From a virus: a DNA stretch of 27,638 nt. The stretch spans positions 1 to 27,638 of the IMG/VR virus record IMGVR_UViG_3300042924_006323; one strand, written 5' to 3'. Below the pieces are notes generated by a model, which searched no databases, was not told the origin of the DNA, and saw nothing but the letters and a program-made list of their open reading frames with translations. Of this stretch, positions 1 through 27,638 are shown piece after piece. The number at the start of each line of letters is the position of its first letter. The first letter of the stretch is position 1. The position numbers and the translations under genes were made by a program.

Positions 1-483
1 AAAAGCTTGCGCCCGTCCGTCTTTTTCAGAAATTTTGTATTTGTGTTGTTCGATCTCCGCGACCACCTTGTCATAGACGCGCAGGAATGCCTCGCGGTCC
101 CCATTGGTGTGCATGTCGTGTGCAGCGTCTCCAAGGCGTTCCAAAGTTTTATACAGTGCTTCTGATTTGGGTATTTCTGTTTGGGTACCAAAGTTGGCGT
201 TTCTTTGTAGGGTCATAAAAATACCCCAAGCAGAGTACCCATCTATTTGTGGGGGTACTTTTGTTTGGGTATCTATTGTTGCCCTACGAATGTCTCCTGG
301 TCTGGGCATGAACTTTTCAGTAATCGCCAGTGAGAGAAAGGCAGCGTGTGCGTCTGCGTACTCGAGATCCCAGAGCAAGTCGTACCATGCGCGATAGACC
401 GTCTTCTTGTCGACCTCATAGAGTGTCTGGTTATAGGTGGCGTAGACCTGGTCTACGAGGGGGATGAGTTCGTCTTTGGTCAT
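1..483 (-). CDS. Helicase-loader-like replication protein, partial (runs off left edge)
   Basis: Reading leftward from an ATG at 483, the frame stays open for 161 codons to the window edge, so the gene is truncated by the window. The N-terminal half has the pattern of phage helicase loader/inhibitor proteins of the G39P type: a short helix, then WYDLLWDLEYADAHAAFLSL, then a phrase like 'MPRPGDIRRAT', matching the family's usual 'P.pP.iadIr' turn. Such proteins bring the replicative DnaB-type helicase to the origin. The start overlaps the stop of the upstream gene by 4 bp (ATGA), so the two are translationally coupled. The family call rests on pattern recognition only; another small replication protein is possible. 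Confidence 0.5.
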   Translation of the reverse strand, partial: MTKDELIPLVDQVYATYNQTLYEVDKKTVYRAWYDLLWDLEYADAHAAFLSLAITEKFMPRPGDIRRATIDTQTKVPPQIDGYSAWGIFMTLQRNANFGTQTEIPKSEALYKTLERLGDAAHDMHTNGDREAFLRVYDKVVAEIEQHKYKISEKDGRAQAF

Positions 484-707
484 AGCTGCGCTATCCAGGC
501 TAGAGCCTTCTTGGTCATAGTGTCGTAGTCCCTATCACCCATCTCCTCTTCTAGCTCCTCTGCTGAGAATGGCTGCATGTCTAAGTACTTGACCCGTGCA
601 AACAGCGTGGTGAATAAGATGGCGGCCATCTCTTCAGGGGTGCTGGCTATTCGGAGCGGTGTCTTAGAGAAGTTCAGCTGATCAGGGCTGAACATGTACT
701 CGGTCAT
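480..707 (-). CDS. Hypothetical 75-aa acidic protein between replication genes
   Basis: A 75-residue acidic protein that I do not recognise. The middle (EMAAILFTTLFARVKYLDM) is likely helical and the end is KKALAWIAQL. It has a good ribosome site (AGAAGGGGACAAG before ATG) and shares an ATGA overlap with the helicase-loader-like gene after it. A palindrome containing GGATAGATCTATC lies just upstream at 718-737. Its place inside the replication block suggests an accessory replication role, but this is inference. Confidence 0.65.
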   Translation of the reverse strand: MTEYMFSPDQLNFSKTPLRIASTPEEMAAILFTTLFARVKYLDMQPFSAEELEEEMGDRDYDTMTKKALAWIAQL

Positions 708-717
708 CTTGTCCCCT

Positions 718-737
718 TCTGGATAGATCTATCTGAA
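718..737. promoter_or_regulatory. Palindromic operator candidate, copy 1
   Basis: TCTGGATAGATCTATCTGAA contains the perfect 12-bp palindrome GATAGATCTATC. It sits upstream of the ribosome site of the gene starting at 707. The first 16 bases are identical to copy 2 at 1401-1420. Confidence 0.5.
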
Positions 738-738
738 A

Positions 739-1101
739 TCAGAATGGATCCCCGTTGTCTTCCGTAACTATGGAGTTCCCCTCTGGGAGGAAGCTGATGA
801 ATCTCTCTACGTGCTCGGCATCACGGAGAATCAACTCGATTTCGTTATAGACCTTCTTGGCCGCGTTGCGTCCCATATGAAAGTCTGAGTAAGTGCAGCC
901 GCGAATTGCGTCCTTGCAGTTCTCTATACCGAAAAGGTGAATTGCATTACCAATTGCTATATAGCGTTTGTGGTCTAATGCAGAAACTCTCTTTTTGAAA
1001 GTTAAAACCCAAAAGTCAAAAACTTCTCTGATTTTATCTTCAGGAACCATTTTTGCATTTTGAGTTTTTTCTTTTGTAGCTGAAGAAGGTCCTCGTCCCA
1101 T
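739..1101 (-). CDS. Phage replication-initiator C-terminal-domain-like protein
   Basis: 120 residues. After a short basic N-terminus, residues about 20-105 show the pattern seen at the C-terminus of many actinophage replication initiators: 'vFdfWv', 'Ld.kR...I..ai..fg', 'dAIrGc..Sdfh.GrN', 'ydeieliLRda.hve.F'. Normally this follows an N-terminal winged-helix DNA-binding domain, which is absent here, so it is either a stand-alone version or a split gene. A TTGAAA-17-TAGTAT promoter (1111-1139) ends 9 nt before the ATG and no ribosome site is visible, so translation may be nearly leaderless. It probably acts with the loader-like protein downstream in origin melting or helicase loading; that role is inferred. 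Confidence 0.6.
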   Translation of the reverse strand: MGRGPSSATKEKTQNAKMVPEDKIREVFDFWVLTFKKRVSALDHKRYIAIGNAIHLFGIENCKDAIRGCTYSDFHMGRNAAKKVYNEIELILRDAEHVERFISFLPEGNSIVTEDNGDPF

Positions 1102-1110
1102 AATTTCTAG

Positions 1111-1139
1111 ATACTACATTACGTAGGATCTAATTTCAA
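1111..1139 (-). promoter_or_regulatory. Sigma-70-like promoter of the replication gene at 739-1101
   Basis: On the minus strand: TTGAAA (1134-1139), 17-bp spacer, TAGTAT (1111-1116), then 9 nt to the ATG at 1101. The spacing is ideal. The spacer holds a short inverted repeat (CTAC...GTAG). It does not carry the 31-bp motif used from 6.8 kb onward. Confidence 0.55.
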
Positions 1140-1340
1140 GGGATTAGTTCTGATGAGGTTTGTAACGACTAAGAACTAAGGAGAATATAGTCTGTGTGTT
1201 ACCCCTCCTTTGGAGGGGGTCCGGGGGAACCTTTTCCGATAGATCCCCTGAACCGTGGCAGCACAAACTAGACCTCTGAATTTTAGGCCGTAGGTGTCTC
1301 AGTGATGTGGCGCCACTAAGTTGTGAGAAGAACATAGCAT

Positions 1341-1356
1341 CTCTTCCACCACCGTC
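1341..1356 (+). repeat. 16-bp dispersed repeat copy 1
   Basis: CTCTTCCACCACCGTC, one base from the consensus CTCTTCCGCCACCGTC. Confidence 0.65.
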
Positions 1357-1400
1357 GCAAGCAACTAGCCAAAATTCTTTTGCGATTTTTCTCGAGCTCA

Positions 1401-1420
1401 TCTGGATAGATCTATCCGGA
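1401..1420. promoter_or_regulatory. Palindromic operator candidate, copy 2
   Basis: TCTGGATAGATCTATCCGGA is a 20-bp near-perfect palindrome sharing 16 bases with the copy at 718-737. It lies at the edge of the gene-poor stretch 1102-1595, consistent with a regulator site shared by two transcription units. Confidence 0.5.
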
Positions 1421-1493
1421 GTTGCACTCGCGCGCGGCGGGGCTGTGCTAAGTTATTGGCGCTGACAAGGGTCCCCCTTTCCCCTTGAAAGCT

Positions 1494-1568
1494 GAATCCC
1501 GGGTTGAGCTCGAAGGCGTTTTGTAGGTGGCGCACCTCGAGCTCCCCGGGATTCTTTTTTTGTTTTTA
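1494..1568 (+). terminator. Large hairpin followed by a T-tract (plus-strand intrinsic terminator)
   Basis: GAATCCCGGG (1494-1503) pairs perfectly with CCCGGGATTC (1545-1554). Inside it GAGCTCGAAGG (1506-1516) pairs with CCTCGAGCTC (1535-1544) with one bulge. A run of seven T's, a G and five more T's follows. No plus-strand gene precedes it, which hints at a plus-strand non-coding transcript ending here. Confidence 0.55.
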
Positions 1569-1595
1569 ATTTTTATTCGGCCGCCGCCGGCCAGG

Positions 1596-1940
1596 TCAGA
1601 TCTTCGGCGGGTCCCACTTGTCGGTGTTTCGGAACGAGCGCTCGAGCTCATCCATGATGTTGAGAATATTGTCGGACTCGTCGGTCGCCCGCCGGTCGAT
1701 TTCCATTCTTTTCATTTTTCTAGTAAACGCGGCCGCCAATCTGGTTGGGATGATAATGACAGCTGAGCCGCCAATTGCATTCCAGTAGTCGACATCGAAT
1801 GATCGCATGCGGCCAGTGAATTGATTTTCCGAGTAAAGCGCGAAGGCATCTACTGCAAAGTAGATAAGCGTGCCGACGGCAAAAACATTAATTGCAGCTG
1901 CCAGGATGGCCGCCAGAAAAATCAGCTTTTTATTTTCCAT
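1596..1940 (-). CDS. Small membrane protein with two predicted transmembrane segments
   Basis: 114 residues. Residues about 5-32 (KKLIFLAAILAAAINVFAVG...) and about 52-71 (WNAIGGSAVIIIPTRLAAAF) are hydrophobic and long enough to span a membrane. The C-terminal 40 residues are charged and probably cytoplasmic (RKMKRMEIDRRATDESDNI). The ribosome site is strong (GGGAGGAAATAAAAATG). I do not recognise the family. Small membrane proteins near phage replication genes can anchor replication, exclude superinfection or act on the host envelope; nothing here decides among these. An imperfect copy of its first coding bases lies just upstream at 1968-2006. Confidence 0.75.
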   Translation of the reverse strand: MENKKLIFLAAILAAAINVFAVGTLIYFAVDAFALYSENQFTGRMRSFDVDYWNAIGGSAVIIIPTRLAAAFTRKMKRMEIDRRATDESDNILNIMDELERSFRNTDKWDPPKI

Positions 1941-2006
1941 TTTTATTTCCTCCCAGTTAATGGATCCCAGCTGCCGGGCCGGCCGCCAGAAAATTCGTTT
2001 TTATTT
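1895..2006. repeat. Imperfect 40-bp direct duplication
   Basis: The segments 1895-1937 and 1968-2006 both read CAGCTGCC, then a GG...GGCCGCCAGAAAA core, then a T-rich tail TTTTTATTT. One copy codes for the N-terminus of the membrane protein and the other is intergenic. Confidence 0.5.
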
Positions 2007-2008
2007 AT

Positions 2009-2563
2009 TTAATTCGAGGAGCTCGAGGAGCTCTCTTCCGCCACCGACGGAAGCTCGAGCTGGAACCATTCGACCTCAACCATCATTCCGATGGCACAGT
2101 AATTAATTACGTCCATGTAGTTATCTCGAAGTGATTCGTTCTTGGGCTCTGCAGCACGGCGTGCCAGATTTTCCAATCTTGCAATTTTGTCGTGAATTCG
2201 AACCAGGATTCCGATCCGCCCGAAACGCAAAATATTGTCATGGCCATAATCTTTTTGTTTTGAGATGATGACATCGAGGAGCTCTTGCGCATTTATTTCT
2301 GGTTTCACATATTTTCTTGATGCGATCCAGGCAACAGCTCCAAGAGTTTTCCAGTACTCGGCGTAACCGGTGCCCGGTGGAAAATCTCCCTTTTCGGAAA
2401 TATTGATCATCTGATCCAGGAGGCGTCGCATCTCTGTGAGCCCGCCGGGAATATCTGTTTCTACAGATTTTTGGATGGCCGCCAGGCAGCGGCTGGCCGC
2501 GTCATCCCAGTAATCAGGATCTGGTTCTTGGTGCCAAAACAAAGTCTCTTCCACCACCGTCAT
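2009..2563 (-). CDS. Nmad1/DUF1599-like nucleotide-modification-associated protein
   Basis: 184 residues from ATG 2563; AAAGGA lies 9 nt upstream, within the end of the previous gene, and a TTG at 2581 is a weaker alternative. Residues about 100-160 show the DUF1599/Nmad1 pattern: KQKDYG, then IGILVRIHDKIARLENL, then NESLRDNYMDVINYCAIG. Proteins with this domain are common in phages and have been linked by gene context to modified nucleotides; the fold resembles all-alpha NTP pyrophosphatases. No base-modification partner is visible in the window. The C-terminus is a run of serines (SSSSSS) encoded by GAGCTC-rich DNA. One dispersed-repeat copy overlaps the start codon and codes for TVVEE; a second, imperfect one codes for SVAEE near the C-terminus. 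Confidence 0.75.
   Translation of the reverse strand: MTVVEETLFWHQEPDPDYWDDAASRCLAAIQKSVETDIPGGLTEMRRLLDQMINISEKGDFPPGTGYAEYWKTLGAVAWIASRKYVKPEINAQELLDVIISKQKDYGHDNILRFGRIGILVRIHDKIARLENLARRAAEPKNESLRDNYMDVINYCAIGMMVEVEWFQLELPSVAEESSSSSSN
2033..2048 (+). repeat. 16-bp dispersed repeat copy 2
   Basis: CTCTTCCGCCACCGAC, inside the 3' end of the Nmad1-like gene. Confidence 0.6.
2546..2561 (+). repeat. 16-bp dispersed repeat copy 3
   Basis: CTCTTCCACCACCGTC, overlapping the start codon of the Nmad1-like gene. Confidence 0.65.
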
Positions 2564-2577
2564 GCTATCTGGTCCTT

Positions 2578-3003
2578 TCAAAATGTCCTCGGGTTCTTGC
2601 GGTGCTCTTCGACGGCGGCCTTCATCAGGTCGCTCATGAAGTCATCCCACATCTGGTCAGCTGAAGCCCCGTCACCACTCTCCTCAATGACCTCGCACAT
2701 CTTAATTTTGTCTTCGATAAATTCTCGGTCGACTGCAGCAAGGATTGATACGGAGCTCGAGCTGGGCAAAAGCATAATTCCTTTTTTCCCACCGGTAAAC
2801 TCTGGATCTACGTAGAGGATCGTGACTGTGAAGTCGCCGTCGGTGCCGACCAGGAGGATATTTTCCTCCCCGCGCGCGGCAGCATCCAGCTCTTCTTTCA
2901 TTCGGATGGCCAACTCCTGGTTGTGATCATAAAGCTCCTCCATGGCACGCAGCAGCATCTCGTTAGCTTCAGGCGTCTTAGAGAAATCATCTGGTTCAGG
3001 CAT
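2578..3003 (-). CDS. Hypothetical 141-aa acidic protein
   Basis: Not recognised. The N-terminal 45 residues are a likely acidic helix (MLLRAMEELYDHNQELAIRMKEELDAA). A beta-rich middle follows (ILLVGTDGDFTVTILYVDPEF) and then a second helical region (MWDDFMSDLMKAAVEEHRKN). The ribosome site GGGGGAT precedes ATG. It is the first gene of a unit read leftward from the consensus promoter at 3030-3058, and its stop overlaps the leader of the Nmad1-like gene, so the two are probably co-transcribed. Confidence 0.75.
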   Translation of the reverse strand: MPEPDDFSKTPEANEMLLRAMEELYDHNQELAIRMKEELDAAARGEENILLVGTDGDFTVTILYVDPEFTGGKKGIMLLPSSSSVSILAAVDREFIEDKIKMCEVIEESGDGASADQMWDDFMSDLMKAAVEEHRKNPRTF

Positions 3004-3029
3004 ATCCCCCAGCTTTCTTTAGTTTCAGT

Positions 3030-3058
3030 ATCTTACCTGGCCGCCGGCCAGATGTCAA
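3030..3058 (-). promoter_or_regulatory. Consensus sigma-70 promoter with a palindromic operator filling its spacer
   Basis: Minus strand: TTGACA (3053-3058), exactly 17 bp, TAAGAT (3030-3035). Fifteen of the 17 spacer bases form the palindrome CTGGCCGGCGGCCAG (3037-3051). A protein bound there would cover the RNA polymerase site, so this looks like a tightly repressible early promoter. Related GGCCGCCGGCC-type strings occur at about 1579-1594 and 1976-1989. Confidence 0.7.
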
Positions 3059-3131
3059 CTTTTTATTTGAAGTTTTTAGTTTCCAGACTTAGTTCCCTGG
3101 TAAAAGAAAAAAGTGAATTATTATCTCGACC

Positions 3132-3527
3132 ATGGACAACAGCTCAAGATTCCAAATGTATTTAAATGCCCTTAAGCAATTTTATTCCCGCGAAGGACAT
3201 TGCCTGGTTCCGGCAATACATATTGAAATTTTCGAAGGAAAAGAAATATTTCTGGGAGCTTGGATCGGATATGCGCGGCAGCGTAAAAAGAAAAATCAAC
3301 TTCCAGAAAATAGAATTAAAGAGCTCGAGGAAATTCCAGGATGGCAGTGGGGTCCACTTCGACCGGGCCCAGCTACCGATAAAAATCGAAATAATAATAT
3401 TTTGGAGATGCGGGCGGCCGGTCATTCCCTCCGCCAAATTGCTGATGAGTTCGAATTGAGCCGGCAGCGAATTCACCAAATTGTGAAAAAAATTGATGTC
3501 TCGGATCGAGGACATCAAAGCATCTGA
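3132..3527 (+). CDS. Helicase-associated-domain protein with C-terminal HTH
   Basis: 131 residues. Residues about 12-77 match the helicase-associated (HA) domain pattern: 'KQFYSREGHCLVP', 'LGAWIGYARQRKKKNQLPENRIKELEEIPGWQW'. Residues about 90-128 form a helix-turn-helix of the sigma-70 region-4/resolvase kind: 'ILEMRAAGHSLRQIADEFELSRQRIHQIVKKI'. Both parts bind DNA in other proteins. No ribosome site is seen, and a TATTAT box ends 7 nt before the ATG, which suggests a leaderless transcript. It is the only plus-strand gene before 12.4 kb and faces the repressible promoter at 3030-3058, so it could be the regulator of the left block; that is inference. Confidence 0.75.
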   Translation: MDNSSRFQMYLNALKQFYSREGHCLVPAIHIEIFEGKEIFLGAWIGYARQRKKKNQLPENRIKELEEIPGWQWGPLRPGPATDKNRNNNILEMRAAGHSLRQIADEFELSRQRIHQIVKKIDVSDRGHQSI

Positions 3528-3539
3528 TGTCCGTGCCGC

Positions 3540-3555
3540 CTCTTCCACCACCGTT
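3540..3555 (+). repeat. 16-bp dispersed repeat copy 4
   Basis: CTCTTCCACCACCGTT, just after the HA/HTH gene. Confidence 0.6.
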
Positions 3556-3609
3556 GGGCAATTATGAATTTTCCCCGCGTCGCCCGCCGCAGGGCCGCCT
3601 CCCCTGGTT

Positions 3610-3635
3610 GAGAAAATCGATTTTCCGATTTTCTC
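3610..3635. terminator. Bidirectional AT-rich hairpin between convergent genes
   Basis: GAGAAAATCG (3610-3619) and CGATTTTCTC (3626-3635) form a perfect 10-bp stem with a 6-base loop. It lies between the plus-strand HA/HTH gene and the minus-strand gene ending at 3675 and can serve both. Nothing else gene-like is seen in 3528-3674 apart from a dispersed-repeat copy at 3540-3554. Confidence 0.5.
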
Positions 3636-3674
3636 TCGCTGCAGCTCTGGGTGCCGGGGCTCTGTTAGCGGTGC

Positions 3675-3971
3675 TCACCTTTCGGTAGCTCCGCCCCCCA
3701 CCGATTTCAGGTTGGGCTTCTCGTCCATACACGTGGATGGGTGGTTGCGCATTGAGTCGACCCGTTGCTCGTGGGCCTGCTGTACTGAGACCCACATGCC
3801 ACCCATGGGGAGGTTGAACATGGCCTTCTCTTCGTCTGTGAACTTGTCTGCAGAGCCCTTGTCGACCCAGCCATCTGAGTTCGACCAGTACAAGCCATCG
3901 CCATCTTCGATCAGCCAGCCCATGTTGACTGCCAGTCTCAGCGGTGTCCTGCGTGTCCCATCAGTCAGCAT
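3675..3971 (-). CDS. Hypothetical 98-aa protein
   Basis: Start chosen at ATG 3971, which overlaps the preceding gene's end by 11 bp and is preceded by GGAGACGAAG. The protein begins MLTDGTRRTPLRLAVNMGWLIEDGDGLYWSNSDGW; this could be a small winged-helix or PAS-like fold but I do not recognise a family. The C-terminus (PNLKSVGGGATER) is basic. Last gene of the unit that starts near 4321. Confidence 0.65.
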   Translation of the reverse strand: MLTDGTRRTPLRLAVNMGWLIEDGDGLYWSNSDGWVDKGSADKFTDEEKAMFNLPMGGMWVSVQQAHEQRVDSMRNHPSTCMDEKPNLKSVGGGATER

Positions 3972-4110
3972 CTTCGTCTCCAAACGCTTCAAGCCATGCT
4001 CCGTAGTTCTCGTCGCTGTCGTCCATTCCCAGCGCCGTAATCCAGTCCTCGTATGTCGGCACGTCGCTCCATACGGGAACGCTATTCGAGAGTCTCTTGT
4101 GTTTCGTCAT
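3961..4110 (-). CDS. Hypothetical 49-aa acidic protein
   Basis: A short protein beginning MTKHKRLSNSVPVWSDVPTYEDWITALG, with the acidic, aromatic end GAWLEAFGDEDAD. GAGGAAAG lies upstream of the ATG. A longer in-frame extension to 4185 would overlap the upstream gene heavily and is not used. Family unknown. Confidence 0.55.
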   Translation of the reverse strand: MTKHKRLSNSVPVWSDVPTYEDWITALGMDDSDENYGAWLEAFGDEDAD

Positions 4111-4114
4111 GTCG

Positions 4115-4321
4115 TCAACTTTCCTCAATTGTGTCAAAGCCCTCAAAAGACTGAGAGTACTGAGCATCGTCAGAAAGAACAACATTGATCTTCTCCATGA
4201 GAGCGTTGATCACTTTCTCTTTGTCCTTAGAGAGACAGTCTGAACAGTTCTCATGTTCTGAAGTGACAGTGAAGTTCAGTGAGATCGCATGGTTGAATTT
4301 TTGCTTTTTGATTTTTTGCAT
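4115..4321 (-). CDS. Hypothetical 68-aa protein
   Basis: Start at ATG 4321, directly after the strong ribosome site GAGGAGCAAAA; the in-frame GTG farther upstream lacks one. The basic start MQKIKKQKFNHAISLNFTV is followed by a possible metal pair (CSDC) and an acidic C-terminus. Its stop lies 4 bp before the next ATG, so the two genes form one unit. Codon use is more A/T-rich than in genes to the right. Confidence 0.6.
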   Translation of the reverse strand: MQKIKKQKFNHAISLNFTVTSEHENCSDCLSKDKEKVINALMEKINVVLSDDAQYSQSFEGFDTIEES

Positions 4322-4364
4322 TTTTGCTCCTCGAGAATCGTTAGCTAATTTTGAAATTACCACT

Positions 4365-4406
4365 GCCCACTCACTAGTCGGAAAATTTCCAAACCAGTGA
4401 GTGGGC
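4365..4406. terminator. Hairpin between the VWA gene and the gene at 4115-4321
   Basis: GCCCACTCACT (4365-4375) and AGTGAGTGGGC (4396-4406) form a perfect 11-bp stem around a loop that itself contains GGAAAATTTCC. No T-run follows on the minus strand. It could stop read-through from the VWA gene or regulate the downstream unit. Confidence 0.45.
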
Positions 4407-4468
4407 GAGTGTCGATCACGCCGTGGTCAGAGTGAAAGGAGTGAAGCACTGCTCACGACGTGAGTCGA

Positions 4469-4507
4469 CACCCACTGGCCCTCCCCCGACGGAACGACCA
4501 GTGGGTG
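4469..4507 (-). terminator. Hairpin just after the VWA gene
   Basis: CACCCACTGG (4469-4478) and CCAGTGGGTG (4498-4507) form a perfect 10-bp stem starting 7 bp past the stop of the VWA gene. It lacks a T-tract. Confidence 0.5.
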
Positions 4508-4513
4508 CGAGCG

Positions 4514-6028
4514 TCATGAGAGTTCGACCCCCATCTTGTACTTGTATGTCATCTTGAATTGGAGAGGCCAGCGTGACTTGACCTTCACTCCGTTCTTCAT
4601 CTTCTTCAATGCGTCGACCGCTTCGGTGACGTACGGGAGAACGATGATGTTGTTCTTGATGCAGTAGTTGATGCACTGCATTCCAAGCAAGCCCGAGTAG
4701 CCACCGCTTGTCGGGCACACACCGCCGTCTGTCACCCAAATGATCGGTGAGCGAGACGACTGACGGTTCTTGACTGCCCACTCAATTGCAGGGAAGTCGA
4801 CGCCGTTGCCGTGTCCGAACACGTCAGGCAGTTCGTTGACCATCTTGCCCTTGTCAGCAATGACCCACATGTTCGGACCAGTGTTGCCACGGTCGGTGTA
4901 AGCGACGACAGTTGCCCCCGGAGCATTCTCCACCATCTGACGAATTTGGTCATGAGTGAATGACATTGACCCCGATGCGTCGATGACGACGATGCCACCA
5001 GTCCCACGACTGACCTTGTCAAAGATTCGCTTCTCAGGGTCAGTCAGCAAGCGATGAATTCGGCGTGGCGCACGACCCATGTTCGATGCGATGCGCTTCT
5101 TGCCGATGTTGCCCTTCGTGTGCTTCGGCATTGCGCAACGTTCGATGCGGAGTTCTCCCCACTGCGGTGGCACTGTGCCGTTGTACTGATCGGGCGTGAT
5201 TCCCTTGTACGGGTTGCCAGTTGCAGAACCTTCACCAGCACCGCCAGCGTTGGAGTGTCCACCAGCAGGGTTGTGCTTCTTCGGGCGACCACGCTTGCGT
5301 GGTGCTTGGCTCTCTCCTGCGTTCTCGCTCTCGCTCTCTCCCTCGCCTGCGCCAGTCGACTCAGCGACGCTCTCAGTCGGTTCTTCGGGAACAATGCTTG
5401 CAAGACGGTCGACCCACTCAGCGATGCGCTCAACGTGCGAGAAGCCAAGCGGTGCGAGACCAGTGCGCTTGTCGACCTCAGTCGATGCGAGCGTTCCAGT
5501 CTTGTACGCCTTCTCCATCTCCTTGACTGCTCGCTTGGCAATGTCAGTGAGGATGACTCCCCACTCACGGTTGTGGCGACGCACACCGTTCAGGAATGCC
5601 TTGTTCGATGCAGTGCCAGCAGTTGCGATGTTCATGAGAACGGCGCCATGCCAGTCCTTCGTCGCACTGACACGCTCGCCGTCAGCGGTCTCACCGCCGT
5701 CAGCCAAGTTGCCCTTCACGTCAAAGCCAGCCTTCTGACAGAGCAGGTTGACACGCAGTTCCTCAACGACAGTCATTGCCTTGTCAGTGGCGATCTTGCG
5801 TTCAATCCAGCGAGGGTAGGACTCAGCAGGAGAGACCTTTGCATGCATGAGTTCGTGGGCACGAATGACACGGGCAAGATCAGTGTCGTGAGTCGGAACC
5901 TTCATCTCGCGACCGACGATGTTGGTCATCGGCTCTCCGCGACGAGGGTTGCACTCGCTGACTGACCAGTTGCCGTGAGGTGTATCACGGCGACCGATCA
6001 GTTCAGGTTCAGCGATGATGGTGTTCAT
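4514..6028 (-). CDS. HExxH metallopeptidase-like / AT-hook / VWA protein, partner of MoxR-type ATPase
   Basis: 504 residues in three parts. Residues 58-62 read HELMH (HExxH zinc motif), with glutamates near 89-90 that could be the third ligand. Residues about 215-275 are a low-complexity E/S/G/A linker containing KRGRPKK (about 246-251), an AT-hook core. Residues about 343-470 are a VWA domain with an intact MIDAS: DASGS (350-354), GNGVD (407-411) and the TDG at 433-435. This resembles the DUF2201 pairing of a putative metallopeptidase with a VWA-like domain. VWA proteins of this kind work with MoxR/CbbQ-type AAA+ ATPases as metal-insertion or protein-remodelling machines. The start overlaps the ATPase stop (TAATG), so the two are translationally coupled. 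The target is unknown; the AT-hook suggests DNA proximity. Confidence 0.8.
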   Translation of the reverse strand: MNTIIAEPELIGRRDTPHGNWSVSECNPRRGEPMTNIVGREMKVPTHDTDLARVIRAHELMHAKVSPAESYPRWIERKIATDKAMTVVEELRVNLLCQKAGFDVKGNLADGGETADGERVSATKDWHGAVLMNIATAGTASNKAFLNGVRRHNREWGVILTDIAKRAVKEMEKAYKTGTLASTEVDKRTGLAPLGFSHVERIAEWVDRLASIVPEEPTESVAESTGAGEGESESENAGESQAPRKRGRPKKHNPAGGHSNAGGAGEGSATGNPYKGITPDQYNGTVPPQWGELRIERCAMPKHTKGNIGKKRIASNMGRAPRRIHRLLTDPEKRIFDKVSRGTGGIVVIDASGSMSFTHDQIRQMVENAPGATVVAYTDRGNTGPNMWVIADKGKMVNELPDVFGHGNGVDFPAIEWAVKNRQSSRSPIIWVTDGGVCPTSGGYSGLLGMQCINYCIKNNIIVLPYVTEAVDALKKMKNGVKVKSRWPLQFKMTYKYKMGVELS

Positions 6029-6759
6029 TACGCACCAACCTTGTCCACTGCAATTGCGTCGATGATGGATTCGGCACGTTGTCCGAAAGTGAGACGGGCT
6101 GCTTTTTCGTCGCCGTAGGCCTTGCGGATTTTGTCGAATGCCATGAATGCTCGCAATGAGATTCGGCGTTCGCCAGCGTCAGCCATGCGCACTGCGTAGT
6201 TGCGCAGATCAGGAGAGAGAGCCAGCAGAGCGGTCGGGTGCGGAGCGTTGATGCGGATGCGGATGGGGAAGCGGTCAGCCAGTGCGGTCGGCAGTTCTTC
6301 CATGTTCTCCACGTTCGTGGTCATGATCGCAGAGAAGCCGTCCTTCGGTCGGTGGATGCGTCCGCTCTCAGGGTTCTCCCACGTTGCCGACTCAGGAGAG
6401 TCCAGCATGGCAAGCAGAGTGGCGAACACGTCGCCCGATGCCTTGTCGACTTCGTCCACGATGAGACGACCGCCGACGATGCCGTTGCCTTCCCATGCCT
6501 TGACAGCAGAACCGTAGTTCCAAGTGAACGTGCCCTTTTCGTTCGGCATGAATGCGCCAGTCACGTCAGCATTGGTCATGTCCTCAGTGCAGACGAGACG
6601 GTAGGCACCGCCCTCAACATTTCCCATGTTGAGACCTGCGTAGGTCTTGCCGATGCCTGACGGCCCGAACAAAATGATTCGGTCGATGCCAGCGTTGAGA
6701 CAGTCCTCAAATGCTTGCCAGCATTCAGGGAGCGTCGGGTTGGTTTGGGTGGTGGTCAT
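6028..6759 (-). CDS. MoxR/CbbQ-type AAA+ ATPase
   Basis: 243 residues with all core AAA+ parts: Walker A GPSGIGKT (32-39), Walker B LIVDEVD (99-105), sensor-1 MTTN (146-149) and an arginine-finger candidate in ADRFP (161-165). It most resembles the dynein-related/CbbQ/NorQ/GvpN group. These ATPases form hexamers that, with a VWA partner, remodel or activate a client, often by inserting a metal. The partner is encoded immediately downstream with a 1-bp overlap. The ribosome site is TTGAAAGGGG, and a 31-bp promoter lies at 6808-6838 with a leader containing CTACTAC. Confidence 0.85.
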   Translation of the reverse strand: MTTTQTNPTLPECWQAFEDCLNAGIDRIILFGPSGIGKTYAGLNMGNVEGGAYRLVCTEDMTNADVTGAFMPNEKGTFTWNYGSAVKAWEGNGIVGGRLIVDEVDKASGDVFATLLAMLDSPESATWENPESGRIHRPKDGFSAIMTTNVENMEELPTALADRFPIRIRINAPHPTALLALSPDLRNYAVRMADAGERRISLRAFMAFDKIRKAYGDEKAARLTFGQRAESIIDAIAVDKVGA

Positions 6760-6807
6760 TGCAGTACCCCTTTCAATGGGTAGTAGGTGGTTTGTATTAC
6801 GAGACTC

Positions 6808-6838
6808 AGTTTATCAACACGCCTAGGTCATGCTACAC
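6808..6838 (-). promoter_or_regulatory. 31-bp array promoter M1 (MoxR/VWA operon)
   Basis: GTGTAGCATG, CCTAGGCG, -10 TAAACT. The leader to ATG 6759 contains CTACTAC and GAAAGGGG. Confidence 0.8.
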
Positions 6839-7345
6839 CTAGTCTTTTTCGGCCTCACGGTCGGCCTTCGGGTCACGGATTTCCCACAAGCCCTTCTTGA
6901 CCTTGCGGAAGTGTGGGGACTCTTGCAGGAACTTGAGAACGGTCGGGTAGGAAAATCCGGCCTGCTCAACCAGTGCGTCTGTCGTGTACTGCTCAAAGAC
7001 CTTGTCCTTCGTCCAGTCGATGAACGTGTCGTACTTGTCAGCACGTTTCTCAACCTTCACTTCTGCGAGATCGTCCGTTGAGATAGTCATGTCGCACCAG
7101 TCAGAGACGATCTCAACAATGATCGCTTCCATGACTCCGTATGAACGGAGAGTGCGAATTGGGTTCCCTTTTTCACCTTCATTTTTCCATGTCAACAAGA
7201 CATGCATTGCTCGCTCATACTCCCCAAGAGCAAAGCGATCTTCCTTTGGAATCGACCACTTGTCCCCATGCGTCTTGGCATGGGTTCCCCATCGGTTCTG
7301 CATCTCCACTTTGATGGAGTCGTGACTGATCGTCGTAGTAGGCAT
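6839..7345 (-). CDS. Winged-helix-like DNA-binding protein
   Basis: 168 residues. Residues about 110-158 (FIDWTKDKVFEQYTTDALVEQAGFSYPTVLKFLQESPHFRKVKKGLWEIRDP) look like a compact winged helix: helix, recognition helix 'SYPTVLKFL', then a beta wing. The N-terminal 100 residues are of unknown type. It is transcribed alone from the 31-bp promoter at 7373-7403, with ribosome site GAAAGGGAACC. Its stop lies one base beyond the promoter of the MoxR operon, so promoter and gene end abut. Confidence 0.7.
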   Translation of the reverse strand: MPTTTISHDSIKVEMQNRWGTHAKTHGDKWSIPKEDRFALGEYERAMHVLLTWKNEGEKGNPIRTLRSYGVMEAIIVEIVSDWCDMTISTDDLAEVKVEKRADKYDTFIDWTKDKVFEQYTTDALVEQAGFSYPTVLKFLQESPHFRKVKKGLWEIRDPKADREAEKD

Positions 7346-7372
7346 TGGTTCCCTTTCGTATGTACCGATTTC

Positions 7373-7403
7373 AGTTTAGCAACCCGACTAGGCCATGCTA
7401 CAC
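7373..7403 (-). promoter_or_regulatory. 31-bp array promoter M2 (winged-helix gene)
   Basis: GTGTAGCATG, CTAGTCGG, -10 TAAACT; leader to ATG 7345. A dispersed-repeat copy abuts it upstream. Confidence 0.8.
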
Positions 7404-7407
7404 CCAC

Positions 7408-7423
7408 CTCTTCCGCCACCGTC
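7408..7423 (+). repeat. 16-bp dispersed repeat copy 5
   Basis: CTCTTCCGCCACCGTC, exact; abuts promoter M2. Confidence 0.7.
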
Positions 7424-7453
7424 AGGTTGAATGGCGATTCTTTCTTGCGCCTA

Positions 7454-7509
7454 GCAATAGTTGTGTGCGCAATGTTTGCGTCCGCAATAGTTGCGTCTGC
7501 AAGTTTTCG
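7454..7509. repeat. 15-bp tandem repeats (iteron-like)
   Basis: Three full units, GCAATAGTTGTGTGC (7454), GCAATGTTTGCGTCC (7469), GCAATAGTTGCGTCT (7484), and a decayed fourth beginning GCAAGTTTTCG (7499). They lie in the intergenic region 7424-7582 upstream of promoter M2, together with a GC-rich separator hairpin. Confidence 0.6.
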
Positions 7510-7582
7510 CCGGGGCTTTCTAGCTGCATCTGCCCCGCCGGAGCCCCGTTGGTCCATGGGGCGCGCGGGGCTTTGGAACGCC

Positions 7583-7813
7583 TCAGTAGTACTGAGGACG
7601 AATTTTTCCTTGTGCAGTCATCCGCTGACGGAGCGTCGCGACGCACTCATAGAGTTCATGGGTAGTGATTCCCCACTCTTTGATCTGATCGTCAAAGTAG
7701 CCAGCCTCAATCTCGTCGTAGATGTTCACGATGGCATCGGCACCACTCACGCCAAGCGTGTAGTAGTTCTCCTCGAGAATTTCAGAAATATCCAACATTT
7801 GTGATTTTTTCAT
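7583..7813 (-). CDS. Hypothetical 76-aa protein, last gene of a coupled run
   Basis: An acidic helical protein (ISEILEENYYTLGVSGADAIVNIYDEIEAGYFDDQIKEWG...). GAGGAGGA lies about 10 nt before ATG 7813, inside the end of the upstream gene. The stop codon sits in a perfect inverted repeat (CCTCAGTA/TACTGAGG, about 7581-7597). Family unknown. Confidence 0.65.
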   Translation of the reverse strand: MKKSQMLDISEILEENYYTLGVSGADAIVNIYDEIEAGYFDDQIKEWGITTHELYECVATLRQRMTAQGKIRPQYY

Positions 7814-7819
7814 TACTGC

Positions 7820-8020
7820 TCAGTCCTCCTCGTTCATTTCTGCTTCGGCATGCATGATGGCCGTCTGTAGTTCTCTCTCGAAATCGACTTTTCTGTAGGC
7901 ACACCACTGAATCACGTCGGCAAGCATATCTACGATCACGTCCTCTTCTTCTTCAGCTCCAACTAGGTCTGCGTATTGGACGATGACCTTTTGGGCCCTA
8001 TCAAGAGCAAGAATCCTCAT
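7820..8020 (-). CDS. Hypothetical 66-aa acidic protein
   Basis: MRILALDRAQKVIVQYADLVGAEEEEDVIVDMLADVIQWCAYRKVDFERELQ..., strongly acidic and probably all-helical. It overlaps the upstream gene by ATGA, and the site GGAGGAAATAA directly precedes the ATG. Not recognised. Confidence 0.65.
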   Translation of the reverse strand: MRILALDRAQKVIVQYADLVGAEEEEDVIVDMLADVIQWCAYRKVDFERELQTAIMHAEAEMNEED

Positions 8021-8268
8021 TTATTTCCTCCGAAATGAGCCCACACATCGACCTTCTTGCTCTTGTCTCTCAGTTCCAGCAACTCCTTCATGATGGACTC
8101 AACGGAGAACCTTGCCTCCATGTAGTCAATGTCCCCCTCTAGGCGCGACATGTCGTACTCGCCAGTTCCGATATCGCGCCTGATTCCCTGCAGAAAGAAC
8201 GTTGCCTCAGTTACGGAGTCAAAGAGTTCGTCAAGAAGTTCTTCCATGCGCTCTTGGGGGTTAGTCAT
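8017..8268 (-). CDS. Hypothetical 83-aa coiled-coil protein
   Basis: Start at ATG 8268, overlapping the upstream stop by 8 bp. The sequence MTNPQERMEELLDELFDSVTEATFFLQGIRRDIG... and the later ESIMKELLELRDKSKKVD suggest helices with coiled-coil character. The downstream gene overlaps by 4 bp. Confidence 0.65.
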   Translation of the reverse strand: MTNPQERMEELLDELFDSVTEATFFLQGIRRDIGTGEYDMSRLEGDIDYMEARFSVESIMKELLELRDKSKKVDVWAHFGGNK

Positions 8269-8509
8269 CCCATGCCCCAAAGTCCAGAAGAGCATCGTGA
8301 ATCCAGTCCCAGATTTCTTCGGTCAAGTTGTTTTCTTCCCACGTGTCCCACTCTTTTACGACATTGCTCCAAACTTCAGCATCAGGTGGGTCGTATTTGC
8401 CATCATCGGTTATGAAACGGTTGAAAACACCCTTATCCCACCAGTCGATGATGATCTCTTCGTCTGGGTCAAGTTCCATAAGCATCTCAATTGCGTTTTC
8501 GACTCTCAC
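8261..8509 (-). CDS. Hypothetical 82-aa acidic Trp-rich protein
   Basis: GTG start that overlaps the previous stop as GTGA. The protein is very acidic with many tryptophans (IIIDWWDKGVFNRF..., EEIWDWIHDALLDFGAWDD), a style shared by several small proteins here. It begins MRVENAIEMLMELDPDEEIII, a pattern seen in small phage proteins of unknown function. Confidence 0.65.
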   Translation of the reverse strand: MRVENAIEMLMELDPDEEIIIDWWDKGVFNRFITDDGKYDPPDAEVWSNVVKEWDTWEENNLTEEIWDWIHDALLDFGAWDD

Positions 8510-8757
8510 AAGAAAATCCCTTCGTTCAGCATTTTTACGGCTTTTTCCACTGCTTTGCCAGTCTCCTCAAGTATGTCTACGTCGTAGATTGAGTAGCAAC
8601 TGGCACAGACGTAGAGGCTCCCCTCCCACAGTCCATTCAGTACTGGCTCAACGGGAGTGCCATCTTTCAGGCACGTGTAGAAGCCGTCTTTATGTGGCTC
8701 GTTCCCACACTGGCACACGAGCCAGTCTACGGTTGTCTCCCTGAGATTGAGTGGCAT
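8506..8757 (-). CDS. Zinc-ribbon-like 83-aa protein
   Basis: Start at ATG 8757, coupled to the upstream gene by TAATG. Two cysteine pairs, CQCGN near residue 15 and CASC near residue 50, with another Cys between, suggest a zinc ribbon. Similar 'CGN...GF..C...G..V.P' proteins are frequent in actinophages, with unknown function. It ends with a GTGA overlap to the next gene. Confidence 0.65.
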   Translation of the reverse strand: MPLNLRETTVDWLVCQCGNEPHKDGFYTCLKDGTPVEPVLNGLWEGSLYVCASCYSIYDVDILEETGKAVEKAVKMLNEGIFL

Positions 8758-8936
8758 TACTTCTCTACCCAACCCAGTTCGGCAGCATTGACGATGTCGT
8801 AGGTGATCTCTTCCATGAGTGGGCCGTAGTCCTCCATGTGTCGGTTGGAGTAGTAGAAGTCGTCCATCATGGTGCTGACGAGACTGAACGGGTCAATCTC
8901 GTCAGGGACGATGAGTTTGATGATGATTTCCTTCAT
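8757..8936 (-). CDS. Hypothetical 59-aa acidic protein, first gene of a coupled run
   Basis: The protein begins MKEIIIKLIVPDEIDPFSLV and ends AAELGWVEK. It has the conserved leader CTACTACGAAGGGG before the ATG and the 31-bp promoter at 8964-8994. Its stop overlaps the next start (TAATG). It heads a polycistronic run of six genes down to 7583, unlike the mostly single-gene units on the plus strand. Confidence 0.7.
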   Translation of the reverse strand: MKEIIIKLIVPDEIDPFSLVSTMMDDFYYSNRHMEDYGPLMEEITYDIVNAAELGWVEK

Positions 8937-8963
8937 TATTTCCCCTTCGTAGTAGTTGTTTCC

Positions 8964-8994
8964 AGTATAGCAATGCGCCTAGCGCATGCTACAC
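8964..8994 (-). promoter_or_regulatory. 31-bp array promoter M3 (six-gene run 8936-7583)
   Basis: GTGTAGCATG, CTAGGCGC, -10 TATACT; leader with CTACTAC and GAAGGGG. Confidence 0.8.
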
Positions 8995-9657
8995 CCCCAC
9001 TTCCCAGCCGACCCTATCGGCTTCCTCGCAGATTTTGCTCATCATGTCGTTGCGCCATTCAGAGTGCTTGTCCCAGTATTCTATCTGCTGTTCGTCAGTT
9101 GCGTCGTCGGCAAGTTCTTCGTCCCAGTTGCAAGGCTCAAAAAACTGCTCAAAGAGAATCTTTCCAGCCTTCATCACATGACAACCTGCGAAGAATCCAG
9201 CCTCTTCGTCAAAGTCAAATGCAAAGCGCAGTTTCGGGAACATGGCAGAGATTTTCTTGTGAGCCTCATCGCCAGAACCCCATGGCAAGTCATAGACATA
9301 GACGACTTCCCAGAGACCATTGTTGAGTGGCTCCAGTTCGGAATCAACGAACGTATGGCAGTCGCCCCACTTGACGCCCCAGTTTTCGTACTGCCACGAA
9401 TACCAATCGGTGGCTCCGTACTTGTCCATCATTTGCTTTGCAAGTTCAGACTGTTCTTCGCGTACTGGTGAAGTCACATCAAAGAGTTCCTTCGGGCAGG
9501 GGACGAAAGACTCAAAGATTCTGGTCTCAATCCTAGATGCCATCGGAAACTTTCCGACGAGTTCCTCCTTCTCTTCCATCAGAACCTTGGAGATGAAGTC
9601 CTTGACATTCTCTTCAGTTCCAGAGACAGCCATTCGTGTATTAGTCCAGTTCGGCAT
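8989..9657 (-). CDS. Api92/YubB-like (DUF1281-type) protein
   Basis: 222 residues. It begins MPNWTNTRMAVSG and contains 'SFVPCPKELFDV', 'GATDWYSWQYENWGVKWGDC' and a final ferredoxin-like part, the hallmarks of the Api92-like/YubB family found on plasmids and phages, whose role is unknown. The leader has CTACTACGAAAGGG before ATG, and the 31-bp promoter is at 9687-9717. The 3' end overlaps the -35 end of the next promoter (8964-8994) by a few bases. Confidence 0.8.
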   Translation of the reverse strand: MPNWTNTRMAVSGTEENVKDFISKVLMEEKEELVGKFPMASRIETRIFESFVPCPKELFDVTSPVREEQSELAKQMMDKYGATDWYSWQYENWGVKWGDCHTFVDSELEPLNNGLWEVVYVYDLPWGSGDEAHKKISAMFPKLRFAFDFDEEAGFFAGCHVMKAGKILFEQFFEPCNWDEELADDATDEQQIEYWDKHSEWRNDMMSKICEEADRVGWEVGV

Positions 9658-9686
9658 TGTTGCCCTTTCGTAGTAGGTACGGCTTC

Positions 9687-9717
9687 ATTTTATCAACTCG
9701 CCTACCCCATGCTACAC
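9687..9717 (-). promoter_or_regulatory. 31-bp array promoter M4 (Api92-like gene)
   Basis: GTGTAGCATG, GTAGGCGA, -10 TAAAAT; dispersed-repeat copy abuts upstream. Confidence 0.8.
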
Positions 9718-9733
9718 CTCTTCCGCCACCGTT
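9718..9733 (+). repeat. 16-bp dispersed repeat copy 6
   Basis: CTCTTCCGCCACCGTT; abuts promoter M4. Confidence 0.7.
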
Positions 9734-9819
9734 GGGTTTGTAGAGCCTCCCCCTTTGCCCATTTTCCCACAGTGGGAAAATCCCACAGCGGGCTTGGCGC
9801 GGCGGGGCTCCAAAAGGGA

Positions 9820-9851
9820 GTGGAGCCGGCCCTACTACAAACCGGCTCCAC
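9820..9851 (-). terminator. Terminator of the 10809-9855 operon, loop carrying GTAGTAG
   Basis: GTGGAGCCGG (9820-9829) and CCGGCTCCAC (9842-9851) make a perfect 10-bp stem directly after the stop at 9855. On the minus strand TCCCTTTT follows. The loop reads TTTGTAGTAGGG on the minus strand, the exact complement of the CTACTAC element found in the leaders of minus-strand genes. Confidence 0.75.
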
Positions 9852-9854
9852 GAT

Positions 9855-10127
9855 CTAGATCTCATTGCCGTCTTGATCAGTGAAGATCAGGTCGTCAATC
9901 TCGTTTTTATGTCCCCATCCGCATGAGAAATCATCCTCGCAGTAGGACTCAATGCGCTCAATCACATCTTCAAGCGTGACTTCTAGGGTCTTTGGGTGTC
10001 CCCCAGAATCATCATTCCCGTTCACCCATATGGACGAAGTTCGATCTTCGAGAATGCTCTCTACGACCTTGGCCACGTCATATGAGATGACCCTTGTGAC
10101 GTTGATTGTCTGTGGCATGTCGCTCAT
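9855..10127 (-). CDS. Hypothetical 90-aa acidic protein
   Basis: Start at ATG 10127 (ATGA overlap with the DUF4314 gene). MSDMPQTINVTRVISYDVAKVVESILEDRTSSIWVN... followed by an acidic DVIERIESYCEDDFSCGWGHK and the end DLIFTDQDGNEI. Not recognised. Last gene of a three-gene operon. Confidence 0.7.
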   Translation of the reverse strand: MSDMPQTINVTRVISYDVAKVVESILEDRTSSIWVNGNDDSGGHPKTLEVTLEDVIERIESYCEDDFSCGWGHKNEIDDLIFTDQDGNEI

Positions 10128-10345
10128 GAGACCACCCAGTAGGAATCTTCGCCCTGAACAAGGCCTAGGCCCGACCCGTTGTCCCATTTGACGAACACTG
10201 TGCCAATGTCGTCAATGAAGTCTACGACGCCCTCGTCCCCCGATTTGAGGTTTGTGTAGGGGTCGGACGTGCGCACTAGTCGCACTCTCTTGCCGATGAG
10301 GTCTCGCCTCATTGCTTCAATCGTTCCACGTGAAATCGTCCTCAC
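10124..10345 (-). CDS. DUF4314-family protein
   Basis: 73 residues with the DUF4314 signature: 'LIGKRVRLVRTSDPYTNLKSGDEGVVDFIDDIGTVFVKWDNGSGLGLVQGEDSY', a small beta-barrel-like domain found in phage and plasmid genes of unknown function. GTG start overlapping the upstream stop (GTGA). A degenerate parS-like string lies inside the coding region at 10323-10336. Confidence 0.8.
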   Translation of the reverse strand: MRTISRGTIEAMRRDLIGKRVRLVRTSDPYTNLKSGDEGVVDFIDDIGTVFVKWDNGSGLGLVQGEDSYWVVS

Positions 10346-10809
10346 AGGGTCACCTCTTCCTCTTCTCCTCTGTAGGGAGCATCCTGAACGTCTTGCCAGT
10401 CAGGCTCGGCTTCATCCCAGCGGAAGAGCCCAAGGATTTCGTCCTTGTAGATGTCAATCACCATGAGCCCTGCCTTGGCAATGACGTAGACGTAGTCGCA
10501 CCACGAATCCTTGTAGTTCTCGGGGGTGTACCACTCATCTGCCGAACCTTGTAGTTCATTCCCAGCGATGCCGTAGCCTTCCACCACTTCCCAGCGGTCT
10601 TCTTCGGCAGGAACGTTCGACTGCCCTGCGTCGATGGCTGACCAGTAGAAATGGTCATCAACGAAAGTCGCCACGGCTTTATCAACGCCGTCACGCTTGA
10701 CGATTCGCCAAATGTGCGCACCGTTATGCGTTGGGTATCCATCCCAATGCGCATACCTTCCAGCCCAAGAGTCGCCCTGTTGCTTGGCGATAATGCTTCT
10801 AGTTGCCAC
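10342..10809 (-). CDS. Conserved phage protein with 'MATRSIIAK...GRYAHWDGYP' start
   Basis: 155 residues. The N-terminus MATRSIIAKQQGDSWAGRYAHWDGYPTHNGAHIWRIVKRDG is a recurrent actinophage family I recognise by pattern but whose function is not established. GTG start at 10809, preceded by AAAAGGCAGG. First gene of the operon 10342-10124-9855 under the 31-bp promoter at 10848-10878, with a CTACTACTAC leader. The later part is rich in Trp and acidic residues. Confidence 0.75.
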   Translation of the reverse strand: MATRSIIAKQQGDSWAGRYAHWDGYPTHNGAHIWRIVKRDGVDKAVATFVDDHFYWSAIDAGQSNVPAEEDRWEVVEGYGIAGNELQGSADEWYTPENYKDSWCDYVYVIAKAGLMVIDIYKDEILGLFRWDEAEPDWQDVQDAPYRGEEEEVTL

Positions 10810-10847
10810 AGTATTACCTGCCTTTTGTAGTAGTAGTTACGTGTTTC

Positions 10848-10878
10848 AGTATAACCAAGGCCCTAGGTCATGCTACAC
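10848..10878 (-). promoter_or_regulatory. 31-bp array promoter M5 (operon 10809-9855)
   Basis: GTGTAGCATG, CCTAGGGC, -10 TATACT; CTACTACTAC leader. Confidence 0.8.
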
Positions 10879-10970
10879 CTGAAAAATCCATTTATTGCAT
10901 TTTCTTTACAGGCGTCGTGTTACACCCCTTCGCTAGGGGTGGCCGGGGCTTCGGAAAAAGAAGAAGGGTT

Positions 10971-10994
10971 GGGGTGGGACTCTCGCCCCACCCC
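10971..10994 (-). terminator. Intrinsic terminator of the gene at 11006-11470
   Basis: GGGGTGGG (10971-10978) pairs with CCCACCCC (10987-10994). On the minus strand a pyrimidine run ending in TTTTT follows (10953-10967), so this is a good rho-independent terminator. Confidence 0.7.
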
Positions 10995-11005
10995 GTTCCC
11001 TCTGT

Positions 11006-11470
11006 TCAGACCCGATTCATCAGGTCGGCTATCGCCTCAGCAAGCGGTCCTCGTGCCTCGCCAGCGTCAAGAATCGGCGTGTGTGCTTCGTCTTGGAAAC
11101 GAAGAACGCTCGCCATTTCCGAACGTGTGGCACACACGAACAAGCGCACACGGCGACGGTTGGGGTGTTCGCTCGGTGCGCCCTCGGGTTCATCTTGCCC
11201 TTCAGCGATGGGTGCTGCCCAACCGCAGGTGACGAGAGCGAGAGCGTCAAAGCCCTTTACAAGGCTCGGCTTCACGCTGTCAAGCAGTTGGTAAATGTCG
11301 TTGTGGCTGGCAAGTTCGGGATTCACGTCGGCAAGTTTGCCGTTTTCGTCAGTCGTGATACCGACGAGCATGGCACTCGGCAGGTCAAAACCAAACGATT
11401 CGCCTTTCAGGGTGAAAGCGTTGTGAACGATGTTCTCTGCGCTTTCTGTGACCTCAAGCAGGGTGGACAT
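11006..11470 (-). CDS. Hypothetical 154-aa protein
   Basis: An alpha/beta protein (MSTLLEVTESAENIVHNAFTLKGESFGFDLPSAMLVGITTDENG...DALALVTCGWAAPIAEGQDEPEGAPSEHPNRRRVRLFVCATRSEMASVLRF). I do not recognise the family; the 'RRRVRLFVCA' strand and preceding acidic loop suggest a compact enzyme-like or regulatory domain. Single-gene unit: the 31-bp promoter at 11514-11544, leader CTACTACTGAAAGGAAGG, own terminator at 10971-10994. Confidence 0.75.
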   Translation of the reverse strand: MSTLLEVTESAENIVHNAFTLKGESFGFDLPSAMLVGITTDENGKLADVNPELASHNDIYQLLDSVKPSLVKGFDALALVTCGWAAPIAEGQDEPEGAPSEHPNRRRVRLFVCATRSEMASVLRFQDEAHTPILDAGEARGPLAEAIADLMNRV

Positions 11471-11513
11471 GGAATGTTCCTTCCTTTCAGTAGTAGTTAT
11501 TAGGAACGGTGCC

Positions 11514-11544
11514 AGTTTACCAAGTCGCCTAGGTCATGCTACAC
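11514..11544 (-). promoter_or_regulatory. 31-bp array promoter M6 (gene 11006-11470)
   Basis: GTGTAGCATG, CCTAGGCGA, -10 TAAACT; CTACTAC and GAAAGGAAGG in leader. Confidence 0.8.
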
Positions 11545-11616
11545 CTGCCCCGACCCCACAAGCTGAGCCCCGTTTCTTTGTGTAGCAACCGGGGCTTAGT
11601 TGCTGGAAAGCAGAAA

Positions 11617-11641
11617 GGGTGGGGGTCACACTCCCCCACCC
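11617..11641 (-). terminator. Intrinsic terminator of the ParA-like gene
   Basis: GGGTGGGGG (11617-11625) and CCCCCACCC (11633-11641) form a perfect 9-bp stem. On the minus strand TTTCTGCTTT follows. Confidence 0.7.
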
Positions 11642-11647
11642 AGTCTG

Positions 11648-12205
11648 TCAGGCTGAGACTTGCTCGGGCTGGAACAAGGCGACCTGCCCCAAGTCACGAG
11701 GGAAGAGCCCTGCGTCGATGGATCGAGCGAGGGCCGGGTCTCGTTGCACCGAGAAGAACATCGGAAGCTTCAAGACCATTTTGCAGTCCCCGACCGAGAG
11801 AGCACCCTCTTTGTCCATGACTACCACGACGTCGTCGTACTCCGTGTAGGAGTTGAAGAGAGTGGAGCGACGGAGAGCGAGGTAGTGGTTCTGCGTCACC
11901 AAGTGGCGCACCCAGTCCTCGTAGTCATCGGGGAACGAGTCAAGGGCCGTACCTGCGTCTACGACGACGTAGCCCTGTGTCTGGTTCACCATCTCTACGA
12001 TGTTGAAGTTCACCCTCTGTGCGCCTTCTGCGACGATGACTCGCACGTGGCTCTTATTCGTCAAGACCGACATAGCATCGTCGTTTAGGGCAATGAGAGT
12101 GACTGTCTCTTGCTTTTCGTTGGCGAGCCAGCAGGCGAAGCCCACTGCCGAGGTGGTGCAACCCACCCCACCTTTTACTGACTGGAACACATGAACTCTC
12201 TTCAT
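11648..12205 (-). CDS. ParA/MinD-like P-loop ATPase with altered Walker A
   Basis: 185 residues from ATG 12205 (ribosome site GAAAGGGGTGAAC). The N-terminus MKRVHVFQSVKGGVGCTTSAVGFACWLA is a deviant Walker A of the ParA/MinD/CpaE type. The signature lysine (K11) is present, but the lysine normally in GKTT is Cys16 (GCTT). VVVDAGT near residue 80 is the Walker-B-like strand. Family members position DNA or protein complexes by ATP-driven dimerisation; loss of the second lysine, as in CpaE/TadZ-like members, often goes with weak or no ATP hydrolysis. Two perfect parS-like sites lie at 24.56 and 25.04 kb, but no ParB gene is visible. It is the first gene left of the putative origin, with the 31-bp promoter at 12244-12274. 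Confidence 0.75.
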   Translation of the reverse strand: MKRVHVFQSVKGGVGCTTSAVGFACWLANEKQETVTLIALNDDAMSVLTNKSHVRVIVAEGAQRVNFNIVEMVNQTQGYVVVDAGTALDSFPDDYEDWVRHLVTQNHYLALRRSTLFNSYTEYDDVVVVMDKEGALSVGDCKMVLKLPMFFSVQRDPALARSIDAGLFPRDLGQVALFQPEQVSA

Positions 12206-12243
12206 GTTCACCCCTTTCAGGTGCTGTTGTTTGGAACGATGGC

Positions 12244-12274
12244 ATTCTATCAAGTCGTCTAGCCCATGCTACAG
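12244..12274 (-). promoter_or_regulatory. 31-bp array promoter M7 (ParA-like gene)
   Basis: CTGTAGCATG, CTAGACGA, -10 TAGAAT; leader with ACAGCACC and GAAAGGGG. Confidence 0.8.
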
Positions 12275-12276
12275 CT

Positions 12277-12292
12277 CTCTTCCGCCACCGTC
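12277..12292 (+). repeat. 16-bp dispersed repeat copy 7
   Basis: CTCTTCCGCCACCGTC, exact; between promoter M7 and the DnaA-box cluster. Confidence 0.7.
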
Positions 12293-12320
12293 ATTATTTT
12301 GTCCCTATTGCTGACAATAG

Positions 12321-12372
12321 TTATCCACAGGTTCTCGAGTTTTCCACAGGCTGTGGATAAACCTGTGGATTC
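12321..12372. other. Putative replication origin: DnaA-box cluster in a nested palindrome
   Basis: Four DnaA-box-like 9-mers lie in 52 bp: TTATCCACA (12321-12329), TTTTCCACA (12340-12348), and on the other strand TTATCCACA (12352-12360) and GAATCCACA (12364-12372). They form nested inverted repeats: ATCCACAGGTT (12323-12333) with AACCTGTGGAT (12360-12370), and CCACAG with CTGTGG inside. The cluster sits where transcription diverges (ParA-like gene leftward, 12458 rightward). Origin function is inferred; the hairpin could alternatively only end transcription. Confidence 0.6.
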
Positions 12373-12420
12373 CCAGCTGAGCCCCGGCGGGACCTAAGCC
12401 AGCGGGGCTTGGTTGGCAAG

Positions 12421-12451
12421 GTGTAGCATGATCTAGGTGACTCGGTATAAT
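12421..12451 (+). promoter_or_regulatory. 31-bp array promoter P1 (gene 12458)
   Basis: GTGTAGCATG, CTAGGTGA, -10 TATAAT; 6 nt to ATG, leaderless. Confidence 0.8.
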
Positions 12452-12457
12452 GGTGTC

Positions 12458-12631
12458 ATGAAAACCTACTTCACCAATGACGGAACGTTCGGCAGTGCCA
12501 ACGATGACGACATTTTCATCGTAGATACCAGCGCCTTCACTGAAGATGACTGGAACGACATCGAAGAATGTTCCGACTCTGCCCGAATGGCAATGGCGAA
12601 AGAGATAGCAAAAGAAAGAGGTGTAGCATAG
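12458..12631 (+). CDS. Hypothetical 57-aa acidic protein, leaderless
   Basis: MKTYFTNDGTFGSANDDDIFIVDTSAFTEDDWNDIEECSDSARMAMAKEIAKERGVA. TATAAT (12446-12451) lies 6 nt before the ATG, so the transcript should begin at or next to the start codon. The stop TAG is part of the next promoter (GTGTAGCAT), so gene end and promoter overlap. Not recognised. Confidence 0.75.
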   Translation: MKTYFTNDGTFGSANDDDIFIVDTSAFTEDDWNDIEECSDSARMAMAKEIAKERGVA

Positions 12632-12651
12632 CCTAGGCGACTTGCTATACT
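12621..12651 (+). promoter_or_regulatory. 31-bp array promoter P2 (candidate ncRNA 12658-12870)
   Basis: GTGTAGCATA, CCTAGGCGA, -10 TATACT. The first bases overlap the stop codon of the gene at 12458. No ORF follows. Confidence 0.8.
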
Positions 12652-12657
12652 GAATAC

Positions 12658-12870
12658 AGAAAGAAGCGAGAAGCCTCTCGCCTCTCTCTCTAACAACCTA
12701 GATGCAACCCGTCCCTCCGCAGATAAGGCTCTGTCGGCAGATAAGGCTCTCCGTGTGCTAGCCACGCGAACCGTCCTCTTCCCCGCACACCCGTCCTCTT
12801 GGCGCGATACGGCTCTCTCTAGGGAGGGGACGCCCTCGGTTAGGGAGTGGGGCGAGAGGCTTTTTGTTTT
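12658..12870 (+). ncRNA. Candidate structured non-coding RNA (about 210 nt) with its own promoter and terminator
   Basis: The 31-bp promoter at 12621-12651 drives no ORF. The transcript's 5' part (12671-12694) pairs with its 3' part (12839-12862) in a 24-position helix with one mismatch and two G-U pairs, and the 3' strand runs into TTTTTGTTTT, a typical terminator. A second helix, CGTCCCTCC (12710-12718) with GGAGGGGACG (12823-12832), continues inward with one bulge. The interior has two tandem pairs: GCAGATAAGGCTCT at 12719-12732 and 12737-12750, and CCGTCCTCTT at 12771-12780 and 12791-12800. A CGTG/CACG hairpin lies near 12752-12767. It is not tmRNA, RNase P RNA or a tRNA as far as I can see. 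The end-to-end closed shape recalls 6S-like RNAs, but this is only an analogy. Confidence 0.7.
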
Positions 12871-12920
12871 CCTAGCTGAGCCCCGGCCCTACATGGGATA
12901 AACGGGGCTTCATGGCGAAG

Positions 12921-12951
12921 GTGTAGCATGGCATAGGCGGCTCAGTACAAT
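12921..12951 (+). promoter_or_regulatory. 31-bp array promoter P3 (gene 12994)
   Basis: GTGTAGCATG, ATAGGCGG, -10 TACAAT; 42-nt gap to ATG with ribosome site. Confidence 0.8.
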
Positions 12952-12993
12952 GGGAGATGTTCCAAGCAACTACTACACAGCAAAGGAAGGAAC

Positions 12994-13401
12994 ATGAGCA
13001 AGTCCCTATCGGTAAAGGTGAGTACCGCAAAACTCATCAAGGCACTGGAGTCGGCTCTCGCCAAGCGCGAGAAGGAAATCGCTGACTACGACAAGGCGCA
13101 CGACGCATACACCAAAGAGCGTGAGGCGTTCATCAAGAACCTGCCGAGCCTCATCTCTACAAAGAGCCTGACTCTTTGCGACACAAACCTCAACGAGCGA
13201 GCATGGAAGTCGGAACTCCCCGAGGTCATGTTCACCTACAAGTTGAGCCCTGCCGTCAAAATCCCCAAAGCACCCGAAGCCGTGTCCTATCACGTTCGTA
13301 ACGAGTGCGAGGAAATCCGCAACGCCATCGCCATTCTCAAGATGACCGATGACGAGACGGTAAGCACCAACTCCTACAAGGGCGTGGCTCAGTACATCTG
13401 A
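12994..13401 (+). CDS. Hypothetical 135-aa protein with N-terminal coiled coil
   Basis: Residues about 12-50 (KLIKALESALAKREKEIADYDKAHDAYTKEREAFIKNL) are a likely coiled coil; the rest is unrecognised and ends SYKGVAQYI. The leader has CTACTACACAGCAAAGGAAGGAAC before ATG. Promoter at 12921-12951; single-gene unit. The stop lies in a GTGGCTCA/TGAGCCAC hairpin. Confidence 0.75.
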   Translation: MSKSLSVKVSTAKLIKALESALAKREKEIADYDKAHDAYTKEREAFIKNLPSLISTKSLTLCDTNLNERAWKSELPEVMFTYKLSPAVKIPKAPEAVSYHVRNECEEIRNAIAILKMTDDETVSTNSYKGVAQYI

Positions 13402-13454
13402 GCCACCCCAACGACCTGAGCAAGTCGCAAAACGGCTCACCCCCCCTTTTTTTT
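13384..13454 (+). terminator. Terminator with alternative stems after 12994-13401
   Basis: GTGGCTCA (13384-13391) can pair with TGAGCCAC (13399-13406). Alternatively TGAGCC (13399-13404) pairs with GGCTCA (13434-13439), which is followed by C7 and T8 (to 13454). The two structures are mutually exclusive, as in attenuators, though here they lie at the gene's end. Confidence 0.5.
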
Positions 13455-13538
13455 GCGTGCTAGCCGGGGCTTTCGAGTGCGCATGGGTTCGCATGGCAGC
13501 TGGAGCCCCGCCGATTATTACGAAATCTCAATAATCAG

Positions 13539-13569
13539 GTGTAGCATGAACTAGGCGAGTTGATAAACT
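13539..13569 (+). promoter_or_regulatory. 31-bp array promoter P4 (gene 13576)
   Basis: GTGTAGCATG, CTAGGCGA, -10 TAAACT; 6 nt to ATG. Confidence 0.8.
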
Positions 13570-13575
13570 GCAACT

Positions 13576-13923
13576 ATGAAAACAGCACCTACCCCAACCG
13601 AAACTCTGGAACTCTTCGTAGAGGAGAGCCTGAAGCAGGGTTCGTCATTCTTCTCCCCCGAAACGATGGAGTTTTTTGACAGCAAGGTTCACGGCGGATT
13701 TTGGGAACTTGACCAAGACATTCCGTTTCGTGGCTACTTCATCACATCAGAGCAGTACGACGTGACCTGTGAACGCTTGTTCTCGGTTCGTTTCGCAGAA
13801 AGCCCGATCAACATTGACACGGTGGGCGACTTTCAGAGGTTTGACACCTATGAAGAGGCAAAAGCGCACATTCTGGAGATCATGCGTAACGACATGGCTG
13901 GCAGAGGTGGCTGGAGAGACTGA
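13576..13923 (+). CDS. Conserved actinophage-type 115-aa protein, leaderless
   Basis: The sequence 'FFSPETMEFFDSKVHGGFW...', then a beta region and 'FDTYEEAKAHILEIMRND', resembles small actinophage proteins of unknown function. TAAACT ends 6 nt before the ATG, so the mRNA is probably leaderless. The beginning ATGAAAACAGCACC contains a partial ACAGCGAC-type element. Confidence 0.75.
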   Translation: MKTAPTPTETLELFVEESLKQGSSFFSPETMEFFDSKVHGGFWELDQDIPFRGYFITSEQYDVTCERLFSVRFAESPINIDTVGDFQRFDTYEEAKAHILEIMRNDMAGRGGWRD

Positions 13924-13925
13924 CC

Positions 13926-13956
13926 ATGTAGCATGACCTAGACGGTTCGCTATAAT
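13926..13956 (+). promoter_or_regulatory. 31-bp array promoter P5 (genes 13987, 14310)
   Basis: ATGTAGCATG, CCTAGACGG, -10 TATAAT; starts 3 bp after the previous stop. Confidence 0.8.
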
Positions 13957-13986
13957 GAAATCACCTACAAGGAAGGACTACTACAC

Positions 13987-14310
13987 ATGAGCAAGATAGA
14001 CCAAGTTTTGGGTTATGTACCCAAGTTTTATCAGAACGAAGCGGTGGAAATCCGTTTTCAGTCAGTGCGAAACAACGAACTCCGCTACCAACTGCTCGCC
14101 ACAGTCTCGCAGAGTGGTGCGGTTATTTACACGTTGCACCGTATCCCGACCCGATCTGCCTATGCGATCTCCATGAGCAGTCTCTTTTCCAACCCCAACC
14201 CGTTGCCGATGAAGGCATACGAGGGCTGGCAGGAAGATCTCTTGGCGTGGATTACCGCCCCCAAGAACGCAAACGGACAGGACATTTACGAAATCAGCGA
14301 GGTTCTCTAA
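13987..14310 (+). CDS. Hypothetical 107-aa protein
   Basis: The protein begins MSKIDQVLGYVPKFYQNEAVEIRFQSVRNNELRYQLLATVSQSGAVIYTLHRIP and ends YEGWQEDLLAWITAPKNANGQDIYEISEVL; a mixed alpha/beta protein, not recognised. The leader carries AAGGA and CTACTACAC before ATG. It shares TAATG with the next gene, so the two are coupled. Confidence 0.75.
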   Translation: MSKIDQVLGYVPKFYQNEAVEIRFQSVRNNELRYQLLATVSQSGAVIYTLHRIPTRSAYAISMSSLFSNPNPLPMKAYEGWQEDLLAWITAPKNANGQDIYEISEVL

Positions 14311-14810
14311 TGGGTCTTGACAACATTCCGAACAAGTATCCCTGCAAGACGCAGGGAACGGCGATTATCACGCCACGCCTCAACAAAGAGGGCGAACCGA
14401 TCTTGGAAGATGACGGTACTCCAATGACCGCTATTGACTGCCAAGCAACGCAGGCGAATGGCGGTTGCCCATATCAGAACGACCTAGAGAAGTCTGGTAT
14501 TTCCGGTGGTGCTGTCTATGGCATTTTTGGTACTGACTGCTGGTATCGGGGGAAGTACGGAAACTACCTTGTGGAAGAACTCGGCATTTACGACGAGACT
14601 GAAGGACTCTCTTTCTACGGCGCATTGGGCGACAACTCCCACAAGCCTGCCTACGAGTGCAACCTTCTCGCCAACGCAATGGAAGAAGCCCTAGAGACAT
14701 ACGAGGGCGAACCAGAGAACGCCAACGAGGTGAAGGAGTCCATTGCCTACGCCATTTGGTATCTCCGTTGGGCGGCTCTCAATACCGAAGGGCTTGACTG
14801 CTGGTACTAA
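14310..14810 (+). CDS. Conserved Cys-containing phage protein, 166 aa
   Basis: The segment 'IDCQATQANGGCPYQNDLEKSGISGGAVYGIFGTDCWYRGKYGNYL' has four cysteines and glycine turns and may bind a metal. A helical C-terminus follows (ANAMEEALETYEGEPENANEVKESIAYAIWYLRWAA). Start overlaps the previous stop (TAATG). I recognise the style from actinophages but not a function. A dispersed-repeat copy follows the stop directly. Confidence 0.75.
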   Translation: MGLDNIPNKYPCKTQGTAIITPRLNKEGEPILEDDGTPMTAIDCQATQANGGCPYQNDLEKSGISGGAVYGIFGTDCWYRGKYGNYLVEELGIYDETEGLSFYGALGDNSHKPAYECNLLANAMEEALETYEGEPENANEVKESIAYAIWYLRWAALNTEGLDCWY

Positions 14811-14812
14811 GC

Positions 14813-14828
14813 CTCTTCCGCCACCGTC
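14813..14828 (+). repeat. 16-bp dispersed repeat copy 8
   Basis: CTCTTCCGCCACCGTC, exact; just after a stop codon, before the terminator. Confidence 0.7.
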
Positions 14829-14855
14829 AATAGTTCTGCATCACCCCACCCAAAG

Positions 14856-14890
14856 CCCCCACCCTGTTGTCGCTGTCAGGGTGGGGGTTT
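14856..14890 (+). terminator. Terminator whose loop is antisense to the ACAGCGACA leader motif
   Basis: CCCCCACCCTG (14856-14866) and CAGGGTGGGGG (14877-14887) form a perfect 11-bp stem followed by TTT. The 10-base loop TTGTCGCTGT is the complement of ACAGCGACAA. Confidence 0.75.
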
Positions 14891-14970
14891 GGTGTTTTGG
14901 TGTTTCGGCGGGGCTCAGCTCTGGATCGCCCCCATTTCCAAGCCCCGGCTCGGCAGGGGGGCGAGGCGAG

Positions 14971-15001
14971 GTGTAGCATGACCTAGACGGGTCGCTATAA
15001 T
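14971..15001 (+). promoter_or_regulatory. 31-bp array promoter P6 (gene 15039)
   Basis: GTGTAGCATG, CCTAGACGG, -10 TATAAT; leader with AAAGGGG. Confidence 0.8.
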
Positions 15002-15038
15002 GAAAGAGTATTATCCACCAAGCAAAGGGGAAAACCCA

Positions 15039-15428
15039 ATGAGTAAGGCACTATCCACCGCTGGAAAGCAGTACGTCGCCGCCCTTGAGGCGTTGGCTTC
15101 TGCCGAAAAAGCCGTTGCAGTTGCTAAGGAACTTTTCGCAGAGGCGGTAGCCGAAGCAGGAGTGAACGAGGTTTCTGTGGACGGCAAGAAAATCAGCATG
15201 ATTAGCGCAGTTCGCAGAAACTTCATCGTGGAGAAACTGAAGGAACTGGTCAATGCGAAGGTCTATGAGACGGTCACCAAGACCGCAGTAGAGCCGAAGG
15301 CATTTGACAAGGCTCGCAAGGCTGGCGAAATCAGCGCAGAGGTTGAGGAAGCGTGTGTCACGCCCACTTCCTACACTCGCATCGTCGTAGCCGACGAGAA
15401 GGCAAGCGAGGAAGCCGTAGCGGTCTGA
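15039..15428 (+). CDS. Hypothetical 129-aa Ala/Glu-rich helical protein
   Basis: Start ATG 15039, preceded by AAAGGGGAAAA; an earlier in-frame ATG at 15000 lies in the -10 box and cannot be in the transcript. The first 45 residues are a long Ala-rich helix (YVAALEALASAEKAVAVAKELFAEAVAEAG). A small beta segment (VSVDGKKISMISAVRRNF) and another helix follow. Not recognised. Promoter at 14971-15001. Confidence 0.7.
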   Translation: MSKALSTAGKQYVAALEALASAEKAVAVAKELFAEAVAEAGVNEVSVDGKKISMISAVRRNFIVEKLKELVNAKVYETVTKTAVEPKAFDKARKAGEISAEVEEACVTPTSYTRIVVADEKASEEAVAV

Positions 15429-15434
15429 CGAGGT

Positions 15435-15650
15435 TGGTGGGGTGGGCTAGTCCTGCCCCACCACTCGCAGGCGCGAGCGACGGAGTAGGGCGTTGCCGTT
15501 CTCAACGGCACGAATAAGAAGCCCGACCCGTTCCAGTTCGGCAGAAAAATCTTTTTGCCGTTTTTCTAAGCCCCGGGATCGTCTTTGAGACAGTTCATCG
15601 GTCATTGTCTCAACATGATACTACGGGGCTTCAGCTTGAGTGATTCTCTA
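15435..15650 (+). other. Intergenic stretch with several hairpins
   Basis: No gene seen in 15429-15722. TGGTGGGG (15435-15442) pairs with CCCCACCA (15456-15463) as the terminator of the upstream gene. A GCCGTT/AACGGC hairpin lies near 15493-15508. The AGCCCCG...CGGGGCT unit at about 15569-15631 encloses a second hairpin, TTGAGACA/TGTCTCAA. The 31-bp promoter begins at 15652. Confidence 0.5.
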
Positions 15651-15651
15651 G

Positions 15652-15682
15652 GTGTAGCATGACCTAGACAGGTTGGTACACT
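15652..15682 (+). promoter_or_regulatory. 31-bp array promoter P7 (gene 15723)
   Basis: GTGTAGCATG, CCTAGACAG, -10 TACACT; leader with CTACTACAGCGAAAGG. Confidence 0.8.
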
Positions 15683-15722
15683 ATAAGTGTCACTAAGAAC
15701 TACTACAGCGAAAGGAAGTGAC

Positions 15723-15998
15723 ATGGACATTTACTGTCCCGTTTGTGGAGAGCCGTGGGACAACGACTGTCTCCACGACTACGCCGAGGAGTTTGACTCC
15801 ACCTACGAAAAGGTATGGCACTCATTCCGAGACAATGGGTGCGGTATCGCCTTTGCAGAGTGGAAAATCATTTCCTGCGTAAAGCGAAATAACATGAGAA
15901 CCACCTACATGAGCGCACTGACCGAAATCATGGGCGACGATGTTGATGGAATCATGTCAATGATGGAAGATGCCGAATACTTGGGCATGATGGATTAG
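15723..15998 (+). CDS. Zinc-ribbon-type actinophage protein, 91 aa
   Basis: MDIYCPVCGEPWDNDCLHDYAEEFDSTYEKVWHSFRDNGCGIAF... has CPVC plus a later Cys/His (CLHD), a small zinc knuckle. This N-terminus is a common actinophage type of unknown function. Start ATG 15723 after CTACTACAGCGAAAGGAAGTGAC, which combines the CTACTAC, ACAGCGA and ribosome-site elements. Promoter 15652-15682. Confidence 0.8.
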   Translation: MDIYCPVCGEPWDNDCLHDYAEEFDSTYEKVWHSFRDNGCGIAFAEWKIISCVKRNNMRTTYMSALTEIMGDDVDGIMSMMEDAEYLGMMD

Positions 15999-16015
15999 CC
16001 GAGAGAGCCTAGCCC

Positions 16016-16046
16016 GTGTAGTATGGGCTAGGCTACTTGGTACAAT
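16016..16046 (+). promoter_or_regulatory. 31-bp array promoter P8 (gene 16079)
   Basis: GTGTAGTATG, CTAGGCTA, -10 TACAAT; leader with ACAGCGAAGGAG. Confidence 0.8.
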
Positions 16047-16078
16047 AGAAGAGTCCCTACAGCGAAGGAGAAAAGGAC

Positions 16079-16336
16079 ATGAGTGGTTACTACCCAGCCG
16101 GCACGGACTTGTCGTACTTTGACGAGCCAAATACCTACCAAGAGGACGACTATGTTCTCAACGAAGAAGTGGAGTGCTACGAGTGCGGAGAATGGTTCAC
16201 CATTGAGAAGGTGGACTATGCACTCTGCGGATTTGGTGCGCCCGAAGAGGGAACGAGGCTCTACGAGTGGTCTACAGAGGCGACTTGCCCGCACTGCGGA
16301 GACACTGCGGAGTACGGAGAAGATGGTCTCTACTGA
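16079..16336 (+). CDS. Small two-knuckle zinc protein, 85 aa
   Basis: CYECGEWF (about residues 34-41) and CPHCGD (about 71-76) form two CxxC pairs for one zinc site. The rest is acidic and Tyr-rich. Leader CTACAGCGAAGGAGAAAAGGAC before ATG 16079. Promoter at 16016-16046. Function unknown. Confidence 0.75.
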   Translation: MSGYYPAGTDLSYFDEPNTYQEDDYVLNEEVECYECGEWFTIEKVDYALCGFGAPEEGTRLYEWSTEATCPHCGDTAEYGEDGLY

Positions 16337-16405
16337 GAGGGGCGTGGGGGAACCCGCCCTTTTCTCTTTGCCACCCGGGGCTTCAGCTCGAGGTGCAAAT
16401 GCAGG

Positions 16406-16436
16406 CTGTAGCATGGCATAGGCGAGTCGCTATAAT
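16406..16436 (+). promoter_or_regulatory. 31-bp array promoter P9 (gene 16443)
   Basis: CTGTAGCATG, ATAGGCGA, -10 TATAAT; leaderless. Confidence 0.8.
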
Positions 16437-16442
16437 GATGAC

Positions 16443-16733
16443 ATGACAACGACACAGGAAGTTCCGAACGAATACAAGGTACTGGAGAAGGGCATGACCA
16501 TCGCTGGTCACACGGTTCTCCGACTCAAGCGACTGACCGAGCGAGTGGTGGGCGACACCTACGCTTCGTGGATTGTTCTCTGCGAGACCACCGACCCGAA
16601 GTCCTATCACAAGTGGGTGACATGGATTGCCTACGCAAACGAGACAGGCTTCCACGCCGAGTCGGGTCACTACTTCCAAGCCGACGAGTGGGAGAGGGCA
16701 GTCGGCTCCTACGACAAGCGAGGGGGCTGGTAG
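16443..16733 (+). CDS. Hypothetical 96-aa protein, leaderless
   Basis: TATAAT (16431-16436), 6 nt, then ATGACAACGACACAGG. The protein is beta-rich (YKVLEKGMTIAGHTVLRLKRLTERVVGDTYASWIVLCETTDPKSYHKWVTWIAYANETGFHAESGHYF), consistent with a small single-domain fold. Not recognised. Confidence 0.75.
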   Translation: MTTTQEVPNEYKVLEKGMTIAGHTVLRLKRLTERVVGDTYASWIVLCETTDPKSYHKWVTWIAYANETGFHAESGHYFQADEWERAVGSYDKRGGW

Positions 16734-16745
16734 TCCCAAGTTCGG

Positions 16746-16780
16746 GAGTCAGGGTCTCCTTCCTTTCCCACCCCTGACTC
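16746..16780 (+). terminator. Hairpin after 16443-16733
   Basis: GAGTCAGGG (16746-16754) and CCCTGACTC (16772-16780), a perfect 9-bp stem 13 bp past the stop. Confidence 0.55.
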
Positions 16781-16790
16781 TTGCGCTCTC

Positions 16791-16828
16791 CCCCGTCTGG
16801 CTTTTCGTCGCTGTTTTGCCAGACGGGG
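16791..16828 (+). terminator. Second hairpin with GTCGCTGTT loop
   Basis: CCCCGTCTGGC (16791-16801) and GCCAGACGGGG (16818-16828), a perfect 11-bp stem. The loop contains CGTCGCTGTT, again complementary to the ACAGCGACG-type leader element. Confidence 0.6.
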
Positions 16829-16840
16829 TTGAGAGCGAGT

Positions 16841-16856
16841 CTCTTCCGCCACCGTC
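16841..16856 (+). repeat. 16-bp dispersed repeat copy 9
   Basis: CTCTTCCGCCACCGTC, exact; before a terminator, similar surroundings to copy 8. Confidence 0.7.
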
Positions 16857-16883
16857 ACTAAAAAGGTCTGCCTCACCGCACCA

Positions 16884-16911
16884 CCCACCCCGTTGTCGCT
16901 GTCGGGGTGGG
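16884..16911 (+). terminator. Third hairpin with TTGTCGCTGT loop
   Basis: CCCACCCCG (16884-16892) and CGGGGTGGG (16903-16911). The loop is identical to that at 14867-14876, and a dispersed-repeat copy lies just upstream in both places, so the two terminators look like duplicated blocks. Stretch 16734-16987 holds no gene, only these three hairpins, the repeat copy and an AGCCCCG-type unit. Confidence 0.6.
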
Positions 16912-16987
16912 GGTCGGTGGGGTTGTTCTCTCTCACACGGGGCTTCCGGGCCGGATCTCCCCAAATCGGAGCCCCGCCGTTGGGTCG

Positions 16988-17018
16988 GTGTAGCATGGGC
17001 TAGGCGGGTTGGTAGAAT
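16988..17018 (+). promoter_or_regulatory. 31-bp array promoter P10 (gene 17025)
   Basis: GTGTAGCATG, CTAGGCGG, -10 TAGAAT; leaderless. Confidence 0.8.
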
Positions 17019-17024
17019 GGGGGC

Positions 17025-17192
17025 ATGACAAACAGCGAAGAAATCATTTGGGAAATCGTGGAAATGCTCAATGACAATAAGTACCTTGACCATGAAAGTC
17101 TTGTTGATGACATTGAGTCATGGCTTGACTGGCACGGCTTTGACCTTGTTGGGCTGAAACTTGGCAAGCAACGTAACAAGCGTTGCGTGTAG
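17025..17192 (+). CDS. Hypothetical 55-aa protein, leaderless
   Basis: MTNSEEIIWEIVEMLNDNKYLDHESLVDDIESWLDWHGFDLVGLKLGKQRNKRCV. TAGAAT ends 6 nt before ATG. The start ATGACAAACAGCGAAG carries the leader motif in coding sequence. The fold looks helical with an acidic middle and basic tail. The stop TAG is inside the next promoter (GTGTAGCATG at 17187). Confidence 0.75.
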   Translation: MTNSEEIIWEIVEMLNDNKYLDHESLVDDIESWLDWHGFDLVGLKLGKQRNKRCV

Positions 17193-17217
17193 CATGGGCT
17201 AGGCGAGTCGGTATAAT
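17187..17217 (+). promoter_or_regulatory. 31-bp array promoter P11 (genes 17224, 17436)
   Basis: GTGTAGCATG, CTAGGCGA, -10 TATAAT; contains the stop codon of the gene at 17025. Leaderless. Confidence 0.8.
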
Positions 17218-17223
17218 GACTCC

Positions 17224-17433
17224 ATGCTAGTTCGGGGTTGCAAGATTCGGGAGAACGACGGAATCAGAGTGAACGGGAAGGTTCTCATCGTTTCGTCGGT
17301 TCAGACAGAGGAAGCGTTTGAGTCGGTCGGAATCTTCGTCAGACCGCTTGGGCGTGGCAAGGCTCACGACATTCTAGTTTTCGTCGGGAGAGACGAAATG
17401 GTGCAAATAATCAGAGACAGGAAGGGAAAATAG
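17224..17433 (+). CDS. Hypothetical 69-aa beta-rich protein, leaderless
   Basis: MLVRGCKIRENDGIRVNGKVLIVSSVQTEEAFESVGIFVRPLGRGKAHDILVFVGRDEMVQIIRDRKGK: short strands and turns, perhaps a small barrel. TATAAT ends 6 nt before the ATG. The downstream gene starts 2 bp after the stop, so this is a two-gene unit. Confidence 0.7.
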   Translation: MLVRGCKIRENDGIRVNGKVLIVSSVQTEEAFESVGIFVRPLGRGKAHDILVFVGRDEMVQIIRDRKGK

Positions 17434-17435
17434 AA

Positions 17436-17720
17436 ATGTTCAGAGAACCGAGCGATTCATACATTTTGCGAGAGGCAGAAGAGGCTCACGACGCTTTCGT
17501 TGAGTTTGACGAAGCCGAAATGCGATACCTGAAGTCAGACGACTACCAAGAGGCGTTGTTTGAGTTCATGTTTGACTATGACCCTGCAACGGGCATAGAG
17601 ACCCCCACGGGCAAGACGGAAGAAGAGTTCCGCACCCACAAGGGTTGGAGTGGCTACGTCTACCGATTCATGGAACGGGAGAACGAACCCGATGACTACT
17701 GGAGACCCACCGACGAATAA
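17436..17720 (+). CDS. Hypothetical 94-aa acidic protein
   Basis: Ribosome site AGGAAGGGAAAA lies within the end of the previous gene. Helical and very acidic (YILREAEEAHDAFVEFDEAEMRYLKSDDYQEALFEFMFDYDP...), with aromatic C-terminus (GYVYRFMERENEPDDYWRPTDE). Unknown family. Confidence 0.7.
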   Translation: MFREPSDSYILREAEEAHDAFVEFDEAEMRYLKSDDYQEALFEFMFDYDPATGIETPTGKTEEEFRTHKGWSGYVYRFMERENEPDDYWRPTDE

Positions 17721-17784
17721 TCGGGGGAAACCTCCGTTAGAAGCCCCGGCATGACGCACAAGCCAACGGGGCTTCGGATCGACG

Positions 17785-17815
17785 CTGTAGCATGATCTAG
17801 GCGACTTGGTAAAAT
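17785..17815 (+). promoter_or_regulatory. 31-bp array promoter P12 (gene 17822)
   Basis: CTGTAGCATG, CTAGGCGA, -10 TAAAAT; leaderless. Confidence 0.8.
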
Positions 17816-17821
17816 GGGGGC

Positions 17822-18256
17822 ATGAACAACAACACAGCGACTCCCGTCCTGCAGGGGGAGATCACCAATACCTGCACCTGCACCGTGCTTGACCCTGAGA
17901 CTTTTGAGGAAGTCCTAGACGAACACGGCGAACCTATCCCGACGATTGAGTGTTACGGCGATTGTTGGGAATACGCCCTAGAGACGTTCGGTATGGATAC
18001 CGAAGAGATCCGCAAGGCTAACCCTGACGGTTGGTGGGGCATTGAGAATGTCCGACTTTGGCACGGCGACGTGTCGGGCTACGCACAGGCTAGGACGGTT
18101 GCCGAACTTGTGCAGGCTATGACCGTGCGTAGTTCGTGGATCATGCGCTACAGCGTGTTTCCTGACCGCATTGAGTACAACCTTGCCCACCACGACGCAC
18201 CAACGGGGAGCGCAAGCGTTATCCGTCCGATGCCCGAGGATTGGGAGCCTTTCTGA
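17822..18256 (+). CDS. Conserved actinophage-type 144-aa protein, leaderless
   Basis: TAAAAT ends 6 nt before ATG; ATGAACAACAACACAGCGAC holds the leader motif in the frame T-A-T. Cys-rich segment CTCTVLDPETFEEVLDEHGEPIPTIECYGDCWEY, then a mixed domain (WWGIENVRLWHGDVSGYAQARTVAELVQAMTVRSSWIMRYSVF). Function unknown. Confidence 0.75.
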   Translation: MNNNTATPVLQGEITNTCTCTVLDPETFEEVLDEHGEPIPTIECYGDCWEYALETFGMDTEEIRKANPDGWWGIENVRLWHGDVSGYAQARTVAELVQAMTVRSSWIMRYSVFPDRIEYNLAHHDAPTGSASVIRPMPEDWEPF

Positions 18257-18335
18257 AAGGTTGGGGGGTGGGGGTGACTCCACTCCCCTTCCCTTCGGGG
18301 CAGGGCCGGGGCTTCAGCTTTGGCAGCCATGCCGA

Positions 18336-18366
18336 CTGTAGCATGGGCTAGGTTGGTTGGTATACT
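18336..18366 (+). promoter_or_regulatory. 31-bp array promoter P13 (genes 18373, 18549)
   Basis: CTGTAGCATG, CTAGGTTG, -10 TATACT; leaderless. Confidence 0.8.
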
Positions 18367-18372
18367 GAAACC

Positions 18373-18552
18373 ATGAACAACACAGCGACACAAGCCCAAA
18401 TGAACCACCTCAAGGCGATGATGAATCTTGTAGATGAGATTCTCAAGCCACAAGCCCGACCCGTCTTTCGGTACACCTGCCCCGAATGTGAGCAAGTGTT
18501 CACCGACCCCGACGAGGTTGCCTACGGTCACGATTGCGAGGTGGAATCGTGA
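18373..18552 (+). CDS. Small zinc-finger-like protein, 59 aa, leaderless
   Basis: A helix (NHLKAMMNLVDEILKPQ) is followed by TCPECEQVFTDPDEVAYGHDCE, a CxxC...H..C zinc-finger-like pattern. TATACT ends 6 nt before ATG 18373; the leader motif is coding (T-A-T frame). Stop and next start overlap as GTGA. Confidence 0.75.
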   Translation: MNNTATQAQMNHLKAMMNLVDEILKPQARPVFRYTCPECEQVFTDPDEVAYGHDCEVES

Positions 18553-18671
18553 TACTTGACATTTTCGCCGTGACGGTAGCGGTGACCTCTGTCGCCCTAC
18601 TTATTGTCGCAACGGTCATGACGGTTCTCTACGACGAGAACCCTGACCACGTTTACGACGACGAACTCTGA
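18549..18671 (+). CDS. 40-aa single-pass membrane peptide
   Basis: GTG start overlapping the previous stop (GTGA). Residues about 4-27 (DIFAVTVAVTSVALLIVATVMTVL) form one transmembrane helix, followed by an acidic tail YDENPDHVYDDEL. Parallel to the 30-aa membrane peptide at 23679-23771, also GTGA-coupled. Function unknown. Confidence 0.65.
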   Translation: MILDIFAVTVAVTSVALLIVATVMTVLYDENPDHVYDDEL

Positions 18672-18678
18672 GAGACAG

Positions 18679-18702
18679 CCACGGGGAACCCCCGCCCCGT
18701 GG
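18679..18702 (+). terminator. Terminator after 18549-18671
   Basis: CCACGGGG (18679-18686) and CCCCGTGG (18695-18702), 8-bp perfect stem, same stem sequence as at 24117-24140. Confidence 0.6.
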
Positions 18703-18771
18703 CACTCTCGCTACCGGGGCTCGGAACGGTGGGGCAGGCAAAGCGCGAAGCTGAAGCCCCGTATGCCAAAG

Positions 18772-18867
18772 GCAAGAGAGGGAGCCTGTCGGCTGCCCGA
18801 TCCGCTTACTCCAGCGGTGACCAACCGATTAGGGTCTACCTTGTACCCTCTTCAGTCCCTCTCTTGT
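18772..18867 (-). ncRNA. Candidate antisense-strand non-coding RNA (about 95 nt)
   Basis: The minus-strand 31-bp promoter at 18874-18904 lies back to back with the plus-strand promoter at 18906-18936 and drives no ORF. The predicted 5' end (about 18867) begins with CAAGAGAGGGA (18856-18866), which pairs perfectly with TCCCTCTCTTG (18773-18783): an 11-bp closing stem with the RNA's first base next to it. The interior contains short hairpins on the minus strand (CCGCT/AGCGG; TCGG/CCGA; GGGT/ACCC). It could end at the GC-rich inverted repeat around 18715-18763. It does not look like a tRNA. Confidence 0.5.
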
Positions 18868-18873
18868 GACTCC

Positions 18874-18904
18874 AGTATACCAAGCCCCCTAGCCCATACT
18901 ACAC
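18874..18904 (-). promoter_or_regulatory. 31-bp array promoter M8 (candidate ncRNA, no ORF)
   Basis: GTGTAGTATG, CTAGGGGG, -10 TATACT. One base separates it from the opposite promoter P14. Confidence 0.75.
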
Positions 18905-18905
18905 G

Positions 18906-18936
18906 GTGTAGCATGGCATGGGTGAGTCGGTATAAT
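18906..18936 (+). promoter_or_regulatory. 31-bp array promoter P14 (gene 18943)
   Basis: GTGTAGCATG, ATGGGTGA, -10 TATAAT; leaderless; back to back with M8. Confidence 0.8.
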
Positions 18937-18942
18937 GACGGC

Positions 18943-19380
18943 ATGACAACGACAAAATCACTCCACGTAAAGACGGACGGAACTTTCACAGAACTGTCCA
19001 TGTCAAGCAACTATCAGGCAATAAACGACTTGGTTGGCGGTTGGTTCGATGCCGTTCGGGGAGAGGACTTCGTGGTGTATGTCCACGACGAGGGTCTACT
19101 CATCGAGGGGTTCGAGCCGAACGTGTTCGCCACCATGCTCACGGGTCGGGTTATCTTCGGTGACGTGGTCATCGTGGGCGCACTCAACGAGAACGGCGAG
19201 TACGACGGGGAGAACCACGACGTACCCGAAATCGTGGTGAACTTGGCGCACAATGAATGTCTCCGTGTGAACACGAGCGAGTCCTACCGTCAGCGAGTCA
19301 TTGACGGACGTAACGAAATCATGCGAGACCCGATTCAGGTCTACGGGCAAAACGCAGACGGCGAGTGGGAGAGGGTCTAG
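18943..19380 (+). CDS. DUF3846-like protein, 145 aa, leaderless
   Basis: Start ATG 18943, 6 nt after TATAAT. The stretch NDLVGGWFDAVRGEDFVVYVHDEGLLIEGFEPNVFATMLTGRVIFGDVVIVGALNENGEY fits the DUF3846 pattern ('lvgG.fdav', acidic 'n.eG', 'N..A'), a family of small phage/plasmid proteins of unknown function. The C-terminal part is unrecognised. The start ATGACAACGACAAA carries a variant leader motif. A dispersed-repeat copy follows the stop. Confidence 0.75.
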   Translation: MTTTKSLHVKTDGTFTELSMSSNYQAINDLVGGWFDAVRGEDFVVYVHDEGLLIEGFEPNVFATMLTGRVIFGDVVIVGALNENGEYDGENHDVPEIVVNLAHNECLRVNTSESYRQRVIDGRNEIMRDPIQVYGQNADGEWERV

Positions 19381-19384
19381 GACT

Positions 19385-19400
19385 CTCTTCCGCCACCGTC
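19385..19400 (+). repeat. 16-bp dispersed repeat copy 10
   Basis: CTCTTCCGCCACCGTC, exact; 4 bp after the stop of the gene at 18943. Confidence 0.7.
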
Positions 19401-19525
19401 AAAGGTTGGGGGGTGGGGGTGACCCTGCCCCCCGCCAGACTGCCCCCGCCGAAAACTTTTCTAGGGCGAGCCGGGGCTTTGCCGGGGGACTCCGTAAACC
19501 GGAGCCCCGATGGTACGGAAAAAAG

Positions 19526-19546
19526 TTATCCACAGGCTGTGGAAAA
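19526..19546. other. DnaA-box pair in an inverted repeat
   Basis: TTATCCACA (19526-19534) and, on the other strand, TTTTCCACA (19538-19546) around GGC. This is almost the same palindrome as the inner part of the 12.3-kb cluster, in reverse. It lies just before the promoter at 19550. Confidence 0.5.
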
Positions 19547-19549
19547 CGG

Positions 19550-19580
19550 GTGTAGCATGACCTAGACCGTTCGGTATAAT
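19550..19580 (+). promoter_or_regulatory. 31-bp array promoter P15 (gene 19588)
   Basis: GTGTAGCATG, CCTAGACCG, -10 TATAAT; 7 nt to ATG. Confidence 0.8.
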
Positions 19581-19587
19581 CATTTAC

Positions 19588-19959
19588 ATGAACAGCGACA
19601 CCGCACTCAGGAATACCGTCACACTCACCCAAGAAGTAGATGCTCAGGAGTTCTTTGAGAATCTTCTCGGATCAGCATGGGAGACTTGGCATTGGTGGCA
19701 CGTTGCCAAGTATGCCGATGGATACGAATGGGACAAGTACCCAACAGACCAAAACGAGCCTTTTCTGACTGTCGGGATCTGCGACCCCGATGACGACAGT
19801 GAAGAGGCAACCGTTACCAAGAGCCTCAGCCTGAACGACCTAGTGAAGGCATACGGGAAGGCTCAGGGTTACGCCCACCTCAACTGGGAAGATCACGACG
19901 CCTGCACTGGCGATGTGGTGATGCAGACCGCCGTACTGGGAGAGGTGGTCTACGGATAG
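19588..19959 (+). CDS. Conserved actinophage-type 123-aa protein, leaderless
   Basis: TATAAT then 7 nt then ATGAACAGCGACACC (leader motif in the frame N-S-D-T). Contains WETWHWWHVAKYADGYEWDKYPTDQNEPFLTVGICDPDDDSEEATVTKSLSLNDLVKAYGKAQ, a mixed alpha/beta acidic protein seen in actinophages, function unknown. DnaA-box hairpins flank the gene on both sides. Confidence 0.75.
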   Translation: MNSDTALRNTVTLTQEVDAQEFFENLLGSAWETWHWWHVAKYADGYEWDKYPTDQNEPFLTVGICDPDDDSEEATVTKSLSLNDLVKAYGKAQGYAHLNWEDHDACTGDVVMQTAVLGEVVYG

Positions 19960-19968
19960 CCCGAGAGG

Positions 19969-20001
19969 TTATCCACAGGGTGTGAATAACCCTGTGGAAA
20001 A
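19969..20001. other. Three DnaA-box-like sequences in a hairpin
   Basis: TTATCCACA (19969-19977), TTATTCACA on the other strand (19981-19989) and TTTTCCACA on the other strand (19993-20001). CCACAGGGT and ACCCTGTGG form a 9-bp stem. It may be a replication-related site, a terminator, or both. Confidence 0.5.
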
Positions 20002-20078
20002 CTTCCCCTAAGCCCCGGAGCCATGAATAGACCATACGGGGCTTCGCCTCGCCAGATCCTCCGGTGAACCGATCCACG

Positions 20079-20109
20079 GTGTAGCATGGCCTAGGCGATT
20101 CGGTATAAT
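20079..20109 (+). promoter_or_regulatory. 31-bp array promoter P16 (gene 20148)
   Basis: GTGTAGCATG, CCTAGGCGA, -10 TATAAT; leader with ACAGCGACA and GAAAGGGG. Confidence 0.8.
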
Positions 20110-20147
20110 GAAAGAGCAAGACAGCGACAGCCTGAAAGGGGCATGAC

Positions 20148-20486
20148 ATGAAGGTTATTTGGGACGTGAAGAAAGTTTGGCGGCGACAGGTGGCCGTCGG
20201 GCAGGCCTCCACCCTTGAGGTCGGAGACGTGATCTATGCGGGCTACCGTGTCCGTAAGGGGAACGAGTTTATCGGGATCGTCCCGAACGTCAGGCAGGCC
20301 CGTGACGCCCGATTCCGTCGGCGCAACGGGATCGCCCATGCCACGGTGCTGTCCATCGACACGGGCTACTACAGGGGCGTAAAACTCAGCCTCGGAGGGA
20401 TCCCGATCCCCTGCATGATCAGCCCGACCGACGAGGTTTGCGTGGTCGGGCACGAGAGCGGAGGCCCTTGGTGGTGGAGGTACTGA
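20148..20486 (+). CDS. Hypothetical 112-aa basic beta-rich protein
   Basis: Leader ACAGCGACAGCCTGAAAGGGGC before ATG 20148. Beta-rich and basic: WDVKKVWRRQVAVGQASTLEVGDVIYAGYRVRKGNEFIGIVPNVRQARDARFRRRNGIAHATVLSIDTGYYRGVKLSLGG. Basic charge contrasts with the acidic neighbours and would suit nucleic-acid binding, but no family is recognised. Confidence 0.7.
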   Translation: MKVIWDVKKVWRRQVAVGQASTLEVGDVIYAGYRVRKGNEFIGIVPNVRQARDARFRRRNGIAHATVLSIDTGYYRGVKLSLGGIPIPCMISPTDEVCVVGHESGGPWWWRY

Positions 20487-20530
20487 CCCACCGGAATGCG
20501 AACAAGTGTTCGCCCCACGCCCGATCATCG

Positions 20531-20561
20531 GTGTAGCATGATCTAGGCGGCTTGGTATAAT
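20531..20561 (+). promoter_or_regulatory. 31-bp array promoter P17 (gene 20568)
   Basis: GTGTAGCATG, CTAGGCGG, -10 TATAAT; leaderless. Confidence 0.8.
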
Positions 20562-20567
20562 GTTCGC

Positions 20568-20759
20568 ATGACACAAATCAGCGACACCCCATTCCGTCAA
20601 GCCGTCCGTGCGATCTCTCGCCTTCCCCGTGAGTGCGAGCACGGGACAGTCCTCACGGGCGAGCGTGAGTGCCTCGCCTGCGAGACCTCTGATCCGTGGG
20701 TGCGCCCGACGACGCCCTGCACCGCCTGCGGCGAGATCGGGTGCGAGGGGCACATTTAG
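20568..20759 (+). CDS. Small cysteine-rich 63-aa protein, leaderless
   Basis: TATAAT, 6 nt, ATGACACAAATCAGCGACACC (leader motif in the frame S-D-T). Cysteine spacing C-E-H..., ECLAC, TPCTACGEIGCEGH suggests a zinc ribbon. Not recognised further. Confidence 0.7.
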   Translation: MTQISDTPFRQAVRAISRLPRECEHGTVLTGERECLACETSDPWVRPTTPCTACGEIGCEGHI

Positions 20760-20850
20760 CCCGAAAGGGGGGTGGGGGAAACCCTGCCCCCGCCTTCGGG
20801 CCGGAGCCCCGCGCTGGCGCGAGCCCTCGGGGCTTCAGAGCTGCGCAGCC

Positions 20851-20881
20851 TCGTAGCATACGCTAGGCGTGTTGGTAGAAT
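20851..20881 (+). promoter_or_regulatory. 31-bp array promoter P18 (gene 20946)
   Basis: TCGTAGCATA, CTAGGCGT, -10 TAGAAT; long leader with hairpin 20913-20930. Confidence 0.75.
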
Positions 20882-20912
20882 CCCACCCGATAGGCAACCG
20901 CCTGTCACGGAG

Positions 20913-20930
20913 TGCTAACTATGGTTAGCA
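20913..20930 (+). promoter_or_regulatory. 5'-UTR hairpin next to a ribosome site
   Basis: TGCTAAC (20913-20919), loop TATG, GTTAGCA (20924-20930), immediately followed by the ribosome site AGGAAGGGG of the gene at 20946. Such a hairpin could tune access to the site. Confidence 0.5.
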
Positions 20931-20945
20931 GGAAGGGGTGGCACG

Positions 20946-21158
20946 ATGGCTGGTCAGGCTATTTGCAACCGCTGTGGGGAAGTTGGCTACTGGCAGAAGG
21001 GGAAGTACGGGCGCTGGTTCCTGCGTCACGACTGCAACGCCCCTCGTGGCGGTCAGAACGAGCGCCATTCGTCGCTGGCGGACTACGCGCACCACAACGA
21101 GGAAGCGGCGATCATCAAGGCAATGGAAGACCGATACACGGACTACTACGCCGACTGA
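20946..21158 (+). CDS. Zinc-finger-like 70-aa protein
   Basis: MAGQAICNRCGEVGYWQKGKYGRWFLRHDCNAPRGGQNERHSSLADYAHHNEEAAIIKAMEDRYTDYYAD. CNRCG...H.C is a small treble-clef or zinc-knuckle pattern. Start ATG 20946 follows AGGAAGGGGTGGCACG. The 65-nt leader, with a perfect hairpin, is one of the longest in the array. Confidence 0.7.
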   Translation: MAGQAICNRCGEVGYWQKGKYGRWFLRHDCNAPRGGQNERHSSLADYAHHNEEAAIIKAMEDRYTDYYAD

Positions 21159-21242
21159 ATGACGGGGAGTAGGTGCGAAAGCACCGAAACCCTCGGGGAG
21201 CCCCGTTTTTGCTTGCCCCTAGCGGGGCCTGGGCATCTGCGC

Positions 21243-21273
21243 CTGTAGCATGGCGTGGGCGTCTCGGTATAAT
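21243..21273 (+). promoter_or_regulatory. 31-bp array promoter P19 (gene 21321)
   Basis: CTGTAGCATG, GTGGGCGT, -10 TATAAT; leader with ACAGCGACG and AAAGGGG. Confidence 0.8.
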
Positions 21274-21320
21274 GTCAGAGACATACAGCGACGCCGCGAG
21301 AGCGGCAGAAAGGGGCGGAC

Positions 21321-21521
21321 ATGTCCGGCCTGACCCACGAGGATTGTTTGGAGCACGGGTTCAGCCCGTGCGAAGGGGAGGTGAAGTTCCACGACCGCTA
21401 CAGCACGCGCGGCCTGCCGGTGGAACTGGCCTACAAGAAGTTCCCGCGCTGCGACGCGCACTACGCCGCGTACCTGCGGGATTGCGCGGCCCGGGAGAAG
21501 GCCAGCGGCCGGCGCTGGTGA
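21321..21521 (+). CDS. Hypothetical 66-aa Cys-containing protein
   Basis: MSGLTHEDCLEHGFSPCEGEVKFHDRYSTRGLPVELAYKKFPRCDAHYAAYLRDCAAREKASGRRW. Cys/His residues (C..H..C...H, C..H) may bind zinc. Leader ACAGCGACGCCG...AAAGGGGC before ATG. Higher GC than left-hand genes. Confidence 0.65.
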   Translation: MSGLTHEDCLEHGFSPCEGEVKFHDRYSTRGLPVELAYKKFPRCDAHYAAYLRDCAAREKASGRRW

Positions 21522-21627
21522 GATTAGGGGGCCGGGGAAACCCGGCTCCCTCTCTCTCGTCTTACCGGGCCCCGCTGGCTTCCTATGAGCAACGGGGCTT
21601 CCCAGGCCCATGCTTCCCCACCGGAAT

Positions 21628-21658
21628 TTGTAGCATGGCATCGGCGTATTGGTATAAT
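21628..21658 (+). promoter_or_regulatory. 31-bp array promoter P20 (genes 21666, 21921)
   Basis: TTGTAGCATG, ATCGGCGT, -10 TATAAT; 7 nt to ATG. Confidence 0.8.
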
Positions 21659-21665
21659 GTTGGCT

Positions 21666-21905
21666 ATGGAGAAACCGAAACCAGTAAGTGAACTATTCAT
21701 AGATCACACCGACGGCTTGGCCAACTATGTCTCTGATCTGGAGGCCGAACTGGAGAGGTGTCGGGCAGAACTGGCCGAACGTAACGCCCGCATTGACGCA
21801 TGGAATGCGTGGGTGGAGGCCAATCGCGACGACGACAATGACGAGCCTTACGGCAACGATCCAGACCGTGAAAAGTGGGCGGCCTATTGGTCGTCTGCAA
21901 TCTGA
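21666..21905 (+). CDS. Hypothetical 79-aa coiled-coil protein, leaderless
   Basis: TATAAT (21653-21658), 7 nt, ATG 21666. Residues about 18-53 (YVSDLEAELERCRAELAERNARIDAWNAWVEA) are a coiled coil, followed by an acidic DDDNDEPYGNDPDREKWAAYW. This unit lacks the ACAGCGAC motif. The next gene starts 15 bp after the stop. Confidence 0.7.
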   Translation: MEKPKPVSELFIDHTDGLANYVSDLEAELERCRAELAERNARIDAWNAWVEANRDDDNDEPYGNDPDREKWAAYWSSAI

Positions 21906-21920
21906 GAGAAAGGAAAAACA

Positions 21921-22154
21921 ATGACAGAGGTGGAGAAGAAGATCGCGCAAGGCGTGAGGGCACACTTCCAGCAATGTTGGGGAATGCGCTACGAACCAAC
22001 CGAATGGGAGGCTGTGCAGATTGCGCTGCAGATCCTCGCAGCGTTCGGCATTAGCCAAACCCCGACGGAAACACGCGCCTTTCTGGAGGCTTGTGGAGTC
22101 ACCAAAAGCGACATGATTGACGAAATCGCTGGAGCGGACGGCATGGTCTACTGA
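21921..22154 (+). CDS. Hypothetical 77-aa helical protein
   Basis: MTEVEKKIAQGVRAHFQQCWGMRYEPTEWEAVQIALQILAAFGISQTPTETRAFLEACGVTKSDMIDEIAGADGMVY. All-helical by appearance. Ribosome site GAGAGAAAGGAAAAAC. Second gene of the unit at 21666. Confidence 0.7.
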   Translation: MTEVEKKIAQGVRAHFQQCWGMRYEPTEWEAVQIALQILAAFGISQTPTETRAFLEACGVTKSDMIDEIAGADGMVY

Positions 22155-22172
22155 CTAAAAGCGAAGACGATT

Positions 22173-22201
22173 AGCCGTGTCCCATGTGGGCACGGCTTTT
22201 T
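22173..22201 (+). terminator. Intrinsic terminator after 21921-22154
   Basis: AGCCGTG (22173-22179) and CACGGCT (22191-22197) with T5 directly after: a textbook rho-independent terminator, here at a convergent junction. Confidence 0.8.
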
Positions 22202-22349
22202 GTCGTTACGTCACCAAAAATTCCGGTGCTAGGAAAATTCCGGTGGGGAGGAGGCTCTCTCGGGAGCCCCGTCGCTCGCCGTGGCGGTGCGGGGCCTTCC
22301 CCCTTCCCCAACAGGCCGACTGGCCTGCCGGGCGGGGGCTTGCCGGGAG

Positions 22350-22610
22350 CTAAAAATAACCCTCTTCCATCATTTCTGCCATTTCTAGCGCTCGTTCGTT
22401 GGCTTCCCATTCCGGCGTGCCGTAAGCCGGATAATCAGCCGGGCGACCCCAATCCTCCTGCGGTTCTGGCGCCCCTGCGTAACCATTGGCTGCAGCGATA
22501 CCCGAACGCCATGCTCGGTCGGCTTCTGAGGCGAGACCGCCACCGGAAACCCAACTCATAACAAACTCGGCATAAACCTCGCCTGCCAGATCGAAATCTT
22601 CCTCTTCCAT
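22350..22610 (-). CDS. Hypothetical 86-aa acidic protein, only minus-strand gene in the right array
   Basis: MEEEDFDLAGEVYAEFVMSWVSGGGLASEADRAWRSGIAAANGYAGAPEPQEDWGRPADYPAYGTPEWEANERALEMAEMMEEGYF. Acidic, helical ends with a Pro/Tyr-rich middle. Start ATG 22610 after CACAGCGAGCCGAAAGGGGC, so it carries the leader motif and a ribosome site. Promoter at 22653-22683 (minus). Confidence 0.7.
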   Translation of the reverse strand: MEEEDFDLAGEVYAEFVMSWVSGGGLASEADRAWRSGIAAANGYAGAPEPQEDWGRPADYPAYGTPEWEANERALEMAEMMEEGYF

Positions 22611-22652
22611 TCTCTGCCCCTTTCGGCTCGCTGTGTTCGGACTTGCCCTGCA

Positions 22653-22683
22653 AGTATACCAAAGCGCACAGGCTATGCTACAG
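22653..22683 (-). promoter_or_regulatory. 31-bp array promoter M9 (gene 22350-22610)
   Basis: CTGTAGCATA, -10 TATACT; the central CTAG is degenerate (CCTGTGCG). Confidence 0.7.
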
Positions 22684-22750
22684 CCGGCAGAGGGGTGAGG
22701 CCCCGCTATTCCGTGCCGGGAACGGGGCTTCGCCTGCTGATCGCCTTCGG

Positions 22751-22781
22751 CTGTAGCATGACTTAGGCGCTTCGGTACAAT
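22751..22781 (+). promoter_or_regulatory. 31-bp array promoter P21 (gene 22788)
   Basis: CTGTAGCATG, TTAGGCGC, -10 TACAAT; leaderless. Confidence 0.8.
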
Positions 22782-22787
22782 GATCGC

Positions 22788-23030
22788 ATGACAACGAAAC
22801 AGCGAGCGACACGGATTGAACACCTAGTTACCCGCGAGGGGCGCGCGTCGTCATGGCGTAGCGTTCAAGTGGGCGACACCCTTCACATTTACCACTACGC
22901 CACGAAAATGGCAGTGGTGCATGGCGGAATGCTGACGCAAGTCTCCGAAGGACGGGGATCTACTTCCGACAAGTGCGGAATGGCAAAGTTGCGCCGAGGC
23001 GCAATCCTCGCGGGGGTGCTGATCGCATGA
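22788..23030 (+). CDS. Hypothetical 80-aa basic protein, leaderless
   Basis: TACAAT, 6 nt, ATGACAACGAAACAGCGAGC. MTTKQRATRIEHLVTREGRASSWRSVQVGDTLHIYHYATKMAVVHGGMLTQVSEGRGSTSDKCGMAKLRRGAILAGVLIA. Basic with a beta-rich middle; a nucleic-acid-binding role is possible but unproven. Confidence 0.65.
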   Translation: MTTKQRATRIEHLVTREGRASSWRSVQVGDTLHIYHYATKMAVVHGGMLTQVSEGRGSTSDKCGMAKLRRGAILAGVLIA

Positions 23031-23145
23031 GGCACATGAAAGCCCTTCCCCGTGGGGGATTATTAGCAAGGGGGGCGAAAGCCCCCGAGTAGGAGCCCCG
23101 GCATCTCTAGGTATGCTCAAGAGAGTAACGGGGCTTCAGCTCGAG

Positions 23146-23176
23146 ATGTAGCATGCGCTAGACGGCTCGGTATAAT
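23146..23176 (+). promoter_or_regulatory. 31-bp array promoter P22 (genes 23228-23679)
   Basis: ATGTAGCATG, CTAGACGG, -10 TATAAT; about 45-nt leader. Confidence 0.8.
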
Positions 23177-23227
23177 GATTTCACAAGTTAGGCAATCCCG
23201 CCTAGCATGGATTGGGGAGGAGACCCA

Positions 23228-23509
23228 ATGTCATCTGCACACTTCATCGTGGAGTTTGGTTGCTACGTGGACGGAATCCACGGAATCTACGCACCCAACT
23301 TCATTTGCGACTTCGCTCGCTCGCTCGGCTGGACTGGGAACGTCCCTAGCGAGGCTGACTGTCAGGATCGCTCCGACGATACCCACGCCGACGCTGACGA
23401 GGCGATTGAGTGGCTCAACGAGAACGTCTCGGGAGACGACGCTTCGTTCGGCTGGCACGAAGGGGGACTCTTCTACTGGAGCCACGCAGAGTGGGAGGAG
23501 GCCTGCTGA
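23228..23509 (+). CDS. Hypothetical 93-aa acidic protein
   Basis: Start ATG 23228 after GGGGAGGAGACCCA. MSSAHFIVEFGCYVDGIHGIYAPNFICDFARSLGWTGNVPSEADCQDRSDDTHADADEAIEWLNENVSGDDASFGWHEGGLFYWSHAEWEEAC. Resembles small actinophage proteins; function unknown. Stop overlaps the next start (TGATG). Confidence 0.7.
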   Translation: MSSAHFIVEFGCYVDGIHGIYAPNFICDFARSLGWTGNVPSEADCQDRSDDTHADADEAIEWLNENVSGDDASFGWHEGGLFYWSHAEWEEAC

Positions 23510-23682
23510 TGGGACTTCTCTCTACCTACGTTGCCTACCGACTTGGCAAGCGTTCAGAGCGACGAGAGAACGCTAGACAGGCTTGCGAGGCTCAGGCTCC
23601 CACTAATAGCCAGTGCATCCACTACGATTACTGCTCGGCTCGTGGAGCCTGCCTAGAACTAACAGAATGCGAGTACGAGTGA
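23509..23682 (+). CDS. Hypothetical 57-aa Cys-rich protein
   Basis: MGLLSTYVAYRLGKRSERRENARQACEAQAPTNSQCIHYDYCSARGACLELTECEYE. A hydrophobic then basic N-terminus and five cysteines in the last 33 residues. Coupled on both sides (TGATG before, GTGA after). Confidence 0.65.
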   Translation: MGLLSTYVAYRLGKRSERRENARQACEAQAPTNSQCIHYDYCSARGACLELTECEYE

Positions 23683-23771
23683 ACGTTCTTTTCTACGTAT
23701 ACGGGGCTTGCATTGGCTTCCCCATCGGAGTGGCTGTCGGTCTCTTCCTCCGGAAGCCCCGTCGACCCTGA
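23679..23771 (+). CDS. 30-aa membrane peptide with a terminator-like inverted repeat inside
   Basis: GTG start overlapping the previous stop (GTGA). MNVLFYVYGACIGFPIGVAVGLFLRKPRRP has one hydrophobic stretch (residues about 3-24) with a basic tail. The ACGGGGCTT...AAGCCCCGT inverted repeat of the array is inside this ORF, so the peptide may be functional or may be read-through into the separator. It mirrors the 40-aa membrane peptide at 18549. Confidence 0.45.
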   Translation: MNVLFYVYGACIGFPIGVAVGLFLRKPRRP

Positions 23772-23782
23772 CGGCTTCCACG

Positions 23783-23813
23783 CTGTAGCATGGGCTGGGC
23801 AACTTGATACAAT
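23783..23813 (+). promoter_or_regulatory. 31-bp array promoter P23 (gene 23820)
   Basis: CTGTAGCATG, CTGGGCAA, -10 TACAAT; leaderless. Confidence 0.8.
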
Positions 23814-23819
23814 GAACCC

Positions 23820-24104
23820 ATGAACAGCGACACCATCACCACCACTTACGTCCTTTGCGTTCGTTCCTACTGGGACAAGCCCAACGGAAACTCTTACTTT
23901 TCCATGCGCATCATCGGCACGGACGGAACCGACAAGGTACAGCCCATGACCTACGGACACGGGGACACAACCTACAAGCACACCGCTTGCATCATGCTTG
24001 GACTGGACTGGGAAAGCATGGACTGGGAAGAGCGCCGAGCGACCTTCTCGCTGGACGTGGCAGAGGTGTCACGGCAGAAAGACCTCCACAAGGTGAGCAT
24101 GTAG
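23820..24104 (+). CDS. Hypothetical 94-aa protein, leaderless
   Basis: TACAAT, 6 nt, ATGAACAGCGACACC (leader motif in the frame N-S-D-T). MNSDTITTTYVLCVRSYWDKPNGNSYFSMRIIGTDGTDKVQPMTYGHGDTTYKHTACIMLGLDWESMDWEERRATFSLDVAEVSRQ. A beta-sheet-rich start and helical end. Similar proteins occur in actinophages; function unknown. Confidence 0.75.
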   Translation: MNSDTITTTYVLCVRSYWDKPNGNSYFSMRIIGTDGTDKVQPMTYGHGDTTYKHTACIMLGLDWESMDWEERRATFSLDVAEVSRQKDLHKVSM

Positions 24105-24116
24105 CCACCTAGCCAC

Positions 24117-24140
24117 CCACGGGGAACCCTCCCCCCGTGG
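24117..24140 (+). terminator. Terminator after 23820-24104
   Basis: CCACGGGG (24117-24124) and CCCCGTGG (24133-24140), the same stem as at 18679-18702. Confidence 0.6.
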
Positions 24141-24184
24141 AACGGCTAGCTCGAGCCCCGGTGCATCGTGCTGAGAGGCTAGCG

Positions 24185-24215
24185 CTGTAGCATGGGCTAG
24201 GTGACTTGGTATAAT
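24185..24215 (+). promoter_or_regulatory. 31-bp array promoter P24 (gene 24222)
   Basis: CTGTAGCATG, CTAGGTGA, -10 TATAAT; leaderless. Confidence 0.8.
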
Positions 24216-24221
24216 AATCAC

Positions 24222-24419
24222 ATGACAGCGACACAGACACCCGCAAAGTTCGTCTACCGTGTTCTTCCGGCAGAGACCGGATCACGCGCAGACGTGCAGA
24301 TCATGATGGACACCGACGGGGACGGGGTTTACCACCCTGTAGCCACCCTCTACGGGTGGTCGCTCCCCATCTACATCGACACCGACGAGGTGACGCAGGA
24401 GGTGTGGCAGGGCCAGTAG
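24222..24419 (+). CDS. Hypothetical 65-aa protein, leaderless
   Basis: TATAAT, 6 nt, ATGACAGCGACACAG (leader motif in the frame T-A-T). MTATQTPAKFVYRVLPAETGSRADVQIMMDTDGDGVYHPVATLYGWSLPIYIDTDEVTQEVWQGQ. Contains DTDGDGVYH, reminiscent of a calcium-loop-like turn, though without the flanking helices of an EF-hand. Confidence 0.7.
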   Translation: MTATQTPAKFVYRVLPAETGSRADVQIMMDTDGDGVYHPVATLYGWSLPIYIDTDEVTQEVWQGQ

Positions 24420-24430
24420 CGCACAGGGGG

Positions 24431-24457
24431 TTAGCGCCAGAAGCAATGCGGCGCTAA
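24431..24457 (+). terminator. Hairpin after 24222-24419
   Basis: TTAGCGCC (24431-24438) and GGCGCTAA (24450-24457), a perfect 8-bp stem without a T-tract. Confidence 0.5.
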
Positions 24458-24558
24458 CAACTATGAGCCCCGATAGGCCGTGCTGACTTCCGACAGAGAG
24501 CATGACAGAATGTTCTGTCAGTGACCATGACAGTAGGAGAACGGGGCTTCAGCTGGAT

Positions 24559-24574
24559 TGTTCCACGTGGAACA
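24559..24574. other. parS: parS-like palindrome, copy 1
   Basis: TGTTCCACGTGGAACA, a perfect 16-bp palindrome matching the bacterial ParB-binding parS type (known variants centre on CACGTG with GTTYCACGTGRAAC). It sits between the separator repeat and the promoter at 24581. Confidence 0.7.
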
Positions 24575-24580
24575 TCCGGG

Positions 24581-24611
24581 GTGTAGCATGGCATGGGCGA
24601 CTTGATACAAT
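24581..24611 (+). promoter_or_regulatory. 31-bp array promoter P25 (gene 24618)
   Basis: GTGTAGCATG, ATGGGCGA, -10 TACAAT; 6 bp after a parS-like site; leaderless. Confidence 0.8.
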
Positions 24612-24617
24612 GATGGC

Positions 24618-24899
24618 ATGACAGCGACACCGCTTCAGACGGTCGGGGTTCAGACCGTCGCCCACTTTGAGTGGGAAATCGCGAACCGCCGGAACACCAT
24701 CGTCACGATGGCCAAGGCAATCGAAGGCTACGCGCTGTGCGCCCAATCGGAGGAGGTCTGCCCGACCGCCTACGAGACGGCCCACTACGCCCGAATCATC
24801 GCCCAAGAGGCCCGACAGATGGCGGCCTTTGCCGATCAGATCAGCGGCCTCATGGAGGGCCTTGAGGCGCTCAAAAAGATGGTGGATTTCATCAACTAG
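24618..24899 (+). CDS. Hypothetical 93-aa helical protein between two parS-like sites, leaderless
   Basis: TACAAT, 6 nt, ATGACAGCGACACCG. MTATPLQTVGVQTVAHFEWEIANRRNTIVTMAKAIEGYALCAQSEEVCPTAYETAHYARIIAQEARQMAAFADQISGLMEGLEALKKMVDFIN. All-helical, with no ParB or HTH signature. Its location between parS copies might be incidental. Confidence 0.7.
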   Translation: MTATPLQTVGVQTVAHFEWEIANRRNTIVTMAKAIEGYALCAQSEEVCPTAYETAHYARIIAQEARQMAAFADQISGLMEGLEALKKMVDFIN

Positions 24900-24965
24900 G
24901 CCCGGCCCGGCCCGGCCCACTCGGGTCGGGTCGGGAAGCCCGGCCCACTTGCCGAGAGCGAACTC

Positions 24966-25007
24966 GGTATGTTTTCGGGAAACGTACTGTCACATACCCT
25001 GACAAAA
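24966..25007 (+). repeat. Direct repeat with internal stems, copy 1
   Basis: GGTATGT (24966-24972) pairs with ACATACC (24992-24998), and TGTCA with TGACA lies inside. A 23-base segment ending CATACCCTGACAAAA (24985-25007) is identical to 25727-25749. Confidence 0.6.
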
Positions 25008-25043
25008 CATCAGGGAAGTGGGGGGACGGGGCTTAGGCGCGAA

Positions 25044-25059
25044 TGTTCCACGTGGAACA
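25044..25059. other. parS: parS-like palindrome, copy 2
   Basis: TGTTCCACGTGGAACA again, perfect, 485 bp from copy 1 and in the same position relative to the following promoter (25066). Confidence 0.7.
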
Positions 25060-25065
25060 CTGCCG

Positions 25066-25096
25066 GTGTAGCATGACCTAGCCGGCTTGATACAAT
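25066..25096 (+). promoter_or_regulatory. 31-bp array promoter P26 (genes 25120, 25335)
   Basis: GTGTAGCATG, CCTAGCCGG, -10 TACAAT; 6 bp after a parS-like site. Confidence 0.8.
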
Positions 25097-25119
25097 GACA
25101 GCAAGAGAAAGGGGGCCTT

Positions 25120-25335
25120 ATGGAAAGGCCGGAGTACCACTATCAGATCACGGTGAACGTGGCCGGATGGGTCGACGGAGACGACCCAGAGCAAGTGCTC
25201 GAAGAGGTCATGGGGCGCTTCCTCATGAAGACGCGAGAGACCCCGTGGCTCAAGAGCGTCATGGAGGTTGGCATCACGCAACGGAACCGAGGCTACGTGG
25301 CCTCGCACACGGGCAGTAGAGTGGAGGTGGGGTGA
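25120..25335 (+). CDS. Hypothetical 71-aa protein
   Basis: Leader ACAGCAAGAGAAAGGGGGCCTT before ATG 25120. MERPEYHYQITVNVAGWVDGDDPEQVLEEVMGRFLMKTRETPWLKSVMEVGITQRNRGYVASHTGSRVEVG: a ferredoxin-like beta-alpha-beta pattern. Stop overlaps next start (TGATG). Confidence 0.7.
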   Translation: MERPEYHYQITVNVAGWVDGDDPEQVLEEVMGRFLMKTRETPWLKSVMEVGITQRNRGYVASHTGSRVEVG

Positions 25336-25634
25336 TGAGCGGCGCCCAAGAGGCCGAGCGACTCAAGCAGGCCGAGCGGTGGCTGGACACCATCAGCGGC
25401 GCGGCCTTCAGGATTCACCACGAGGCCAGCGTCATCATGGAGATGGTGGCCGACGACTCGCTGTGGTCGGTCTGCGACTGGCCCGAGATGGCCGACAGGA
25501 TGGCGGCCCTGCAGGCCGACTATCTCGCCCTCCAGACGGCCCTCTGGCACGCTCAGCACGGCCCGCGCTATTGGGCTGAGTCAGACGCACGAGAGGCCAT
25601 GCGGCGTTCCATTGGCCTGAACGATCCGGCCTGA
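25335..25634 (+). CDS. Hypothetical 99-aa helical protein
   Basis: MSGAQEAERLKQAERWLDTISGAAFRIHHEASVIMEMVADDSLWSVCDWPEMADRMAALQADYLALQTALWHAQHGPRYWAESDAREAMRRSIG. All-helical with a conserved-looking DWPEMADRMAALQADYL. Coupled to the previous gene. GC-rich codon use. Confidence 0.7.
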   Translation: MSGAQEAERLKQAERWLDTISGAAFRIHHEASVIMEMVADDSLWSVCDWPEMADRMAALQADYLALQTALWHAQHGPRYWAESDAREAMRRSIGLNDPA

Positions 25635-25647
25635 CCCGACACAACGA

Positions 25648-25678
25648 CCCCGGCCCGGCCCACCAAGTCGGGCCGGGG
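25648..25678 (+). terminator. Strong GC hairpin after 25335-25634
   Basis: CCCCGGCCCG (25648-25657) and CGGGCCGGGG (25669-25678), a perfect 10-bp stem. No T-tract follows. Confidence 0.55.
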
Positions 25679-25706
25679 ACACGGGCCGGGTTAGGGATGA
25701 GGGACA

Positions 25707-25749
25707 GGTATGTTTCCCCGATAACATACTGTCACATACCCTGACAAAA
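25707..25749 (+). repeat. Direct repeat with internal stems, copy 2
   Basis: GGTATGT (25707-25713) with ACATACC (25734-25740); the last 23 bases (25727-25749) equal 24985-25007. Confidence 0.6.
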
Positions 25750-25924
25750 GATGGGTCAGTGGCAAGACGTAGCCCCGGTCATTCGTCTCATGTGCCCAAT
25801 GGCATTGGGTTTCTCTAGGTTTTAGTACTAAACGTGATTTATTCTCAATACATGGGCATTTTCTTCATCGCAATCGCATCTCTGGCAATACCAAGAAAGT
25901 AGTCATACGGGGCTTCAGCTCGAG
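25750..25924. other. AT-rich intergenic island inside a separator inverted repeat
   Basis: About 140 bases of distinctly AT-rich DNA lie between AGCCCCG (about 25771) and CGGGGCT (about 25909). It contains CCCAAT/ATTGGG and the palindrome TTTAGTACTAAA. A tiny open frame (ATG 25852, MGIFFIAIASLAIPRK) is hydrophobic but has no ribosome site and is not called as a gene. Confidence 0.4.
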
Positions 25925-25955
25925 CTGTAGCATGCCGTAGGTCATTTGGTATAAT
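25925..25955 (+). promoter_or_regulatory. 31-bp array promoter P27 (genes 25963-26638)
   Basis: CTGTAGCATG, GTAGGTCA, -10 TATAAT; 7 nt to ATG; last array promoter in the window. Confidence 0.8.
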
Positions 25956-25962
25956 CATCTAC

Positions 25963-26235
25963 ATGACAGACGGCCCCATAGACAGGTTCAAGGCCACGAG
26001 ACAGCGCTCTACAGCCATACGAAAGGCAGAACGTCTTCGCCTTCATGGCTCTACAGCGACACAGGCTGAGAAGATTGCCGAGAAAGGCGAGAAGTTCATT
26101 TGCAGAGACTGCCGTGAATGGCATCCTCGCTCGGAGTTTGAGTACGTCTATAACGACGAGACCAAACTTGCGAGTCGTTGCTCTGTCTGTCGTGAGGTCA
26201 AGCGAATCCTCAACAGTAAAAAGTGGAAAAAATGA
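25963..26235 (+). CDS. Zinc-ribbon protein with basic N-terminus, 90 aa, leaderless
   Basis: TATAAT, 7 nt, ATG 25963. Basic N-terminal half (KATRQRSTAIRKAERLRLHGSTATQAEKIAEK), then FICRDCREWHPRSEFEYVYNDETKLASRCSVCREVKRI: two CxxC pairs spaced as in small treble-clef domains preceding phage HNH/endonuclease-VII-like enzymes, but no nuclease residues follow. Coupled by ATGA to the next gene. Confidence 0.75.
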   Translation: MTDGPIDRFKATRQRSTAIRKAERLRLHGSTATQAEKIAEKGEKFICRDCREWHPRSEFEYVYNDETKLASRCSVCREVKRILNSKKWKK

Positions 26236-26627
26236 ATCACGCACGGTGTTCCGCCTGCGGAGAGCAACACATTTGCACTCAGCAAAACATTTACCCCGAC
26301 AACGGTCTCGTCCTTCCATATGAGACCTTCGGCTACTACGGAGGATTCAGCGACTCAATGCGAGTCCTCTTGGGGCAGCAACGCTCTAGCGAGTGGATTC
26401 TTTGTCACGATTGCGTGGTGAAGTTCCTTCGCACCTTTCCTGCATTGGCAGAGTCGTTCGGCAAGGGGCATCACCCGTGTAGCGACGACACCCCGTGTTG
26501 CGAGTTCGCGTGGAGAGGCACAGAGAACTTTGCCAAGAGGCACGGAGAGATGATTGTCAGAACACAGACCGCAGTCAGAAACGACGACGGAATCTTGTGG
26601 TGGCAAGATGACGCCCCAGAGGCGTAG
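26232..26627 (+). CDS. Cys/His-rich 131-aa protein
   Basis: Start ATG 26232 (ATGA overlap) rather than the in-frame GTG at 26223. MNHARCSACGEQHICTQQNIYP..., WILCHDCVVKFLRTFP..., PCSDDTPCCEF... give three Cys clusters, probably zinc-binding. No catalytic motif recognised. Co-transcribed with 25963. Confidence 0.7.
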   Translation: MNHARCSACGEQHICTQQNIYPDNGLVLPYETFGYYGGFSDSMRVLLGQQRSSEWILCHDCVVKFLRTFPALAESFGKGHHPCSDDTPCCEFAWRGTENFAKRHGEMIVRTQTAVRNDDGILWWQDDAPEA

Positions 26628-26637
26628 TATCGCTCAG

Positions 26638-26868
26638 ATGAACGCAACAAACGACAGCGACTTTCTGTACGAGCACTTCACGAAGATTGTCAATGAGACG
26701 CTTCCGAAAGACTCAGGGATTCGCTACGGACAGCACTACTTCAATGTTCTCAACGTAGTACGACCCGACATAGCGAATGAGATTAGGGGAACGAAGCTAG
26801 ACCCGTTTCACCGAGACAGCGTGTCACCGGAGGTGGAGTCATTCGTAGCGCGTTCGTGGAGCCACTGA
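26638..26868 (+). CDS. Hypothetical 76-aa protein, last of the plus-strand array
   Basis: MNATNDSDFLYEHFTKIVNETLPKDSGIRYGQHYFNVLNVVRPDIANEIRGTKLDPFHRDSVSPEVESFVARSWSH. The 'FL..F...RYGQ..FN.L....P..a' pattern resembles small phage proteins of unknown function. ATG 26638 chosen; ATG 26608, inside the previous gene and nearer a G-rich site, is possible. Its 3' end overlaps the convergent gene at 26808 by 61 bp. Confidence 0.6.
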   Translation: MNATNDSDFLYEHFTKIVNETLPKDSGIRYGQHYFNVLNVVRPDIANEIRGTKLDPFHRDSVSPEVESFVARSWSH

Positions 26869-27011
26869 CACAAGGGGCAGGTCACCTCGTCTAGGCGAGT
26901 TGAGACCTCAGATTCCCTTTTCAGAATGTCGCCACAAAGCGAGATGGTAGACACTCTGAGCGTTCTGCCCTCGCCCGTGAACGTGTCTTTGCAATAGAGA
27001 TGGACTGTCAT
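26808..27011 (-). CDS. Hypothetical 67-aa protein with CPLC motif, leaderless
   Basis: MTVHLYCKDTFTGEGRTLRVSTISLCGDILKRESEVSTRLDEVTCPLCQWLHERATNDSTSGDTLSR. Cysteines at 7, 26 and CPLC suggest a zinc site. TATAAT (27018-27023 on the minus strand) ends 6 nt before ATG, so it is leaderless, but its promoter lacks the 31-bp motif. Confidence 0.6.
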   Translation of the reverse strand: MTVHLYCKDTFTGEGRTLRVSTISLCGDILKRESEVSTRLDEVTCPLCQWLHERATNDSTSGDTLSR

Positions 27012-27017
27012 GGGGCG

Positions 27018-27023
27018 ATTATA
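27018..27023 (-). promoter_or_regulatory. TATAAT box of a leaderless gene without the 31-bp motif
   Basis: Minus-strand GGTATAAT, 6 nt, ATG 27011. No TAGCATG or CTAGGCG element lies upstream, marking a change of promoter type at the right edge. Confidence 0.5.
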
Positions 27024-27024
27024 C

Positions 27025-27312
27025 CTACTCAGAAGCGGGGCTCCGGTTAGCTCTTGGTGGGTTTTGCGACACCCATATCAAGTGACGAAAGCCCATGACC
27101 TGCGAGGCGAAAAGTGGGTCTACGTCTATCACTCCGTCAAAGAGTGACATTGTTACCGTTTCACCCGTCTCGTGGTTTTCTATGTCTGCCATGACAGGCC
27201 CCTTGGCGGGAGACGCGAGCAATGACGACAGCATTCGGTAAGCCCCATGCGCGGCCTCAAATGCGTCGCCATGCTCTGCGTCAATGCGAATCGTGACGGT
27301 GTACTTCGTCAC
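27025..27312 (-). CDS. Hypothetical 95-aa protein
   Basis: GTG start overlapping the upstream stop (GTGA). MTKYTVTIRIDAEHGDAFEAAHGAYRMLSSLLASPAKGPVMADIENHETGETVTMSLFDGVIDVDPLF...: a ferredoxin-like beta-alpha-beta start. Not recognised. Confidence 0.65.
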   Translation of the reverse strand: MTKYTVTIRIDAEHGDAFEAAHGAYRMLSSLLASPAKGPVMADIENHETGETVTMSLFDGVIDVDPLFASQVMGFRHLIWVSQNPPRANRSPASE

Positions 27313-27638
27313 TTTTTGCGTCTCGTTTTCTTTTGTGGCGGAAACTCTTTTTTGAGCGTGTCGTCAGAGAGTGACTCACCGATGATGAGTGTTGTCTCGT
27401 GTTTGATGATCGCGTCTGACACGATCTCTAACCCGCGCTCAGACTCGCGCAGTGCTCGTCTATTTATGCGATGACCTCGCTCGCTCATGTCGTGAGCAAG
27501 TGACACGTCACGAAATAGACATTCCTCAATCCTCTTCAGAATGGAGAGTGGCACCACAAGCTTTAGTGATGGCTCTTCATACCTCAAGAACTCAGAACCT
27601 CTCCGCCTCGTGTCCCATTGGACTTGCCGAGATAGCCA
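27309..27638 (-). CDS. Hypothetical protein, probably partial (enters from right edge)
   Basis: The frame is open to the window edge (109 codons here). The only internal start near 27587 is a TTG with no clear ribosome site, and the upstream in-frame sequence (QWDTRRRGSEFLRYEEPSLKL) reads like real protein, so I treat the gene as continuing beyond the window. The C-terminus is very basic (PPQKKTRRKK). Family unknown. Confidence 0.55.
   Translation of the reverse strand, partial: WLSRQVQWDTRRRGSEFLRYEEPSLKLVVPLSILKRIEECLFRDVSLAHDMSERGHRINRRALRESERGLEIVSDAIIKHETTLIIGESLSDDTLKKEFPPQKKTRRKK

Follow-up and report, generated by a model that had tools for sequence, protein, structure and literature searches.

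A predicted family of free-standing structured phage RNAs built around nested copies of one internal-loop module

What does a phage promoter transcribe when no open reading frame follows it? The question is raised by a 27,638-base IMG/VR virus contig, analysed here over its whole length and referred to as the window. The window carries 22 copies of an array promoter, against none expected from shuffling, and for 20 of the 22 an ORF of 50 aa or more starts 5-42 nt downstream. Since for many copies the start codon lies exactly 5 nt past the matched promoter sequence, most early genes of the window are probably leaderless. The copy at 12620-12652 is one of the two that depart from this rule, with no such ORF start for 341 nt, and the ORF that comes next has its own promoter at 12920. 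The array promoter without an ORF behind it, which a preliminary description had proposed at this place, is borne out.

A promoter followed by a predicted structured RNA

The genes around the locus are 11648-12253 (ParA-like), 12437-12631, 12994-13401 and 13576-13923. Inverted repeats of the form AGCCCCG...CGGGGCT lie between genes at 7542, 11566, 12380, 12879, 17742, 20011, 20805 and 23094, frequently immediately 5′ of an array promoter, and look like repeated terminators. The predicted elements of the locus, all on the plus strand, are as follows.

12620-12652, array promoter: exact match to the array consensus, -10 element TATACT at about 12646-12651, predicted start at about 12657-12660
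12659-12872, non-coding RNA gene of roughly 210 nt, its ends placed from the promoter and the U-tract
12671-12694, 5′ arm of the closing helix P1, AAGCCTCTCGCCTCTCTCTCTAAC: 23 of 24 positions pair with 12839-12862; covariation
12697-12702, 5′ arm of P2, CCTAGA: pairs with TCTAGG at 12818-12823, pair probability about 0.94
12709-12712, 5′ arm of a P3-type helix, CCGT: pairs with 12809-12812 (helices 3 and 4 of the covariation count)
12722-12732, module 1, 5′ half, GAUAAGGCUCU: conserved in nearly all members
12740-12750, module 2, 5′ half, GAUAAGGCUCU: conserved
12752-12766, apical hairpin CGTG/CACG between the halves of module 2; the flanking pair varies
12769-12778, module 2, 3′ half, AA CCGUCCUC: nested complement of 12740-12750
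12789-12798, module 1, 3′ half, AC CCGUCCUC: nested complement of 12722-12732
12809-12823, 3′ arms of the P3-type helix (12809-12812) and of P2 (12818-12823): covariation, pair probability
12824-12837, hairpin P5, GAGGG-GACG-CCCTC, in a three-way junction: pair probability about 0.94
12839-12862, 3′ arm of P1, GTTAGGGAGTGGGGCGAGAGGCTT: pairs with 12671-12694
12861-12870, U-tract TTTTTGTTTT, seen in the sequence directly after P1

The closing helix of 24 positions, the second long-range helix continuing inward (P2) and the terminal U-tract had all been described beforehand, and each is found in the window. P1 consists of 23 pairs and one U.U (12685/12848), while in 60 dinucleotide shuffles 24-position helices reach 20 pairs at most. 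The whole fold is predicted at -96 kcal/mol (z = -3.67), and none of 200 shuffles is as stable. Together with the U-tract, P1 looks like an intrinsic terminator, although the tract is not conserved among the relatives. The fold, the covariance-model match at 12679-12854 (53 bits, E = 2e-14) and the lack of a plausible ORF start within 341 nt support a non-coding RNA gene at 12659-12872. On comparative grounds its product is very probably a non-coding RNA that stands free, has a promoter of its own and belongs to a new family; its expression is inferred from that promoter and from conservation.

The other array promoter with no ORF within 341 nt lies on the minus strand at 18873-18905 and precedes a second candidate non-coding RNA (18770-18872, minus strand; about 95 nt, z = -4.1) that is unrelated to the first. 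In a homolog of this candidate on contig G001 (24107-24181, L227:12085-12200; z = -6.2), both strands of the closing helix have changed and the core CUGAAGAGGGUACAAGGUAGACCCUAAUCGGUU is invariant; the candidate has no Rfam match.

Relatives and compensatory change

Pattern scans of IMG/VR and covariance-model searches place relatives of the RNA on 19 further contigs of that collection, which represent two or more phage lineages, making 20 contigs with the window. The pattern of two copies of GATAAGGCTCT separated by 3-20 nt has 21 matches in 2.9 million viral contigs, of which all but three coding or chance matches (L127, L136 and L139) are true relatives. Patterns for a single module contributed a truncated copy (L185) as well as L262 and L265, two contigs with one further, more divergent type. 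An independent pattern that combined only the 3′ halves with the P4 hairpin, and was free of the GATAAGG motif, returned known or truncated members and coding chance matches only, a result that speaks against GATAAGGCTCT being an artefact of the way members were found. The 14-mer GCAGATAAGGCTCT is too short as a probe by itself (119 matches, mostly chance). Beyond known members, a looser pattern gave only coding-sequence or chance matches, including all 30 of those in genome contigs; its spacing limits miss many true members, and its genome scan is weak evidence of absence.

The 135-aa protein encoded next to the RNA (12994-13401) led to four related contigs, one of which carries two RNA homologs. 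No RNA was found in three relatives of the window (G002-G004), so it may be dispensable there, though these contigs may be fragments. On G001 a one-module mini RNA (L220; 13000-13650, minus strand) sits just past the stop codon of the homolog of gene 12994-13401.

The preliminary description had named a covariance-model search, compensatory change in the closing helix and comparison with Rfam, 6S RNA included, as checks on its proposal of a new structured RNA, and the proposal stands on all three: there are homologs, compensatory changes run through the closing helix, and Rfam offers no match. A covariance model (R1) built from an alignment (A4) of three relatives of one clade, without the window, finds all members in a search of 530 kb, the window scoring 53 bits (E = 2e-14). 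In the alignment used for pair counts, which was fitted to the structure and hence leans towards it, 93.4% of paired cells are standard over 18 distinct rows, against 42-49% after the partners have been shifted by 1-3 columns, and the covariation score is 0.42 against 0.07-0.11 in these shifted controls. Two MAFFT alignments (A1 and A2) misplace the modules and were left out of these counts. Both sides change in 47 of the 61 modelled pairs, including 15 of 16 in P1, 6 of 7 in P2 and 4 of 5 in P5, and G.U pairs are frequent (pair 15/298, for example, is G-U in five sequences). Given no structure, RNAalifold recovers P1, P2 and P5 in the window's group, and P1, P3, P4 and the GA/UC pairs of the modules in the other subgroup. 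The comparisons leave us highly confident of a predicted architecture in which P1 leads into a three-way junction (P1/P2/P5), then a second junction (P2/P3/P4) and finally a rod of nested modules; P4 is missing from the window's subgroup.

The preliminary description had also noted two tandem duplications and read them as repeated binding modules. The repeats are real (GATAAGGCTCT at 12722-12732 and 12740-12750, CCGTCCTC at 12771-12778 and 12791-12798), and the idea of repeated modules is broadly sound; rather than independent motifs, they are the strands of two nested modules. The consensus joins a 5′ half, GAUAAGGCUCU, to a 3′ half, AYCCGYCCUC, according to the scheme GA-UAA-GG-CUC-U / A-Y-CC-GYCC-UC: GA pairs with UC, GG with CC, and the U that follows CUC with the A that precedes YCC, leaving the internal loops UAA/GYCC and CUC/Y. 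The register of GG is ambiguous, as it may pair with CC or, as GGC, with GYC through G-C/G-U pairs; variants of the third module favour the former, and the latter would account for Y being C or U.

In the predicted nesting, the 5′ half of module 1 pairs with the outer 3′ half and that of module 2 with the inner one, an assignment drawn from paired-half changes in four members. L133 (12615-12821), the second RNA copy of one phage, has GUUAAGG in module 1, matched by CCGUCCAC in the partner half; L135 has a third, apical module in which GAUACUG faces CAGUCCC; L218, a paralog of L135, has an ordinary helix in place of both halves of module 1; and in L262 both halves of module 1 are altered together. 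The pairs between modules, UGU/ACA (12732-12734/12787-12789) and CGG/CCG, have probabilities of about 0.8-0.9, and the pair flanking the apical hairpin (90/172) is A-U, C-G, U-A or G-C depending on the member. Module number ranges from one in L220 through two in most members to three in L135. A search of 2.03 Mb of fetched loci for two nested modules with complementary flanks gave 11 distinct sequences, all of them members, and every module found sits within these RNAs, none in an mRNA leader, with the exception of one mini copy. The loops and flanks of the module are near-invariant while every surrounding helix changes by compensation, a pattern that fits a recognition site presented by a scaffold.

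Carriers and known RNA families

Two sets of members can be told apart by their neighbouring genes. The first (the window, G001, G006, G009 and G013) has genes for a phrog_33218 protein and an AAA ATPase in common, and the second (G005, G008, G010, G012 and G016) shares other genes; two lineages with different terminases both carry the RNA. In the window, the phrog_33218 gene adjoins that of the AAA ATPase (4514-6759, minus strand), and the pair, kept in all relatives of the window's lineage, probably encodes cooperating proteins of unassigned role. A DUF3846 protein (18763-19380, plus strand) occurs in nearly all contigs of both lineages, with or without the RNA; as an array promoter (18905) falls inside this ORF, its true start probably lies downstream. 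The comparison of neighbouring genes revealed no phage protein family confined to the RNA carriers and present in all of them.

The terminase of G006 is 44% identical to those of Gordonia phages, and that of G005 is 61% identical to those of Microbacterium phages and 89% identical to that of Actinomycetia phage DSL-LC01, a lake metagenome assembly with Actinomycetia as predicted host (PMC10611076). The window phage probably infects lake Actinobacteria. The covariance model gives no match beyond chance in DSL-LC01, Pumpernickel, A3Wally, GMA2 or Schomber; DSL-LC01 contains TAAGGCTCT twice but no module, and was rejected as a carrier. Comparison of the region with annotated phages by blastn gave short chance matches only. 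The module was not found in the 395 Actinomycetes genomes searched, which leaves unsupported the idea that it simply mimics a host RNA carrying this site, and a single weak covariance-model match among 396 Actinomycetota genomes is no more than chance predicts (E = 0.008) and lacks the canonical module.

Several contigs carry two diverged full copies of the RNA. Most relatives have a -10-like hexamer 18-23 nt upstream of the point where P1 begins in the model; the next gene's promoter, of the same type, comes closely after P1, and the unit therefore behaves as a movable promoter-plus-RNA cassette.

Rfam 15 has no match in the window at gathering thresholds, and a relaxed search with the window region and three relatives gave nothing inside the RNA even at E < 5. 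Neither 6S RNA (RF00013) nor GOLLD, ROOL or OLE gives a covariance-model match to the window RNA, which at only ~210 nt is far smaller than the latter three. Like 6S RNA, the phage RNA is about 200 nt long with a long rod and a closing stem, but 6S RNA, which binds sigma70-RNA polymerase and templates pRNA, has an open, promoter-mimicking bubble at its centre where the phage RNA has nested conserved modules. With CsrB/RsmZ-type sponges it shares a free-standing form and one recognition element in several, variable copies; those sponges, however, expose GGA hairpin loops, of which no repeats were seen in the aligned members, whereas the phage RNA holds a double-stranded internal-loop module in a rod and is carried by phages predicted to infect Actinobacteria. 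GOLLD, ROOL and OLE are likewise ornate RNAs first known through comparative genomics, without sequence or Rfam relation to this one. ANTAR targets carry a pair of hexaloop hairpins, with A as the first loop base and G as the fourth; here the loop would be UAAGGC, starting with U, and nested pairing is better supported. A type III toxin-antitoxin RNA was rejected because the halves are nested, not head-to-tail, and the four neighbours match no toxin family, and a protein-coding gene because overlapping ORFs vary in strand, frame and length among members and no start lies within 341 nt. A full-text search for the 11-mer returned unrelated papers only, and the open literature, searched for phage RNAs of such design, contained no description. 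Racrs (RNA anti-CRISPRs) are phage-encoded non-coding RNA decoys that mimic the CRISPR repeat (PMC10651486); the phage RNA, also non-coding, differs in being a structured scaffold with several internal-loop modules. The family is new; its broad kind, the free-standing structured phage RNA, is already known.

Possible roles of the RNA

Our tentative preference is for a multivalent decoy or ligand-binding RNA directed at a host factor. The module would be a putative binding site for one conserved actinobacterial factor, a protein or, less likely, a small molecule, and by making a stable multivalent RNA from the promoter array the phage would titrate it while taking over the cell, in the manner of CsrB-type, 6S or anti-CRISPR decoy RNAs. 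A decoy or scaffold fits the constant loops, the variable number of modules, the repeated gene copies and the spread over two lineages, and a host-side partner is the more economical guess, since no phage protein family is seen solely and always with the RNA.

Cis action on the transcribing RNA polymerase is unlikely by comparison. HK022 put RNA is a phage RNA with conserved internal-loop features that acts in cis in leader transcripts, suppressing termination of the transcript it belongs to, and a similar structure at the start of the transcript could promote read-through into the next gene. Most relatives lack the U-tract, and in them the next promoter directly adjoins the 3′ arm of P1, so that the next gene could be co-transcribed; in the window, however, helix and U-tract make a self-contained unit and a separate promoter (12920) serves the next gene, the RNA has no Rfam match even at E < 5, and the neighbouring genes differ between copies that move and duplicate. 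We regard as quite improbable a small RNA acting in trans by pairing with mRNAs or ribosome-binding sites through C/U-rich stretches, an idea for which the CCUCCUCU stretches of some members (L125 and L142), resembling an anti-Shine-Dalgarno sequence, might speak. The preliminary description had pictured CCUCUU copies in this role, a suggestion that finds no support: the conserved part is CCGYCCUC, not CCUCCU, its UC pairs with GA of the other half of the nested module with compensatory change, and the next UU/CU varies. Near-invariance over two phage lineages is, moreover, unlike a seed that tracks its targets.

A scaffold or oligomer made of RNA only, with the modules as quaternary contacts, would suit a phage-associated, highly structured RNA with repeated invariant internal loops, but the much smaller size of the phage RNA, the lack of an Rfam match and a module number that may fall to one make a counterpart of GOLLD, ROOL and OLE very unlikely; RNAs of that type are described as homo-oligomers (PMC12286853). 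An element acting as DNA, such as a single-stranded hairpin for replication, packaging or recombination, would be preserved by compensatory change too, yet the frequent G.U pairs, the position at a promoter whose predicted start falls at the base of P1, and the occurrence of several copies per genome on either strand render it extremely improbable.

A distinctly improbable variant of the host-factor decoy, in which the module is an aptamer or protein-binding site for a host defence signal or effector and the RNA a sponge that disarms an anti-phage system, would, if true, make it an RNA counterpart of the protein sponges Tad and Acb, whose capacity would depend on the number of modules, from one to three, and on duplication of the gene. 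The design is unusual, with nested repeats of one near-invariant internal-loop module and varying numbers of modules and gene copies, and the module could serve as a small bait RNA for identifying the host components bound by phages of freshwater Actinobacteria.
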